This document shows positions 1 to 64,000 of a stretch of DNA of 64,000 bases, one piece after another. Both the position numbers and the translations under genes were made by a program. The stretch is from Euzebya pacifica (lineage in GTDB: Bacteria > Actinomycetota > Nitriliruptoria > Euzebyales > Euzebyaceae): contig NZ_CP031165.1 of NCBI RefSeq assembly GCF_003344865.1, forward strand, positions 5,585,910 to 5,649,909. The letters are read 5' to 3'. The stretch's first letter is position 1. Each line of letters opens with the position of its first letter. The notes below the pieces were generated by a model. It did not search any database. It was given only the letters and a program-made list of their open reading frames with translations, and had not been told where the DNA came from.

Positions 1-1604
1 GGGTCGGTCACCGTCGGCCCTCGGTCGAGGATCTCCTCGGCGGTCCGCAGGTGGGACGACAGGTCGACCTCACCCGTCGGCGCAGGGGCGCGATGTGCCG
101 GCGCGAAGCCGTCCGGGCCGATCACCAGGTCGGTCAGCCGCTCCACACCTCGGTCATCGGCAGCACGGTGCCGCCACAGCCCCGTGCGGGCGTCGAAGCG
201 GTAGTCGGGCAGCAGCGCCGCGCCGCGGTCGGCGACGAGCTCGACCGCCGACAGGACGTAGTCGAACTCGGCCTCGTCGATGAAGTAGTTGAAGTTGACC
301 CGGACCCAGCCGGGCTTGATGCCCTCACAGCCCGTGCCGATCTCGCGTTCGAACGCACGCGAGGTGTCCAGGTCGATGCCGAGCAGCCGGTGCCCGTAGG
401 GGCCTGCACACGAGCAGCCGCCACGTGACTGGATGCCGAACAGGTCGTTGAGCAACGCCACGACGTAGTTGTGGTGCAAGTAGCGGCCGGCCTCGCCGTG
501 GCGGACCACGAAGGAGACGATCGACAGCCGTTCGTGCTCACGGTTGCCCAGGATCTCGATGCGAGGGTGGGCACACCAGCGGTCGATGGCGCGGGTGATG
601 AAGGCGGTCTCGCGACGGCGGATCTCCTCCGCCCCGACGGCGTCCTTGAGGGCGAACACCAGGCCGGCACGGATGGCCCCGACGATGTCGGGGGTACCCC
701 CCTCCTCGCGGTGCTCGATGTCGTCGAGGTAGTGGTGGTCGTCGGGGTTGACGTACCAGACCGTCCCGCCGCCGGGCACCCCCGGGACACGGTTGGTGAA
801 CAGGTCCTTGCGGGCCACGAGCAACCCGGGCGTGCCGGGCCCACCGACCAGCTTGTGCGGCGAGATCACGATCGCGTCGAAGTAGTGGTCGGAGTCACCG
901 TCGTCGGGCGCCACGTCGATGGGCACGTAGGGCGCGGCGGCCGCGAAGTCCCAGAACGACAGCGCGCCGTGCTGGTGCAGCAACCGGCTGATGGCCCTGG
1001 TGTCGGAGGTGATGCCGGTCACGTTGGACGCGGCGGAGAACGAGCCGATCTTCAGCGGCCGATCGGCATGGTCGATCAGGGCCTTCTCGAGGTCGGCCAG
1101 GTCGATGCCGCCGTCGAGGTCCTCGTGGATGGTGACGACGTCGGCGACCGACTCGCGCCACGGCAGGTCGTTGGAATGGTGCTCGAACGGGCCGATGAAG
1201 ACGACCGGTCGCTCCTCCGGGGCGATCTCGACCCGGTCGGCCCACTGCTCGGGGATGCGCAGGCCGAGCACGGTGACCAGGCGGTCGATCGCGCCGGTCG
1301 AGCCCGAGCCACAGAACAGCACCGCGTGCTCGTCGGTTGCCCCGACGCAACGACGGATGATCTCGCGGGCGTCCTCGCGGAAGCGGGTCGTCTGCAGGCC
1401 GGTGCCGGAGGACTCGGTGTGGGTGTTGGCGTACTTCGGCAGGACGTGTTCACGGATGGCGTCCTCGACGAGGTCCAGCGCACGCCCCGAGGCGGTGTAG
1501 TCGGCGTACACGACGGGTCGGCCCCCGTAGGGCCCGATGACCGTTTCGTCGCGTCCGATGACGCCGTCCCGGATGCGCGCAACCAGCGCTGCCTTGTCAG
1601 CCAT
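1..1604 (-). CDS. Class V aminotransferase / cysteine desulfurase-like PLP enzyme (3' end outside window)
   Basis: A PLP-dependent fold-type I enzyme of the class V (cysteine desulfurase/selenocysteine lyase-like) family, inferred from the order of motifs: an N-terminal YADYTASGRAL, GSGSTGAIDRL in the cofactor-phosphate loop, FEHHSND, a SFSAASNVTGI stretch, and SPHKLVGGPGTPG around residue 250 supplying the Schiff-base lysine. About 534 codons are visible and the frame runs off the left edge, so the C-terminus is missing. The ATG at 1604 is preceded on the minus strand by TACCCT and 6 nt, a leaderless-type promoter. Substrate unknown: the family also holds non-desulfurase lyases and the catalytic Cys loop is not identifiable here. 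Confidence 0.85.
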   Translation of the reverse strand, partial: MADKAALVARIRDGVIGRDETVIGPYGGRPVVYADYTASGRALDLVEDAIREHVLPKYANTHTESSGTGLQTTRFREDAREIIRRCVGATDEHAVLFCGSGSTGAIDRLVTVLGLRIPEQWADRVEIAPEERPVVFIGPFEHHSNDLPWRESVADVVTIHEDLDGGIDLADLEKALIDHADRPLKIGSFSAASNVTGITSDTRAISRLLHQHGALSFWDFAAAAPYVPIDVAPDDGDSDHYFDAIVISPHKLVGGPGTPGLLVARKDLFTNRVPGVPGGGTVWYVNPDDHHYLDDIEHREEGGTPDIVGAIRAGLVFALKDAVGAEEIRRRETAFITRAIDRWCAHPRIEILGNREHERLSIVSFVVRHGEAGRYLHHNYVVALLNDLFGIQSRGGCSCAGPYGHRLLGIDLDTSRAFEREIGTGCEGIKPGWVRVNFNYFIDEAEFDYVLSAVELVADRGAALLPDYRFDARTGLWRHRAADDRGVERLTDLVIGPDGFAPAHRAPAPTGEVDLSSHLRTAEEILDRGPTVTD

Positions 1605-1610
1605 GGCCGA

Positions 1611-1616
1611 AGGGTA
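1611..1616 (-). promoter_or_regulatory. -10 element TACCCT of a leaderless promoter
   Basis: Minus-strand TACCCT (TANNNT) ends 6 nt before the ATG at 1604, so transcription would begin at or next to the start codon. The same spacing recurs before several genes in this window. Confidence 0.45.
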
Positions 1617-1699
1617 TCGGCCTCGGTGCTGCGCCGGCGCCGGCGTGGCAGCCGCATCACTCAACGCACTGTGAGAGATGGGTCACGCAACGAAGTAGT

Positions 1700-1718
1700 C
1701 CGTGAATCCACTTCACGG
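1700..1718. promoter_or_regulatory. Inverted repeat upstream of secreted hydrolase (candidate operator)
   Basis: CCGTGAA-TCCAC-TTCACGG is a perfect 7-bp inverted repeat with a 5-nt centre, 30 bp before the ATG at 1748 in a 143-bp intergenic region. No T-run follows, so an operator or 5' hairpin is more likely than a terminator. Confidence 0.35.
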
Positions 1719-1747
1719 CGTGGCGGAGTCTGCGAGGGTCAGTCGAC

Positions 1748-4012
1748 ATGACCAGAGTCACTTCAGTCCTCGTGTCCACGCTCGCGCTGCTGCTCGGCCT
1801 GCTCGCCGCACCCGCCGTCGCCCAGACGCCCGAGCCCCCCGACTACGTCATCGCCGACCCCGCCTTCGAGGCCCTGCCCGGCGCCGAGGCGTTCGCCGGC
1901 ACCATCGACACCGACGGCGCCGAGCACGCCTACCGCATCGAGGTGCCCGACGACTGGAACGGCACCCTCGTGCTGTACGCCCACGGCTTCGTCGGCCCCC
2001 AGCAGGAGGAACTGGTCGTCCAGGACCCGCCGCTGCGTCCGTTGTTCGTGCAGCAGGGCATCGCCTGGGCCGCCTCCAGCTACGCCGCCAACGGCTACGT
2101 CATCGACGGCCCCGTCGACCAGACCCAGGACCTCGCCGACCGCTTCGCCGAGTTGACCGGCGGCGACGCGCCCACCGCCACGATCATCCACGGGTTCTCC
2201 ATGGGCGGGCACATCACCGGTGTCGCGCTGGAGCGCTACCCCGACGCCTACGTGGGTGCCCTGCCCGCCTGCGGCGTGATGGGCGATGTCGAGCTGTTCG
2301 AGTACTTCACCGACGTCAACCTCGTCGCCGGTGCCCTGGCGGGTGTCGAGGTGCCCGTGCCGGGTGGCCTGCCGTTCCTCGGCGGCCCCGCCCAGCAGAT
2401 CTCCGCGGCACTCGGGCTGCAGACCGGCCTGGCCACACCTGCAGGTGTGCAGTACGCCGATGTCGTGGAGGCGCTCAGCGGCGGCGAGCGACCCACCTTC
2501 GAGGAGTCCCTGACCTTCTGGAACACCCTCGCCGCCGTCGACCTCGACGGTGAGGACGGTGACGCCCCGACGGTGCCGTTCCTGCAGGCCCTCTACGGCA
2601 ACGCCCTGTCGGCGGGCATCCCCACCCCCGTCGGGGTCGAAGGCGTCTACGACAACGCCGGGACCATCTACGGGTTCCCCAACGCCACCAGCGCCGAGCC
2701 GTCCCCCCAGGAGCAGGCCCTCAACGCCGCCGTGGCCAGGGTGACCAACGACGGCGAGGCCCCGTTCCCGACCATCGACGGCACGCCGCAGGTGCCCACC
2801 CTGTCGTTGCACACCACCGGCGACCTGTTCGTGCCGCTCCTCAACCAGGTCGTCTACGCCGAGGAGGTCGAGGCGAACGGCCTGTCGGACAACCTCGTCC
2901 AGCGGACCGTCCGGGCTCCGGGCCACTGCGACTTCACCGCCGAGGAGCTCGGCGGCGCGTTCGTGGACCTGCTGACGTGGATCCAGACCGGCACGGCACC
3001 CGCAGGCGAGGCCCTGATCGACCCGGCGGTCCGCGCCGACCGGTCGCTTGGCTGCGCGTTCACCTCCGAGACGCGGGCGGGCATGCCTCCCTGCGAGGTC
3101 CCGGTCGCCGACGTCCTCCTCGGCGGCGACCCGGTGGCCACCGCCATCGCGGTCACGTCGGCGCGCACATCGGCGACCACCGCGGTGCTGGCCCGGTCCG
3201 ACGCCTACGCCGACGCGCTGACCGGATCGGCGCTGGCAGGTGCCCTCGGTGCACCGCTCCTGCTGAACCCCGTCGAGTCGCTGGACCCGACCGTCCTGGC
3301 CGAGCTCCAGCGCCTCGGCGTCACCGACGTCGTGCTCCTCGGTGGGACCGCGGCCCTGTCCGCAGCGGTCGAGCAGGCCCTGGGCGACGCCGACATCCAG
3401 ACCAGCCGGGTGGCGGGCACCAACCGCTTCGGCACCGCCGGGGCGGTGGCTGGCGCGATCGCCGAGGCCACCGGCACGCCCACCGACGTGTTCGTCGCCG
3501 ACGGCGGGGACTTCCCCGACGCGGTCGGCGTCGCGGGCCTGGCCGCCTTCCTCGGGCAGCCGATCCTGCTGGTGGAGACCGACCGGATGCCGACGGAGAC
3601 CACCGAGGCGATGGCCGCCCTCGGCGGTCCCGCGGTGACCGTCCTCGGCGGCGTGGACGCGGTGTCGGCCGAGGTGGCCGGCGACGCCCCCCGCCTGGCC
3701 GGCGACACCCGGTACGGCACGTCGGCGGCGGTGATCGACGCCTCCCGCAACGCCGGCCTGCGGATCAACCAGCCGTGGGTCGCGACCGGCGAGACCTTCG
3801 CCGACGCGCTCGTGGCCGGCCCTGCCGCCGCCGCGGCGGGACAGGTCATGGTGCTCGTCGACGGCGGTGACCTGGAGGCGTCCGCGGAGACGACCGCGGT
3901 GCTCGAGGGCCTGTCCGGGCTGGCCCAGGGGCTGACGGTCGTGACCTCCGGCGAGGTGAGCGACGGTGCCATCATCGCGCTGGAGACGGCGGTGCGTCCG
4001 GGGGAGGGCTGA
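1748..4012 (+). CDS. Secreted alpha/beta-hydrolase with three cell-wall-binding-2 repeats
   Basis: 754 residues. A Sec signal peptide (hydrophobic core within residues 8-22, APAVAQ cleavage-like end) leads into an alpha/beta-hydrolase domain with a nucleophile elbow GFSMGG (Ser near 150) and a late HTTGDLFVP stretch typical of the acidic-residue strand. From about residue 453 come three cell-wall-binding-2 type repeats (anchors RVAGTNRFGTAG near 554 and RLAGDTRYGTSA near 648, with repeated FADAL/FPDAV and VLLGG/VLGG motifs). Such repeats hold proteins on the Gram-positive envelope. Likely a surface-attached esterase, lipase or peptidase; the substrate cannot be read. The next gene has the same architecture with a different hydrolase domain. 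Confidence 0.85.
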   Translation: MTRVTSVLVSTLALLLGLLAAPAVAQTPEPPDYVIADPAFEALPGAEAFAGTIDTDGAEHAYRIEVPDDWNGTLVLYAHGFVGPQQEELVVQDPPLRPLFVQQGIAWAASSYAANGYVIDGPVDQTQDLADRFAELTGGDAPTATIIHGFSMGGHITGVALERYPDAYVGALPACGVMGDVELFEYFTDVNLVAGALAGVEVPVPGGLPFLGGPAQQISAALGLQTGLATPAGVQYADVVEALSGGERPTFEESLTFWNTLAAVDLDGEDGDAPTVPFLQALYGNALSAGIPTPVGVEGVYDNAGTIYGFPNATSAEPSPQEQALNAAVARVTNDGEAPFPTIDGTPQVPTLSLHTTGDLFVPLLNQVVYAEEVEANGLSDNLVQRTVRAPGHCDFTAEELGGAFVDLLTWIQTGTAPAGEALIDPAVRADRSLGCAFTSETRAGMPPCEVPVADVLLGGDPVATAIAVTSARTSATTAVLARSDAYADALTGSALAGALGAPLLLNPVESLDPTVLAELQRLGVTDVVLLGGTAALSAAVEQALGDADIQTSRVAGTNRFGTAGAVAGAIAEATGTPTDVFVADGGDFPDAVGVAGLAAFLGQPILLVETDRMPTETTEAMAALGGPAVTVLGGVDAVSAEVAGDAPRLAGDTRYGTSAAVIDASRNAGLRINQPWVATGETFADALVAGPAAAAAGQVMVLVDGGDLEASAETTAVLEGLSGLAQGLTVVTSGEVSDGAIIALETAVRPGEG

Positions 4013-4056
4013 CGTACGACTCGGCAGGGACCGCGAGGGACGACCGGCCGCGGGAC

Positions 4057-4062
4057 TAGGAT
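4057..4062 (+). promoter_or_regulatory. -10 element TAGGAT of a leaderless promoter
   Basis: TAGGAT lies exactly 6 nt before the ATG at 4069, predicting initiation at the start codon. No Shine-Dalgarno sequence is present in the short gap. Confidence 0.5.
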
Positions 4063-4068
4063 CCGCAG

Positions 4069-6876
4069 ATGCCGAAGAGCCGAATCCTCGCTGTCCTTGC
4101 CGTGCTCGGCTGCCTGTCGGGCCTGACGGCGCCTGCGGTCGCCCAGGACGACCCCCAGGCCTACGACCGCACGCCGGGGATGCTGGAGACCACCACCGGT
4201 CCCGACGAGACCTACCCGGTCACCCTCGACCACGACGTGTGGGTCCCCGAGGGCGCGTCGGCCGCCGATCCGCGGCCGGCGATGGTGATCGCCCACGGGT
4301 TCGGCAACAGCAAGGACGTCGGCGAGGTCACCACCCTGGCGGCGTTCTTCGCCGGCAAGGGCTACGTGGTGATCTCCAGCACCCACCAGGGCTTCGGCCA
4401 GTCGAGCGGCTGTGTGGCGCTGGACTCGGTGGACTACGACGCGCGCAACGTCAGCCGCTTGATCGACCTGCTCGCCGCCCGCGACGACGTGCTGATGGAC
4501 GCCCCGGGCGACCCGCGCGTCGGGATGGCCGGCGGCTCCTACGGCGGCGGTCACCAGGGCCTGGTCGCCGCCACCGACCCGCGCCTGGACGCGATCGCGC
4601 CGGCCCGTACGTGGAACTCCCTGCAGTTCTCGCTGGTGCCCAACAACCTGATCGGCGACGGCGGCACCTTCGAGCTCGAGCACTACGAGCAGGGGGTCTT
4701 CAAGTCGACGTGGTCGACGTTGTTCACCACGGTCGCGGCGACCCAGCCGGCGATGGGCAACGGCGGCTGTGACCCGGTGACCCAGCAGACGCTGTACCCG
4801 GGACAGGCGCCCTGCCCGGGTTTCGATCCCATGGTGTGCCCGATCTTCGCGAGCCTGTCCACCACCGGTGACGTGACCGCCGAGCAGCGGGCGTTCGTCG
4901 CCAGGTCCAGCGTCGCGAACTTCACGGACGACGTGACGGTGCCGGTGCTGCTGACCCAGGGCCAGTCCGACACGTTGTTCACCCCGGTGGAGGCGACCGC
5001 GACGTTCGAGGCCCTCCGGGCAGCCGGCAACGACGACGTGTTCATGCTGTGGAACTGGGGCGGCCACGGGTACGCACCACGGCCGGGCGAGGGCGAGCCG
5101 TACAGCAGCGCCTACGACGACTCCGCGGAGGCCCAGGAGGCCTTCCGGGCGACGACGTACGCGAACCGGATCGGCCGCTTCTTCGACCACTACCTGCGCG
5201 GGGTCGGCCACCCCGGTCCGCGGTTCAGCGTCTTCCGGGACTGGGTCGACTACACCGTCCCGACGGTGGACGACCGTCCCGTCGGCAACGCCGACGCCGC
5301 CTACGCCACCCTCGGACGTGGGCCCGCCGAACCCGGATTCGCCGGTGGCGCGGGCACCAGCTACCTGCTGACCGACGACGGGCTCGTCCCGATCGGTGCG
5401 GGACCACGCACCGTCGACGCTCCGGTCCTGTCCGCCTCGATCCTCAACCCGCCCAACGGCGTCCCGGCCGCGCACTCCGAGACCCCCAACTTCACCGGGG
5501 AGGGGCAGCCGGGCGCCGGCCGGCCACCCTCGGAGGTCCCCGGGCAGCACGTCGCGCTGGACACGCCGCCGTTCACGGCCCCCGCCGACGTGGTGGGCAT
5601 CCCGACGCTTCGCCTCCACGTCGCCAACAGCAACGGCCAGGACGCCGTGCTGTTCACCAAGCTCTACGACGTGGGCCCCGACGGCACCGCCACGCTGATC
5701 AAGCGCATGGTCGCCGCCAGCCGCATCCCCGCGGACCGGCTGCCCGGCGCGGTCGAGGTCCGGCTGCCCGCCGTCGTCCACCGCTTCGAGACCGGGCACG
5801 TGGCCCGGTTGGTCGTGGCGACCACCGACGACAGCTACCGCAACGCGCCGGTCGCCGACCGGATCGCCCTGACCACCACCGGGGAGGATCCCGCCGTGCT
5901 GCGCCTGCCGCTCGTCGGCGGCGACACCGTCGGACGCATCGCTGGCCCCGACCGGGTGGCCACCGCCGTCGCCCTGTCCCAGGAGGCGTTCGGCGAGGGC
6001 CGCGAGGCCGTCCTGGTCAACGCCGACGCGTTCCCCGATGCGCTGACCGCCGGACCGCTGGCGGCCACCCTCGAAGGTCCCACCCTGCTGACGTCCGGCG
6101 CGGCGCTCGACCCGCGGGTCGCCGACGACCTGCGCCGGCTGGGCGTCGACCGTGTCCACCTCGTCGGCGGCACGGGCGTGCTCGGCGACGCCGTGCGCGC
6201 CTCCCTGGAGGACATGGGCATCGAGGTCGTGCGACTGGCCGGCAGCAACCGCATCACCACGGCCGGTGTCGTGGCCGACCGCATGGCGGCCTTCGGCGGC
6301 GGCCCGGCTGCCACGGCGATCGTGGCCCGGGCCGACGACTTCGCCGACGCCCTGGCCGCGGGCGGGCTGGCCGTGGTGGGCGGTGGAGCCGCCGACCGAT
6401 CCCCTGTCCCGATCCTGCTGGTCGACGACGCCAGCGCGGGCGAGGTGGCCCGCATCGTGCAACGAACCACCGTCGCCGACGCCCCCCTCGTCGTGGCCGG
6501 TGGCGAGCAGGCCGTCTCCACCGCGGCCGCCGACGGGCTCGGCCGTGCCGTGCAACGGCTGGCCGGGGCCGACCGGTACCAGACGGCCGTCGCCCTGGCC
6601 GCGGCAGCCACCCGCGCCGGGGCCAGCCTCGACGTGCTCCTCCTCGCCTCGGGTGAACGATTCCCCGATGCCCTTGCGGGGGTGCCGGCCGCCGCAGCCA
6701 TGGGCGGGCTCGTGCTGATCGTGCCGCCGGACGGACTGGAGGACTCCTCCTCGGGCGCCGGGTTCCTCCGGGCCAGCGCGGCCGTCGCCGACCGGGCCGC
6801 CCTGGTGGGCGGCGCCGCCGTGCTGCCCGAGGAGCTGCGCAGCAGCATCGCCCCGCTGCTGGTCGCCATCGAGTGA
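4069..6876 (+). CDS. Secreted S15/CocE-type peptidase-esterase with cell-wall-binding-2 repeats
   Basis: 935 residues with a signal peptide ending APAVAQ. The catalytic half fits the X-Pro dipeptidyl-peptidase S15/CocE family: HGFGNSK near the oxyanion region, nucleophile elbow GGSYGGG near residue 155, TQGQSDTLF for the acid and NWGGHGYAP for the His. A C-terminal jelly-roll of the family follows (about 430-610; PFTAPADVVGIP, then LFTKLYDVGPDG). Three cell-wall-binding-2 repeats begin near 620, 720 and 828. It probably hydrolyses peptides or esters at the cell surface. The preceding gene ends 56 bp upstream, but this gene has its own leaderless-type promoter. Confidence 0.87.
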   Translation: MPKSRILAVLAVLGCLSGLTAPAVAQDDPQAYDRTPGMLETTTGPDETYPVTLDHDVWVPEGASAADPRPAMVIAHGFGNSKDVGEVTTLAAFFAGKGYVVISSTHQGFGQSSGCVALDSVDYDARNVSRLIDLLAARDDVLMDAPGDPRVGMAGGSYGGGHQGLVAATDPRLDAIAPARTWNSLQFSLVPNNLIGDGGTFELEHYEQGVFKSTWSTLFTTVAATQPAMGNGGCDPVTQQTLYPGQAPCPGFDPMVCPIFASLSTTGDVTAEQRAFVARSSVANFTDDVTVPVLLTQGQSDTLFTPVEATATFEALRAAGNDDVFMLWNWGGHGYAPRPGEGEPYSSAYDDSAEAQEAFRATTYANRIGRFFDHYLRGVGHPGPRFSVFRDWVDYTVPTVDDRPVGNADAAYATLGRGPAEPGFAGGAGTSYLLTDDGLVPIGAGPRTVDAPVLSASILNPPNGVPAAHSETPNFTGEGQPGAGRPPSEVPGQHVALDTPPFTAPADVVGIPTLRLHVANSNGQDAVLFTKLYDVGPDGTATLIKRMVAASRIPADRLPGAVEVRLPAVVHRFETGHVARLVVATTDDSYRNAPVADRIALTTTGEDPAVLRLPLVGGDTVGRIAGPDRVATAVALSQEAFGEGREAVLVNADAFPDALTAGPLAATLEGPTLLTSGAALDPRVADDLRRLGVDRVHLVGGTGVLGDAVRASLEDMGIEVVRLAGSNRITTAGVVADRMAAFGGGPAATAIVARADDFADALAAGGLAVVGGGAADRSPVPILLVDDASAGEVARIVQRTTVADAPLVVAGGEQAVSTAAADGLGRAVQRLAGADRYQTAVALAAAATRAGASLDVLLLASGERFPDALAGVPAAAAMGGLVLIVPPDGLEDSSSGAGFLRASAAVADRAALVGGAAVLPEELRSSIAPLLVAIE

Positions 6877-6923
6877 CGCCAGTCGGGTTTGGACCCCCGG
6901 CGAATGGACATCGTCAGTCGGTC

Positions 6924-8039
6924 ATGACGACCGCCGACCGCCCGCTGTGGCAGGACCGCTTTCCACCCATCGGGTACTGGGTGAAGGTCGCTGCGCTCGT
7001 GCTGCTGCTGGTGATCGCCATCCGCATGCTGGCGATCCTGCAGGGCCTGCTGATCGTCCTCGCGGCCTCGGCGGTCCTGGCCATCGGCCTGCAACCGACG
7101 ATCTCGTGGCTCGAGAAGCGGGGTCTCCCCCGCGGTCTGGCGATGACGGTGATCATCGCCGTCGGCATCGTCGCCACCGGCGCCGCCCTGTTCCTGATCG
7201 TGCCCGTCGTAGTGGACCAGGTCGGCACGCTCGTCGAGACACTCCCGGAGTACGTGCAGGGGTTGGAGGAGGACAGCCCGTTCATCGCCGACCTGACGGC
7301 ACGGATCGACCCGATGGCGCAGGTGGGCTCCGCGGTCGGACAGCTGCCCGACGGGGCGATGAGCGCCGTCGGTGGGGTCTTCTCCGCGATCTTCGACCTG
7401 CTCCTCGTCCTGACGCTGACGCCCTACTTCGCGATGTCGCTGCCCCGCATCAAGCGCTGGGGCGTACGCCTGCTGGTGCGTGAGGACCGGGAGGGGTTCC
7501 TCCGCCTGCTGAACCGTTCGACCGACCTGATGGCCAACTACATCGCCGGGAACCTGCTGGTCAGCGCCATCGCCGGCGTCGTGGCCTGGATCGCGTTGAC
7601 CGCCATCGGCGTGCCCTACGCCGCGGCGCTCGCCGTCTTCATCGCCCTGACCGACATGGTCCCCGCCGTCGGTGCCACCGTGGGGGCGGCCGCCGCCGTC
7701 GGCGTGGCCCTCACCCAGGGCGTCGGCCAGGCCCTCCTCACCGGCGCGGTCCTGCTCACCTACCAGCAGGTCGAGAACTACGTCATCGTGCCCCGGGTCA
7801 TGCGCGACGCCATCGACGTCTCGCCGGCCATCGGCATCGTCGCGCTGCTGATCGGCGGCACCCTCGCCGGGCCCGTCGGGGCGCTGCTCGCGCTGCCGGT
7901 CGCCGCCATGGTCCGCGTGCTGCTGGAGGAGTTCGTGCTCAAGGAACGCATGCGCACGGTCAGGCAGGCCGATGCCGAGGAGGAGCGCAACGGCGGTCGC
8001 CGTCGACCGCGCGGCATCCGCGAACGCGTCCTTCCCTGA
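6924..8039 (+). CDS. AI-2E/PerM family (UPF0118) membrane protein
   Basis: 371 residues from the ATG at 6924. Hydrophobic segments early (VALVLLLVIAIRML and following), a hydrophilic middle (EYVQGLEEDSPF), then further membrane segments including the ADMVPAVGAT-like ALTDMVPAVGAT stretch and QQVENYVIVPRVM, both hallmarks of the AI-2E/PerM family. Members export small molecules or ions, but substrate is not predictable from sequence. A GTG at 6873 in the same frame overlaps the previous stop (GTGA) and would add 17 residues; I prefer 6924 because those residues are not membrane-like, but coupling keeps the alternative open. Confidence 0.85.
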   Translation: MTTADRPLWQDRFPPIGYWVKVAALVLLLVIAIRMLAILQGLLIVLAASAVLAIGLQPTISWLEKRGLPRGLAMTVIIAVGIVATGAALFLIVPVVVDQVGTLVETLPEYVQGLEEDSPFIADLTARIDPMAQVGSAVGQLPDGAMSAVGGVFSAIFDLLLVLTLTPYFAMSLPRIKRWGVRLLVREDREGFLRLLNRSTDLMANYIAGNLLVSAIAGVVAWIALTAIGVPYAAALAVFIALTDMVPAVGATVGAAAAVGVALTQGVGQALLTGAVLLTYQQVENYVIVPRVMRDAIDVSPAIGIVALLIGGTLAGPVGALLALPVAAMVRVLLEEFVLKERMRTVRQADAEEERNGGRRRPRGIRERVLP

Positions 8040-8067
8040 TCGGCCCCCACCCCTCCAGGTGACCCCC

Positions 8068-8096
8068 TTCACAGATTTGCTTGGATATCCTAGTAT
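8068..8096 (+). promoter_or_regulatory. Promoter of icmF
   Basis: TTCACA (8068-8073), a 17-bp spacer and TAGTAT (8091-8096) lie in an unusually A/T-rich patch, giving a predicted start near 8103 and a leader of about 37 nt before the GTG at 8140. The leader is too short for a cobalamin riboswitch. Confidence 0.55.
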
Positions 8097-8139
8097 CGGA
8101 CATCCAACCGCTCTGTCCCCTTCCCACGCTGGAGCCGCA

Positions 8140-11100
8140 GTGAGCACCGAGTCGACCCTGCACGTCCCCACCAACCCCGTCCGGATCGTGACCGCCGGGT
8201 CGCTGTTCGACGGACACGACGCCGCCATCAACATCATGCGGCGCCTGCTGCAGTCACAGGGGGCCGAGGTCATCCACCTCGGGCACGACCGCTCCGTCGC
8301 CGAGGTCGTCACCGCCGCCATCCAGGAGGACGCCCAGGGTGTGGCGGTCAGCTCCTACCAGGGCGGCCACGTGGAGTACTTCACCTACCTGCGCGAGCTG
8401 CTCGACGAGAAGGGCGCCGGCCACGTCCGCGTCTACGGCGGTGGCGGCGGGACGATCGTGCCGGCCGAGATCGAGCTGCTGCACTCCCGTGGGATCGACC
8501 GCATCTTCTCCCCGGGTGACGGCCAAGAGCTGGGGTTGCCGGGGATGATCAACCAGATCATCCGCACCTGCGACGTGTCCCTCTCCGATGGCGACGAACC
8601 GAGCGCCGACGCGGTGCAGACCGGCGACGAGACCGCCATCGGCCGGCTGATCACCCGCCTGCAGGACGGACAGGTCCCTGCATGGCTGGGCGAAGCCGCC
8701 GCGGCCCGGACGGTGCCGGTCCTTGGTATCACCGGCACGGGCGGCGCCGGCAAGTCCTCGCTGACCGACGAGCTGGTCCGTCGCATCCGGCGGGACCACG
8801 AGGACAAGCTGCGGGTGGCCGTCCTGGCGATCGACCCCTCCCGTCGTCGCGGCGGCGGTGCGCTGCTGGGTGACCGCATCCGCATGAACACCGTCGAGCC
8901 GGGCCTGGTGTTCTTCCGCTCGCTGGCGACCCGCACGCCGGGTGCGGAGGTGCCCGACAACCTCGACGCGGTCATCGACGCCTGCAAGGCCGGCGGCTTC
9001 GACCTGGTCATCGTCGAGACCCCCGGCATCGGGCAGGGCAACGCCGCCATCACCGACCACGTCGACGTGTCGATGTACGTGATGACGCCCGAGTTCGGTG
9101 CGGCCAGCCAGCTGGAGAAGATCGACATGCTCGACTTCGCCGACCTGGTGGCGATCAACAAGTTCGAGCGGCGCGGGGCCGAGGACGCCATGCGTGACGT
9201 CGCCCGGCAGATGGTCCGCAACCGCCAGGCGTTCGGCACGCCGTGGGAGGAGATGCCGGTCTTCGGCACCTCCGCCGCCCGCTTCGACGACGACGGCGTC
9301 ACCGCGCTGTACCAGGAGCTGAAGGCGCTGCTGACCCCGAAGGGGCTGCCCGAGGGCGGCGGGGCGCTGCCACGCGTGGACGTCCGCCACTCCTCCCACC
9401 TGTCGGTCATCGTGCCGGGCGAACGCGAGCGCTACCTGGCCGACATCGCCGCCACGGTGCGGGAATACCACGCAACCACCGAAGAGCAGGCCCAGCTGGC
9501 GGGCAAGCTGCAGGCCGCCCAGCGAACCAGCCGGATGCTCGAGGCCGGCGAGGCCGCAGAGGCCGTGGACAACCTCGTCGATGACCTCGAGGGGCAGCTG
9601 GATCCCGAGGTCCACGCGCTGCTGGACTCGTGGACGCAGACCGTCGAGGACTACTCCGGCGAGGAGATCACCTTCTCCGTCCGTGGCAAGCAGATCAGCG
9701 CCCCCGCCACCCGCGAGACCCTCTCGGGCTCCAGGGTCCGCCGGGTCGCCCTGCCCCGCACGACGGAGAAGGCCGAACAGGTCCGGTTCCTGCGCCGCGA
9801 GAACCTGCCGGGCCACTTCCCCTACACCGCCGGCGTGTTCCCGCTGAAGCGCGACGGCGAGGCCCCGGCCCGCATGTTCGCCGGTGAGGGCGACCCGTTC
9901 CGCACCAACCGTCGCTTCCACCTGCTCGCCGAGGGCCAGCCGGCCACCCGCCTGTCCACGGCGTTCGACTCCGTCACCCTCTACGGCCGTGACCCCGACG
10001 AACGTCCCGACATCTACGGCAAGGTCGGCACCTCCGGTGTGTCGATCGCGACGCTGGACGACATGAAGGAGCTCTACAAGGGCTTCGACCTGTGCGACCC
10101 CACCACGTCGGTGTCGATGACGATCAACGGGCCGGCCCCGACGATCCTGGCGTTCTTCCTCAACACCGCACTGGACCAGCAGGTCGACCGGTTCGTGGAG
10201 AAGGAGGGCCGCCAGCCCACGGAGGAGGAGATGGTGGGCATCCGCGCCCACACCTTCTCCAGCGTCCGCGGGACGGTCCAGGCCGACATCCTCAAGGAGG
10301 ACCAGGGCCAGAACACCTGCATCTTCTCCACCGAGTTCAGCCTGCGCTGCATGGCCGACATCCAGGAGTGGTTCATCGACCACGACGTCCGCAACTTCTA
10401 CTCGGTGTCGATCAGCGGGTACCACATCGCCGAGGCGGGGGCGAACCCCATCAGCCAGCTGGCGTTCACGCTGTCCAACGGCTTCACCTACGTCGAGTCC
10501 TACCTGGCCCGCGGCATGGACATCGACGACTTCGCGCCCAACCTGTCGTTCTTCTTCTCCAACGGCATGGACGCGGAGTACACGGTGCTCGGCCGTGTTG
10601 CCCGCCGGATCTGGGCCGTGGCGATGAAGGAGCGCTACGGCGCCAACGACCGGTCGCAGAAGCTGAAGTACCACGTGCAGACCTCGGGCCGGTCGCTGCA
10701 TGCCCAGGAGATGCACTTCAACGACATCCGCACGACGCTGCAGGCGCTGTGCGCGATCTACGACAACACCAACTCGCTGCACACCAACGCCTACGACGAG
10801 GCGATCACGACCCCCACGACGGAGTCGGTGCGCCGGGCGCTGGCCATCCAGATGATCATCGACCAGGAGTGGGGCCTGGCGAAGAACGAGAACCCGCTGC
10901 AGGGCTCCTACATCGTCGACGAGCTGACCGACCTGGTCGAGGAGGCCGTGCTCAAGGAGTTCGAGGCCATCTCCAACCGTGGCGGCGTGCTGGGCGCGAT
11001 GGAGACCGGCTACCAGCGCGGCAAGATCCAGGACGAGTCGATGAAGTACGAGCACCGCAAGCACGACGGCTCGTTGCCCATCATCGGCGTCAACACCTTC

Positions 11101-11370
11101 CTGCCGCCCAAGGGCGAGGAGGAGGACCTGCCGGAGGTCGAGCTCGCCCGAGCGACGGAGGAGGAGAAGTCCTCGCAGCTGCGTCGCGTGCAGGAATGGA
11201 CGACCAAGCACCGGTCGGAGGCCGACGCGGCGCTGGCCCGCCTGCAGGAGGTCGCCACGACCGACGGCAACACCTTCGATGCGCTGATGGACGCGGCACG
11301 GGTGTGCTCGCTCGGCCAGATCACCGAGGCGTTCTTCGAGGTCGGCGGCCAGTACCGGCGCAACGTCTAG
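8140..11370 (+). CDS. icmF: Fused B12-dependent acyl-CoA mutase IcmF
   Basis: 1076 residues, the usual IcmF length. Order: N-terminal cobalamin-binding domain (FDGHDAAINIMRRLL with the B12-ligand His; GGGG loop), a MeaB-like G-protein chaperone domain with P-loop GTGGAGKSS near residue 203, and the C-terminal mutase barrel. FPYTAGVFPLKR near 560 and NPISQLAFTL near 770 match IcmF rather than methylmalonyl-CoA mutase. IcmF interconverts isobutyryl-CoA and butyryl-CoA and related branched acyl-CoAs, with the G domain loading and protecting the cofactor. The GTG start is chosen because GGAG sits 5 nt upstream and the protein begins in the family register. A MarR regulator follows after 11 bp. 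Confidence 0.95.
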   Translation: MSTESTLHVPTNPVRIVTAGSLFDGHDAAINIMRRLLQSQGAEVIHLGHDRSVAEVVTAAIQEDAQGVAVSSYQGGHVEYFTYLRELLDEKGAGHVRVYGGGGGTIVPAEIELLHSRGIDRIFSPGDGQELGLPGMINQIIRTCDVSLSDGDEPSADAVQTGDETAIGRLITRLQDGQVPAWLGEAAAARTVPVLGITGTGGAGKSSLTDELVRRIRRDHEDKLRVAVLAIDPSRRRGGGALLGDRIRMNTVEPGLVFFRSLATRTPGAEVPDNLDAVIDACKAGGFDLVIVETPGIGQGNAAITDHVDVSMYVMTPEFGAASQLEKIDMLDFADLVAINKFERRGAEDAMRDVARQMVRNRQAFGTPWEEMPVFGTSAARFDDDGVTALYQELKALLTPKGLPEGGGALPRVDVRHSSHLSVIVPGERERYLADIAATVREYHATTEEQAQLAGKLQAAQRTSRMLEAGEAAEAVDNLVDDLEGQLDPEVHALLDSWTQTVEDYSGEEITFSVRGKQISAPATRETLSGSRVRRVALPRTTEKAEQVRFLRRENLPGHFPYTAGVFPLKRDGEAPARMFAGEGDPFRTNRRFHLLAEGQPATRLSTAFDSVTLYGRDPDERPDIYGKVGTSGVSIATLDDMKELYKGFDLCDPTTSVSMTINGPAPTILAFFLNTALDQQVDRFVEKEGRQPTEEEMVGIRAHTFSSVRGTVQADILKEDQGQNTCIFSTEFSLRCMADIQEWFIDHDVRNFYSVSISGYHIAEAGANPISQLAFTLSNGFTYVESYLARGMDIDDFAPNLSFFFSNGMDAEYTVLGRVARRIWAVAMKERYGANDRSQKLKYHVQTSGRSLHAQEMHFNDIRTTLQALCAIYDNTNSLHTNAYDEAITTPTTESVRRALAIQMIIDQEWGLAKNENPLQGSYIVDELTDLVEEAVLKEFEAISNRGGVLGAMETGYQRGKIQDESMKYEHRKHDGSLPIIGVNTFLPPKGEEEDLPEVELARATEEEKSSQLRRVQEWTTKHRSEADAALARLQEVATTDGNTFDALMDAARVCSLGQITEAFFEVGGQYRRNV

Positions 11371-11381
11371 GCCGGCACGTC

Positions 11382-11858
11382 GTGGACCCCGACTTCGACC
11401 CGATCGCAGAGGCGCACCGCCGCTGGGTCGAGCACGGCTGGACCGACGCCGCCGACGGCATGGCGCTGGTCACCTCGATCACCCGGGTCCAGGCGATCTT
11501 CCAGCAGAGGATCGACGGGCTGCTGAAGCCCTTCGACCTGACGTTCGCGCGCTACGAGATCCTGCAGCTGCTGTCGTTCAGCCGGACCGGATCGTTGCCG
11601 ATGGGCGCGATCGGTCGGCGGCTGCAGGTCCACCCGACGTCGGTGACCTCCGCCATCGACCGGCTGGAACGCCAGGGCTTCGTCGTCCGTGAGGACCATC
11701 CCACCGACCGCCGGGCCAAGCTGGCCACGCTGACCGAGGAGGGACGGGCCGTCGTCAAGCAGGCGACGGCGGTCCTCAACGAGGAGGTGTTCAGCGACCC
11801 CGGCGTCGACGCCGACGCGGTGTCGTCGCTGGTCACCCTGCTCGGCGACATCCGCTGA
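11382..11858 (+). CDS. MarR family transcriptional regulator
   Basis: 158 residues, GTG start 11 bp after the icmF stop, so very likely co-transcribed. Winged-helix pattern: FARYEILQLLSFS, GAIGRRLQVHPTSVTSAIDRLERQGFV (recognition helix), then DRRAKLATLTEEGRAVV as the wing. MarR proteins commonly sense small aromatic or acyl-CoA ligands; control of icmF or of branched-chain acyl metabolism is a guess from position. No strong SD is visible, which fits translational coupling. Confidence 0.9.
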   Translation: MDPDFDPIAEAHRRWVEHGWTDAADGMALVTSITRVQAIFQQRIDGLLKPFDLTFARYEILQLLSFSRTGSLPMGAIGRRLQVHPTSVTSAIDRLERQGFVVREDHPTDRRAKLATLTEEGRAVVKQATAVLNEEVFSDPGVDADAVSSLVTLLGDIR

Positions 11859-11895
11859 GGTTCCGACTGGTCAGCGGCGGGGCAGACCTTGTCGC

Positions 11896-11997
11896 ATGTT
11901 CGTCTTCTTCTCCAACCGCCTCGGCTGCACCGGATCCATCCTCGTCTCCATCGTCGCGTCGGTCGTGCTGATCCTGCTGCTCCGGTCCTGCAGCTGA
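11896..11997 (+). CDS. 33-residue single-span membrane microprotein
   Basis: An ATG-initiated ORF of 33 residues with the shape FFSNRLGCTGS followed by one hydrophobic helix (ILVSIVASVVLILLL) and a short RSCS tail. Almost every third codon position is G or C (only GGA differs), as in the real genes here, and the polar N-terminus/hydrophobic C-terminus resembles small actinobacterial membrane proteins. No clear SD or -10 is seen. Function unknown. It sits 37 bp after the MarR gene on the same strand. Confidence 0.5.
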   Translation: MFVFFSNRLGCTGSILVSIVASVVLILLLRSCS

Positions 11998-12030
11998 GGC
12001 CGGGGCCGACCCTCGCCCCAGCCGCCTCCC

Positions 12031-12036
12031 TACACT
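12031..12036 (+). promoter_or_regulatory. Candidate -10 TACACT before Uma2-type gene
   Basis: TACACT in the gap between the microprotein and the Uma2-type gene would give a leader of about 35-55 nt. No convincing -35 accompanies it. Confidence 0.3.
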
Positions 12037-12075
12037 TGTCCACAGTCGCTGGACGGTTCGCCGCCAGCGGGGCCC

Positions 12076-12675
12076 GTGATCCGGGACACTGACGAGGTGA
12101 CCACGTTGCTCGACCCCATCACCACCCTCCCGCCGGAGTTCCGCCCCCTGCGGGTGGAGGAGTACCACCGGCTGATCGACACCGGGGTCTTCGATGGCAC
12201 GCATGTCGAGCTGGTCGGAGGAGTCCTCGTCGAGATGAGCCCCCAGGGTGACGAACACATGGGGTTGATCCCCTTCATGACCCATCTGCTGGTGCGGCTG
12301 GTCGGGGAGGACTACGTCGTCAGCCCCCAGTGTCCGGTCATCGCCGACGAGATCTCCGAGCCGGAGCCGGACTTCGCGATCCTGTCCAGGCGCGACACAC
12401 GGGTGACCGGCAAGCCGCACGACGCGCTGCTGGTCATCGAGATCGCCAACAGCTCGCTGCGCTTCGACCTGGGCGAGAAGGCACGCCGGTACGCGGGGGC
12501 GGGCTACCCCGAGTACTGGGTCATCGACGTGAAGGCCCGGTCGATCCACGTGCACCGTGACCCCCACCCGGACGGGACGTGGGGGTCACTGGAGGAGGTG
12601 TCCTCGGGCAGGGTCCAGGCGGTCGCCGTGCCGCCGGTCGTCATCGACGTGCAGGACCTGCTGACGTTCGGCTGA
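12076..12675 (+). CDS. Uma2 family (DUF820) putative restriction-fold nuclease
   Basis: 199 residues. Matches the Uma2/DUF820 PD-(D/E)XK pattern: VEEYHRLIDTGVFDG...VELVGGVLVEM at the N-terminus, then EPEPDFAIL and LLVIEIANSSLRFDLGEKARRYAGAGYPEYWVID, where the D...E-I-A...K spacing is the nuclease-like core. Family role is unsettled; many genomes carry many copies. Two GTG starts are possible, 12076 and 12097; neither has a decisive SD. The gene abuts the convergent channel gene without a spare base (stop 12673-12675, opposite stop 12676-12678). Confidence 0.85.
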   Translation: MIRDTDEVTTLLDPITTLPPEFRPLRVEEYHRLIDTGVFDGTHVELVGGVLVEMSPQGDEHMGLIPFMTHLLVRLVGEDYVVSPQCPVIADEISEPEPDFAILSRRDTRVTGKPHDALLVIEIANSSLRFDLGEKARRYAGAGYPEYWVIDVKARSIHVHRDPHPDGTWGSLEEVSSGRVQAVAVPPVVIDVQDLLTFG

Positions 12676-13566
12676 TCAGTCCTCGTCGGGGCGGATCCGG
12701 CGGCGGTAGTCCGACCCCTTGATCGTCATCGCCGTCCGGCGACGACGTTCGATGTGCGGACGACCGACCTGCACGAGCCGCAGGAGCGTGACCAGTCCGA
12801 GCCCACCGAGCATGTTGCCCAGCACCGCGTAGGACGACAGCTGCAGCCAGTCCCAGTACCCGTAGCCGGTCCCGCCGACCTGCAGGGCCGCGAACATCTT
12901 GATGGAGATGACCACGACGTGGTTCATGTGGGTCGAGCCGAGGATGAAGCCGAAGGCGATCACCGACACGAGCCTGCCGCCCTCGGTCTCGGCGTTGCGG
13001 ACCATCCAGGTCATCAGCGTGATCGCCGCCCCGGCCAGGACGGCCAGCATGAACGACTCAAGCGACAGCGCGCGCCCCATGATCGCCTCGCCCCGCTCCA
13101 TCGCGATGGGGTGAAGGTCGGGGTAGGCGATCATCACCATGGCGGCGATCAACCAGCCGCCCGCGAGGTTGGTGGTGTAGGTGCCGGCCCACAGGCGGCC
13201 GAGCTGACGGATGCTGGCCTTGCGGGTGATCACCGTGGTCACGGGGACCAGGAAGTTCTCGGTGAACAGCTCCGAGCGGCCCAGGTGGATGGCGATGAAG
13301 CCGATGGTGAAGGCGAGCCCGCCGAGCACCGGCGAGCCGGTCTCGTGCTCCACGAACAGCAGAGCCAGCACGCCGAAGCCGACGTCCAGCCCGGCCATGA
13401 ACCCGGTCGCCAGCAGGTTGCCGATCGGCCGGTTCAGCCGTCCAGCGCCCTCCTCGACGCTGCGGTCGAAGCTGGCGTTGAGCTCGCCGGACTCCTCGGC
13501 ATGCAGTCGCTCACCCCGCGGAGGGGTGACGTCCTCCTCAACGGTCAGGTCAGGAGCGGCGGCCAT
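12676..13566 (-). CDS. Formate/nitrite transporter (FNT) family channel
   Basis: 296 residues with six hydrophobic segments in the FNT arrangement: NRPIGNLLATGFMAGLDVG, FTIGFIAIHLGRSELFTEN (the family's LFT-N-like loop), LWAGTYTTNLAGGW, and SVIAFGFILGSTHMNHVVV. FNT proteins pass formate, nitrite or hydrosulfide anions. An acidic N-terminal tail of about 50 residues and a basic C-terminal tail (RRRR, RRRIR) are cytoplasmic extensions. ATG at 13566 is preferred over an in-frame TTG four codons upstream because GGA lies about 7 nt before it. No linked nitrite reductase or formate lyase gene is visible, so the substrate is open. Confidence 0.88.
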   Translation of the reverse strand: MAAAPDLTVEEDVTPPRGERLHAEESGELNASFDRSVEEGAGRLNRPIGNLLATGFMAGLDVGFGVLALLFVEHETGSPVLGGLAFTIGFIAIHLGRSELFTENFLVPVTTVITRKASIRQLGRLWAGTYTTNLAGGWLIAAMVMIAYPDLHPIAMERGEAIMGRALSLESFMLAVLAGAAITLMTWMVRNAETEGGRLVSVIAFGFILGSTHMNHVVVISIKMFAALQVGGTGYGYWDWLQLSSYAVLGNMLGGLGLVTLLRLVQVGRPHIERRRRTAMTIKGSDYRRRIRPDED

Positions 13567-13757
13567 GTCATCGTCCAATCAGGTCGGGCTCCGCCGGGGA
13601 GGGCGGAGTCTGTCCCGAGGAGTTCCCCGATTCGGCCAGCTCAATCCCTGTCCACCGGGACGGGCCCCTCCACGTGTGGCCATCGGCGCGATCGGGGCCC
13701 ATCCCACCCCACCGTGGTCACCGGCACGATCCGGGGAGTGGGGTGGCTGGAGACGGA

Positions 13758-14594
13758 TCAGACGGCGATCAGCACCGTCGCGCCGAGGGCCAGGGCGACC
13801 CCGGCCTGCTGGCTGCGGCCGAGCCGTTCGCGGAGGACCAGCCAGGCCAGCAGCACGACGCCGACCGGGTACAGGCCCGTGACCACGGACGTGAGGACCA
13901 GCAACCCCTGGCGAGTGGCGAGGAGGAACAGGACGTTGGCGGTCATGTCGAGCAGGCCCGACGTGGTGGCCATGCCGGCCACCCGTCCCCGGGGCCACGC
14001 CGGCCGGCGGGCGGCGATGACGGCACCGAGCAGGACGAGGCCGACGATGCGGGCGGCGACCAGCGGCCACAGCCCCGAGTCGTCCGGGGCCTGGTCCAGC
14101 GCCACGAAGAACACCCCGAACAGCGCGCCGGCGAAGGCGGCGACCAGCAGGCCACGACGCTGTGCGGCGGTCTCGGGCGTCAGCGACCCGCCCGTGCGCG
14201 ACACGAGGACGGTCCCGGCGATCCCGACGGCGATGCCCACGACGGCCAGCTGGTCGGGCCGCTCGCCCAGCCCCAACCCGAAGGTCACCGGCACGGCCGC
14301 CCCGACGAGGGACGCCATCGGGGCGGCGGCACCCATCTGTCCCATCCCGAGCGCCCGGAAGTACGCGACCAGCCCACCGGCGCCGGCCAGTCCGGCCACC
14401 CCACCCCAGATCATCGCCGGGGTGCTCAGCGAGCCGGGCAGGACCAGCATGGCCGCCGCGACCAGCACGAGGCCGACCGCCTGGCTGACCGCCGCGACGG
14501 GCACGGCCTCCCCCCGTCGCGTGGCCAGGCCGCCGAGGAAGTCCGCGGCGCCGAACGTGACGGCCGATCCCAGCGACAGCAGCAACGCGGTCAT
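13758..14594 (-). CDS. EamA/DMT superfamily exporter
   Basis: 278 residues with about ten membrane helices in two EamA repeats: the first begins LLLSLGSAVTFGAADFLGGLA, the second near LVAAFAGALFGVFFVAL and ends YPVGVVLLAWLVLRERLG, the usual RE-(R/K) end signature. DMT exporters move amino acids or other metabolites. A good SD (AGGAGG, 8 nt before ATG). It is transcribed divergently from an XRE-cupin regulator, the common arrangement in which the regulator controls the exporter. Confidence 0.87.
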   Translation of the reverse strand: MTALLLSLGSAVTFGAADFLGGLATRRGEAVPVAAVSQAVGLVLVAAAMLVLPGSLSTPAMIWGGVAGLAGAGGLVAYFRALGMGQMGAAAPMASLVGAAVPVTFGLGLGERPDQLAVVGIAVGIAGTVLVSRTGGSLTPETAAQRRGLLVAAFAGALFGVFFVALDQAPDDSGLWPLVAARIVGLVLLGAVIAARRPAWPRGRVAGMATTSGLLDMTANVLFLLATRQGLLVLTSVVTGLYPVGVVLLAWLVLRERLGRSQQAGVALALGATVLIAV

Positions 14595-14613
14595 TTCGCT
14601 ATCCTCCTCGTCC

Positions 14614-14688
14614 AGTTGGTTGGTCCGCCACGGTAGCCATATCCGCGTCGCAGATCAACCGACCAACCTGTCAGTACAGTCGACTGAC
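14614..14688. promoter_or_regulatory. Divergent operator region between EamA exporter and XRE-cupin gene
   Basis: Two sets of dyads lie in the 107-bp gap: GGTTGGTC (14618-14625) against GACCAACC (14661-14668), and GTCAGT (14670-14675) against ACTGAC (14683-14688). TACAGT at 14675-14680 could be the -10 of the regulator gene. The dyads are the natural binding candidates for the regulator encoded at 14702. Confidence 0.4.
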
Positions 14689-14701
14689 CGAGGAGGGTCG
14701 G

Positions 14702-15313
14702 GTGGACATCGAGGAGCTCGCCGATGTGATCGGTGCCAACGTGCTGCGGTTCCGCCAGGCCCTCGGCTGGTCGCAGGACACGCTGGCCCAGTCCTGCGGG
14801 CTGTCCAAGGGCACGATCGTGGCGATCGAGCAGCAGCGCTCCAACCCGTCGGTGGCGACGCTGTGCGCGTTGTCGGAGTCACTCGGCATCGGCCTGCACA
14901 CCCTGCTGGAGCGGCCGATGGGTCCGCTCGTCAAGCATCGCCGGGTGGAGGAGGCCGTCGACCTGTGGGCCACCCCGGCGGGCAGCCGGGCCTCGCTGCT
15001 CATCGGCACCGACCCGCCGGGCGGTGTCGAGCTGTGGGACTGGGAGCTCGCACCCGGCGACACCTTCGACGGTGACGCGCACCCGCGTGGCACGACCGAG
15101 ACCGTCCGAGTGCACAGCGGAGCGCTGACGGTGACGGTCGGGACCCGGTCCATCGACGTCCGCAGCGACGAGGTGGTCGTGTTCGAGGCCCACGAACCCC
15201 ACAGCTACGCCAACGCCGTCGACGACCCGACCCGCTTCTCGATGTGGATCGTCGTGGGCAACGAAGGGGACATGCCGCCACCCTTTCGTGACGTCGGCGC
15301 GAGCTCGTCCTGA
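14702..15313 (+). CDS. XRE family regulator with C-terminal cupin sensor
   Basis: 203 residues. Helix-turn-helix at the N-terminus (LRFRQALGWSQDTLAQSCGLSKGTIVAIEQQRSNPSV, residues 15-52 approximately) and a cupin barrel from about 110 (WDWELAPGDTF...TVRVHSGALTVTVG...VVFEAHEPHSY). Regulators of this build sense small molecules through the cupin. The GTG start has a strong AGGAGGG 4-5 nt upstream. Expected to control itself and the divergent EamA exporter. Confidence 0.9.
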   Translation: MDIEELADVIGANVLRFRQALGWSQDTLAQSCGLSKGTIVAIEQQRSNPSVATLCALSESLGIGLHTLLERPMGPLVKHRRVEEAVDLWATPAGSRASLLIGTDPPGGVELWDWELAPGDTFDGDAHPRGTTETVRVHSGALTVTVGTRSIDVRSDEVVVFEAHEPHSYANAVDDPTRFSMWIVVGNEGDMPPPFRDVGASSS

Positions 15314-15334
15314 CCCCCCGCCACCCGATCGCCG

Positions 15335-16549
15335 TCACTCCAGGACGGTGTGGACCTCGATCTGGCCGTGGAGGGTCTTGTGGACGGGGCACTTGTCGGC
15401 GACGCGCAGCAGGTCGGCCCGCTGGTCGTCGGTCAGGTCTCCCTCCAGCACGAGGGTCTTGTCGAACTTCTCGATGCGGCCGGACTCGTGGTCGCACTCG
15501 CTGCAGTCCTTGGCGTGGACCCGGTTGTGGGTCACCGTCGCCCGCGCGGACCGCAGCGGATACCCCTTGCGGTCGGCGTAGATCCGCAGCGTCAGGGTGG
15601 TGCACGACGCAAGCGCGCCCGCCAGCAGGTCGTAGGGAGTGGGGCCCGTCTCGTGCCCGCCGGCCTCCTCGGGTTCGTCGACCCGCAGGAGGTACCCCCG
15701 GGTGGTGACGTCGGTCTCGAGGCTGTCCCGCGTGATCGACGTCGCGCCGGCCTCGTCGTAGGTGGTGCTGCCGGCAACCTGCGGGGACGGCAGGTAGCGC
15801 TCGGCCCAGGCGGCGATGACGCCGGCGGCGTAGTGGGCGTCGCGGGGGTCGCTGAGCAGGTGGTCGGCGTGGTCCAGCGACACGAAGCTCTTCGGGTGCT
15901 TGGCGGCGTCGTGGATGATCCGTGCGTTGTCGATGCCGACGGTCTGGTCCAGCGGGGAGTGCATCACCAGCAGGGCCTTGCCGAGCGTGGGCAGGGTGTC
16001 GACCAGGCGGTGGGTGCGGAGGTCCTCCACGAAGGACCGGCCGATCGTGAAGGGCCGGCCACCGATTGAGATCTCGGCGTGTCCCTCGCGGTCGATCTCC
16101 TCCAGGCCGGCGGTCAGCAGGTGTTCGACATGGCCGGGGTCGGCGGGTGCGCCGATCGTCGCGACGGCCGCCACCGACTCGATGCGTGGGGCGGCGGCCA
16201 GGACCGCCGCTCCGCCCAGGGAGTGGCCGACGAGCAGCGATGTCGGGGCGACGGTCTCGCCCAGGTACTGCGCGGCCGCGACGAGGTCCTCGACGTCGGC
16301 GGAGAAGCTGGACCCGGACAGCTCGCCACCGCTGCGTCCGAGGCCCGTGAAGTCGAACGCCAGGACGGCGAACCCCTCACGGGTCAGGGCCTGCGCGATC
16401 TCCTTCTCCACCTTCAGGTCCTTGGAGCAGGTGAAGCAGTGGGCGAACACCGCCGCCCCTCGGACGGCCCGACCCTGCGGGACGTCGAGGCGCGCGGACA
16501 GCTCGTGCCCTCTGGGGCTCGTGAACGTGCAGCGGGACGTCGTGATCAC
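15335..16549 (-). CDS. Bifunctional alpha/beta-hydrolase / OsmC family protein
   Basis: 404 residues. Residues 1-250 are an alpha/beta hydrolase (HCFTCSKDLKVE, GHSLGG nucleophile elbow, MHSPLDQTV acid, DHADHLL His). Residues 265-404 are an OsmC/Ohr domain with the two redox Cys in ASCTTLTL and KCPVHKTL, the peroxidase signature. The fusion is a known conserved family; the peroxidase half would reduce organic hydroperoxides. The GTG at 16549 was chosen for its GAGGAG 6-7 nt upstream and because the protein then has the family's length. The next gene upstream is divergent. Confidence 0.92.
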   Translation of the reverse strand: MITTSRCTFTSPRGHELSARLDVPQGRAVRGAAVFAHCFTCSKDLKVEKEIAQALTREGFAVLAFDFTGLGRSGGELSGSSFSADVEDLVAAAQYLGETVAPTSLLVGHSLGGAAVLAAAPRIESVAAVATIGAPADPGHVEHLLTAGLEEIDREGHAEISIGGRPFTIGRSFVEDLRTHRLVDTLPTLGKALLVMHSPLDQTVGIDNARIIHDAAKHPKSFVSLDHADHLLSDPRDAHYAAGVIAAWAERYLPSPQVAGSTTYDEAGATSITRDSLETDVTTRGYLLRVDEPEEAGGHETGPTPYDLLAGALASCTTLTLRIYADRKGYPLRSARATVTHNRVHAKDCSECDHESGRIEKFDKTLVLEGDLTDDQRADLLRVADKCPVHKTLHGQIEVHTVLE

Positions 16550-16640
16550 CGTGGCTCCTCCTCTGGTGGTGGCGGGCACACCCTGCCACGCCCCGGTGCC
16601 AACCGAGTCGGCGACCCGCCGATTCCCGAGCCGGCGCGGG

Positions 16641-16646
16641 TATCGT
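16641..16646 (+). promoter_or_regulatory. -10 element TATCGT of a leaderless promoter
   Basis: TATCGT ends 6 nt before the ATG at 16653, the same geometry as at 4057. Confidence 0.45.
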
Positions 16647-16652
16647 GCGGCC

Positions 16653-17108
16653 ATGCGCATCACCGTCGACGCCCTGCTCATCGACACACCCGACCCCGAC
16701 GCCCTCGCGATGTTCTGGGAGGACCTGCTCGGGTGGGTCCGGACCTTCGAGGACGAAGGCGAGGTCATGATCGCCCCACGGGACGGCCAGGGGTTCCCGC
16801 TGCTGTTCGTCGAGGTCGACGACGCGAAGGCCGGCAAGAACCGGCTGCACTTCGACCTGCGCCCCGATGACCAGGCCGCGGCGATCGCCAAGGCCATCGA
16901 CCTGGGGGCGACGCGAGTGGACATCGGCCAGCACGAGGACCCCCATGTCACGTGGGAGGTCCTGGCCGATCCCGACGGCAACGAGTTCTGCATCCTCTCG
17001 GACGGCACTCCCGACGCCGACCCGGACCTGATCGCCGAGGCCAGGGCCAAGCTCGATGCCGCGCACACCCACGGCCACGAGGCCGACCCCGATCACGACC
17101 ATGGATGA
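16653..17108 (+). CDS. VOC family (glyoxalase-like) protein
   Basis: 151 residues. A glyoxalase/bleomycin-resistance fold: DALLIDTPDPDALAMFWEDLLGW at the start, RLHFDLRPDDQ in the middle and VLADPDGNEFCIL at the end. The C-terminal tail is His-rich (AHTHGHEADPDHDHG), which suggests metal binding but may be incidental. Its last 8 nt overlap the start of the aldolase-Nudix gene, so the two are translationally coupled. Substrate not predictable. Confidence 0.88.
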   Translation: MRITVDALLIDTPDPDALAMFWEDLLGWVRTFEDEGEVMIAPRDGQGFPLLFVEVDDAKAGKNRLHFDLRPDDQAAAIAKAIDLGATRVDIGQHEDPHVTWEVLADPDGNEFCILSDGTPDADPDLIAEARAKLDAAHTHGHEADPDHDHG

Positions 17109-18702
17109 CGCCGGACGTGCACGGGCGCTGACGGCCCGGTGCGACCGGTTCCTGCACTGGCACGGGCAGCGCACCCCGGCTGACCTGCTGGCCGAGCTGC
17201 CCGACGAGGTCGGGCCCGACCGGTACGGCGACGGCGGGGTCGTCGCCGACCTGGAGGCCGAGGTCGCCGAGCTGCTCGGCAAGCCTGCGGCGGTGTTCAT
17301 GCCGTCGGGCACGATGGCCCAGCAGATCGCCCTGCGCATCCACGCCGAGGACGTCGGCAGCGCGACGGCGTTGATGCACCCGACCGCGCACCTGCTGCTG
17401 CACGAGGACGAGGGGCCGCAGCGCCTGCACGGGCTGACCCTGCGGCCGGTCGGATCACCGGTGGCGCTGCTCTCGCTGTCGGACCTCGAGGCCGTCGCCG
17501 AACCGGCGGGGTCGCTGCTGCTGGAGCTGCCGCAGCGGGAGATCGGTGGTCGGCTGCCGTCGTGGGAGGCGTTGGTGGCACAGACCACGTGGGCCCGCGA
17601 ACGCGGCATGGCCGTGCACATGGACGGGGCGCGGCTGTGGGAGGCCGCCGCCGGCTACGACCGGCCACACGCCGAGGTCGCCGCGCTGTTCGACAGCGTC
17701 TACGTGTCGTTCTACAAGGGCCTCGGGGCCATCGCCGGTGCCTGCTTGGTGGGCGAGGACGACCTGGTCGAGCGGGCCCGGGAGTGGCGCCACCGCCACG
17801 GCGGGATGGTGTTCGCGCTGTGGCCCTACGCCGCCAGCGCGTTGGCCGGCCTGCGGGCGCGGCTGGACCGCATGCCCGCCTACCTGGCCCACGCCAGGGC
17901 CATCGCGGCTGCGCTGGCCGGGGTCGACGGGGTGGAGGTCGTGCCGGACCCGCCACAGGTGTCGATGTTCCACGTGGCGATGCGGACGACCGCGGCGGAC
18001 TTCCGGGTCCAGGCGCATCGCCTGGCGCTGGAGGAGGGGATCGCCGTGTGGTCGCAGTCGTGGCCCGCGGAGATGCCGTCGTGGCAGCGTGTCGAGCTGA
18101 CCGTCGGCGACGCCACGCTGGGCTTCACACCGGAGGAGGTCGCCGACGTGATCGCGCGGCTGGTCACGCCCGTGGGTGCGTCCGGTCCGGCGGAGCAGCC
18201 GGTCGAGGTGCTGGCCGAGGACGGGTCGGTGGCCGACGTGGTGCCCCGTGCCCGCATGCGTGCCGAGGGGCTGCGCCACCGCTCCACCTATGTCGTGGTC
18301 CTCACCAGCGACGACGAGGTCGTCGTGCACCGTCGCGCGGAGTGGAAGGACCTTGCGGGCGGCCACTGGGACCTGGCCTTCGGTGGCATCTGCGACGTCG
18401 GTGAACCGTGGGAGGCCGCGGCCCGCCGGGAGCTGGCCGAGGAGGCGGGCCTGGAGGGTGTGCCGCTGGAGTACCTCGGTGAGGTCGAGTGGTCCGCGGC
18501 ATCGCCGACCGACCCCGCGTCGTTGGTGGGGCGCGTGTGGGTCGCCCGGTTCGACGGCGAGCTGCACCCGACCGATGGCGAGGTCACGGCGCTGGACCGC
18601 GTCCCGCTCGCTGAGCTCGACGCCTGGCTGGCCAGCCACGAGGTCGTCGAGGACACCCGCGAGCTGATCCCTCCCCTCCTCCGCGACCTGCTCGACGGCT
18701 GA
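17101..18702 (+). CDS. Threonine-aldolase-type lyase fused to a Nudix hydrolase
   Basis: 533 residues in one frame. Residues 1-360 are a beta-eliminating lyase / threonine aldolase fold: GKPAAVFMPSGTMAQQIAL, MDGARLWEAAAG, and SVYVSFYKGLGAIAG with the PLP Lys near 206. Residues about 370-533 are a Nudix hydrolase; GICDVGEPWEAAARRELAEEAG near 430-450 matches the Nudix box GX5EX7REUXEEXGU exactly. The linker around 360-380 contains no stop or shift. I know of no standard pathway joining these activities; a repair or housekeeping function for an amino-acid or isoprenoid-like substrate is only a guess. Coupled to the upstream VOC gene by an 8-nt overlap. Confidence 0.88.
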   Translation: MDDAGRARALTARCDRFLHWHGQRTPADLLAELPDEVGPDRYGDGGVVADLEAEVAELLGKPAAVFMPSGTMAQQIALRIHAEDVGSATALMHPTAHLLLHEDEGPQRLHGLTLRPVGSPVALLSLSDLEAVAEPAGSLLLELPQREIGGRLPSWEALVAQTTWARERGMAVHMDGARLWEAAAGYDRPHAEVAALFDSVYVSFYKGLGAIAGACLVGEDDLVERAREWRHRHGGMVFALWPYAASALAGLRARLDRMPAYLAHARAIAAALAGVDGVEVVPDPPQVSMFHVAMRTTAADFRVQAHRLALEEGIAVWSQSWPAEMPSWQRVELTVGDATLGFTPEEVADVIARLVTPVGASGPAEQPVEVLAEDGSVADVVPRARMRAEGLRHRSTYVVVLTSDDEVVVHRRAEWKDLAGGHWDLAFGGICDVGEPWEAAARRELAEEAGLEGVPLEYLGEVEWSAASPTDPASLVGRVWVARFDGELHPTDGEVTALDRVPLAELDAWLASHEVVEDTRELIPPLLRDLLDG

Positions 18703-18748
18703 CACGACGCCACGCGTGTCGGGCGATCACGACGGGCGGTCGGCAGCC

Positions 18749-19974
18749 TCAAGACTTCGTTGCAACACGACACTTCGAGGTGGAGGCGGTAGGTCATGGT
18801 GAGGTCGAGGGCCAAGGGTGAGAAGCGGTGGTTGCGGTTGCCTGATGAGGTGCGGGCGGAGGTGATCCGTCGGGCACGAGCCGGTCAGGGCCGCCGGCAG
18901 ATCCTTGAGGAGGTCGACATCTCCGTGGGCAGCTTCCTCAACGTGCTCAAGCCGTTTGGTGGGGTGTTGCGGGCAGAGCTTGCGACTGATCCCTCACCGC
19001 ACCGGTTGTCGCTTGATGATCGGGTGGAGATCCGGTTGGGGATCGGTCGGGGCGAGACCTATCAGGCCATCGCCGATCGGGTCGGCCGGCACAAGTCCTC
19101 GGTGTGGCGCGAGGTGGACCGCAACGGTGGCCGTGAGGCCTACCGGCCGATGCTTGCCCACAAGCGTGCCCACGAGCAGGCACGGCGGGCCAAGCCGACC
19201 AAGCTCGCCAGCTGCGCGGAGCTGGCCGGCCTCGTCGAGCACGGCCTGCGCAGACTGTGGTCGCCCCAGCAGATCGCTGCAGATCTCAAGGAGCGGTTCG
19301 GCGACGATGAGTCGATGACGGTGTCACACGAGACGATCTACAAGTCGCTGTACGTCCAGGGGCGGGGCGAGCTGCGACGCGAGCTGACGTCGTGCCTGCG
19401 GACCGGTCGGGCCAAGCGGGTCCCCTCCGGTCGATCTCCCCGGCCACGCATGCACGACATGGTGATGATCAGCGAGCGGCCCGCGGAGGTGGAGGACCGT
19501 GCCGTGCCCGGTCACTGGGAGGGCGACCTGATCATCGGCAAGGACGGCAAGTCCGCGGTGGGCACCCTGGTGGAGCGCTCCACCCGTTACGTGATGCTGA
19601 TGCACCTCGATGGCGACCGGACCGCCGCGACGGTGCGCGATGCCATGACCACCGCGATCACCGGGCTGCCCGAGCACCTGCGGCGGTCCATCACCTGGGA
19701 CCAGGGCATCGAGATGGCCGAGCACGTCCAGTTCACCATCGACACCGACGTGCCCGTCTACTTCTGCGACCCCCACTCGCCCTGGCAACGCGGTTCCAAC
19801 GAGAACACCAACGGGTTGCTGCGCCAGTACATGCCCAAGGGCACCGACCTGTCAGTCCACACCCCAGCGGACCTCAACGACTTCGCCGAGAGCCTCAACA
19901 CCCGCCCCCGACAAACCCTCGGCTGGAAGACCCCAGCCGCCCAACTCGCCCAACTTGTTGCACCCACCGGTTGA
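18749..19974 (+). mobile_element. IS30 family insertion sequence
   Basis: About 1.2 kb with a single transposase gene. Imperfect terminal repeats share the frame TCAA-N8-TGCAACA: left end 18749-18767, right end TGTTGCA-N8-TTGA at 19956-19974, the latter overlapping the transposase stop, as is common in IS30 elements. No clear target duplication was found beside these ends. The element sits between two convergent genes and does not interrupt either. Confidence 0.75.
18796..19974 (+). CDS. IS30 family transposase
   Basis: 392 residues, apparently intact. Helix-turn-helix regions at the N-terminus (RRQILEEVDISVGSFLNVL; TYQAIADRVGRHKSSVWREV) and the IS30 DDE catalytic core: HWEGDLIIGK (first Asp), SITWDQGIEM (second Asp) and DPHSPWQRGSNENTNGLLR (Glu), followed by the family's PKGTDLS and TLGWKTPAAQL end. 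It cuts and pastes or copies the element; being full length it may still be active. Confidence 0.95.
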   Translation: MVRSRAKGEKRWLRLPDEVRAEVIRRARAGQGRRQILEEVDISVGSFLNVLKPFGGVLRAELATDPSPHRLSLDDRVEIRLGIGRGETYQAIADRVGRHKSSVWREVDRNGGREAYRPMLAHKRAHEQARRAKPTKLASCAELAGLVEHGLRRLWSPQQIAADLKERFGDDESMTVSHETIYKSLYVQGRGELRRELTSCLRTGRAKRVPSGRSPRPRMHDMVMISERPAEVEDRAVPGHWEGDLIIGKDGKSAVGTLVERSTRYVMLMHLDGDRTAATVRDAMTTAITGLPEHLRRSITWDQGIEMAEHVQFTIDTDVPVYFCDPHSPWQRGSNENTNGLLRQYMPKGTDLSVHTPADLNDFAESLNTRPRQTLGWKTPAAQLAQLVAPTG

Positions 19975-20000
19975 CAACAAGGTCCCGAATCCGACACGCG

Positions 20001-23000
20001 TCACCAGGGGGCGGCGTCGTCGTCGCGGTCGAAGGCCTTGTCGCGGGCCCTGCGGAGGGCGGACAGGCCCGTGGCGGGTTCCTCCGCCGCGGGGGCTGGC
20101 GCACCATCACGATCAGGATCGGGATCAGGAGGAGGGGAGGCGGGCGCGCCGACGTTCGACGGCTCGGATCCAGGTCCGGCCAGCGGGGGTGATCCGCCGG
20201 GGGGACCGCGATGGCCGACCCCCGGGCTGACCGGTACGCGGTCGGCCGGCGACGGCGGTGCGACGGCGCTCGGCGGCGGCGGCGTGCGGGTCGTGCCCGA
20301 CCGCAACCGACGCAGGTCACCGCGCTCGAGGCGCAGGCGGCGCACGCCGACCTCGGCCATGGCCAGCACCATGGCGGCGACGAGCAGCCACGACCGGATA
20401 TGTACGCCCCGCCGGCCCGGGTCGAGGTCGTCGCTGCGGAAGGCCGTGGCCTCGGCCGGGTCGACCAGCCCACCGGTCTGCTCCGCCGCCCGGGTCAACG
20501 CGGCGTCGTCGGCGGGAGCGGCGCCGAACTCGGCCGGGTAGGCCCGCACGGCGGGCACGTTCGCCCGGCCGATCGGCTCGCCGGCACCGTCGGTGGCGAG
20601 GATGCTGACCAGGTGCACGCCCTCGGCCTCGGCCGGCAGCGTGCCTGAGAACCCACCGTCGTCGTCGCGGTGCAGCTCGACCTCGTGCCGGACGCCGTCG
20701 GGGTCGACGACGGTCGCCGCCACGGTCGTCCCTGCCACGTTGGCAGGCACCTGGGCGGTGATCTCGAGGCCACCCGGGCCCGCCGTCGCCGTGGCATCGA
20801 TCGTGTCCCCGGTCGCGTCGGGGAACGTGTCCTTGACCACGTCGGCCCAGAACGACTGGTAGCCACCCCAGCCGACCCAGCCCGCGGACCAGCGGGCTGC
20901 CGCGTCGCTGGTCCACGCCGTTGCCGTGCCCGCACCGACCTGCCACGTCGCCAGCAGCGGATCGGCGAACTCGCCGACCGTCAGCAGCCGGCGGGCCGTC
21001 GGCTTGGCGGTGGTGGCCACGAACCCCAGCAGCGGCGGCGCGCTGTCCAGCCCCTCGGTGGCGTCGTCCAGCCCGGTGACGGTGGGCACGAAGCTGCCCT
21101 CGCTGACCAGCGGACGGGCGACCTGCATGACCTCCGCCGCCAGGATCTCGGGGATCTCCGACAGGTCGCGTCCCGGGTAGTACCGGCCACCACCCCGCCG
21201 GGCCATGTCCTCGAGCTCGTCGAAGCTGCCCTCGCCGGTCCCGACGACCGACAGCGTGATGCCGGCGTCGAGCGCCTCGTCGGCGACCGGGCCGAGGCCG
21301 GTCAGGTCACCCATGAACCCGTCGGAGAACAGCACGATGTGTCGTAGCTCGGCATCGGCACCGCGCAGCCCCTCGATGGCGATGCGGATGGCCTGGGGGA
21401 TGTCGGTGTTGCCGGACGGCTGCAGCTGCGCCAGGCCGTCCTCGACCACGGCGGATTCGGGTACCTGCTGCAGCGGCAGGACCCAGTGCGACTGGGTGTC
21501 GAAGGCGAGCACGCCGACGGTGTCGGTGGACTCCAGCGCCTGCACGGCCCGGCGGACGGCCTGTCGGGCGATCTCGGTCTTCTGGACCGCGCCGGGATCC
21601 TCCTGGATCGGGCCGCCCATGGCTTCGTCGGCGCAGTGGCAGGCCCCCATGGATTCGGAGGAATCCACGACCAGCGCTTCGGCGACCCGCGGGCGGCGCA
21701 GCGGATCGGTGATCCGCGAGGAGACGGGGAGCAGGTCCTCCAGCGGGGTGTCGGTGTAGTCGCCCAGCCCGAACGACTGCTCACCACCGACGGCCACCAG
21801 GCCCACCCCGCCGTCACGCACGGCCGCGTCGAGGGCGGTCATCCCCGCCGTCCCCAGGGACGGGGCAGCCACGTCGACCAGGACGACCGCATCGTGGGCC
21901 AGCAGGCGGTCGGCCGTCGGCACCCCCTGGCTGATGGGCCGCTGCTCGACGCTGATGCCGCCGGCCTCCAGCGCCGCAGCCAGCGGGTCGGCGTCGGTGG
22001 GGTCACCGGCGATCATCAGGACGCGCGGGGGGCCGGCGACCCTGACCGCGGCCTGACCGGTGTCGTTGCGGGCCACCGTCGACTCGCCGCTGCGCAGCTC
22101 GGCGGTGACGCGGTCCAGGGGGTCCTCACCGGCGACGTGGTCGACGGTGACCGTCGAGGTGCCCGGGGGCAGCTGGACGGGCTGGCTTGCGATCTGCTGG
22201 TCCCCGACGCGGACGACGAGGACGCCCTCGGCGTCGCGGCCGGTGTCGTTGCGCAGGACGACATCGACCGGGTAGGACTCGCCCTGCCGGACCGACGCGG
22301 GGACCTCGACGGCCTCGACCAGCACGTCGGCGACGCCGGCCTCGCCGACCCGGACGACGTCCAGGCCGATCCCGGTCTCGGCCAGCAGCGCCGCGGCCTG
22401 GTCGAGGTTGCCCTGGGTGGCCCGGCCGTCGGTCAGCAGCACGACCCGTCGACGGTTCTCCTGGCCGAGCAGCCCCCCGGCCAGCCGGACCGCCCGTTCC
22501 ATGTCGCTGCCGTCCTCGCGGACCACGACGGGCGGCAGGACGCTCGGGCTGTCGTTGAGCAGGCGGTGGGCCACCTGGGCGTCGCGGCCGAACAGGACCA
22601 CGCCGATGCGGTCGTCCTCGGCGGCACCGTCGCTGGCGGCCCTGATCCACTCCAGCGCGGCCTGCTGCCCGCGCGAGCCCATGCTGGCGGAGGCGTCGAC
22701 GACGAACACGACGTCGACGTCCCGGCCCCGCAGCGGCAGCGCCGGGTCCAGCAGCGTGGCGACCAGCAGCACGAGGGTGGCGATCCGCATGCCGGTGGCC
22801 AGCCGCCGACGACGATCCGTACGGCCGGATGCCCGACCGTCGGTCGTGCGCGTCCGCCATGCCGCCCACGCCTGCAGCAGCACCTCCAGGCCGACCAGGG
22901 CGGCGGCCGCGGCGGCGAACCATCGCCACAGCTCGACCCGACCGTCGGTCACGAGCGCCGTGTCACCGGGCAGGGCAAGCTCCTGTGCGACCTCGCCGGG

Positions 23001-24827
23001 CGTGACGGTGGTGGTGTCGGCGGAGGAGGGCACGCCCAGGGTGGGTTCGACGACCACCAGGTCGGACTCGGCCGTGTCGGGGTTGACGGCCAGGACACGG
23101 GGGGCGGTGTCGGGCACGACCCCCTCGTAGGCGACGGTCCAGACCCCGGGCGCGTCGAGGGTGGCGCTGGGCCGGAAGCCGCCGACCGGCACGGTGGCCC
23201 CGTCGGGGGAGGTGAGGGTCGCCTCGACGCCGGTGGGCAGCGGCAGGGCACGGTCGGCGCCGGCGGTCAACGGCAGGTCGGTGGTCGGGGCGGCCAGCTG
23301 CTGCACGGCGTTGGCGACCAGGACCGGCAGGCCGACCTGCAGCGGCAGGTTGGAGTCGGCCAGCGCGAACGGCAGCAGCACCATGGCGGCATCGCCGACG
23401 CGGCCGGCCAGCAGCAGCGGCCCACCGGGCCCGTCGACCAGTCGACGCATCGACGGGGCCTCGACGACGGCCATCTCGGCGACGGCCAGGTCGGTGAGGT
23501 CGGCGTCGGCCAGCAACGGGTCGGCGGTGTCGACGCTGGTGATGGTCGGCAGGCTGCGCCGGCCGGTGACGGTGACGTCGTCGGGAAGGCTGGTCGGGGC
23601 CACCGCCAGGATCGGGACCGTCGGGACGGGCGGCAGGTCGACCCGGTCGGCGACGATGAAGTCGATGCCGTCCAGCACGTCCTCGGCGGCCGCGTCGGCG
23701 GGGCTCGCCTCGGCGCCTCCCTCCGGGCGCGCTGTCACCGATGTCGGCAACGAGTCGGCGCGGGTGACGTCCACCCCCGGCACCGCGGCAAGGGCCGCCT
23801 CGAGGTAGAGGTTGTCGGGTCCGACGTGCAGCACGCGCACGTCGGGTCGGTCGGGCAGGACCACCCGGGCGCGGTTGTCGTGGGCCAGTCCGTCACTGAT
23901 CCGCTCGCCGTCGGGGCCGTCGTCGTCGACGACGACGGACGCCTCGAGCACGGGCGGCCCGTCGTCGGCATCACCCTCGAGCCCCTCGACGTCCACCTCG
24001 ACGTCGGTGCGGCCCCGTGGGTCGACCGTCGCCGCCCGGGTGGCGACCGTGTCGTCGTCGACGGTCACGGTGACGACGACGTCGAGGGGGATGTCGGCGT
24101 GGCTGTCGACCTGCACGACCAGGCGGGCGCTGCCCCCACCGAGCGGCACGGCACGCACGGCCCCGATCGCCACGTTGGGGCCGGTTTCGCCGACGAGGTC
24201 CAGGATCGTGCCGCCCGGGGCAAGCGACGCGGCGTCGGGGGTGATGCCGCCGTCGGTGACGAGGTGCAGGACGGTGTCCTCCCCGGGCCGGATCATCGCC
24301 GCGGCCAGGGTCAACGCCTCGTCCATCGCGCCGGCGGTGCCGTCGGCCCGGATGCCGTCCAGCGTCGCCTCGGCCCGGCTGGCGGGCAGGGTGTCGGCGA
24401 TCACCCTGGCATGGGTCCCGGCCAGGACGACGGAGACGAGGCGACCGTCACCCGCACGGTCGACAAGCTCGGCAACGACGGCACGGGCGTGTTCGATGCG
24501 GGCCAGCCCGTCGGCGGTGGCCGCCTGCATCGACGCCGACCCGTCGACCACGACGATCGTGTGGTCCGACACCTCCGCCGGCACCGCAACCGCCGGGCGG
24601 GCCAGCGCGAGGGTCCCCATCAGCAGGGCGAGCGCGATGATCCAGAACGTCCGGTCGGGCGTGAACCGCTGCCACGGAATGGCCGCCGAGGCCGTCTCCT
24701 GCTCGTCGGCGAACAGCAGGGTGGAGGCCACGACCCGCCGGGGTCGACGGCTGCGGAGGACGTACCAGAGGACCAGGGGGCCGAGCAGCGCGCCCGCAGC
24801 CAGCCCGAACGGGGCGAGCAGGCTCAC
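20001..24827 (-). CDS. BatA-like membrane protein with three VWA domains
   Basis: 1608 residues, last gene of the operon. A BatA-type N-terminus with two membrane helices (LLAPFGLAAGALLGPLVLW, then FWIIALALLMGTLAL) leads to VWA 1 with MIDAS DGSAS near 89. After a helix near 630-650 and another before 700, VWA 2 has DASAS near 712; a class I glutamine-amidotransferase-like domain without catalytic Cys runs about 935-1045 (VLMIAGDP...VGGEQSFGLGDY); VWA 3 has DSSES near 1055. A last helix (SWLLVAAMVLAMAEVGV, about 1480) precedes a Pro-rich charged tail. It reads like two Bat proteins fused. GTG start overlaps the DUF58 stop (GTGA). Confidence 0.88.
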   Translation of the reverse strand: MSLLAPFGLAAGALLGPLVLWYVLRSRRPRRVVASTLLFADEQETASAAIPWQRFTPDRTFWIIALALLMGTLALARPAVAVPAEVSDHTIVVVDGSASMQAATADGLARIEHARAVVAELVDRAGDGRLVSVVLAGTHARVIADTLPASRAEATLDGIRADGTAGAMDEALTLAAAMIRPGEDTVLHLVTDGGITPDAASLAPGGTILDLVGETGPNVAIGAVRAVPLGGGSARLVVQVDSHADIPLDVVVTVTVDDDTVATRAATVDPRGRTDVEVDVEGLEGDADDGPPVLEASVVVDDDGPDGERISDGLAHDNRARVVLPDRPDVRVLHVGPDNLYLEAALAAVPGVDVTRADSLPTSVTARPEGGAEASPADAAAEDVLDGIDFIVADRVDLPPVPTVPILAVAPTSLPDDVTVTGRRSLPTITSVDTADPLLADADLTDLAVAEMAVVEAPSMRRLVDGPGGPLLLAGRVGDAAMVLLPFALADSNLPLQVGLPVLVANAVQQLAAPTTDLPLTAGADRALPLPTGVEATLTSPDGATVPVGGFRPSATLDAPGVWTVAYEGVVPDTAPRVLAVNPDTAESDLVVVEPTLGVPSSADTTTVTPGEVAQELALPGDTALVTDGRVELWRWFAAAAAALVGLEVLLQAWAAWRTRTTDGRASGRTDRRRRLATGMRIATLVLLVATLLDPALPLRGRDVDVVFVVDASASMGSRGQQAALEWIRAASDGAAEDDRIGVVLFGRDAQVAHRLLNDSPSVLPPVVVREDGSDMERAVRLAGGLLGQENRRRVVLLTDGRATQGNLDQAAALLAETGIGLDVVRVGEAGVADVLVEAVEVPASVRQGESYPVDVVLRNDTGRDAEGVLVVRVGDQQIASQPVQLPPGTSTVTVDHVAGEDPLDRVTAELRSGESTVARNDTGQAAVRVAGPPRVLMIAGDPTDADPLAAALEAGGISVEQRPISQGVPTADRLLAHDAVVLVDVAAPSLGTAGMTALDAAVRDGGVGLVAVGGEQSFGLGDYTDTPLEDLLPVSSRITDPLRRPRVAEALVVDSSESMGACHCADEAMGGPIQEDPGAVQKTEIARQAVRRAVQALESTDTVGVLAFDTQSHWVLPLQQVPESAVVEDGLAQLQPSGNTDIPQAIRIAIEGLRGADAELRHIVLFSDGFMGDLTGLGPVADEALDAGITLSVVGTGEGSFDELEDMARRGGGRYYPGRDLSEIPEILAAEVMQVARPLVSEGSFVPTVTGLDDATEGLDSAPPLLGFVATTAKPTARRLLTVGEFADPLLATWQVGAGTATAWTSDAAARWSAGWVGWGGYQSFWADVVKDTFPDATGDTIDATATAGPGGLEITAQVPANVAGTTVAATVVDPDGVRHEVELHRDDDGGFSGTLPAEAEGVHLVSILATDGAGEPIGRANVPAVRAYPAEFGAAPADDAALTRAAEQTGGLVDPAEATAFRSDDLDPGRRGVHIRSWLLVAAMVLAMAEVGVRRLRLERGDLRRLRSGTTRTPPPPSAVAPPSPADRVPVSPGVGHRGPPGGSPPLAGPGSEPSNVGAPASPPPDPDPDRDGAPAPAAEEPATGLSALRRARDKAFDRDDDAAPW

Positions 24828-25732
24828 CCGACCACCCCGCTGCGGGGGAGGGTCAGGATCTGCGCCTCGACGGGGAGGTCGTCGACGACCCGCAGGCACG
24901 TCACCCCGGCCGCGCCGGCGGTGGCGTCCACCCCGTCCAGCCAGGCGTCCCGCCGTTCGACGAACCGCCGGCGGGCTGCCGCGGTGGCGGCCCCGTCGAC
25001 CTCGGTGCCCCGATCGGCGTCGACGAGCCGTGGGTCGTCGTCCAGCCACGGGTCCAGGTCGTCGCGACCGACGACGTGCACGAGGGCTCCGCCGGCCCGA
25101 CCCGCGCCGAGCAGGCGGACGACGTCGGCCCACCCCGGCGTCAGCAGGTCCCCGATCAGCACGACCGGTCCGCGGCCGCTGGCGGGCAGGCACCGTCGCA
25201 GCGCGGCGAGGGCGGGGTCCTCCGCCTCCAGTCGCTGGGCGTCGGCAGGGACGGGTGGCGTGGCGACCAGCCGGTCCCGCACGTCGGTCAGCCGGGCCAG
25301 CGTGGCACCGACCGCGGGACGACCCCGCTGCCACGGCCCGACCGCATCCGCGCCGTCCGTCGTGACGAGCCTGACCCGGTCACCGCCGAGCACCGCGGTC
25401 ACCGCAAGCGCGGCGGCCAGCCGGCAGGCCACCGTGGCCTTGTCACCGAAGGCCATGGATGCCGAGGTGTCGACGACGACCTGCAGGCCGACCTCGTCCT
25501 CGGCCTCGAACAGCTTGACCAGGAGCCGGCCGAGCCGCTGGTGGGCATGGTGGTCGACCCGACGTGGGTCGTCGCCCGGCTGGTAGGGGCGGTAGTCGTC
25601 GAAGTCCAGCGAGCTGCCGTGTCCTCGGGCCCGGTGCTGGCCGCTGCCACCCGTCGCCACCCGACGGCGCGCGCGCAGCTGCAGGCGTCGCAACGCCTCC
25701 AGCTCCGCGGGCTGCAGCAGGGCGGCAGGCAC
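24824..25732 (-). CDS. DUF58 domain protein of the MoxR/Bat type
   Basis: 302 residues. The DUF58 core is clear: SLDFDDYRPYQPGDDPRRVDHHAHQRLGRLLVKLFEAEDE followed by VVVDTSASM, a VWA-like MIDAS strand. DUF58 proteins are the usual partners of MoxR ATPases. GTG start lies 1 nt after the MoxR stop, and its own stop overlaps the next start, so translation is tightly coupled. Unlike many members there is no obvious membrane segment. Confidence 0.9.
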   Translation of the reverse strand: MPAALLQPAELEALRRLQLRARRRVATGGSGQHRARGHGSSLDFDDYRPYQPGDDPRRVDHHAHQRLGRLLVKLFEAEDEVGLQVVVDTSASMAFGDKATVACRLAAALAVTAVLGGDRVRLVTTDGADAVGPWQRGRPAVGATLARLTDVRDRLVATPPVPADAQRLEAEDPALAALRRCLPASGRGPVVLIGDLLTPGWADVVRLLGAGRAGGALVHVVGRDDLDPWLDDDPRLVDADRGTEVDGAATAAARRRFVERRDAWLDGVDATAGAAGVTCLRVVDDLPVEAQILTLPRSGVVG

Positions 25733-25733
25733 C

Positions 25734-26773
<1,040 letters not shown>

Positions 26774-26777
<4 letters not shown>

Positions 26778-28390
26778 TGGCTGGCTCCTCTGGCGAGGCG
26801 ATCGAAGTAGTCGCGGACGGTGTCGCGCAGCCGCAGGGGATAGCCGGGCTGGTCGACGGCGGCGGTGGCACGGCTGGCGTAGTCGGCGAGCACGTCGAGG
26901 TAGGGGACGCGGGCGTCGGACTGGACGCCCTGCCCCTCCTGTGTGCCGGTCACCGGGGCGTCGTCGAGGTTGTCGGGGGTGCCGCCGAGGAACACCTGCT
27001 CGTCGGGGTCGACGGGGGCCAGCGGGTCGCGGCCGGTTGCGGTCTCCTGCCCCTCACCCGGAGCCTGACCCGGTCCGGACTGGCCCTGTCCGGACTGGCC
27101 GGTGCCGCCGTTGCCGGTGCCGGGTGCGTTCACGACCGCTCCCGGCCCACCACCTCCGCCACCCTGTCCTTGTCCCTGACCCTGTCCCTGTCCCTGACCC
27201 TGTCCCTGTCCCTGACCCTGCCCTTGTCCTTGTCCCTGACCCTGCCCCTGTCCTTGTCCCTGGCCCTGGCCGGCGCCGTTGCCGGTCCCGTCGCCGGCGC
27301 CGTCGCGGGCCTGACCGGCCGCGCGTTCGGCCGCGGCGGCAGCGGCCCCCGCTGCGGCGGCGTCGGCAGTCGCGGCCTGCGCGTCGCGCACCGCATCGGC
27401 GGCGCGTCGCAGGGCTGCTGCCGCGGTCGCCTGGCCGCCGGGCTGGCCCACCGTGGCTGCCGCCGCCTGCAGCCCACCTGCCGCGGCGGGCAGGCCGTCG
27501 GAGAGGGCATCGGCCAGCTCGCCCAGCCGTTCGGCCAGCGCCTCGGTGTCGGTGACCTCGCCCGCCTCGATCGCTGCGGCGAGCGCCTCGAGCTCGGCGG
27601 CCGGGTCGCCGCTGCCACCGCCCGGCAGCGGGGCACCGGCCAGCTCCTGGGCCAGCCCGTCCAGCGCCACCTCCCGGGGCAGCTCCGCCTCGGCGGTGTC
27701 GGCAAGGTCAGCAGCCGCACGGTCGAGCTCGGCAAGGGCGTCCTCCAGCGGGGCCTCACGCAGCTCCTCGGCGAGGTCACGCAGCTGGTCCGCCAGCGCC
27801 GGCGCCGCGTCGGCGTCGGCGGCCTCGAGCCGCTCGGCCGCCTCCTCGAGGGTTTCTGCGGCCTCCTCGGCCGCCAGCCGCTCCTCCTCCAGGCGGGCAC
27901 GGTCGTCGTCACGGGGGTTAGGCACGACCAGCAGCAGCCCGGCAAGCGCCAGCACGGAGGTGCCGACGGCCAGCCGCCGAGTCGGTACCTCGGCCTTCCC
28001 CGGCAGCTCGGCGACGGCGGCCGCCCGACGCTCGGCACGGGTCGCCTGCAGGGTGGCCAGTCCCATCGGGTCCGACGCCTCGTCGGTCGGCAGCACCAAC
28101 GCGCTGGCGAAGGCATCCTCGCTGTCCAGCCAGCGGTCGGCCACCCGAGCGGCCTGGACGTGGTCGATCCGGCCAGCCGTCGCGGCGACGGTGGTGACCA
28201 CGACGACCAGTCCCGCGACGACGGCGACCGCGATGTCGACGTCGGGCAGAACGGTCAGCCTGCTGATCAGCGCCCAGCACAGCACCATCCCGCCGGCGAG
28301 CAGCAGGCCGAGCGCGAGCCCGGCCAGCAGCCGGTTGACGCGCAGGCGTCGGCGGACCATCGCGAGCAGCCGCGTCAGGCCCTCACCCAT
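26774..28390 (-). CDS. DUF4175-like membrane/coiled-coil protein with Gly-Gln repeat
   Basis: 538 residues. Two N-terminal helices (LLAGLALGLLLAGGMVLCWAL; VDIAVAVVAGLVVVVTTVAA), a third near 145-160, then a long Ala/Glu-rich coiled coil (about 165-365), a run of some 18 Gly-Gln dipeptides, a Gly/Pro-rich spacer and a short conserved C-terminus (YLDVLADYASRATAAVDQPGYP...VRDYFDRL). The layout recalls DUF4175-type proteins found beside MoxR operons; similarity is architectural only. It overlaps the permease gene upstream by 8 nt and MoxR downstream by 4. Confidence 0.75.
27162..27271 (-). repeat. Tandem hexanucleotide-like repeat encoding (Gly-Gln)n
   Basis: About 110 bp of imperfect GGNCAG-type units (read on the plus strand as runs of CCCTGT, CCCTGA, CCTTGT) encode about 18 Gly-Gln dipeptides. 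Larger blocks of 18 bp repeat almost exactly, so length variation by slippage is plausible without shifting the frame. Confidence 0.85.
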
Positions 28391-29338
28391 CGGTGGGCCC
28401 CGCGGCGGTCGGGGCGGGTTCGCGGAACCTGCCGATGGGCGCCGCCACCGTCGGGCGGGTCAGCCGGACCCTGCGGACAGCCACGAGGAAGGCCAGCACG
28501 GCGAACGCCACGAGGAGGCCGACACCGCGCAACCAGTGCCACGTCCGATCGAAGTCGCCGCCGAAGCCCACGTTCTCGAAGTTGCCGGCGCGCAGCAGGT
28601 AGGCGAACGGCGTGAGCGGTGACGGCAGGGACAGGATGCCGCCGACCTCACCGGTGTTGACCGCGCCGGCAAGGGCGGTGAACGGGTTGGCGTACAGCGG
28701 CACGATCGCGCCCTCGGGGCTCTCCTGGACGAGCCCGACGAGGATCGCCATGAAACCGGTGCCCAGGATGAGGAGCAGGACCAGGGCGTAGGTGATGACG
28801 ACCGCGGACGTCGTGCGCTTGGCGATCGACGACACGCCGAGCGCCATCGCGCCAACGCACAGGCCCATGACCAGCACGACCGCCAGCCCGAGCACGACGT
28901 CGAGCAGCTCGACCCCGCCGAAGACGGTGCTGACCGTGACCAGCGGCAGGGCGGCGACGACCAGGAGGCCGACCCACGCGGTCGACGCCCACAGCTTGCC
29001 GAGCACGATCTGGCTGGGGGTCATCAGGGTGGCCTGCAGCAGGGGAAGGCTGCCGCGTTCGCGTTCCCCGGCGATCTGTCCGGCAGCGAACCCGGGCGCG
29101 GCGACCAGCACAAGGCCGAGCAGGGTGGCGAGCACGCTCTCGACCATGAACCGGCCCAGCTGGGGGCGCAGGAAGGCGGCGTCCGCCCCGATCCACTGGG
29201 CCTGTCCCTCCAGGACACGGCGCCCGATCTCGTGCAGCCCCCAGGTGACCAGGGACAGGGCGAGGAGGAACAACACCAGCACGAGGGAGGCGCGGGGACG
29301 GCGCCATCGGCGGAGCAGCTCACGACGCAGGACCGGGT

Positions 29339-29342
<4 letters not shown>
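28383..29342 (-). CDS. ABC transporter permease (ABC-2 type)
   Basis: 319 residues, six or more helices. ABC-2 style features: RASLVLVLFLLALSLVTW, then FAAGQIAGERERGSLPLLQATLMTPSQIVLGKL, the family's E-R-E-(R/K)-G-(T/S)-L coupling motif, followed by helices to residue 285 and a basic tail. ATG overlaps the ATPase stop (ATGA). With the next gene upstream it forms an exporter whose substrate is unknown. Confidence 0.88.
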
Positions 29343-30423
<1,081 letters not shown>

Positions 30424-30427
<4 letters not shown>

Positions 30428-32871
30428 TGTCCCACCTCTGCGGTCGGGGCCGGGACCGGCGCCGGTGACGGCAGCGGCGGCTCGACGGCCGGGAGGGTCT
30501 CCAGCGGCATGGGCATCGGCTGAAGCTCGCCGCGTGCCCCTCCCTGCTCGGGGCTGGGGCCGGCGACGACGCCGGGTGGGGCCAGCGCGATGCCGGTCCC
30601 GTCGACCTGGCCGGTCATGCGGATCCAGACCTCGCCGGCGGCCGAGGCGATGGGGGCGGCGGCGACGTCGACGAACTGCCGAGGCAAGTTGCGCCACGTC
30701 CGCGCGGTGGCATCCCACAGCTCCACGCCGCCATCGAAGGTCTGCATGAACCCCGCCATCGCGGTCTCGGGTGCGATCGGCGGCAGCTGGACACGCAGCA
30801 CCTGGTTCGGCCCGAGCACCTCACCGGGACCGATCCACTCACCCGTCCCCTGGACGGAACGGACGACCTGGGTGAGCAGCGCGGCCGGGGACGCGGTGTC
30901 CACCGGCCCGTCGAAGCGGATGCGGGTACCGACCGCGGCCATCGCCGAGACCTCCTGTGCCTGTGCCCCGTCAACATCGACCGGTGGCCCCTCGCTGCTG
31001 GCCGGGGCGACCACCCAGACCATGCCCGGGGTACCGAGCCGCAGCGCGGCGGGCAGGAGCCCCGATCCATGCCCGGGCCCCATGAAGCCGGCGCCGGGGG
31101 GCGGCATCGGCATGGGCTGGGCGAACTCCGTCTGGGTGCCGTCCGGCCCGATCTCGACCACCATCTCCTCAACCACGACGAGGTCCTCGCGGGCCTGGCG
31201 CACCACGCCGAACTGCTCGGCCTCGGCGGGGAATCCCTCCAGCTGCAGCCGGGACCGCTGCAGGTGGCCGGCGTCATCGGCGATCGTGACGGAGTCGCCG
31301 GCCGGGATCGGGTCGAGGTCGACGCGACGGTTGCCGATGACCAGCTGGGCGTCCTCGACGGTCTCGTCGGTCCGGTTGGTGACGGCCACGGTGATGCCGC
31401 CGCTGCCGACCGTCGCGGCGACGTCGAAGGGGGCGGGTGCGTCCACGACGCGCTGACCGATGACGCCGGCGACCTCGCCGCCCCGCAGCTGCCCGCTCGT
31501 CGTCGTGGCGCTGTCGGTTCGGCTGACGACGGCGTTGCTGATCTGGCCGCCCCAGGCCGTGGCCGACCATCCCGTGCCGTCCAGGGTCGCGGCGACGCGA
31601 CCCGACGTCGGGGTCCGCCACGCGGCGGCGACCCGCTGCTCACCGACGCCGTCGACCCACCACGTCAGGACCTGGGACGTCACGGTGGACCCACCCTCGG
31701 TGGACCCACCGAGGGCCAGTGGGCCGGCGGCGAACACCAGCGCCACGACGGGCACAGCTGCCCAGGCAAGCTCCGGACGACCGCGTCGGCGCAGCACCAC
31801 GCTGACGAGCGGGCCGACGACCAGCAGGTACCCGGCCAGGAACAGGGCGAGGAACGGGATCGCCGGGATCTCCGGGACGTTGCCCGTCGACTGCAGCAGG
31901 TCCTGGGCGGCGAACGGCTGGCTGTCGTAGGACTCGCCGTCCTGGAGCGGGTCCAGGACACCTCGAGGGCTGGTGATCACCTCCCAGACGGCGACGTCGG
32001 CGTCGTTGTTCGGATCGGCCTCGGTGAGCACGAGCCGTCCGAGGCCCGCAGGGACGATCACGGCACCGACATCGGGCCCGTCGGTGGTGGTGGCAGGCAC
32101 GACGATGGCGTCGGGCGGCGGGGCGTCCATGCGGACGGGCTGGGGCAGCAGGGTGTCGTCGACCTGTCCGGTGAGGACCAGCGTCATGCCGGCGGTGGTG
32201 ACCTCGCGCCAGATCTCCTGCCGGTCGTCCTCGTCGAGGGTCGTCCACTGGTCGGGCTCGACCACGAGCAGGTCGAGTGAGGCGAGGGCCCGTGGGACGT
32301 CCAGCCAGTCGGTGTCGACCCCGACCCATCGGGCGGTCGTCGACGGCGGCAGCTGGGTGACGGCCGGTCCAGCAGGCCGGGGACCGCGGCCCAGCAGCCC
32401 CACCAGCATCAGGCCCCGTTGGGTGGCCCCCTGCTCCCGTGGCGAGGCGATCACCTCGTCGCCCTCGAGCACGGTCACGCCGACACGGCCGGGCGGCACG
32501 ACCGTCCGCAGGGCGACGGGGGCACCGGCGACCAGCTCCAGCGGGACGACCGTCGTGCTGGTGGAGCCGAACGCGTCGTTGGTGGACTGCACGCGGAGCT
32601 CGCCGCTGATGGGCCGGTCGGGCCGGAAGCTCACCGTCACGGGCGTCCACGACGAACCCCGCCCCACCCCGTCGAAGCCGACGGCGACGTCGACGGCCAG
32701 GCGATCCCCGGACTCGTCGACCTCCTGGGCGGTGGCCGGCGAACCGACCAGCACCCCGAGAAGGCAGGTCAACGCCAGCAGCGGTACGAAACGATGCATC
32801 ACCACTTGGGACGCGCGAACCACGTCACGGGTTGCCGACTGCTGCGAAACATCCTCCCCAATGTTCACCAC
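30424..32871 (-). CDS. Large envelope protein heading the ABC-MoxR operon
   Basis: 815 residues, family not recognised. A signal-like helix (FVPLLALTCLLGVLVGSPATAQ, ending near residue 47) precedes an extracellular beta-rich region; two helices near 355-400 (IPFLALFLAGYLLVVGPLVSVVL; LAWAAVPVVALVFAAGPLAL) separate it from a second beta-rich exported half and a Pro-rich C-terminus. This plan resembles membrane proteins that precede ABC genes in other actinobacteria. The GTG at 32871 lies 6 nt after TAGGGT, a leaderless start; the alternative ATG at 32799 would put the signal peptide at the N-terminus. Both share frame. Confidence 0.72.
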
Positions 32872-32877
32872 GCCACG

Positions 32878-32905
32878 ACCCTAGTGGCAGGACCGCGGGT
32901 TTCAA
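32878..32905 (-). promoter_or_regulatory. Promoter of the ABC-MoxR-VWA operon
   Basis: Minus-strand TTGAAA (32905-32900), 16-bp spacer, TAGGGT (32883-32878), then 6 nt to the GTG at 32871. It is the only good promoter seen for the seven-gene block. Confidence 0.55.
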
Positions 32906-32921
32906 AAAAGCCTCAGGGCCT
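32904..32921 (-). terminator. Short hairpin plus T-run after the mannosyltransferase gene
   Basis: AGGCC-CTGA-GGCTT followed by a run of T on the minus strand; the stem includes the stop codon of the gene ending at 32913. Five base pairs (one G-T) make it weak, but the T-run is exceptional in this GC-rich sequence. It separates that gene from the operon promoter just downstream. Confidence 0.4.
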
Positions 32922-33719
32922 GTCGGGGTGTCCGGTCCATGGCTCGACCTCGCGGACCGTCCTGGGCGTCCGCGGGCCCTCGATGCCCCAGGCGATGACC
33001 CGGCGCAGGGCCTCGCGCACGATGCCACCGTGCATCTTGGACTGCCCCTCCTCCCGCTCGGAGAACGCGACCGGCACCTCGGCGATCCGGTAGCCGGCAC
33101 GCCAGGTACGGATGGCGCCCTCGACCTGGAAGCTGTACCCCTCGGAGGTGATCGAGTCGATGCCGATCGCCCGGAGGGTGGAGGTGCGGTAGGCGCGATA
33201 CCCCGCGGTCGCATCGGCGACAGGCAGGCCGGTCACGACCCGCACGTAGAGGTTGCCGAACCGCGAGAGGATCTTGCGGCCGATGCCCCAGCCGTGCGTC
33301 GAGCCGCCCGGGACGTAGCGGGAGCCGATGACCAGGTGGGCACCCTCCAGACCGGCCAGCAGGCGCGGCACGTCGGCGGGGTCGTGGGACAGGTCGGCAT
33401 CCATCTCCACCAGGGCGTCGAAGTCGCGGGCCATGCCCCAGGCGAACCCGTCGCGGTAGGCCGAGCCCAGGCCCAGCTTGGCGCCGCGTTCCATCAGGTG
33501 GACGCGGGAGCCGGCCAGGGGGTGGGCCTTGACGATGTCGTCGGTCCCGTCGGCGGAGCCGTCGTCGACGACGAGGACCTCGGTCCGGTCGTCGGCGGCC
33601 GCGAAGAGGCGTTCGAGGACCGTCCCGATCGTCGCGGACTCCTCGTAGGTCGGCACGATCACGAGCGCACGGCGCGCGTTGGCGCCCGAACGTTGCTGCG
33701 GTTCCCCGAAATCTCCCAT
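32913..33719 (-). CDS. Polyprenol-phosphate mannosyltransferase (GT2)
   Basis: 268 residues. GT2 start RALVIVPTYEESATIGTVLERL, VVDDGSADGTDDIV, and the DxD region ALVEMDADLSHDPADVPRLL identify the DPM1/Ppm1 group, with SRYVPGGSTHGWGIGRKILSRFGN and SEGYSFQVEGAIR as its conserved C-terminal motifs. It makes polyprenol-phosphate-mannose, the donor for envelope glycolipid and protein mannosylation. No C-terminal membrane domain. ATG at 33719; minus-strand TAGCTT lies 10 nt upstream. Divergent from the flippase-like gene. Confidence 0.92.
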   Translation of the reverse strand: MGDFGEPQQRSGANARRALVIVPTYEESATIGTVLERLFAAADDRTEVLVVDDGSADGTDDIVKAHPLAGSRVHLMERGAKLGLGSAYRDGFAWGMARDFDALVEMDADLSHDPADVPRLLAGLEGAHLVIGSRYVPGGSTHGWGIGRKILSRFGNLYVRVVTGLPVADATAGYRAYRTSTLRAIGIDSITSEGYSFQVEGAIRTWRAGYRIAEVPVAFSEREEGQSKMHGGIVREALRRVIAWGIEGPRTPRTVREVEPWTGHPDRP

Positions 33720-33801
33720 CAAGGCGGGGAAGCTACACCCGTCCACCCCTGTCCACGAGAGCGGGTGGCATGTCGATCGGCCGGGGGGAGGGCCTGCGAC
33801 G

Positions 33802-35121
33802 ATGGGTGACATGAGTGCAGAGGCCGCGGCCCGAAGCGCGCGCCGCGACAGCAGCACGCGCGCTGTTGTCATGGGCGGGATCGCGTCCGGGCTGGGCGCC
33901 TATGCGTTCACGATCCTCGGTGCCCGCGTGCTCGGCCAGCACGACTACGCCCCCGTCGGGGTCCTCTGGACGTTGCAGTACCTGATCCACACCGTCGGCC
34001 TGCTGTCGCTGGAGGCCTACGTCACCCGCACCGGCCGCCTCGGGCGTGGCCCGTGGACGTGGATCGCCGGGTTGGTGGTCGGGCTGACCACGCTGACGGC
34101 GGTGTTCGCGATGCCGCTGTTCGGCTCGACTGATCCCGTGTGGCCGCTGGCCGCGGGACTGATCGCGCTCGGCTTCGGCACCCACGTGGCCGCCCGTGGG
34201 CTGAGCGCCGCCGACGAACGGTTCACCGTCTACGGGATCCTGACCGGCAGCGAGTCGTTGCTGCGCCTGGCGATCGCGGTGGTGGCCATGCTGATCGCCC
34301 CTCGGGCCGAGGTGCTGGCGTTGACCCTGGCGGGTGGCGCGTTGGTCTCGGGCGCGTGGTGGGTGCTCGCTGGGCACGGCCCCAGGCGCCTGTTCGGACC
34401 GCGCCGGGCTCGCTCGCACGAGCGGAAGCCCACACGACAGGACGAGGTGACCTCACCGTCAGCGGACGCGACGACAGCTGGCCCGTCGGCGCGCCCCGTC
34501 GAGCCCGCGACGACCGCCACGCCGTTCCTCGCCAGCACGACCCTCGCCAACGCCATCGCCCAGGTCCTGCTGGCCGGTGGCCCGCTGGTCACGGCGCTGC
34601 TGGGGGCCGATCCGGCGGTGACCTCGATGGTGTTCGTCACCACGACGGCCGCCCGTGCCCCCCTGGTCCTGCTGTACTCCGGCCTGCTGGCCCGCGTCCT
34701 GCCGTACCTGCAGCAGGCCACGCACCAGCCGTCGTTGTTGTGGCCGCGGATCCGCAAGGTCATCCGCTACGGCCTCGTGGCGCTGCTGCCGGTCGCCGGC
34801 GCGGGATTCCTGCTCGGTCCGCCGCTGGTGGCCATCGCGTTCGGTGCCGACCTGCGGCCGAGCAGCGCCTTCGCCGGGTTGACCGCTGCAGCCGTCTTCC
34901 TGGCCTGCGCAGCGCTGCTGGCCAACCAGGTCGTCATCGCGCTCGACCGCCACGTCTCGTTGTCACCGCCGTGGCTCCTTGCCCTCGGTGTGGCCGCAGT
35001 CGTCATGCTCAGCGGGGCCGGAGGTGACCTGGCGATGCGGGCCGCCCTGGTCACCATCAGCGGCCTGACCGTCGCCGTGGCCGGCGTGACCACCCTCATC
35101 GTGCGGACCGTCCGGCCGTGA
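33802..35121 (+). CDS. Flippase-like polytopic membrane protein
   Basis: 439 residues, about twelve helices, with a polar Arg/Ser/Thr-rich loop in the middle (about 195-235). The start SRAVVMGGIASGLGAYAFTILGARVLGQHDYAPVGVLWTL resembles polysaccharide/lipid-II-type MOP flippases, in which the first helix and A-R-x-L-G-x-x-(D/E)-Y motif are conserved. Probable role: moving a lipid-linked glycan across the membrane. ATG 33802 has a GGGAGG upstream; ATG 33811 is an alternative. The following gene starts inside its stop codon. Confidence 0.75.
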   Translation: MGDMSAEAAARSARRDSSTRAVVMGGIASGLGAYAFTILGARVLGQHDYAPVGVLWTLQYLIHTVGLLSLEAYVTRTGRLGRGPWTWIAGLVVGLTTLTAVFAMPLFGSTDPVWPLAAGLIALGFGTHVAARGLSAADERFTVYGILTGSESLLRLAIAVVAMLIAPRAEVLALTLAGGALVSGAWWVLAGHGPRRLFGPRRARSHERKPTRQDEVTSPSADATTAGPSARPVEPATTATPFLASTTLANAIAQVLLAGGPLVTALLGADPAVTSMVFVTTTAARAPLVLLYSGLLARVLPYLQQATHQPSLLWPRIRKVIRYGLVALLPVAGAGFLLGPPLVAIAFGADLRPSSAFAGLTAAAVFLACAALLANQVVIALDRHVSLSPPWLLALGVAAVVMLSGAGGDLAMRAALVTISGLTVAVAGVTTLIVRTVRP

Positions 35122-36500
35122 CCGTGTCCGGGGGGACCTCGCCGGAGACGACCGACACCCAGGACGGCGCCGCGCCGCCGACCGATCGCGGGCGGACCGT
35201 GGCGCTGCTCGTGCTGGCGCTGGTGGCGGCGACAGTCGCCACGCAGCTGCGGTACAGCGGTGCCCCGCCATGGGCGACGGTCTGGGCCGAGGACGGCCGG
35301 CTGTTCCTGTTCGAGGCGTGGGACCTCGGGGCCCGGTCGCTGTGGCACCCCTATGCCGGTTACCTGCACACGGTGCCGCGGCTGCTGGCGCTGGTCGCCA
35401 CCGTGCTGCCCGTCCGGCTGGTCGACGCCTGGTTCTCGCTGGCCTCCGGCGGGATCGTGGCCGGCCTGGCCACCTACGGCTGGTTCGCATCTGCCAGCCT
35501 GCTGACCACGCGCTGGGCACGAACGGCGCTGGCCGCCTTCGTCGTCCTGTGCAGCTGGGGGGCCTACGAGACGCTGGCCAACATCACCAACCTGCACTAC
35601 TACCTGATGGCCGGCGGGGTGCTGGCCCTGGCCGACACCCGTGGCGGACGCGGTCGGCAGGCGCTGGGCAGCGTGGTCTGCCTCGCGGCGACGCTGTCCT
35701 CGATCTTCGCCCCGCTGCTGGGTCCGGTAGCCGCGTGGCGGCTGTGGCGTGACCGCCGGGCGCTGGGCGCTCCGACGCTGTGGCCGGTGTGGGCGACGAT
35801 CGTGGGGACCGGCCTGCAGGCCGTCGCCGTGCTCGGCCGCATGCGCGCCGGTGAGTCCGTCGGTGACGCCGGTGGCGCGCCGCTCGACCTGATCTGGATC
35901 TACCTGCAGCGCGTCGTGACCGAGCTCGTGACCGGTCACACGGTCGGACGGCAGCTGTGGCTGTCGGTGGGTGCCGTCCTGGTGGTCGTGGTGGCGCTCG
36001 CCGTGGGTGCCGTGCTGGTCGCCGGCATCGTTCGCGAGCAGACGACGGCTGCCCGGGCCACGACCGTCGCGTTGGTGCTGGGCAGCATCACCTTCTTCGC
36101 GGCGCTGCTGTTCGTCCGCGGCCCGGATGTGCAGCTGGCCGTGACCTGGGACGGCGGGCACGTCCCGACGAACGGCGGACGCTACGCGCTGGTGCCGGGG
36201 ATCCTGCTGGTCGTCGCGATCCTCCGCAGCCTCGAGGCCGTGCAGCTGCGACCCGGGCTGCTGGCCGGGGTCGTCACGCCGGGGCTGGTGCTGGGCGGGG
36301 TGCTGGTCCTGGCGATGTGGTCCTTCGACGCCCGCCCCGCGACGCTGCGGTCCGCCGGCCCCGCATGGAACGTCGAGGTCGACGTCGCCGAGGACGCCTG
36401 CACCTCACCGGAGGAGATCGCGCAGGTCGTGATCCCTCCCCGACAGGGCGACGCCGACTGGCGCGCCCCGCTCCGTTGCGCCGACCTCGGCGGCGGCTGA
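35118..36500 (+). CDS. Polytopic membrane protein, possible glycosyltransferase-like
   Basis: 460 residues with about ten to eleven helices and a soluble C-terminus of about 60 residues containing two Cys. An early periplasmic loop with WAEDGRLFLFEAW resembles the acidic loop of membrane GT-C/O-antigen-type proteins (WxEDxxxF), but no firm family could be assigned. GTG start overlaps the previous stop (GTGA), so it works with the flippase-like protein; a role in envelope glycan assembly is inferred from that. Confidence 0.75.
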   Translation: MTVSGGTSPETTDTQDGAAPPTDRGRTVALLVLALVAATVATQLRYSGAPPWATVWAEDGRLFLFEAWDLGARSLWHPYAGYLHTVPRLLALVATVLPVRLVDAWFSLASGGIVAGLATYGWFASASLLTTRWARTALAAFVVLCSWGAYETLANITNLHYYLMAGGVLALADTRGGRGRQALGSVVCLAATLSSIFAPLLGPVAAWRLWRDRRALGAPTLWPVWATIVGTGLQAVAVLGRMRAGESVGDAGGAPLDLIWIYLQRVVTELVTGHTVGRQLWLSVGAVLVVVVALAVGAVLVAGIVREQTTAARATTVALVLGSITFFAALLFVRGPDVQLAVTWDGGHVPTNGGRYALVPGILLVVAILRSLEAVQLRPGLLAGVVTPGLVLGGVLVLAMWSFDARPATLRSAGPAWNVEVDVAEDACTSPEEIAQVVIPPRQGDADWRAPLRCADLGGG

Positions 36501-36509
36501 CGGCCCGAC

Positions 36510-36543
36510 GCTCGGCCGACGGTCTGAGGCTCGGCCGACGGTC
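36510..36543. repeat. 15-bp direct repeat between convergent genes
   Basis: GCTCGGCCGACGGTC occurs at 36510-36524 and again at 36529-36543, the second copy running into the stop codon of the methyltransferase gene. The unit contains a CGGCCG palindrome; no T-run, so terminator function is doubtful. Confidence 0.6.
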
Positions 36544-37537
36544 ACCCGCGTCCGAGCAGCCCCTTGAGCCGGTTGCTGACCCGTCGCTTGGTGTCCAGCA
36601 GCGCCTGCTCACGACGGGTGATCTGGCTGGTCACGAACCGCGGGTCGGGTTCGGGCTCGGGCCGGACGTGGTCGGTCGGCAGCACGAACCCCTCGTCGAC
36701 GAGACGGGCCCGGTCGGCCGGGTCGAGGTCGCGGGGCATCCGGTGGAGCACCGCGAAGAACTCGAGGGTGTCCACGGCGGTGGGGTCGACGCTGGCCACC
36801 GTGAAGTCCGCGAGACCCAGGCGGGCGAGGACCTGCAGCTGGCGGACGAGGCTGCGCGGGGTGAACAGCCACACGTGGCAGTCCATGTAGGTGTCCTCGG
36901 TCATGGTGCGCACGGCCATGTGGTGGGCAGTCTCCAGCGGGAACATGGTCGTCTCCCTGCCCGGCCGACCGTCCCAGGCTGCTTGGGCGTCGACGGTGAC
37001 CGCCTCGTGGTGGTGGTCGAAGACGGCCCTGACCGACGGTCGGGTGTCCCCGTGCTGGTGGGCCAGCAACATCTGTCCGACGGTCGTCGGTGGCCGCCGG
37101 GCGTCGAAGGAGTACCGCCGGTCGGGGATGGCCAACGACAGCCGGCCACCGTCGACCAGCACGTCGGCGATGTCGGCCAACCAGCCGATCAGGTCGGGCA
37201 CGTGTTCGATGACATGCGAGGCCACGACCCAGTCGAACGGTCCTGCCGTCGCGGTGGCCTCGGCGAGCGACCGGGTCCGGTCCCCGACGACGAGCGGGAA
37301 GTCGACCTCGACGATGTCGTCGACCGGGGTGCCCGGGTGGGCCGCGTAGTACTCGCGCAGCCCGGGGGTGCGATGCACGTCGACGTAGCGGACGTCGCAC
37401 TCCGCCTTCAACGCCACCGGCTGGTACAGCGGGCCGATCTCCAAGCCGCGACCCAGCTCCAGGTCGAGGGGCGCCAGGATGCGCTGGCGGCGGTGGAGGA
37501 GTGCGGCAGGATCCTGCGGTGGGCGTTCGACGGTCAC
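36542..37537 (-). CDS. Class I SAM-dependent methyltransferase
   Basis: 331 residues. LEIGPLYQPV (motif I variant), VRYVDVHRT, and FDWVVASHVIEHVPDLIGWLADIADVLVDGGRLSLAIPD are the Methyltransf_11-type core. The C-terminal half has a long insertion and a basic tail (RRVSNRLKGLLGRG). Similar proteins occur in glycan and glycopeptidolipid clusters, which fits the neighbouring flippase and mannosyltransferase genes. GTG start with no clear SD. Substrate not predictable. Confidence 0.85.
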   Translation of the reverse strand: MTVERPPQDPAALLHRRQRILAPLDLELGRGLEIGPLYQPVALKAECDVRYVDVHRTPGLREYYAAHPGTPVDDIVEVDFPLVVGDRTRSLAEATATAGPFDWVVASHVIEHVPDLIGWLADIADVLVDGGRLSLAIPDRRYSFDARRPPTTVGQMLLAHQHGDTRPSVRAVFDHHHEAVTVDAQAAWDGRPGRETTMFPLETAHHMAVRTMTEDTYMDCHVWLFTPRSLVRQLQVLARLGLADFTVASVDPTAVDTLEFFAVLHRMPRDLDPADRARLVDEGFVLPTDHVRPEPEPDPRFVTSQITRREQALLDTKRRVSNRLKGLLGRG

Positions 37538-37617
37538 GGACGGCAGTCTCTCGTGTCCACCAGCGGCCGGCGTCGACCGGATGATTCACCGCGCGCCCGA
37601 ACGGGAACGGCAAGGCC

Positions 37618-37968
37618 ATGACCCAGTACCGAGTGAACCAGGCAGGGGTCGACAAGGCCCGTGCGATGATCGACGCCAACCAGTACGACCTGGACGCCGA
37701 GTGGTCAGACGCCGCACCGTCCGCCGACGACGGCAACGACCAGATCGAGCGGCACGGCTACGACGGCTACGGCCAGTGGCACCTCGCCATCGACACCGGC
37801 GCGTCGGAGGACACCAAGGATCGCTACGGCTTCCCCTACGGCGACTTCAGCCGGGTGATCCGCAGCGCCCTGATCCACGCCAAGCAGCGCGCGTCCCAGA
37901 ACGACCACACCGACGTCGAACGCACGGCCGACGAGCTGCTCCAGCATCTCGACGACGTCGCCGGCTGA
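37618..37968 (+). CDS. Conserved hypothetical protein, actinobacterial
   Basis: 116 residues, acidic and soluble. I recall a family of short actinobacterial proteins with the same run of motifs (EWSDAAPS, RHGYDGYGQWHLAID, FPYGDFSRV, ALIHAKQRASQND, ADELLQHLD) but no assigned function. The motif density suggests a compact alpha/beta domain. No operon partner: the flanking genes are divergent on one side and 119 bp away on the other. Confidence 0.78.
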   Translation: MTQYRVNQAGVDKARAMIDANQYDLDAEWSDAAPSADDGNDQIERHGYDGYGQWHLAIDTGASEDTKDRYGFPYGDFSRVIRSALIHAKQRASQNDHTDVERTADELLQHLDDVAG

Positions 37969-38087
37969 CCCGGCCCCCAGTCCAGCACGGCCAGCCAGGG
38001 GGCTGACCCGCCATCCACCCCGCGGCCGACCGGCGGATCAACCGCAGGGGGGACGCCGTCCGCAGCGGACTCGACGACACTCACCGC

Positions 38088-39512
38088 ATGTCGCGAACCT
38101 CCCTCCTCCTGGTGATCGTCCTCTGCCTCGTCGCCGCCGCATGCACCGGCGCCGACGACGGTTCGGCGACCGAGACCGCCGAACCGACGGCCACGACCGA
38201 ACCGTCGACCGTCCCGTCCGACGGTTCGTCCCCTGCCCCCTCCGAACCAGCAGGCGACGACGCGGCCACGGGCGCCTCACCCGAGTCGCACCTGGCGTGG
38301 TTCGTCTCGGAGGCGGCCCAGCCCGACATCGACGCGGCCGAGTACGAGGACCGCTTCGCCCAGGTCTTCCGTGACCAGGTGCCCCTCGAGCAGTTCACGG
38401 CCATCCTCGAGGACCTGTCCACCCTCGCCCCGTACACGACCGGCGAGGTCGAGGTGGTGGGCCCCCAGCTGGTGGGCCAGCTGACCGGCAGCGACGGCAC
38501 CGGCCTGATCGTCACCCTGTCGGTGGATGCCGACGGCCGCATGGACGGCCTGCTGGTCCAGCCGGGCGAACCGCCGGAGCTCGAGGACCCGCCCGCGACG
38601 CTCGACGAGGTCGGGCAGCGCCTCCAGGCGATCGGCACGACCACCTTCCTGGCCGCCGACGTCCAGCAGGCCGGGGACCGGGTGGAGTGTGTGTCGTTGG
38701 CGTCAGTGGGCGGCGACACCCCCGCCCCGATCGGGTCGGCGTTCAAGCTGTACGTGCTCGGGGCGCTGGCCGACGCGGTCGAGGCCGGAACACTTCGGTG
38801 GGATGACGAACTGACCATCACCGCCGAGCTGAAGAGCCTGCCGAGCGGGGTCCTGCAGCAGCGCGAGGACGGATCGACCGTCACCGTGCAGGAGGCCGCC
38901 GAGCTGATGATCTCGATCTCCGACAACACCGCCACCGACCTGCTGATCGACGCGGTCGGCCGCGAGTCGGTCGAAGCGGCGCAGGCCGCCTACGGACACG
39001 CCGACCCGTCGCTCAACATCCCCTTCATCACGACCCGGGAGCTGTTCGCCCTGAAGACCGCCGAGCCTGCGCTGCAGGACGCGTTCCTCACCGGCGACGA
39101 CGAGGCACAGCGATCGATCCTCGCCGACCTGGCCACGGTGCCGCTGGCCGACATCCCGGTCGAGGCGTTCCTCGACGACCCCGTCCGGCCCGACGAGCTG
39201 GAGTGGTTCGCCTCCCCCGCCGACCTGTGCCGTGCGCTCGCCCTGCTGATGGATCGGGCCGAGGACGCCGGGCTGGCCCCGGTCGCCGAGATCCTGACGG
39301 CCAACCCGGGCGCGCCGGACGAGGACGAACGATGGGCGCGGGTGGCGTTCAAGGGCGGGTCCGAACCCGGTCTGATCACCCTGGCCTGGCTGCTGGAGGA
39401 TGCCGACGGCCGCCGCTTCGCCATCACCGGGTCCGTGGTGGATCCCGACGAGGCGTTCGACCCGGGCGAGGCGATCCTGCTGATGGCCGAGGCCCGTTCG
39501 CTGATCGGCTGA
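38088..39512 (+). CDS. Class A beta-lactamase-like serine hydrolase lipoprotein (LpqF-like)
   Basis: 474 residues. Lipobox LVAAAC with Cys19, a Thr/Ser/Pro-rich linker to about 65, an N-terminal NTF2/ORF-like domain (70-175), then a penicillin-recognising serine-hydrolase domain: SAFK (Ser217, Lys220), ISDN (Ser278) and FKGG (Lys422) in place of KTG. The layout matches the mycobacterial LpqF/Cpe lipoprotein family; whether it hydrolyses beta-lactams or another ester/amide is unknown. GACACT 6 nt before ATG is a poor leaderless -10. Convergent with the copper oxidase gene. Confidence 0.87.
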   Translation: MSRTSLLLVIVLCLVAAACTGADDGSATETAEPTATTEPSTVPSDGSSPAPSEPAGDDAATGASPESHLAWFVSEAAQPDIDAAEYEDRFAQVFRDQVPLEQFTAILEDLSTLAPYTTGEVEVVGPQLVGQLTGSDGTGLIVTLSVDADGRMDGLLVQPGEPPELEDPPATLDEVGQRLQAIGTTTFLAADVQQAGDRVECVSLASVGGDTPAPIGSAFKLYVLGALADAVEAGTLRWDDELTITAELKSLPSGVLQQREDGSTVTVQEAAELMISISDNTATDLLIDAVGRESVEAAQAAYGHADPSLNIPFITTRELFALKTAEPALQDAFLTGDDEAQRSILADLATVPLADIPVEAFLDDPVRPDELEWFASPADLCRALALLMDRAEDAGLAPVAEILTANPGAPDEDERWARVAFKGGSEPGLITLAWLLEDADGRRFAITGSVVDPDEAFDPGEAILLMAEARSLIG

Positions 39513-39513
39513 C

Positions 39514-39528
39514 CCGGCTGGGGGCCGG
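39514..39528. terminator. Small GC hairpin between convergent genes
   Basis: CCGGC-TGGGG-GCCGG, a 5-bp stem in the 24-bp gap between two converging genes. No T-run on either side, so this is a weak candidate for a bidirectional terminator. Confidence 0.25.
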
Positions 39529-39536
39529 CGACGCGG

Positions 39537-40706
39537 TCAGATCGCGGCGAACCAGCCCATGGCGCCGCGGTGGGCGATCGCGTGCTGGTGGGGGTGGAAC
39601 ATGTACCGGCCGCGTTCGGACAGCGTGAACTCCAGGATCGCCCGGTCCATCTGGCCGAGCGTGACGACGTCATGGGTGAACGCCGGCGATTCGCCGATGC
39701 CTGCCGGGTAGACGTCGAAGGTCTCGGCGTGCAGGTGGAACGACGCGACCGGGTCGAACTCGGTCGCGTTGACGACGTAGGCCCGGACCGGTTCACCGGC
39801 CGGCAGCTTGATCGGGAACTTCTCGTAGAACCCGGCGATACCGTTCCAGGCGTAGACCTCGTTGCGCCCGTCCTCGTCGAGGTCGAACCCCGACAGCAGC
39901 AGCGCCACCTCGTGGGCAGGGGGTCGGCCACCCGGTGGGTCGACGACCAGCATCCCGTACAGCCCGCGGGCGATGTGGCGATCGATCGGCATCGTGTGGC
40001 AGTGGTAGGGGTGCACCCCCGCCGGTCCGGCGATGATCTCGTAGACGGTCTCGCCGCCGGGCGGCACGGGTTCCCAGCCGTCGTGGAACGGTGAGTGGCG
40101 TCCGTGGAAGTGCAGGTTGTGGTCGTGACCGGTGGCGTTGCGGAACCGGACGCGGATCGTCTCGCCCTCGGTGGCACGGATGATCGGACCGGGCACGGTG
40201 CCGTTGTAGGTCCAGGCCTGCAGCGTGTGGCTGCGGCTGATCCGGTGGCTGCGTTCGACCACGTCGATCTCGACCTCGACGGTGCCGGTCGTCGGGGGCG
40301 GCGGGACCGTCAGACCATCCAGCGCGGCCTCGGTGACGTCCTCGGGTGCGGCGTACGGGCCGCCGTAGGGGCCTGCTGCCGCGCCCACGGGCAGCTCGGC
40401 CGACATGGCACCCGGGTTGGCCGTGGCGTACCCATCTGCGGCGGAGTGGGCGACGTGACCGGCCTCGGTCGCCCCGGTGACCGGCGCGGCGGCCTGGGCC
40501 CCCTGTGCGTGGGTGATGGCGTGGGTGCTGACCGCACCGATGGCCATGCCACCCCCGAGGACCGACAGGCCCCCACCACCGAGGCTGCGCAGTGCCTGTC
40601 GGCGGCCCAGCCGGCGCCGCCCGCGACCGTCGGCGGTGGACGGATCGACCGGGTCGGCGGTGGCGTCGATGTCGTCGGCCGGCGTCTCCTCCACCTCCTC
40701 GGTCAT
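39537..40706 (-). CDS. Tat-exported two-domain multicopper oxidase
   Basis: 389 residues from ATG 40706 (a GTG six codons upstream would overlap the previous gene). Twin-arginine type leader (RRLGRRQAL then a Gly-rich hydrophobic stretch), Ala-rich linker, then two cupredoxin domains. Copper ligands: HFHG near 200, HPYHCHTMP near 237, FHLHAETF near 324 and MFHPHQHAIAHRGAMG near 372. The presence of both type 1 and trinuclear-type His clusters in two domains fits small laccases or nitrite-reductase-like oxidases. Natural partner is probably the cupredoxin lipoprotein encoded 4 bp upstream. Confidence 0.88.
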   Translation of the reverse strand: MTEEVEETPADDIDATADPVDPSTADGRGRRRLGRRQALRSLGGGGLSVLGGGMAIGAVSTHAITHAQGAQAAAPVTGATEAGHVAHSAADGYATANPGAMSAELPVGAAAGPYGGPYAAPEDVTEAALDGLTVPPPPTTGTVEVEIDVVERSHRISRSHTLQAWTYNGTVPGPIIRATEGETIRVRFRNATGHDHNLHFHGRHSPFHDGWEPVPPGGETVYEIIAGPAGVHPYHCHTMPIDRHIARGLYGMLVVDPPGGRPPAHEVALLLSGFDLDEDGRNEVYAWNGIAGFYEKFPIKLPAGEPVRAYVVNATEFDPVASFHLHAETFDVYPAGIGESPAFTHDVVTLGQMDRAILEFTLSERGRYMFHPHQHAIAHRGAMGWFAAI

Positions 40707-40710
40707 CGTG

Positions 40711-42654
40711 TCAGACCACCCCACCGATCAGGAGGGCCCCGACGGCGACGAGCAGCCACACCAGCGTGCCACCGACGGCGACCAGCAGTCGACGGCGCCA
40801 GGACCAGCCGTCGGCCGCAAGCCCGGTGTACGCGATCACCCCGACAGTTGGCCATCCGATCGCCACGAGCGACCAGCCGGCCTTCTGCCATGCAGCCTTC
40901 TCGCCGCGCCACAGGCGTGCGAGGGCCCAGAGGCCGCCGAGCAGCCAGACGAGCACCGGGATCCACCACAGCAGCGCCCCGTACAGCACCGGCCAGAAGC
41001 CCCCGTCCAGCGGGATGCCGAACAGGGTGGTGCGGCCCTCGGCGATGTCGATGCCGTCCGGCATCGCCGGGGTGACGATGGTGTCGGGGTCGAAGTCGAG
41101 GCTCGCGAACACGTCGACCGCCGGCACGACGGGGGCGTCCACACCACCGGGCAGCTGGGCGAAGTCCATCTCGGGCTTCGGGGCCTCGCCGTGCTCGAGC
41201 TGGGGGTTCTGGCCGGCGTTGACCTGGGCGATCCGGGCAAGCGGATCGGACGCCGTCGCCAGGCCGTACCAGAGCGGCAGGTTGATGCCGTCGCAGCTGT
41301 GGAGCGTCCCGGCCAGGAACGGCAGCGTCGTGTCGGCGTCGTTGCCGGCGATGCACGACCCCTCCTCCAGCGGGCCGCCCAGAGCCAGGTCGGACCGGCC
41401 GGACCCGCGGATGACGTTGTCGCGGATCTCGTTGCCGCCCGACGGCCAGAACTGCTCGTCGATCATCGACACGACCTGCACGCCGGAGGTCGGACTGTTG
41501 ACGATCAGGTTGTTGCGCACCACCGCGTCACGGACACCCGCGAGCACGACCCCGTTGCCGTACGCGGACCATTCGGCGGTGCGGTTGGGTGCCCGGTCCA
41601 CCTCACCGTTGTCGTGGATCCAGTTGCCGGCGATGACGACGTTGTTGGCCGGGGGCAGCAGCTCGGAATCCAGCGTGTTGGGGACGATGCCGGCGACGTT
41701 GTGTCGCCACTCGGAGTTGACGATCCAGATGTTGCCCGACGCGTTGGTGCCGGAGTAGCCCAGGCCGTTGAACTCCGCCACGACGTCGGTGACGACGGCG
41801 TTGCACGGGTCGCACTGGCCGATGTAGTAGCCGGCGTCCCACGAGCCCGAGGCGTAGCTGTGCTCGAACAGCCCGTCGACGGAGTCGAAGGCGTAGATGC
41901 CGTAGACCCAGTCGTCGATGGCGGTCAGGTAGGAGCCGCGGTACCCCGTGACCCCGTTCCAGAAGAAGCCGTTGACGGTGTAGCCGCGGGCGGTGATGTT
42001 CTCGATGGCCACGCCGTCGGCGGTGACCGCGAAGCCGTTCTCGCGGGTCAGCTCGCCGTCGAGGATGACCTCGTTGCGGTCGGTGCCGCGGATGACCAGC
42101 CCGGGGGTGGTCACCGACACCGCTTCCTTGTAGACGCCGGGACCGATCAGGACCAGGTCGCCCGGATCGGCGGCGTCGACGGCGTTCTGGATCGTCGGGT
42201 GGTCCTCGGGCACGCGTCGGGTCTCGCCGGTCCATTCGGCCGGCGCGTCGGACTGGTCCGCGGCCACCGCCACCGGGTCGGCGACGTCACCGACCACCAG
42301 CGTGCCGACCATGCCCTGCCAGCTACCCTCCTCGTCCTGCGTGGCATGCAGGGAGCAGTAGTAGGCGTACAGGCCGGGTTCGTCGATCGTCAGCGTCCAG
42401 TCGTCACCCGGCTCGGTGTTCTCCCCGGACTCGTCGACGGAGAGGAAGGACCCGTCGTCGGCGATGACGTTGTGGGGGACACGTCCGGCGTTGCGGAAGC
42501 GGACCGGTTCGCCGGGATCGACCTCGACAACGGCAGGGGCGTAGGTGTTGTCCAGCATGCGAACCTCGACCTCGTCGGCAGACGCACCGTTGCAGGCGGC
42601 GGCCAGCAGTGCACCGAGGAGGACGAGTGCACGCGTTCGGCGTAGGCGTTGCAC
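40711..42654 (-). CDS. Lipoprotein fusing plastocyanin-like, beta-helix and membrane domains
   Basis: 647 residues. Lipobox LLAAAC at Cys21; a type 1 copper cupredoxin follows (VPHNV near 60; YYCSLHA near 100; GSWQGMVGTLVV supplying Met). Residues about 150-480 are a right-handed parallel beta-helix of the NosD/pectate-lyase-like repeat kind (HPTIQNAVDAADPGDLVLIGPGVY, then many IVN/IAGN/VIRG turns). Three C-terminal helices (about 555-575, 597-615, 622-645) anchor it a second time. Gene lies 4 bp before the multicopper oxidase; probably its electron carrier or scaffold. GTG start lies 6 nt after TAGGTT. Confidence 0.83.
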   Translation of the reverse strand: MQRLRRTRALVLLGALLAAACNGASADEVEVRMLDNTYAPAVVEVDPGEPVRFRNAGRVPHNVIADDGSFLSVDESGENTEPGDDWTLTIDEPGLYAYYCSLHATQDEEGSWQGMVGTLVVGDVADPVAVAADQSDAPAEWTGETRRVPEDHPTIQNAVDAADPGDLVLIGPGVYKEAVSVTTPGLVIRGTDRNEVILDGELTRENGFAVTADGVAIENITARGYTVNGFFWNGVTGYRGSYLTAIDDWVYGIYAFDSVDGLFEHSYASGSWDAGYYIGQCDPCNAVVTDVVAEFNGLGYSGTNASGNIWIVNSEWRHNVAGIVPNTLDSELLPPANNVVIAGNWIHDNGEVDRAPNRTAEWSAYGNGVVLAGVRDAVVRNNLIVNSPTSGVQVVSMIDEQFWPSGGNEIRDNVIRGSGRSDLALGGPLEEGSCIAGNDADTTLPFLAGTLHSCDGINLPLWYGLATASDPLARIAQVNAGQNPQLEHGEAPKPEMDFAQLPGGVDAPVVPAVDVFASLDFDPDTIVTPAMPDGIDIAEGRTTLFGIPLDGGFWPVLYGALLWWIPVLVWLLGGLWALARLWRGEKAAWQKAGWSLVAIGWPTVGVIAYTGLAADGWSWRRRLLVAVGGTLVWLLVAVGALLIGGVV

Positions 42655-42660
42655 GCCGGC

Positions 42661-42666
42661 AACCTA
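42661..42666 (-). promoter_or_regulatory. -10 element TAGGTT of a leaderless promoter
   Basis: Minus-strand TAGGTT ends 6 nt before the GTG at 42654 and would drive the cupredoxin-lipoprotein / multicopper-oxidase pair. Confidence 0.5.
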
Positions 42667-42733
42667 GGCAGCCGGGTCGACAACTGTCAACGGTCTCCAC
42701 TTCTTCGGGCCGACGGCCGTGTCGATCGAGGCG

Positions 42734-45043
42734 TCAGGGTCCGGTCGTGGCCTGGACCTGGGTGACCACGTCGTCGGCGATGACGGTCAGGTCACCGAGG
42801 ACGATCAGGCTGGGGTCACTGACGCCGTTGTCGACCAGGTACTGCTCGGTCTCGGCCGGCAGGGACGTGGCCCGGACGCCCAGCTGCGGGGCGCCGAGGC
42901 GGACGCTGAGCGGGGACGCCGCGAGCGCCAGGGCCCAGCCGAGGTCGAACTCGAGGTTGGACAGCACGAAGGCCCCCTGCGTGGCCCGGTCGCCCCACAG
43001 CTGGGTGGCGACGGCCGCTGCGGTGGCGTGGCGGTTCGCGCCGGCCACGCGGACACCACCGGGAAGCTGACCGAACACCGCGTCGGAGACCACCGCGGTC
43101 CCGCCGGGGACGTTGGTGGTCGTCGTGCCGTACCGCGCCAGGGCATCGCTGGTCTGCTGGGGCAGGTCGTCGGTGCCGGTCAGCAGCACGGGCGCACCGA
43201 CCGCGGCGGCCAGGGCCCCGGCGGTCACGGCGTCGGGCCAGTCATTGGCGAACGCCACAACGGCCGAGTCGGTGTCGGGGTTCTCGGCCACGACGACGTC
43301 GGAGATGGCCACGGCCGTGTCGACACGCCCGGGTCCGGCCAGTCGTTCGACCACGAACCCCGCGTCCGTCACGGCCTGTGCAGCCGCGCTTGACACCGCG
43401 GCGGTGCCACCGACGACGCGCACGGTGGCGCCGTCGGGCAACGCCCGCTCGATCTCGGCGAGCGTGGCGTCGTTGATCGGCTGGCCCTCGCCGCCCTCGG
43501 TGAACAGGATGCAGGAGTGGTCACCGGCCAGGGGCGCCCCGGCGAGGGTGTCGGCGAAGACGTCGTTGCGGGCCAGCACGACCGTGCGGGCCTTGTCGTC
43601 GCCGAAGAGGTACTGGCACAGCTCGATGGCGATCTCGATGGGGTCACCGGAGATCCCATCGAGCCGGGCTTCTCCCGAGCCGTAGGCCACCAGGACCGGC
43701 AGGGAGGGGGAGTCAGCGGTGCGGTGGATGGCGTAGAGCCGGCCGTCGGGCAGGATCGGACCGAGCGTCGCCTCGCCGACGACGCCGTCGCCGAGGAAGT
43801 CCTCGGCGTCGGGTGACTGGAAGATCCGCTGGCCGGTGGCCCCGTCGTGGATCTCCAGCGGCACCCCGCCGAAGGTCGAGGTGTAGACCCTGCCAGCGGC
43901 GTCGACGACCAGCTGGTTGGCGTTGTTGGAGAACCCGTCGAGCTCGGCGGTCCACACGAACGACCCGTCGTCGAGGTCGAAGGCGATCAGCGTGTCCGAG
44001 GCGTTGAGGACCACGTTGCCCGCGGCGACGGCCATGCGACCGAAGCGGTCGAACGGGTCGCCCTCACCGCCGCCGGTGACGACCCACTGCTGGTCGAGGG
44101 TGTCGGGGTCCAGCGACACGACCCGTGGGGGGTCGTCGTGACCGCCGAGGTTGCGCGTGTGGACCAGGACCTGGGTCCCCGTGTGCAGCAGGCCGTCCTC
44201 GACGAAGGACGTCCCCGGTACGACGGCGACGGCGAGCACGGCACCGGTCGCCACGTCGATCGCGACGATCTGGATGAGGCGTGGGTCGCTGCCGTCGATC
44301 TGCTGCCCGACATACGCAGTGGTGCCGTCGGGGGACAGGACCACGCGATCGAGCCCCTGGTCGTCGTCGACGTCGGCGGGCCGATAGGTCCAGGCCCGGG
44401 TCATCGGTGTCGTGGTCGTGTCGATGCCCACCACGGCGTCGTCGTCGGCACGGGTGTAGGCGACCAGGATCCCGCCTGCGCCGAGCCGCAGCTCGTTCTG
44501 GCACTCGTTGAGCCGTCGTTCGCCCTCCACGTCCGGGGAGGTGTAGCGGTTGACGATCTGGCCGGTGGCGGCGTCGATCTCGACTGGATCGGAGGAGAAG
44601 TTGTTGACCCCCGACGTGTCGGAGTTGGCGACCAACGTCGCGAAGATCCGGCCGTCATCGGTGGCCGTCGGGAGGCAGGTGCTCTCGATGTCGTCCAGCG
44701 TCCAGGCGACGTTGCCGTCGGCCGTGTCCAGCGCGACCAGCCGGTCGATGACGTCGCCGTTGACCTCGACGGTGTTGCCCAGCAGGACGTGCCCTTCGCT
44801 GTCGGCGACGAGACGTCGGTCGCGTGGAGGGTTGGTGAGCGCGTCGAACGCGACGACGTAGTCGGGTCCGGGAAGGACTGGTCCGACGCCCTCGAAGGCC
44901 TGGCTGCCCGCGGGCGTGCCGTCGGGCGACCCGCCGGTGGTCAGCGAGACCTGTCGGGTCGATGCCGGCGGCCGTGCGGCCGCGGGCAACACGGCAAGGA
45001 CGGTCACGACGGCGGTGAACACGGCAATCAGGCGAACGCGCAT
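42734..45043 (-). CDS. Secreted beta-propeller protein with cell-wall-binding-2 repeats
   Basis: 769 residues. Signal peptide (VRLIAVFTAVVTVLAVLPAAA), then a PQQ-like quinoprotein beta-propeller spanning about 60-440 (repeated LVALDTADGNVAWTLDD, IEIDAATGQIV-like, LIAFDLDDGSFVWTAEL blades). Three cell-wall-binding-2 repeats start near 464, 566 (VERLAGPGRVDTAV) and 663 (VRVAGANRHATAA). Likely displayed on the cell wall; ligand unknown, and the lack of catalytic residues suggests binding rather than enzymology. ATG 45043 was chosen for the signal peptide and GAGAGG 6 nt upstream. Confidence 0.85.
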   Translation of the reverse strand: MRVRLIAVFTAVVTVLAVLPAAARPPASTRQVSLTTGGSPDGTPAGSQAFEGVGPVLPGPDYVVAFDALTNPPRDRRLVADSEGHVLLGNTVEVNGDVIDRLVALDTADGNVAWTLDDIESTCLPTATDDGRIFATLVANSDTSGVNNFSSDPVEIDAATGQIVNRYTSPDVEGERRLNECQNELRLGAGGILVAYTRADDDAVVGIDTTTTPMTRAWTYRPADVDDDQGLDRVVLSPDGTTAYVGQQIDGSDPRLIQIVAIDVATGAVLAVAVVPGTSFVEDGLLHTGTQVLVHTRNLGGHDDPPRVVSLDPDTLDQQWVVTGGGEGDPFDRFGRMAVAAGNVVLNASDTLIAFDLDDGSFVWTAELDGFSNNANQLVVDAAGRVYTSTFGGVPLEIHDGATGQRIFQSPDAEDFLGDGVVGEATLGPILPDGRLYAIHRTADSPSLPVLVAYGSGEARLDGISGDPIEIAIELCQYLFGDDKARTVVLARNDVFADTLAGAPLAGDHSCILFTEGGEGQPINDATLAEIERALPDGATVRVVGGTAAVSSAAAQAVTDAGFVVERLAGPGRVDTAVAISDVVVAENPDTDSAVVAFANDWPDAVTAGALAAAVGAPVLLTGTDDLPQQTSDALARYGTTTTNVPGGTAVVSDAVFGQLPGGVRVAGANRHATAAAVATQLWGDRATQGAFVLSNLEFDLGWALALAASPLSVRLGAPQLGVRATSLPAETEQYLVDNGVSDPSLIVLGDLTVIADDVVTQVQATTGP

Positions 45044-45182
45044 GGGGCCTCTCGTGGCCACGTTCGTCGGAAACTGCAGAGGTGGCCGGGTCGCTTCCGA
45101 AGGCACCCTAGACGACTGGTTCGCCGAGTCCGGGCCCGTCAAGACTCTCGTGTTCTCCATGATCGTCCCTTGGATCGTGGCC

Positions 45183-45188
45183 TACGGT
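45183..45188 (+). promoter_or_regulatory. -10 element TACGGT of a leaderless promoter
   Basis: TACGGT ends 6 nt before the ATG at 45195. Confidence 0.45.
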
Positions 45189-45194
45189 GCGGTC

Positions 45195-45587
45195 ATGGAG
45201 CACTTCGAGGCGTCTGCCCTGACCCACATGCTCGTGGTCGCCGACACGGCGGCCAGCCGCGACTGGTACGTGTCGGTGCTGGACGCGGAAGTCACCGGCG
45301 AGTACGGGTCCTCGGTGTTGCTCCGCCTGCTGGACAGCTGGCTGCTGCTGGTCGAGGGCGGCGGCCCCGACGAGGGCAAACCAGCTGTTGAGCTCGTCCC
45401 GCCGGCCGACCCGGACCGGGTCAGCGCGCAGATGATCTTCCGTGTTGCGGACTGCCGCGGGCTGTACGACCTGCTGCGCGAACGGGGTGCCTCGTTCCTT
45501 GCCCCGCCACACGTGCGGGAGGGGGAGACGCGGGCGTTCTTCCGCGACCCCGACGGCCACCTCTTCGAGATCTCCCAGCTCACCTGA
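45195..45587 (+). CDS. VOC family (glyoxalase-like) protein
   Basis: 130 residues. THMLVVADTAASRDWYVSVLDAEV, SWLLLVEGGGPDEGKP, and AFFRDPDGHLFEISQL give a complete glyoxalase I fold with the terminal D-P-D-G-(H/N)-x-x-E-(I/L) metal strand. Close in style to the VOC protein at 16653 but not adjacent to any enzyme that would name its substrate. The start follows a leaderless-type -10. Confidence 0.88.
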   Translation: MEHFEASALTHMLVVADTAASRDWYVSVLDAEVTGEYGSSVLLRLLDSWLLLVEGGGPDEGKPAVELVPPADPDRVSAQMIFRVADCRGLYDLLRERGASFLAPPHVREGETRAFFRDPDGHLFEISQLT

Positions 45588-45691
45588 CGGGGTCGACTGA
45601 AGGGGGTTCACGTCAGGTCCACGCGGGCGTACGGTGGACGTGGGCCTGCTGCGTCGCGGCGACCCGGTAGCCGACAACCGGAGGGACTGTC

Positions 45692-46180
45692 ATGGCCGAA
45701 CTCGACCTCGTCATCGAGCGCTACCAAGCGCGACTCGACGCGCGCGACATCGAAGGGCTCCTCGCGCTGCAGGCGCCGGATGCCACGATGATGTGGCTGC
45801 CCGTCGGCACCTTCACCGGACGTGATGCGATTCGCGGGGCGCTGGAGATGTTGTTCACCGCCTTCCCCGACTTCGAGCGGACGAAGGACTCCATGATCAG
45901 CCAGGGAAACACGGTGGCCCTGGAGTTCATGGCGACCGGCACGTTCACCGGTGGACCGTTCGACGGCTACCAGCCGACAGGGGCGTCGGGTGAGGTCATC
46001 GGCAGCGAGCTGATCACCGTCGACGATGACGGGATGATCATGTCGACCCGCACGTACTGGGATGGGATGCAGATGGCACGCGAGCTGGGCCTGATGCCCG
46101 ACGAGGACTCGATCCTCGACCGCGGCCTCCACGGGGCGCTCAACGTCATGACCCGCGCCCGCCGCGTCATCCGTCTGTAG
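45692..46180 (+). CDS. NTF2-like / SnoaL-type polyketide-cyclase-fold protein
   Basis: 162 residues. LVIERYQARLDARDIEGLLALQAPDATMMWLPVGTFTGRDAIRGALEML and GTFTGGPFDGYQPTGASGEVIGSELITVDDDGMIM match the SnoaL/ester-cyclase branch of the NTF2-like fold. Members bind or cyclise small hydrophobic molecules, but many are uncharacterised. SD GGAGGG 6-7 nt before ATG. The C-terminal 25 residues are basic (RARRVIRL). Confidence 0.82.
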   Translation: MAELDLVIERYQARLDARDIEGLLALQAPDATMMWLPVGTFTGRDAIRGALEMLFTAFPDFERTKDSMISQGNTVALEFMATGTFTGGPFDGYQPTGASGEVIGSELITVDDDGMIMSTRTYWDGMQMARELGLMPDEDSILDRGLHGALNVMTRARRVIRL

Positions 46181-46329
46181 CTCCGTCCAGCGCACCCACC
46201 CCCTGGCCTTGGTCGCACCTTGCAGCGACAACGGACGAGTCGGGGTTGTCCAGCTGCGCGAGTCCGCGCAGGCAGGGTCCGCACGGGCAGGGCGGACTCG
46301 ACGGTCGATGGCCCTGCGGGGCCCGGCGG

Positions 46330-47624
46330 TCATGCGGCTTCCGCGGGTGGGTCGCGGCTGATCTCCACGCCGGTTTGGGTGGTCCAGGTGCGTTGGCCGG
46401 GTGGGCCGAGCAACCGGTAGTGACGTCGGGATTTCTGTCGGTGGTGGGTGGTGCACAGCCAGGCAAGGTCGGACAGTCGGGTCTGTTTGGTGATGGCCCA
46501 GCCGGTGACGTGGTCGATCTCCAACAGGTGGTCGGCGGTGAGCCGGGCACCTCGCACTGGTAGCCGCGGGCTTCCAGGGCGGTGCGTTGGTGGGCGGTGA
46601 CCTGCCTGCCGAGGTGGGCCACACAGGTATCGGTGCCGTTGGTGATGACATAGGCGACGTGGGCGTCGGGGATCTGCTCGCGCACGGCGGACAGGGCGAC
46701 CCGACCGATGCCGGCGATCTCGCAGGTCTCCCCATCAGCGAGTTCGCCGCGGACCAGCGCGGAGCCGTCGACGCGGATGATGACCTTGGTCTGCCGACCC
46801 GTCCGACGCGGGCGACGAACAACGGTCTCGCCGTCCTCGGCCGTACCGGTGGCCGGCGTCTCAGCCGCCCCCTTGGGGGTGGGGCCCGCGTCGCCGTCCG
46901 CAGTGCGGCCTTCGAGCAGGTTGAGGAGGGCGTCGAACCGGTAGCAGGCGTCGTCCTCTCGTTGGCCGGCGGCGTGTGCGGTCCGAAACACTGCGTCGTG
47001 CTCGCCCCGGAGCGCCGCCTCGATCCGGGCCCCCAGGTCGCCGGGGCCGGACAGGAACGCCTTCCATTCGCCGTCGGTTTCGGTCCAGGACCGGAACGCC
47101 CGCCGGGCCAGGTGCCGACGTCGGGTCGTTTCCCGGTCCGGGTCGGCTGCGGTGCGGATGTCACGGGCCTTCTTGCGCAGCTCCGGCAACGTCTGGGTGG
47201 TGGCATCGACGATCAGCTCGCCCGCCTTCTCCGGCGCATCAGCCACCGTTTCGGAGACGACGACGGCCTGATCGGTCGACAGGGTCCCGTCGGTGACGGC
47301 CTTGTCCACGTCGGGCTGGTCGACCAGCTGGGACGAGGTCTTCAACATCTTCTTGGCGGCTGCGGTGGAGGTGCCGGTGGCGGTGGCGATCAACGTCGCC
47401 GCATCCTTGACCCCGGTCGTTTCGTGTGCGGACGTCTCGGCGGCGCGTCGGGCGGCCCGGGTGAGCATGCCGTCGACCAGCCGACCCGCACGTCCGAGGT
47501 CCACCACCAGTCCTGCCACGTCGGTGTCGGGGATCTGGTCGGGGTCGAACCGGCTGGCGAGGGTGTGGAGGTGTGTGACCAGCTCGGTCACCTCACCCGC
47601 CTCAACCACCCCTTGCCCACCCAT
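46330..47624 (-). pseudogene. DUF222 / HNH nuclease gene, frameshifted in the HNH motif
   Basis: The first about 360 codons (ATG 47624) encode a DUF222 (13E12-like) domain and lead to GYQCEVPG, the start of the HNH finger. Around 46538-46558 the frame then changes: the continuing frame is nonsense, whereas the next frame reads ARLTADHLLEIDHVTGW...LCTTHHRQ, a full HNH core, and stops at 46330. The second Cys expected after VPG is missing in both frames, so several bases are gone, not just one. A 13-bp deletion between two copies of GGTGCCCGGCT would explain it. The gene lies behind a LexA-like box. Confidence 0.8.
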
Positions 47625-47648
47625 GCCCCGACCCCACTTCTCGATGTC

Positions 47649-47664
47649 TCGATCGTGTGTTCGA
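47649..47664 (-). promoter_or_regulatory. LexA-like (SOS) box
   Basis: TCGATC-GTGT-GTTCGA differs by one base from the actinobacterial LexA consensus TCGAAC-N4-GTTCGA. It sits just downstream of, and touching, a minus-strand TATACT (47669-47664) that can serve as -10 for the HNH gene, 25 bp before its ATG. Position and sequence both fit SOS control. Confidence 0.6.
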
Positions 47665-47713
47665 GTATACCGCATCGACGTCTCGGATCGCCTGTTTCCC
47701 CAGCTCAAACGGC

Positions 47714-47727
47714 ATTTCGAACGAAAT
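47714..47727. promoter_or_regulatory. AT-rich inverted repeat in divergent intergenic region
   Basis: ATTTCG-AA-CGAAAT lies in a 258-bp gap (47625-47882) that is much poorer in G and C than the rest. Candidate operator or part of a divergent promoter region; TATACA at 47818-47823 may be a -10 for the DUF1697 gene. Confidence 0.3.
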
Positions 47728-47882
47728 ATCAGTGGTGATCATCTCCGCTTCGTGGCTGGTGTTGGACCGTGTCATCCAATGGGGGTAATGACCCGACACA
47801 CGCAACAGATGTGCCTCTATACAGAAGGCCCCGAGCGCTACGGTCCGGCCCGAAACCCCGACCCCGACCTGGAGGCACGACG

Positions 47883-48422
47883 GTGACGACCCGATGGGTG
47901 GCGCTGCTGCGGGGCATCGCCCCGATGCACCCGAACCAGAAGAGCGCGGACTTGCGAGGCGCCTGCGAAGCAGCCGGGTTCACACGGGTCGCCTCGATCC
48001 AGTCCAGCGGAAACCTCGTCTTCGATGCCGACACCGACGAGCCCCACGAGGTCAGCCGCCGGCTGGAGCGCACGTGGACCGGACGGCTCGGGTTCACGTC
48101 CAGGACCTTCGTGCGCACCCCGGACGAGCTGCAGTCCCTCGTCGACCTGCGGCCCTACGGCGACCAGGAGCACGGCCCCGCTGCCTACCAGCTGGTCACG
48201 TTCTTCGACGTGCCGCCGAGGCTCGACTTCACGATTCCCCACGAGGTCGAGCCACACGGCCTCCGGGTGGTCCACGCCACACCAACTGAGCTGTTCACCG
48301 TCAACGACACATCCATCGGCAAGGGCACGCCGTCGGTCATGGCCTGGCTGCAGAAGACCTTCGGCAAGGAGCTGACCTCTCGCACGTTCCCCACGCTGTC
48401 GCGCATCCTGAAGAAGTGCTGA
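47883..48422 (+). CDS. DUF1697 family protein
   Basis: 179 residues. TRWVALLRGIAPMHPNQKSADLRGACEAAGFTRVASIQSSGNLVFDAD is the DUF1697 N-terminal signature (LLRG-I-x-V/P), and the SIGKGTPSVMAWLQKTFGKELTSRTFPTLSRI end is typical as well. The domain has an uncharacterised function. GTG start has GGAGG 7 nt upstream. Short gap to the next gene, which starts with its own leaderless-type promoter. Confidence 0.88.
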   Translation: MTTRWVALLRGIAPMHPNQKSADLRGACEAAGFTRVASIQSSGNLVFDADTDEPHEVSRRLERTWTGRLGFTSRTFVRTPDELQSLVDLRPYGDQEHGPAAYQLVTFFDVPPRLDFTIPHEVEPHGLRVVHATPTELFTVNDTSIGKGTPSVMAWLQKTFGKELTSRTFPTLSRILKKC

Positions 48423-48436
48423 GGCCGGCCAGCACC

Positions 48437-48442
48437 TACCCT
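48437..48442 (+). promoter_or_regulatory. -10 element TACCCT near a gene start
   Basis: TACCCT lies 8 nt before the ATG at 48451, giving a leaderless or nearly leaderless transcript. Confidence 0.35.
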
Positions 48443-48450
48443 GCCCGGCC

Positions 48451-49176
48451 ATGAGCCTCCCCCTTCGCGCCGCGATGATCCCGAGCAACGACGTCAGCGA
48501 GGAACGGCTGCGCGAGCTGTGGCGACTGCGGCTGGAGATGCTGACGCTCACGCGGTCCGAGGAACAGGACTGGGAGGAGTTCCAAACGGCGGTGGTGGGT
48601 CCCGACCGATTCGTGTTCGTGTTCACCGACCCCGAGGACACTGCCCAGGGGTTCTTCACCATCGCGATGCTGCCGGTGAACGTCGACGACCGGCGCATGC
48701 TGCTGATGTTCTCGAAGTTCTTCTACTTCCGGTCGGCGTACCGCGGACACCCCAAGACGATCCTCGTCCCCTGGAAGCTGGTTCCGGTGGCCCTGCGACG
48801 GTTCGGGTTCCGCAGCCTCCACTTCGTCACCACCGCGTTCCCGCAGAGCTACGTCTCGCTGACCCGCACGGCCGGTCGGACCTGGTCGCTACGAGAGGAT
48901 GCCGCACCGCGGTGGGCCAAGAAGGCGCTGGTGGCGTTCGGCACCGCCTTCTATCCCAACACCTTCGACCCGTCCCAGGGGTTGGTCAGCGGAGCCAACG
49001 TCGCCGACTCCGACTCCCTGCCACGCTCGGAGGAGGCCCGGCGACTGGCCGAACGCTACGAACGACTCAACCCCGGTTGGCGGGACGGCACGACCCTGCC
49101 GATCCTGTTCTCCGTCGACACACGGCTGATCCGTCACAACCTGACCCGCGTGATCCGTCGAACCCTCCGCCGCTGA
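48451..49176 (+). CDS. Hypothetical protein, possible acyltransferase-like fold
   Basis: 241 residues, not recognised. Soluble, with a mixed alpha/beta pattern: LWRLRLEMLTLTRSEEQDWEEF, FVFVFTDPEDTAQGFFTIAML (paired strands), RMLLMFSKFFYFRSAYRGHP, and a basic C-terminus (RHNLTRVIRRTLRR). The early R-x-L-W-x-L-R pattern and the strand pair could suit a GNAT-like fold, but no acetyl-CoA motif is evident, so I name no function. Confidence 0.75.
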   Translation: MSLPLRAAMIPSNDVSEERLRELWRLRLEMLTLTRSEEQDWEEFQTAVVGPDRFVFVFTDPEDTAQGFFTIAMLPVNVDDRRMLLMFSKFFYFRSAYRGHPKTILVPWKLVPVALRRFGFRSLHFVTTAFPQSYVSLTRTAGRTWSLREDAAPRWAKKALVAFGTAFYPNTFDPSQGLVSGANVADSDSLPRSEEARRLAERYERLNPGWRDGTTLPILFSVDTRLIRHNLTRVIRRTLRR

Positions 49177-49188
49177 CAGGGGCCCGGC

Positions 49189-49416
49189 TCAGCCGCCGGC
49201 GGCGCTCTCGTCCTGCGGCCATCCCCGGGCTGGCCGTTCGTTGCGACCCGGTGGCGCCTCGGTGACGGCGTGGGCGACCAAGCCGCTGGCGACCAGCGCA
49301 ACGATCACCCGTGACACGGACAGCGTCGATAAGACCGCCGTTGCGGTCAGCGCGGCTGCCCAGAGGCCCAGCAGGACGACGAGTCCCCTCCCACGTGTCG
49401 TCTTCGATCCCTTCAC
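49189..49416 (-). CDS. Small membrane protein, hypothetical
   Basis: 75 residues from GTG 49416: a basic N-terminus (KGSKTTRGRG), two adjoining hydrophobic segments (LVVLLGLWAAALTATAVLST, VSRVIVALVASGLVAHAV) and a polar Arg/Pro tail. The start is supported by GGGGAGGG 3-5 nt upstream. No family recognised. Convergent with the preceding gene. Confidence 0.55.
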   Translation of the reverse strand: MKGSKTTRGRGLVVLLGLWAAALTATAVLSTLSVSRVIVALVASGLVAHAVTEAPPGRNERPARGWPQDESAAGG

Positions 49417-49563
49417 GAGCCCTCCCCGAGTATTCGCTGTGCTGGTCGATTCGACCCCAACGGCCGGCGAACCGACGGTCCACCGACCCACCCTCGAGGA
49501 CCGCCACCGCCCGGGCCGCGCTCCGGCAGGGCCTCTTCCATCGTGGTCAGTCGGATGCGGTCG

Positions 49564-49569
49564 TAGAGT
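49564..49569 (+). promoter_or_regulatory. -10 element TAGAGT before mini-ORF
   Basis: TAGAGT ends 7 nt before the ATG at 49577 of a short ORF that overlaps the next gene. Confidence 0.4.
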
Positions 49570-49576
49570 GCGCCGC

Positions 49577-49621
49577 ATGCTCACCGGTCGAGTCGTTCCC
49601 CCATCGCGTCACGTCCGATGA
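49577..49621 (+). CDS. 14-residue coupled upstream ORF
   Basis: A mini-ORF encoding MLTGRVVPPSRHVR, whose TGA overlaps the ATG of the inositol-monophosphatase-like gene (ATGA). It would be translated from a leaderless start, while the main gene lacks any SD, so it may deliver ribosomes by coupling. Short enough that chance is possible. Confidence 0.35.
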   Translation: MLTGRVVPPSRHVR

Positions 49622-50715
49622 CCGACGGTCGACACACGCGGTTGGCGACGGCGCTCGACCTGCCCGCCATCGAGACCCTCCTCCAGGACCACTGGCTCGC
49701 CGACGCGGGTGACGGCGTGGTGTGGGCGATGGGCCATCCCTCGGCCCGCGTGGTGGTGACCCACGCGGACGGCGCCCGACCGGATGGCCTGGCCGTCGTC
49801 ACGGAGGGGCCGATCGGCCCGGGTTCCCTGCGTGTCCACCGCCTGCTCGGCGCCGACCACGACGGCCTGCTCGTCGAGGCAGGGTGGCATGCGCGCCACA
49901 TGGGGGCCGCCGCCCTGGTGCATCCCGACGGGACCGCCCACGAGCTGCCCGAGGTGCGGGGCACCATCTCCGACCGGTTCCTCGCCCTGGCCGCGAGGGC
50001 CGCCAACGCCGCACTGCTGGCAGCCAATCGAACCGCTGGTGTGGGTGCGGCGACGACGAAGGACGACGGCAGCCCCTCTGCCGAGGCCGACGCGGCCGCG
50101 GACCGCGAGTCCCAGCGCATCCTCGCGTCCCTCGGCGTACCCATGCTCAGCGAGGAACGGACCGACATCGGGGTAGAGGATCCCTCCGGCCCGTGGCTGG
50201 TCGTGGACCCCATCGACGGCACCGGCAACTACCGCGCGGGGGTGCCCCCATGGGCGTTCTCCGCCGGGCTCGTGGCCGGTGGGCGTCCGGTGGCCGGCTA
50301 CGTGATGGACCTCTCGTCGGGTCGCCGGTGGTGGGGGACGGTCGACGTGGGTGCCTTCCGCGACGGCCGACCGGTCACCACGTCACCGGGTTCGACGTTG
50401 ATGGTCCCGACCCCGCCGCCGGGTGGGACCGCCACGGTTCCCGACGGGTTCCGCCGGCTGCGCATCACGGGCTGCACCGCCGTCGACCTCTGCCTGGTAG
50501 CCGACGGGTCGGCCGGGGCCTGGCACGACCTCGACCGGGACGGCACTCACGTCCACGACGTCGCCGGGGCGCTGGCCGTCCTCGTCGCCGCAGGCGGCAT
50601 CGTCCTCGATCCGGATGGCCAGCGGCTGGAGCTGCTGCCCGACACCGAGGGGCTGATCAGGTTCGTCGCCGCTGCGAACCACGACACCGCGACGGGGCTG
50701 CTCGTCGGCACCTGA
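49618..50715 (+). CDS. Inositol-monophosphatase-like phosphatase with N-terminal extension
   Basis: 365 residues. Residues about 120-365 are an IMPase-fold phosphatase: SEERTD-type metal ligand segment, WLVVDPIDGTGNYRAGVP near 195-210 (DPIDGTxN motif), VDLCLVADG, and HVHDVAGALAVLVAAGG in place of the usual WD-x-A-A end. Members dephosphorylate inositol, histidinol or sugar phosphates. The N-terminal 110 residues (two repeats of VVVTH/VVTEG strands) are unfamiliar and may be a separate domain. Translation probably coupled to a mini-ORF. Confidence 0.85.
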   Translation: MTDGRHTRLATALDLPAIETLLQDHWLADAGDGVVWAMGHPSARVVVTHADGARPDGLAVVTEGPIGPGSLRVHRLLGADHDGLLVEAGWHARHMGAAALVHPDGTAHELPEVRGTISDRFLALAARAANAALLAANRTAGVGAATTKDDGSPSAEADAAADRESQRILASLGVPMLSEERTDIGVEDPSGPWLVVDPIDGTGNYRAGVPPWAFSAGLVAGGRPVAGYVMDLSSGRRWWGTVDVGAFRDGRPVTTSPGSTLMVPTPPPGGTATVPDGFRRLRITGCTAVDLCLVADGSAGAWHDLDRDGTHVHDVAGALAVLVAAGGIVLDPDGQRLELLPDTEGLIRFVAAANHDTATGLLVGT

Positions 50716-50718
50716 TGG

Positions 50719-51555
50719 TCAGAGGACCTGCTTGAGGATCGGGGTCCGCAGCTCGGTGGGCAGGCGGGCGACCAGCCCTGCGGCCTTGGCGTCGATGCCG
50801 ACCAGGTTCCGGGGGCGCAGGTGCCGTGCGGTCAGCACGTCGATGATGACCTTGACCACGCGCTCGGGCGAGATGGCCAGACGAGCCGACCGCGCACCCA
50901 CCTTCAGAGTGTCCTCCACCATCTCGCCGTACCGCTCGTGCACCTCCTCGGGCATCGCGGCCAGCATGTCCCGGCTGCGAGCGGTGCTGGTCTCCCAGAT
51001 CTCGGTGTCGATCGCACCCGGCTCGATGAGGGCCACGCCGATCCCGAACGGCTCGAGCTCCTGTCCGAGCGCATCGGAGAACGCGGCCATGGCGAACTTC
51101 GACATCGAGTAGGCCCCGACCATCCGCCCCGACACCCGGCCGGCCATCGACCCGATGTTGACGATCCGGGCCCCCTCGCCGTGCTCGCGCAGCAGCGGGA
51201 GCGCCGCCTGGGTGGCAACGACATGGCCAACAGTGTTGACCTCGAGCTGCCAGCGGAGGTCCGCCGGGTCGAGGTACTCCAGCGGCCCGGGCACGGCGGT
51301 GCCGGCGTTGTTGACGATCGCGCCAAGCGCGTCCAGGGAGCTGATCCGTTCGGTGACCGCATCGGACTCGGTGATGTCGAACTGCAGCACGGTGAGGTGC
51401 TGCTCGCCGAGCTCGTCGAGCAGCCCCTGCGCATCCGCGTCGCCGCGGACCGAGGCGACGGTGTCGACCCCACGACCGACGAGCGCGCGGACCGTCGCAC
51501 GGCCGATGCCGGTCGACGCGCCGGTGACCAGGACAGGGGAGGGGATGTCACGCAT
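50719..51555 (-). CDS. Short-chain dehydrogenase/reductase
   Basis: 278 residues. Cofactor loop TGASTGIG at 11-18 and NNAG at about 90; catalytic Ser in IVNIGSMAG, then YSMSK with the Tyr-Lys pair. The MVEDTLKVGARSARLAISPERVVKVIIDVLTAR end places it among retinol-dehydrogenase-like classical SDRs. NAD(P)-dependent oxidoreductase of unknown substrate. ATG has AAGGA about 6 nt upstream. Convergent with the previous gene, 3 bp apart. Confidence 0.93.
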   Translation of the reverse strand: MRDIPSPVLVTGASTGIGRATVRALVGRGVDTVASVRGDADAQGLLDELGEQHLTVLQFDITESDAVTERISSLDALGAIVNNAGTAVPGPLEYLDPADLRWQLEVNTVGHVVATQAALPLLREHGEGARIVNIGSMAGRVSGRMVGAYSMSKFAMAAFSDALGQELEPFGIGVALIEPGAIDTEIWETSTARSRDMLAAMPEEVHERYGEMVEDTLKVGARSARLAISPERVVKVIIDVLTARHLRPRNLVGIDAKAAGLVARLPTELRTPILKQVL

Positions 51556-51666
51556 GGGTGGTCCTTGGCTCGAGGGACCGGTCGAACGGTAGCCCGCCGA
51601 GGACCGCCGCGATGCGATGCGTCCTGCTCCGGAACCGACGGTACCCATCGTGCGACACTCACGGCC

Positions 51667-53127
51667 GTGGGAGGACCGACACGAGCGTTCGTTGACCGAC
51701 ACAGCCGCCACCGAGGGTGGTTGTTCGTCGTCATGATGCTCGCGTTGGCGGCCTGTCAGGTCCTGACCGAGCCGGGGAACACCACGGTGTACGACCGCGA
51801 GATCGACGTCGCGACTCGAGTGGATGCCGACCACGGGGTCGAGGTGTCGGCTGCCCCGGTGACCAGCCGGGCGCTCGACGAGGTCAACCTCTTGTTCGGC
51901 GGCAGTGCCGGTGTGGTGCTCACCAGCGCGGCGGCCGTTCACGTGTCCGCCCGACCCCGTGCCGACGGGCTGACCGTGGAGCTGCTCGCCGAGAACGGTG
52001 GCGGTCTGACTGAGCTACCGGCGGACGAGCCGCGCCTCGTGATGCTGCGAGTGACGAGCATCGACCGACGGACCGGGGCGCTTCTGGAAGAACCCACCGA
52101 CGTCCCGGTCCAGGTGGTCCTCGACCTGACCACGACCGACCCGTCCGGGGTGGTGGACGTGGCCGACGTCACGATCGACCTGATCCCCGTTCCCCTCGAC
52201 GGCGACGACCTCGGGATACCGGGAGCCGCATCGATCGACGACCAGCGCCTCCCCCGACCCCGGGTGGGCGATGTCCTTCCGACGCAGCTGGCCGACGGTC
52301 GGCCGGTCTGGGTGCTCGGCACCCGTCAAGGGGTGGTGGTGCTGGACGCGCGGTCACCCCATCGGGTGTCGGGGCTGGTCGGGTGGTGTGGGTCGATGCC
52401 GGGCTTCATCGACTCCATCGGCGGCAGCCGGTTCACGGTCACCGGGGAGTACCGGGGGGGTCCCGCACCGCATGGCCTGACGTCCTACGACGCCATCGTC
52501 GACGGCGATGAGGTTGTCGTCACGGGTCGGCTGGCACCGCCTCCGCGGTCGGCGTTCGTCGACGTGGACTTCCCGCTGCTGGCCGGCCCCACGGACGGCA
52601 CGTTCTGCGAGCCGGACGCAGCGGTTGCCCGGGAGGCGAACGATGACGGCGCGTTCAGGGAGGACTTTCGTGCCGACCCGACATGGGTCCAGCACGACCT
52701 GACGGACTGGCAACGCCTCGGACCGGATGATGTGGACGGCTGGTACCGCACCGACGAGGCCGATGTGCCCGATGGCCCGCACCTCGAGGGGGACCTCCTG
52801 GTAGAACTGGCGGAGGGCCAAGTGGTCGATGCGGCATCCCCGCCGGGGACCGCCCGGCATCTGTTCGACGATGTGCCCAGCGGACCGGTGCAGCTGCTGC
52901 AGGTCGAACCAGCGCGCGAAGCCATCGTGGTCCGGCAGGTCTTCTGGGTGTCGCCGGCCGGCATCGCCCCGGCCACCGAGGACCGACCCGAGCGCGGGCG
53001 ACTGGTCGCGGCGCAACCGTCCCAAGCGTTGCAGCTGGACACCGACCTGCTCGATGGCGTTGCGGAGGGCGACCTCGTCGACGTGGTGACTGATGGAGGA
53101 GCGGTCGTCTCGATCGAACGTCGCTGA
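51667..53127 (+). CDS. Predicted lipoprotein, unknown family
   Basis: 486 residues from GTG 51667. Signal-like N-terminus (RHRGWLFVVMMLALAAC) with a lipobox ALAAC near residue 26; the rest is beta-rich and acidic. Two similar halves are suggested by RLPRPRVGDVLPTQLADGRPVWVLGTRQGVVVLDAR and a later DLVDVVTDGGAVVSIERR end. I saw no second Cys-His pair near GWCGSMPGF, so a Rieske cluster is excluded. Function unknown. Confidence 0.68.
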   Translation: MGGPTRAFVDRHSRHRGWLFVVMMLALAACQVLTEPGNTTVYDREIDVATRVDADHGVEVSAAPVTSRALDEVNLLFGGSAGVVLTSAAAVHVSARPRADGLTVELLAENGGGLTELPADEPRLVMLRVTSIDRRTGALLEEPTDVPVQVVLDLTTTDPSGVVDVADVTIDLIPVPLDGDDLGIPGAASIDDQRLPRPRVGDVLPTQLADGRPVWVLGTRQGVVVLDARSPHRVSGLVGWCGSMPGFIDSIGGSRFTVTGEYRGGPAPHGLTSYDAIVDGDEVVVTGRLAPPPRSAFVDVDFPLLAGPTDGTFCEPDAAVAREANDDGAFREDFRADPTWVQHDLTDWQRLGPDDVDGWYRTDEADVPDGPHLEGDLLVELAEGQVVDAASPPGTARHLFDDVPSGPVQLLQVEPAREAIVVRQVFWVSPAGIAPATEDRPERGRLVAAQPSQALQLDTDLLDGVAEGDLVDVVTDGGAVVSIERR

Positions 53128-53171
53128 CCCACAGGTGGACGGGTGGCCTCGAGCCAGGGACGGACCTCGGT

Positions 53172-53510
53172 CTATCCGCCCAGAAGCTTGTTGACCGTGC
53201 GGGCCATGCGGCCGGGTTCGGGCGGGGTCCAGCCCTCGGGCAGGTGCTCGGGATGCTGCTCGGCGACGGTGGCCATGACCTGGTCGACCGACGGGTTCAC
53301 CATCGACGTGTCGCCGACGGTCACGGTCGGGACCGTCTCGTTGCCGTTGGCGACGCTCCGGACGTGGGCAGCGGCCGCTTCGTCCTCCCAGATGTTGACC
53401 CGTTCGTGGGCCAGCCCCGTCTTCTCCAACCCGCGGAGCAACCCGGCGCAGAACCCACATCCCGGTCGCCAGTAGACGGTCACGGGCTGGGTGGCGGTGG
53501 GGTCGGACAT
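53172..53510 (-). CDS. Glutaredoxin/mycoredoxin-type protein
   Basis: 112 residues. VTVYWRPGCGFCAGLLRGLE carries the C-x-x-C active site in a W-R-P-G-C context, and VPTVTVGDTSMVNPS supplies the cis-Pro loop. This is the actinobacterial mycoredoxin-1-like branch, which reduces mycothiol mixed disulfides. A C-terminal tail of about 30 residues (HPEHLPEGWTPPEPGRM) extends the usual fold. SD GAGGAG 6 nt before ATG. Confidence 0.9.
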   Translation of the reverse strand: MSDPTATQPVTVYWRPGCGFCAGLLRGLEKTGLAHERVNIWEDEAAAAHVRSVANGNETVPTVTVGDTSMVNPSVDQVMATVAEQHPEHLPEGWTPPEPGRMARTVNKLLGG

Positions 53511-53732
53511 GACGGCTCCTCGGTTGATGGCTGGGGCGTTGGATGATGGAACGCGGGTCGTGAAGTGGCGATTCCTCCTCGCCACCGGCGGTTCTCGTAC
53601 GGCAGGGGGCGGTCTGTGGCCAACCTGCCCGGACGTCGACGATGGCATGCGTCGACCGAGGCGATGCAACGCCCCGACCACGAGCGACCCGGGCCGCACG
53701 GGGCGACCGGCGGACACTCGCCGGGTGGTTGG

Positions 53733-55100
53733 ATGGACCGCGTGAGAGGAACCGAACCGGCCAGCGGTGCTGCCGGACACGACGAGCCGACCGGCGGGCT
53801 CCGGCGAACCATCGGACCCGGGCTGCTGTTCTTCTTCGTCCTCGGCGACATGCTCGGCGGTGGCATCTACGCCCTGGTCGGTGAGGTCGGGGGTGTGGTG
53901 GGCGGGGCGATCTGGGTGCCGTTCCTCGTCGCGTTCGTGCTGGCGTCGCTGACCGCGGCCGCCTACGTCGAGCTGGTGACCAAGTACCCGCGGGCCGCTG
54001 GTGCCGCGCTCTACGTCAACACGGCGTTCGGTCGCCCGTTCCTCACCTTCCTGGTGGCGTTCGCGGTGATGTGTTCGGGGATCACGTCGGCAGCGGCCCT
54101 GGCACGGGCGTTCGCGGGGGACTACCTGGTCACGTTCGTCGACACCCCGGTGCAGCTCGGCGCGCTCGCCCTGCTCGTCGCGCTGGCCGCAGTCAACCTC
54201 TGGGGGGTCAAGGAATCCGTCCGCGTCAACGCGGCCTTCACCGTCATCGAGGTCATCGGCGTGCTGATCATCCTGACGGTGGGGGCCATGGCCATCGGTG
54301 AGGGCAGCGCGGACCTGTCGCGAAACCTCGACCTCGGGGGAGACGGCCCACCGTTGCTCCTGGTCCTGGCCGGCTCGGCCCTGGCGTTCTACACGTTGAT
54401 CGGCTTCGAGGACTCCGTGAACATGGCGGAGGAGGTCCGGGATCCCTCCCGGGCGTTCCCACGGGCACTGTTCGGTGCCATGGGGGTGGCGGCGGTGGCG
54501 TACCTGGGGGTGACCGTCGTGGCGTCCGCCGTCGTCCCGACCCAGGACCTGGCCACGAGCGACGCCCCGTTGCTGGAGGTCATCCGCCGCGGTCCCGGTG
54601 GTGTCCCGGAGACGCTGTTCAGCGGCATCGCGTTGTTCGCGCTCGCCAACGGCGCCCTGCTCAACCTGATGATGGCCTCTCGGCTGGTCTACGGGATGGC
54701 GCAGGAGGGGATCGTGCCGTCCGCACTGGGTCGAGTCCTGCCGGGACGCCGGACGCCGGTCGTGGCCATCACGTTCACCACGGCCCTGGCGCTGGTCCTG
54801 GCCGCGACGGGCGATCTGGGGGACCTCGCCGACACGACGGTCCTGCTGCTGCTCGTCGTCTTCGCGTTCGTCAACGTCTCGGTGCTGGTGCTGCGCGGCG
54901 ACGAGGTCGGTCACGACCACTTCCGGGCGCCGTCGGGTGCACCCGCACTCGGTGCGGTCGTCTGCGTCGCGCTCGTGACCCAGCACGAGGGGGCGACGTG
55001 GTTGCGTGCCGCGGCGCTGATGACCCTCGGCGTCGTCGTCTGGGGTATCGACCGGGGGATCGACCACCGAACCGGGACGCACACTGGGCGGACGAGCTGA
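53733..55100 (+). CDS. APC superfamily amino-acid/polyamine permease
   Basis: 455 residues, about twelve helices. LRRTIGPGLLFFFVLGDMLGGGIYALVGEVGG contains the unwound-helix-1 glycine motif of APC carriers, and GFEDSVNMAEEVRDPSRAFPRALFGAMG is the family's conserved E-E-x-x-x-P segment after TM6. Transports an amino acid or amine, probably by proton coupling; substrate unresolved. The ATG at 53733 has no strong SD; GTG 53742 is the alternative. It follows a 222-bp divergent gap after the mycoredoxin gene in which I saw nothing further. Confidence 0.88.
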   Translation: MDRVRGTEPASGAAGHDEPTGGLRRTIGPGLLFFFVLGDMLGGGIYALVGEVGGVVGGAIWVPFLVAFVLASLTAAAYVELVTKYPRAAGAALYVNTAFGRPFLTFLVAFAVMCSGITSAAALARAFAGDYLVTFVDTPVQLGALALLVALAAVNLWGVKESVRVNAAFTVIEVIGVLIILTVGAMAIGEGSADLSRNLDLGGDGPPLLLVLAGSALAFYTLIGFEDSVNMAEEVRDPSRAFPRALFGAMGVAAVAYLGVTVVASAVVPTQDLATSDAPLLEVIRRGPGGVPETLFSGIALFALANGALLNLMMASRLVYGMAQEGIVPSALGRVLPGRRTPVVAITFTTALALVLAATGDLGDLADTTVLLLLVVFAFVNVSVLVLRGDEVGHDHFRAPSGAPALGAVVCVALVTQHEGATWLRAAALMTLGVVVWGIDRGIDHRTGTHTGRTS

Positions 55101-55136
55101 TTCTCATCGCACCAGAAGTGAGGGCCTGGCCGCTGC

Positions 55137-56348
55137 TCAGATCCCGTCCAGGGTCAGCAGGAAGAGGAAGCCGTCGGCGAGGTCACCCTCGTCGCGTCCG
55201 GCACCGACCGGCATCCAGATGCGGCCGGCGGCGTCGAACTCCATGTCCTCCCACCAGGCCGACTCGATGTCGAGCAGCTCGTTGAGGTCCGCCGAGGTGA
55301 CCCAGGTCCCAGCTGGATCCAGGACCTGGAGTCGCCGGAAGTTCGTGTCGAGGGTGCAGACCGCCGGCGTGGCCCCGCACAACGACACGGCGTGGACCCA
55401 GCCGTAGCGCTGTTCACCGAAGCTGTCGGGGTCCGACTCGCCCTGTCGCCAGACCTCCGCGCCGTCCTCGGTGTAGGCGATGACCTGGGCGAGGTTGCCC
55501 GGCAGGACCCCGCCGGTGACGAACTGCCCACCCGGCGCGAACTGGCCGGACAGGATCGTCTGGTGCTCGTAGGCGAGCGAGGCGGCCTGCGGTGCCGGGT
55601 CGTCGACGGTGCAGCCGGTGTCGGTGAAGTTGACCTGACGGATCGCGCTGCCGGGGAAGTAGGCGACGCCGAGGCTGCCGTCCGGAGTGATCTCCACCTT
55701 GCCGCTGGCATCGCACACATAGGAGGCGCCGGTGGTGGTGTCGACGACCTCGGACTCGAAGACCGAGCCGCTCATGACGAGGCGACCGGTGGCCTGTGCG
55801 ATGTTGAGGGCGTCCTGCGCCGACGCCGGGGTGTAGGTGCCGGCGTCGCCCCAGGTCGGGTCGATGGTGAGGGCACAGCCGGCGGTCGTGTCGGCCACGA
55901 ACCGCAGGGTCTGTCCGTCGGCGTTGCTCAGGTAGACGTGCGGGTCGAGGACCGCGATCCCCGGCATGACCCGGGAGGAGGAGTCGCCGACGAACTCGGC
56001 GCCGTCGATGGTGCAACGCTGCGCGGTGATGGTGAGGCTCCCGGCGCTGTGGACACCGGGCTGTGGGTCCTGCGGCGTGCCGTCGGTCGCGGCGGCCTCG
56101 TTCGCGGCGGCCTCGGTGGCAGGGGTCTCGGTGGTGGGTGCCTCAGTGGGTTCGGCGGCCGTTGCCTCTGCCGTGGCAACCGGGTCGTCGCTGGGGTCGG
56201 CGGTCGGCAGCTGTTCGGTGGCCTCGGTCTCGACGCTGATCACGGTGGCGTCCGCGGCGCTGTCCCCCTCGGCTGCGTCACCTCCACAGGCGGTGGCAAG
56301 CATCACGAGGACGAGCAGGACGGCAGCTGACAGGGCGGGCTTCGACAC
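55137..56348 (-). CDS. Predicted lipoprotein with low-complexity linker
   Basis: 403 residues. Lipobox LATAC near Cys21, a Thr/Glu/Ala/Pro-rich linker (about 25-95), then a beta-rich Cys-containing region (RCTIDGAEF, GCALTIDPTWG, YVCDASGKVEITPDG, LCGATPAVCTLDTN) that ends with DGFLFLLTLDGI. Paired Cys suggest extracytoplasmic disulfides; the repetitive strand pattern could be a propeller. Family not recognised. GTG start has GGAGG 5 nt upstream. Convergent with the permease gene. Confidence 0.75.
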   Translation of the reverse strand: MSKPALSAAVLLVLVMLATACGGDAAEGDSAADATVISVETEATEQLPTADPSDDPVATAEATAAEPTEAPTTETPATEAAANEAAATDGTPQDPQPGVHSAGSLTITAQRCTIDGAEFVGDSSSRVMPGIAVLDPHVYLSNADGQTLRFVADTTAGCALTIDPTWGDAGTYTPASAQDALNIAQATGRLVMSGSVFESEVVDTTTGASYVCDASGKVEITPDGSLGVAYFPGSAIRQVNFTDTGCTVDDPAPQAASLAYEHQTILSGQFAPGGQFVTGGVLPGNLAQVIAYTEDGAEVWRQGESDPDSFGEQRYGWVHAVSLCGATPAVCTLDTNFRRLQVLDPAGTWVTSADLNELLDIESAWWEDMEFDAAGRIWMPVGAGRDEGDLADGFLFLLTLDGI

Positions 56349-56491
56349 GGGGCCTCCGTATGGGGAAAGTGGGACTGCTGTGCCCGTCGCGGGGCACCCA
56401 CAGGACCCTGCCCGCCCCCGCCGAAGCGACAATGCTCAACCGGCCCGATGAACTACTCATGTGTGGTCCACTGCTCGGGGGGTTGTGCCGG

Positions 56492-56524
56492 ATGGCCGGC
56501 CGTTGGACGATGACCGTCCGATGA
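56492..56524 (+). CDS. 10-residue upstream ORF overlapping the NfeD gene start
   Basis: ATG 56492 starts MAGRWTMTVR, ending in a TGA that overlaps the ATG of the NfeD-like gene. A G-run lies about 9 nt before it. Same coupling arrangement as at 49577; low confidence because the ORF is so short. Confidence 0.2.
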   Translation: MAGRWTMTVR

Positions 56525-57024
56525 CCACAGCCGCGCTGCTCTGGGCGGGGATCACCCTCGCCGCCGCAGCGGTCGCCCTGCGCACCAGGCAATCGCCGAT
56601 GGAGCGGCCGCTGCCGACCGCAGTCGCCGTCGGCGGGGTGTTCGGCCTCGTCGCCGTCGCCGTGGGGCTCCAGTGGCGGGCGCAGGCCGTGGTGGTCGTC
56701 CTGATGGCCGTCGGGCTCGCCGGGCTGCTGTTGCGCTGGCGAGCCCTCGTGGCCGAGGACAACCTCGCGCCGGGGGTGGGCGGCAACCGGCTGCTCGGCC
56801 GGACCGGAACCGTGGTGACGCCCGTCGCCCCCGGAGACCGTTCCGGTACGGTTCGTCTCGGCGCCGAGACCTGGCCTGCCACCGCAACAGCCGACACCTC
56901 CCTCCCCGAGGGCCACACGGTGACCGTCGTCGCGGTCGAGGGCATCCACCTCGTTGTCAGGTCCGCCCAACCGGACCCCGTCCACACCCCCCACGACGTC
57001 GCAGAGCCCGACCCCGGAGGTTGA
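56521..57024 (+). CDS. NfeD-like membrane protein
   Basis: 167 residues. Three hydrophobic segments in the first 75 residues (LLWAGITLAAAAVAL, VAVGGVFGLVAVAVGL, AVVVVLMAVGLAGLLL), then an OB-fold: NRLLGRTGTVVTPVAPGDRSGTVRLGAETWPATA...LPEGHTVTVVAVEGIHLVV, matching NfeD. NfeD partners with SPFH proteins, and the next gene is exactly that, 2 bp downstream. Role likely in membrane microdomain organisation. Confidence 0.85.
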   Translation: MTTAALLWAGITLAAAAVALRTRQSPMERPLPTAVAVGGVFGLVAVAVGLQWRAQAVVVVLMAVGLAGLLLRWRALVAEDNLAPGVGGNRLLGRTGTVVTPVAPGDRSGTVRLGAETWPATATADTSLPEGHTVTVVAVEGIHLVVRSAQPDPVHTPHDVAEPDPGG

Positions 57025-57026
57025 CC

Positions 57027-58058
57027 GTGCCCCAGATCGTCATCGCCATCATCGTCATCGTGATGGTGCTCGTCCTCGTCCGCGCCGTGCGGATCGTGCG
57101 GCCGTACCAGCGCGGTCTCGTCGAGCGGCTCGGCCGGTACAAGGACACCCGCAGCCCCGGGTTCAACCTGATCATCCCGGCGGTCGACACCCTCCAGCTG
57201 ATCGACATGCGCGAGCAGGTCGTCGACGTGCCGCCGCAGGAGGTCATCACCGAGGACAACGTCGTCGTCAGCGTCGACGCGGTCGTCTACTACGAGGCCA
57301 CCGACCCCCAGCGCCTGGTCTACAACGTCGCGGACTTCCTGACCGCCATCACCAAGCTCGCCCAGACCAACCTGCGCAACCTCATCGGCGACCTCGAGCT
57401 GGACAAGGCGCTGACCTCACGCGACGAGATCAACACGCGGCTGCGGGAGGTCCTCGACGAGGCCACCGACAAGTGGGGTGTCCGCGTGGTGCGCGTCGAG
57501 ATCCAGCGGATCGACCCACCAGCTGAGGTCGTGGATGCCATGCACGCCCAGATGCGGGCCGAGCGGGACCGGCGGGCCACGGTCACCGAGGCCAACGGCT
57601 ACCGCGAAGCCGCCATCGCCCGCGCAAACGGTGAGAAGGAGGCGTCCATCCTGGCGGCGGAGGGTCGCAAGCAGGCCGCCATCCTGGACTCCGAGGGTGA
57701 GGCGCACGCCATCGAGCTGCGTGCAGAAGCCGACAAGCTGCGGCTGCAGCGGACCGGCGAGGGCGCGGGGGAGGGGGCGAAGGCCCGCCTGCTCGGTATC
57801 CGAGAGGCCGCGGCGGACCAGGCGGTCCTGACGGTGGAGTACCTGGCCGCGCTGGAGAAGATCGGCGACGGGCGGGCGACCAAGCTGGTCATCCCGGCGG
57901 AGTTCGGTGGTCTGCTCGGCACGCTCAAGGCCATGACGGAGGTCGTGCAGGACGGGGACACCGACGAGGTGCGGCCTCGCGACGGCCTGCCCATTCCCGA
58001 CCCGAGCGAACGGGTCCACGACCTCGCGGCGCCGCCGGACACCCGCGACCGGTGGTGA
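57027..58058 (+). CDS. SPFH/stomatin family membrane protein
   Basis: 343 residues. N-terminal helix (IVIAIIVIVMVLVLV), SPFH domain (IVRPYQRGLVERLGRYKDTRSPGFNLIIPAVDTLQLIDMRE to EIQRIDPPAEV, about 25-175) and an Ala/Glu-rich coiled coil (AEANGYREAAIARANGEKEA-like, about 180-240). Typical of the QmcA/HflC-like stomatins that scaffold membrane microdomains and restrain proteases. Forms an operon with the NfeD gene (GGAGG just before the GTG) and the DUF2510 gene. Confidence 0.93.
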   Translation: MPQIVIAIIVIVMVLVLVRAVRIVRPYQRGLVERLGRYKDTRSPGFNLIIPAVDTLQLIDMREQVVDVPPQEVITEDNVVVSVDAVVYYEATDPQRLVYNVADFLTAITKLAQTNLRNLIGDLELDKALTSRDEINTRLREVLDEATDKWGVRVVRVEIQRIDPPAEVVDAMHAQMRAERDRRATVTEANGYREAAIARANGEKEASILAAEGRKQAAILDSEGEAHAIELRAEADKLRLQRTGEGAGEGAKARLLGIREAAADQAVLTVEYLAALEKIGDGRATKLVIPAEFGGLLGTLKAMTEVVQDGDTDEVRPRDGLPIPDPSERVHDLAAPPDTRDRW

Positions 58059-58063
58059 GCCCC

Positions 58064-58603
58064 ATGAACCGGGCGGACGCTCCCGTCGCCGGCTGGTACC
58101 CCGACCCCGGCCAGCGGACACGGTTGCGCTGGTGGGACGGCTCGGACTGGTCGGACCATCGTCGGGTCGGCCCCCGTCCAGCGGACCTGCTCGAGCCCGG
58201 CGAGGACCCCGCCGCCAAGCGTTCGTGGTCGACAGCCGCTGCCGCACCGGCTCCCGGGCGGGAGGTCGACATCACGTCGGCGGCGAGTGCGGCCGGTCGT
58301 GCCGCATCGGGCCTCAGCCGGGAGGACACGTCGGCGATCGTCGCCGAGGTCCGCCGGGCGACGCGCCGTGAGCTGGACCGGGCGACGAGCCGGCTGGCCG
58401 AACAAGCCGGCAGCCTGCGGACCCAGCTCGAACCGATGATCCAGGACTACGGCCGTCGGTTCCTCCGCTGGGCCCGACGTGCCGCGGTGATCGCCATCGT
58501 CGTCTACGTCCTCTACGTCGTGGCAACCGCCCAGCTGCAAACCAGCCTGTTCGACTGGCTCGGCGAACAGGTCGACAAGGTCATCGACCCCGACGGGTCC
58601 TGA
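58064..58603 (+). CDS. DUF2510 domain protein with coiled coil and C-terminal membrane helix
   Basis: 179 residues from ATG 58064 (GTG at 58055, overlapping the SPFH stop, is the alternative). GWYPDPGQRTRLRWWDGSDWSDH is the DUF2510 motif; a coiled coil (EVRRATRRELDRATSRLAEQA) precedes a C-terminal helix (AAVIAIVVYVLYVVATA). DUF2510 is an adaptor-like domain of actinobacterial membrane proteins. Third member of the NfeD-SPFH operon. Confidence 0.83.
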   Translation: MNRADAPVAGWYPDPGQRTRLRWWDGSDWSDHRRVGPRPADLLEPGEDPAAKRSWSTAAAAPAPGREVDITSAASAAGRAASGLSREDTSAIVAEVRRATRRELDRATSRLAEQAGSLRTQLEPMIQDYGRRFLRWARRAAVIAIVVYVLYVVATAQLQTSLFDWLGEQVDKVIDPDGS

Positions 58604-58648
58604 AGTCCGCCGACCGGTTGCTGATTCGTCCTTGACGGATGCACCCAT

Positions 58649-58673
58649 TTCATGTGACAGTTCGTAACATGAA
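58649..58673. promoter_or_regulatory. Inverted repeat, candidate TetR operator
   Basis: TTCATGT-N11-ACATGAA, a perfect 7-bp dyad upstream of the TetR gene. It overlaps TAACAT (58665-58670), a possible -10, so the regulator could repress its own operon from here. Confidence 0.5.
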
Positions 58674-58675
58674 TT

Positions 58676-58735
58676 GTGCGGCTACGCCCCCGTCGGACCG
58701 CGAGGGCGACGGAGGCTCACGCCCGTACCGGATGA
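58676..58735 (+). CDS. 19-residue coupled upstream ORF before tetR-type gene
   Basis: GTG 58676 opens a 19-residue, Arg-rich ORF whose TGA (58733-58735) overlaps the ATG of the TetR gene (ATGA). TAACAT lies 5 nt before it. Same arrangement as at 49577; may be coincidence, since such overlaps are easy to find in GC-rich sequence. Confidence 0.3.
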   Translation: MRLRPRRTARATEAHARTG

Positions 58736-59307
58736 CGGCCCGGGCCAAGGCGACGGAGCGGACACGTGAACGGATCCTCGAAGCGACCTACGAGCTGTGG
58801 CTGGAGCATCCCTACGACGAGGTGTCCATGGACGCCGTCGCCGCCCGAGCCGAGGTGTCCCGCCAGACCGTGCACCGCCACTTCGGCACCAAGGACGACC
58901 TGGTGACGGCGGTCACGGCGTGGCGGGCACCCCGCGAGGACGCCGAGCGGGCCGTGCCGGTGGGTGACGTCGCGGCAGCAGTGCGTCGCATCGTGGAGCG
59001 AAACGAGGAGATGGGCGACGCCAACATCCGGGCGCTCGAGGTCGAGGACCGCATAGCGGTCGTGCAGCACATGCTGGGTCAGGGTCGCCGTGCGCATCGG
59101 GCCTGGGTCGAGACCGTCTTCGCACCACACCTCCCGGACCGAGCAGACGCCCGAGAGCGGATCGTGGACGCCCTGTACGTGGCCCTTGACGTCACGGTGT
59201 GGAAGCTGCTCCGTCGCGACTTCGCGTACTCGGTGGAACGGACGGAGCAGGTCATGCGAACGATGGTCGACGGGGTCCTCGCGGAGGCTCGGAAGGAAGG
59301 CGCCTGA
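58732..59307 (+). CDS. TetR family transcriptional regulator
   Basis: 191 residues from ATG 58732. Helix-turn-helix TRERILEATYELWLEHPYDEVSMDAVAARAEVSRQTVHRHFGTKDDLV at 10-57; the helical ligand-binding domain follows. Upstream in-frame ATGs at 58639 and 58669 exist, but the second lies inside the predicted operator. The next gene starts 1 nt after the stop, so the regulator, a glycosyltransferase and a membrane protein form one operon. Confidence 0.88.
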   Translation: MTARAKATERTRERILEATYELWLEHPYDEVSMDAVAARAEVSRQTVHRHFGTKDDLVTAVTAWRAPREDAERAVPVGDVAAAVRRIVERNEEMGDANIRALEVEDRIAVVQHMLGQGRRAHRAWVETVFAPHLPDRADARERIVDALYVALDVTVWKLLRRDFAYSVERTEQVMRTMVDGVLAEARKEGA

Positions 59308-59308
59308 C

Positions 59309-60637
59309 ATGGACATCCCCGACACCAGCCGCCGGTTCCTGCTGGCGATGTGGGAAGGGGGCGGCACGCTGCCTCCCGAGCTCGGGCTTGCCCGCCTCCT
59401 GCTTGCGCGCGGTCACGACGTCCATGTGCTTGCGGACCCGACGGTGGAGGACGATGCGCTGGCTGCCGGGTGCGTGTTCCACCCGTGGCGACGAGCCCCT
59501 CATCGCACCACCCTCGACCCAGCCGAGGACCTGCTGCGGGACTGGGAGGTCACCAGCCCGCTGGCGATGCTCGCCAGGATCCGCGACACCTTCGTCGCGG
59601 GTCCCGCATCGGACTACGCAGCCGACACGGCCGAGACTCTTCGAGCCATCGACGCCGACGCCGTGCTGGTGGACTTCATGCTGTTCGGTGCGGTCATCGG
59701 GGCGCAGGGGCAGGGTGTGCCGGTCGCTCCGGTGGTGCCCAACATCTGGTCGATCCCCACGCCCGGCGGGCCGGCCATCGGACCGGGCTTCCCGAAGGCG
59801 ACGACGAGGTTCGGCAGGCTCAGGGACGCCGCGATGCTACGGCTCGCTGACCGGATGTTCGCCCCCGGCATCCCCGCCCTCGACGCCGCTCGGCGCCAGC
59901 ACGGCCTTGCACCGCTCGCTTCCTTCTACGACCAGGTGCTGCAGACCGACCGCATATTCGTGCTGAGCTCACCCACCTTCGACTTCGCCTCGGACGTGGT
60001 GCCCGACCACGTGCGGTACCTCGGCCCGATCACCGACGACCCATCCTGGGCGGAGGAGGCGGCACTGTCCTGGACGGAGGACCAGGAAGGACCCTTCGTG
60101 CTGGTCGCGTTCAGCTCGACCTTCCAGGACCAGGCGCCCGTGCTGCGGCGGGTGGTGGAGGCCCTCTCCACCCTGCAGGTCAGGGCGGTGGTCACGCTGG
60201 GCCAGATGCTCGACCCCGCCGACGTCCAGGGCTCCACCAACGTGGTCGTCGTCCCGTCGGCTCCGCACGGGCCCCTGCTCGAGCGGGCCGACCTGGTCGT
60301 CACGCACTGTGGCCACGGCACCACCCTCAAGGCGCTTGGCGCTGGCGTCCCGCTGGTCTGCATCCCGATGGGGCGCGACCAGAACGACACCGCCGCCCGG
60401 GTGGTGCACCACGGCGCGGGGGTCCGCATCGGTCCGAAGGCGCGGACGTCGCGGATACGGCGCGCGGTGCAGCGCGTCCTCGGTGATCCGCGGTTCACCA
60501 CCGCTGCTGGACGGTTGGCGGCAGCCATCACCGAGGAGCGCCAGCAGATCGACATCGCGGCCGAGCTCTACCCATTGGTTCGCGATGACCAACCGGGCCG
60601 CCCCTCCGGGGTGACCCATCCCACGCCAGGAGGATGA
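59309..60637 (+). CDS. MGT/UGT-type glycosyltransferase (GT1)
   Basis: 442 residues. An N-terminal Rossmann-like half (LAMWEGGGTLPPELGLARLLLARGHDVHVLAD) and a C-terminal half with VLVAFSSTFQDQ, PSAPHGPLLERADLVVTHCGHGTTLKALGAGVPLVCIPMGRDQNDTAARV, the GT1/MGT donor-sugar signature with HCGHGT in place of HGGxGT. Glycosylates a small hydrophobic acceptor; macrolide-type or polyketide acceptors are common in the family. Preceded by GGAAGG and overlapping with the TetR cistron boundary. Confidence 0.88.
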   Translation: MDIPDTSRRFLLAMWEGGGTLPPELGLARLLLARGHDVHVLADPTVEDDALAAGCVFHPWRRAPHRTTLDPAEDLLRDWEVTSPLAMLARIRDTFVAGPASDYAADTAETLRAIDADAVLVDFMLFGAVIGAQGQGVPVAPVVPNIWSIPTPGGPAIGPGFPKATTRFGRLRDAAMLRLADRMFAPGIPALDAARRQHGLAPLASFYDQVLQTDRIFVLSSPTFDFASDVVPDHVRYLGPITDDPSWAEEAALSWTEDQEGPFVLVAFSSTFQDQAPVLRRVVEALSTLQVRAVVTLGQMLDPADVQGSTNVVVVPSAPHGPLLERADLVVTHCGHGTTLKALGAGVPLVCIPMGRDQNDTAARVVHHGAGVRIGPKARTSRIRRAVQRVLGDPRFTTAAGRLAAAITEERQQIDIAAELYPLVRDDQPGRPSGVTHPTPGG

Positions 60638-60641
60638 CGTC

Positions 60642-61475
60642 ATGAGCACGAGCACATCAGTCCCGGTCGGAACCGCGGACATCGGTCACTCGCCCGGGTT
60701 CGCCATCGCTCACCGGCGGGTGGCCGGCACGCTGCTGATCCTCGGCGCCTTCCTCCTGGCCGCGGGGAACGCGCTGCATCCCGTCGACGCCGATCCCTCG
60801 GCGACATCCCGGCTGATCATCGCGGGTGCCAGCGCATGGGTACCCGTCCACCTGATGCTCGCCGTCGGGTTCCTCGTGATCGCGGCCGGAGTCGTCACGC
60901 TCGTCGCGACGTTCCGCATCGGCGCGGCGCAGGCCGTCGGACGCGTGGCCGGAATCGCCGCGCTCGCCGGTGGAACCCTCCTCTTCGCGGTGTTCGGGGG
61001 ACTGGATGGGTACGCGATGTCCAGCCTCGCGGGTCGTGGTGCTGCCGGGATCGAACCCGCCGTCATCGCCGTCGACGCGGTCGACACCGGACTCGCGGCC
61101 ATGGGCACCCTCGCCTTGCTCGGCCTTGCGATGCTCCTGCTCGGGAGCGCGGTCCGGATGGACCGAGGCCTGCCCGCTTGGGTCGGGTGGACGGCGCTGT
61201 TCCTCGGTGTGGGCGGGACCGTCACCGGGGTCGCCCTGGTCAACGTGGGCGCGACGGACACGACGATCAACGTGCTCCTGCGACCGGTTGGCCTGGCTAC
61301 CACCCTCTTCTTCCTGGCCCTCGGCGTGACCCTGTGGCGGCTTCGCCGGCTTGAGCCAGGCCTCAGCGGGCGAGGAGCAGCAGCACGAACCCCGTCGAGG
61401 CCAGGACCCCGGCCGCGCTGCGGACGCGGTTCCACCTGTTCCATCGTCGCTCGAACGCATCGCGGGCACGGCTGA
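60642..61475 (+). CDS. Six-helix membrane protein, unknown
   Basis: 277 residues. Hydrophobic segments at about 27-45, 65-90, 96-118, 138-168, 175-198 and 207-232, none with a recognisable catalytic motif. SD AGGAGG 7 nt before ATG and a 4-bp gap to the glycosyltransferase gene, so it is the third gene of that operon. The last 37 residues are Arg/Pro/Gly-rich and encoded on the opposite strand of the DUF1772 gene; TGA in the +2 frame near residue 240 suggests the true product may end there if a base was gained or lost. Confidence 0.78.
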   Translation: MSTSTSVPVGTADIGHSPGFAIAHRRVAGTLLILGAFLLAAGNALHPVDADPSATSRLIIAGASAWVPVHLMLAVGFLVIAAGVVTLVATFRIGAAQAVGRVAGIAALAGGTLLFAVFGGLDGYAMSSLAGRGAAGIEPAVIAVDAVDTGLAAMGTLALLGLAMLLLGSAVRMDRGLPAWVGWTALFLGVGGTVTGVALVNVGATDTTINVLLRPVGLATTLFFLALGVTLWRLRRLEPGLSGRGAAARTPSRPGPRPRCGRGSTCSIVARTHRGHG

Positions 61476-61854
61476 TCGACTGGTCGTCCACGGCCGCCAC
61501 ATCCACCGCCTGCAGGGCGTTGTTCAGCGGGATGTTGATCGTCGCCGTCGGCACCTGGAGGCCGCCGATCCACAGCACGGTCGCCCCGACGAGCAGCAGG
61601 CGTCCGGAACCGGCTTCCTGCCTCCACCCGAGGCCGAGCGCAGCCAGGACTGCCACGACGGAACCGGCCCACAGCAGCATGAAGACCGGCTGGCGGTCCT
61701 GGATGACCCGGTCCATGACCTGGAACGCCCGCACGAACCCCCGGTCGTCGAGGGTGCCGACCCCCGGCATCGCCACGATCGCGAACCCCAGGAGCAGGCC
61801 GGAGACGAGGCTGCAAGTCAGCGCCGCCGCCACCAGCGCGATGTCGTAGGGCAT
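61363..61854 (-). CDS. DUF1772 membrane protein
   Basis: 163 residues, four hydrophobic segments. The DUF1772 pattern is present: CSLVSGLLLGFAIVAMPGVGTLDDRGFVRAFQVMDRVIQDRQPVFML at the N-terminus, then GGLQVPTATINIPLNNALQAVD and RRWNRWNRVRSAAGV. The family resembles anthrone oxygenases but most members are uncharacterised. Overlaps the tail of the convergent membrane-protein gene by 113 bp. Confidence 0.83.
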   Translation of the reverse strand: MPYDIALVAAALTCSLVSGLLLGFAIVAMPGVGTLDDRGFVRAFQVMDRVIQDRQPVFMLLWAGSVVAVLAALGLGWRQEAGSGRLLLVGATVLWIGGLQVPTATINIPLNNALQAVDVAAVDDQSISRARDAFERRWNRWNRVRSAAGVLASTGFVLLLLAR

Positions 61855-61902
61855 GGCTCCTCCGCTCCGTCAGGAGCGGATCCTACGCGAGCCGCGCGTG
61901 CA

Positions 61903-62967
61903 TCAGCAGCCCAGCCGTGCGGTGACGGGACCAGCGTGGAGCCGGCGACCCTGGCACAACGGTGCGTCCTCCTCCAGCAGCTCGGCGAGGCGGTCGAGGC
62001 CTGCGCGCATGACCACATGGGTCGTGGAGGTCTCCGTGGCATGACCGGCGAGAGGTGAGACGTCCTGGCCGGAGTACCCGCTGAGGGTGGTCCCGCCCTC
62101 ACCACCGTCGCGGGTGGTGAACACGTCGAGGATGCTGGGGACGCCGGCCTCGGTCAGCAGGGCGTCCAGCTCGATGGACTGGTTGATCGGGACGAGCCCG
62201 TCCTCTGCGGCGTGGGCCATGTAGACCCCCTTCACCCCGGAGGCGGCGATGTCGTCGACCCGGTTGACCACCGCGTGCTCGGCGTAGACCTCGGGCACCT
62301 CCTCGAAGGTGCCGCCCATCTCGGCTTCGATGTCGGCTCGGGCGTTGGCGGCGAAGGTGTTGGCGGGTGCCAGCACCCGGGCACCCTGGTAGGTCTCGAT
62401 CACGTTGGTGGCCCCCTCGAGGTTGAACCACCAGTCGAACAGCGGGGTGGAACCGTCGTTCCGGGTCGGCTGGGCCGCGACCGCGAGGCCGCTGGCGTTG
62501 CCGCCCATCGACACGCCGAACAGCACGATGGTGTCGAAGCCACCGCAGCGGGCCTCCAGGTCACGGGCCGCGGCGATCAGGTCGGCCGCGCCCTCGGCCA
62601 CCCACCAACCGCGAACGGTGCCGTCGACGTCCTCGGTGCCTCGGTAGTCCATCGCCACCGCGGCCGCACCGAGCTGGTCGGCGGTGCGGCGGGCATGGTC
62701 GACCCACGAGGCAGAGGTGTGGCCGTACCCGTGGGCGAACACCACCAGCGCGCTCGGGTCGGTGTCGGGGAAGGCCACCACACCGGTGGCCGGTACCCCC
62801 TCGACCTCGACGGAGTGGACCGACGCGGTGTCGACATCGTCGGTGCAGGGGTTGCCGTCGTCGTCATGCGGATCGGCTCCTGCGGGCACCGCCAGTCCGG
62901 CGACGAGCAGGACGAGCGCGAGGAGGAGGCTGATGGTCGACAGGGAGGGGCGGCTCTGGTTCGGCAT
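61903..62967 (-). CDS. Secreted alpha/beta-hydrolase
   Basis: 354 residues. Signal peptide (STISLLLALVLLVAGLAVPAGA), then an alpha/beta fold: VVFAHGYGHTSASWVDHARR, a catalytic elbow GVSMGGN, a DYRGTEDVDG stretch and a late THVVMRAGL region. Two Cys near the start (GNPCTDDVD) and one at the end (ARLGC) may pair. Probably an extracytoplasmic esterase or peptidase; no cell-wall-binding repeats, unlike the hydrolases at 1748 and 4069. ATG 62967 chosen for the signal peptide; GTG 62985 is possible. Confidence 0.82.
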   Translation of the reverse strand: MPNQSRPSLSTISLLLALVLLVAGLAVPAGADPHDDDGNPCTDDVDTASVHSVEVEGVPATGVVAFPDTDPSALVVFAHGYGHTSASWVDHARRTADQLGAAAVAMDYRGTEDVDGTVRGWWVAEGAADLIAAARDLEARCGGFDTIVLFGVSMGGNASGLAVAAQPTRNDGSTPLFDWWFNLEGATNVIETYQGARVLAPANTFAANARADIEAEMGGTFEEVPEVYAEHAVVNRVDDIAASGVKGVYMAHAAEDGLVPINQSIELDALLTEAGVPSILDVFTTRDGGEGGTTLSGYSGQDVSPLAGHATETSTTHVVMRAGLDRLAELLEEDAPLCQGRRLHAGPVTARLGC

Positions 62968-63077
62968 GGCGGTGCAGTTCGGCACCTCCCGCCGTTTCTC
63001 CTGCCGTCGCACGTCGAACGCCCCTCGGATGGCTACCGTCGTGCCACCGCCCGCCCGTCCACCACCATGGAGCCACG

Positions 63078-63959
63078 ATGCCCACCGTCGACCTCGGCCA
63101 GATCAGCCTGCACTACGAGGAAGCGGGCCCGACCAGCGGAGAAGCCATACTGCTCGTCATGGGCCTCGGTACGCAGATGGTGTACTGGCCGCAGCGCCTG
63201 ATCGACGACCTGTCCAAGGACCATCGGGTCATCTGGTTCGACAACCGGGACGTGGGCCTGTCGACCAAGGTCGACGCACCGACTGCACCGATGCTGCGGG
63301 TGCTCGCCGGCACCTTCGGCCTGCCGGTCCCGCCGCCGCCGTACACCCTGCGCGACATGGCCGACGACGCCGTCGGCCTGCTGGATCACCTGGACGTCCC
63401 GCGTGCCCACGTCGTGGGGGTGTCCATGGGCGGGATGATCGCCCAGCGCATGGCGATCCACCATCCGCAGCGGCTGGCCTCGCTCGTCCCGGTCATGTCC
63501 TCCAGCGGAACCAGGCTGGTGCCGCCGGCCAAGCCCCGTGCCGCCAAGACCTTCTTCATGACCGTCCCGACCCACGAACGCGACGCCTACGTCGACGCGA
63601 TCGCCGAGATGCGGGGTGCCATCGCCAGCCCCGGCTTCGACCACGACCACGAGCACCTACGCCGGTCCATCGGCATCGCCTATGACCGCGGCCTCAACCC
63701 AGCCGGGTTCGTGCGACACCTGCACGCCATCGCCGCCGACGGCAGCCGCGTCCCGGAGCTGCGCAGGGTCGAGGTGCCGACGCTCGTCGTGCACGGGGCC
63801 GACGACCCGCTCGTCAACCACCGGGCCGGCCGGTCGATCGCCGACGCGGTCCCCGGGGCCCACTTCCGGCTGGTCAGGGGCATGGGCCACGACCTGCCAC
63901 CCGGCGTGTGCGACCTGCTCGCCGACGAGGTCAACGGGCTGATCAAGCGGCTCGCCTGA
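63078..63959 (+). CDS. Alpha/beta-hydrolase (soluble)
   Basis: 293 residues. Begins with LHYEEAGPTSGEAILLVMGLGTQMVYWPQRLIDDLSKDHRVIWFDNRD, then elbow GVSMGG (nucleophile Ser), acid HGADDPLV and base GMGHDLP: a complete catalytic triad. Sequence style fits the RdmC/aclacinomycin-methylesterase-like group, but substrate is unknown. SD GGAG 5 nt before ATG. Confidence 0.88.
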   Translation: MPTVDLGQISLHYEEAGPTSGEAILLVMGLGTQMVYWPQRLIDDLSKDHRVIWFDNRDVGLSTKVDAPTAPMLRVLAGTFGLPVPPPPYTLRDMADDAVGLLDHLDVPRAHVVGVSMGGMIAQRMAIHHPQRLASLVPVMSSSGTRLVPPAKPRAAKTFFMTVPTHERDAYVDAIAEMRGAIASPGFDHDHEHLRRSIGIAYDRGLNPAGFVRHLHAIAADGSRVPELRRVEVPTLVVHGADDPLVNHRAGRSIADAVPGAHFRLVRGMGHDLPPGVCDLLADEVNGLIKRLA

Positions 63960-63992
63960 ACAACGACGGCCACCGTCCCGTCCCCACCGGTC

Positions 63993-63998
63993 TAGGAT
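63993..63998 (+). promoter_or_regulatory. -10 element TAGGAT at window edge
   Basis: TAGGAT matches the -10 at 4057; by the same 6-nt spacing a leaderless gene could start just beyond the right edge. Confidence 0.25.
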
Positions 63999-64000
63999 CG

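Follow-up and report, generated by a model that had tools for sequence, protein, structure and literature searches.

The window analysed in this study is a stretch of 64,000 nt (64 kb) from the genome of Euzebya pacifica. Its minus strand carries a gene for a protein combining a cupredoxin domain, a beta-helix and three C-terminal hydrophobic stretches (hereafter called the fusion), followed by a gene for a multicopper oxidase (MCO). The features, numbered from the first letter of the window, are as follows.

42661..42690, minus strand: candidate promoter TTGACA-N18-TAGGTT, 6 nt before the GTG of the fusion, in leaderless geometry
40711..42654, minus strand: cupredoxin/beta-helix/three-helix membrane protein (the fusion), 647 aa, GTG start
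42592..42654, minus strand: signal peptide ending at the lipobox-like Cys21 (LAAAC), from the sequence and the conservation of C21
42289..42573, minus strand: type 1 (T1) copper, or cupredoxin, domain, residues 28-122, with ligands H61/C100/H103/M115, from Pfam Copper-bind and alignment
41335..42219, minus strand: right-handed beta-helix, residues about 146-440, with CxxC at 281/284, from Beta_helix, TIGR03805 (below cut-off) and conservation
41803..41814, minus strand: CDPC (C281-C284) within the beta-helix, from alignment
40714..40998, minus strand: C-terminal region, residues 553-647, hydrophobic in three stretches and PLDc_N-like in relatives, from hydropathy
39537..40706, minus strand: two-domain multicopper oxidase, 389 aa, ATG start (alternative in-frame GTG at 40724), from Cu-oxidase_3 and Cu-oxidase_2
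40599..40604, minus strand: twin arginine R35-R36 of a Tat-like signal, invariant in 18/18 oxidases
39933..40241, minus strand: oxidase domain 1, with T1 ligands H196/C236/H244, L249 in the axial place and cluster ligands H199/H201/H235/H237, Cu-oxidase_3 at residues 156-258
39546..39845, minus strand: oxidase domain 2, with cluster ligands H324/H326/H371/H373, Cu-oxidase_2 at residues 288-387

The stop codon of the fusion and the ATG of the oxidase were separated by four nucleotides; a start at GTG 40724 would make the genes overlap. On the oxidase side, a beta-lactamase-like gene was found on the opposite strand (38088-39512), and a PQQ-propeller/CWB2 gene (42734-45160), sharing the strand of the fusion, was located upstream of it, both assigned by Pfam. 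Because of these flanking genes, the unit was taken to consist of two genes only. Pfam was applied to five window proteins and ten others, and neighbours elsewhere were named by reading the proteins.

In the fusion, Pfam Copper-bind matched residues 37-121 (3e-8, 34.4 bits against a cut-off of 21.2) and Beta_helix matched residues 229-396 (5.9e-9, 36.2 bits against a cut-off of 25.9), while the model for plastocyanin proper, TIGR02656, gave 42.3 bits, below its cut-off of 87.85. Hydropathy placed the three hydrophobic stretches at residues 553-582, 596-614 and 621-647. PLDc_N did not reach an E value of 0.1 in the Pfam scan of the window fusion; its cut-off was passed in the relative L104 and barely so in a separate small protein of L050. 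An alignment of 20 fusions showed H61, C100, H103 and M115, a full His-Cys-His-Met set as in the plastocyanin/cupredoxin superfamily, to be invariant (20/20), and these T1 ligands were also kept in fused loci without an adjoining oxidase. Both cysteines of the CDPC motif were likewise invariant (20/20). C21 was present in 18 of the 20, with L041 and L042 as exceptions, and the lipobox LAAAC is a marginal one as judged from its sequence. This alignment (A1) omits L039 (sequencing gap), L037 (split gene), L038 (cut) and L057-L059 (distant), and does not include L097, L100 and higher-numbered loci. The protein therefore corresponds, apart from the marginal lipobox, to the lipoprotein with a T1 copper domain, a beta-helix and three C-terminal helices given in a preliminary description of this DNA.

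In the oxidase, Cu-oxidase_3 and Cu-oxidase_2 were the only domains found, as expected for a two-domain enzyme. The T1 set of domain 1 and the eight cluster histidines were invariant in the 18 aligned oxidases; we presume the assignment of residues to coppers by analogy to the NirK/MCO pattern. Each of the 18 had a single HCH motif, always in domain 1, and the motifs of domain 2 were HLH and HPH. With the twin arginine invariant as well, the preliminary description of an MCO bearing a Tat signal 4 bp downstream of the fusion proved accurate in position and signal. Loss of copper ligands in the alignments, which it had named as evidence against itself, was seen in none of the 20 fusions or 18 oxidases.

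According to PMC13151041, a type C two-domain MCO has its T1 site in the N-terminal, not the C-terminal, domain; the T1 site of the oxidase lies in the N-terminal domain, and by this definition the enzyme is therefore of type C. Its best solved relatives were 7rab (9.7e-57, residues 142-388) and 3gdc (2.2e-56, residues 143-387). These two, which we take to be type C MCOs, have in common with it two cupredoxin-like domains, T1 in domain 1 and four HxH/HCH motifs, whereas a link to a cupredoxin/beta-helix gene distinguishes the present subfamily, whose complete members score over 500 bits on its own model.

Nitrite reductase NirK, which has a Met axial ligand and a three-His type 2 site, was rejected as an identity for the oxidase: TIGR02376 gave 84.3 bits against a cut-off of 296.3, Leu249 was aligned where the NirK-like chain 9cck has Met, and eight cluster-type histidines were present, so that the NirK ligand set was not found. 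Because of the oxidase-type ligands and the TIGR02376 score below cut-off, an oxidase rather than a nitrite reductase is expected. NirK proteins with a fused cupredoxin (9cck, 6hbe) resemble this locus in that a cupredoxin is linked to a two-domain copper enzyme, and the cupredoxin of the fusion matched the C-terminal part of both chains; here, in contrast, the enzyme is a separate protein and the fusion partners of the cupredoxin are a beta-helix and membrane helices.

NosD shares with the fusion an exported right-handed beta-helix adjoining a copper enzyme, but the fusion also carries a cupredoxin and membrane helices. As a candidate identity NosD was rejected, TIGR04247 giving 32.7 bits against a cut-off of 300 with residues 155-224 as the best stretch. 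Searches for NosZ in the genome with TIGR04246 (best 33.1 bits) and TIGR04244 (best 20.2 bits) gave short C-terminal parts only, against cut-offs of 625. PF05048 scored 14.5 on the window fusion (cut-off 23.6) and was passed by three relatives, L104, L119 and L134. The parallel with NosD-like beta-helices of denitrifiers drawn in the preliminary description hence does not extend beyond the level of the fold. The best NCBIfam match of the beta-helix part was TIGR03805 (81.9 bits, residues 155-400, below the cut-off of 141.5), whose usual partner is TIGR03806. Structure predictions were too poor for comparison of the fusion with known folds (mean pLDDT 33.5, alignment of 5 rows) or of the oxidase with a structure library (mean pLDDT 47.9, alignment of 3 rows), and the folds of both proteins therefore rest on sequence profiles.

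The pattern TTGACA-N16-19-TANNNT had a single match on both strands of the whole window, namely the candidate promoter. A laxer form was found in the window and its nearest relative L040 only, among 20 fusion upstream regions, and a stricter promoter scan reported no promoter. A leaderless promoter before the two genes, as described earlier, thus has a fitting sequence 6 nt before the GTG, but one shared with L040 only and missed by the stricter scan, and it stays a candidate. In family f4, the palindrome CGGAACG-N13-CGTTCCG was located upstream of the fusion, at most about 200 nt away, in 7 of 14 pair loci, and in three other pair loci of this family a TetR-like gene, recognised by reading the proteins, was divergent to the fusion. 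The palindrome and the TetR-like gene are hints, at sequence level, of induced expression there.

Pairing of the two genes was surveyed in a class sample of 66 genomes, using thresholds of 1e-40 for the fusion model and 1e-60 for the oxidase. The fusion model matched in 22 genomes, with full length in 20, and the oxidase was detected in 18. All 18 oxidases were located downstream of a fusion, on the same strand and within 1 kb, the one of G418 being broken by a contig end. Two genomes (G007 and G014) had a full-length fusion and no oxidase at 1e-60. The pairing reported earlier for the window is accordingly conserved in 18 of the 20 class genomes with a full-length fusion. With four Cu-oxidase_2 matches in the 6.37-Mb genome, chance adjacency was estimated at under 1% per locus. 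Nearest relatives on named contigs were labelled Acidimicrobiia or Acidimicrobiaceae in 4 of 5 loci, and two MAG loci, L036 and L039, also carried the pair. The two genes overlapped by 4 nt in L039, L041, L042 and L051, as judged from script-chosen starts. G001 had a weaker relative of the oxidase (166.6 bits), located away from the fusion, and L051 a second oxidase-like ORF (57 bits); neither reached the 1e-60 threshold. Protein distances of fusion and oxidase agreed (Mantel r = 0.93 for 17 pairs, 0 of 5000 permutations as high), a result that plain co-inheritance gives as well. In family f4, 13 of 14 pair loci had a small three-helix protein of about 100 aa between both genes. This small protein resembles the C-terminus of the fusion; in the one scanned, PLDc_N was barely over the cut-off.

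In the wider phylum, the beta-helix family was found at 1e-40 in 50 of the 396 genomes sampled. The fusion is widespread there and not unique to the window. We classed 65 beta-helix loci plus the window by arrangement. This set comes from one phylum and favours relatives of the window, and its genomes are not independent. Among 36 fused loci, a type C oxidase was located downstream in 20, a type B oxidase upstream in 3 (L115, L117, and L119), and no oxidase in 13. Two of these loci (L038 and L108) were dropped since the contig ends there, leaving an oxidase in 23 of 34 testable loci and none in the stretch examined in 11 (L035, L043, L044, L100-L103, L105-L107, and L110). L059, one ORF with cupredoxin and beta-helix and an oxidase upstream, was scored by the script as not fused and lies outside the 36; L130, with a longer oxidase-like ORF downstream, was counted as neither type B nor type C. 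Other arrangements included 1) consecutive separate genes for type B oxidase, beta-helix and cupredoxin (L134-L137); 2) three neighbouring genes in the same order, for cupredoxin, beta-helix with three transmembrane helices and type C oxidase (L104); and 3) a DUF1996-like gene no more than 1 kb from the beta-helix in ten loci, in five of which a separate cupredoxin was also close by, DUF1996 being confirmed by Pfam in L125 and assigned in the other nine by similarity to L125.

The type B layout, with HCH in the last copper motif, was found in 7 of 7 loci (L115, L117, L119, and L134-L137). In all seven, the oxidase was upstream of the beta-helix, and the cupredoxin was fused or neighbouring. 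These oxidases resemble SLAC-like type B laccases, a label given from reading the sequences, and differ from the type C unit in having the T1 Cys in the last copper motif and the oxidase upstream. In a beta-helix tree of 65 rows, the seven loci grouped in a single starred clade, away from the rows linked to type C; deep forks of the tree were open or weakly supported. Because this clade is separate, linkage to an oxidase either has more than one origin or has undergone many losses. A sister kind of oxidase, with about 210-348 bits, was common in the phylum (33 of 44 matching genomes, a figure obtained by subtracting ten class genomes and G222 from the 44).

The preliminary description had also asked whether the fusion is common beside unrelated genes. 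This is partly so, as the 11 testable loci lacking an oxidase show. Cu-oxidase_2 was detected at 1e-5 in 10 of 15 genomes searched, and no match at this threshold was found in the fusion genomes G113, G187 (87% complete) and G075; the sister-kind oxidase of G103 (348 bits) was on a different contig from the fusion. Since 11 of 34 loci have no oxidase nearby and three genomes gave no Cu-oxidase_2 match, the fusion with its cupredoxin has some role apart from this oxidase. By reading, the neighbours of such fusions included an elongation-factor-like GTPase (L044), a tyrosyl-tRNA-synthetase-like protein (L103) and an acyltransferase (L106); several of these neighbourhoods look unrelated. No recurring electron-donor gene was seen among the neighbours, which were mostly judged by reading rather than by family search.

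From the domains, ligand residues, signals, gene order and conserved pairing, all read from sequence, we infer docking, electron flow and its direction, the topology and each functional step of the following model. The two proteins would work as a copper redox unit on the outer side of the membrane, in which the C-terminal helices and probably a lipid hold the fusion to the membrane and the beta-helix serves as a stalk presenting the blue-copper domain. The type C oxidase would be exported by Tat and, as expected from its kind, form a trimer whose protomers hold the trinuclear cluster between them. An axial Leu raises the potential of T1 copper. After docking of the oxidase on the tethered fusion, electrons, which may come from a membrane carrier or an outside substrate, would pass from the cupredoxin (Met-ligated, lower potential) to the T1 copper of the oxidase (axial Leu, higher potential), and O2 would be reduced to water at the trinuclear cluster. 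We tentatively prefer this reading, in which the tethered cupredoxin docks on the oxidase and delivers electrons to it, with a probability of roughly 0.45.

Copper loading is the main rival to electron delivery. The cupredoxin and the CxxC-bearing beta-helix would then act as a platform that holds copper and loads the oxidase after export, which we consider somewhat unlikely. NosD is thought to act in copper loading, and the beta-helix belongs to the NosD superfamily, three relatives being over the PF05048 cut-off; the invariant C281/C284 and the several arrangements linking beta-helix and oxidase are also consistent with this role. The fusion, however, scored far below the NosD cut-off in a genome where no NosZ model passes, and the CxxC is missing in the oxidase-bearing loci L134-L137 and kept in loci without oxidase. 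Because L134-L137 lack it despite their oxidases, the CxxC is not needed for every oxidase partner. Tat substrates, moreover, may fold and load copper before export, which argues against loading of the oxidase outside.

The frequent binding of carbohydrate by beta-helices of this fold (CASH domains) raises another explanation, that the beta-helix, as an anchor to substrate or wall, binds a polysaccharide or cell-surface polymer and keeps a laccase-like oxidase at the surface, with the cupredoxin as a relay or an oxidative-stress accessory. Beta-helix relatives without cupredoxin or oxidase in the stretch examined exist, and the TetR-like gene or palindrome beside the fusion in some f4 loci suggests induction, both in keeping with such an anchor. 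We nevertheless regard it as improbable, since no carbohydrate-active gene was recognised among the neighbour proteins read, most of them without family search, and since it would not account for the conservation of the cupredoxin ligands. Still less probable is that the fusion is a general membrane copper protein with which the oxidase merely shares a promoter, for example in a joint copper-stress response of a cuprous oxidase and a copper sink. The loci and the three fusion genomes without an oxidase fit this view, but in the class the 1e-60 oxidase never occurred without the fusion (18/18), and the association recurs in another lineage with another oxidase type. Close kinship of the genomes as the sole cause of the pairing was also considered; the type B association, which is separate and sits on a different branch of the beta-helix tree, makes it less likely, within a single-phylum set that favours relatives of the window.

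Apart from electron delivery as such, a broader and more tentative possibility is that the cupredoxin/beta-helix protein is a modular membrane chassis that docks exported oxidases and exchanges electrons or copper with them. It would have been paired at least twice in one phylum with different two-domain oxidases (type C downstream and type B upstream) through fusion, splitting or neighbouring genes.

Taken singly, the parts of the locus are all known; copper enzymes linked to a cupredoxin are an established kind, and so are beta-helix accessory proteins. In the preliminary description, the fusion of the beta-helix to the electron carrier had been taken as undescribed, and no account of the combination was found among the matches listed in the open-access literature, subscription journals being mostly outside this coverage. 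According to PMC13151041, what two-domain bacterial oxidases do physiologically is poorly understood, above all for those of type B. The pair described here may feed electrons or copper to its oxidase. If the oxidase does have a dedicated membrane-tethered cupredoxin partner, its electron donor and its copper supply would become directly testable, and beta-helix accessory proteins would extend beyond nitrous oxide reductase.

At two loci with beta-helix relatives from other genomes, the following arrangements of the cupredoxin and beta-helix parts were observed:

L037:5022-7157, adjoining cupredoxin ORF and beta-helix ORF in an Acidimicrobiia MAG
L059:7528-9042, cupredoxin and beta-helix fused in a single, distantly related ORF from the class

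The beta-helix part in L037 was 69% identical to the window fusion, and the split into two ORFs may be a sequencing error. An oxidase of type B layout is encoded upstream of the fused ORF in L059.

Between the fusion and oxidase genes of L045-L050, L052-L056, L097, and L120, a small three-helix protein similar to the fusion's own C-terminus is encoded; the L050 protein, the sole copy scanned, was PLDc_N-like (Pfam). In family f4, the palindrome CGGAACG-N13-CGTTCCG was found upstream of the fusion in 7 of the 14 loci carrying the fusion-oxidase pair (L047, L048, L050, L052, L055, L056, and L120). The fusion has a divergent gene, TetR-like by reading, in L045, L049, and L054.

Domain search of neighboring window genes identified the following:

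38088-39512 (+), class A beta-lactamase-type protein, lipoprotein-like by reading
42734-45160 (-), PQQ_2 propeller/CWB2 protein of 808 aa

The former, whose gene is convergent with that of the oxidase, possesses an ORF_12_N domain, and the latter combines the PQQ_2 propeller domain with three CW_binding_2 (CWB2) stretches.

No more than 1 kb separates a DUF1996-like gene from the beta-helix gene in L112, L116, L118, L121, L122, L124, L125, L127, L129, and L131, several of which also had a separate cupredoxin gene close by.
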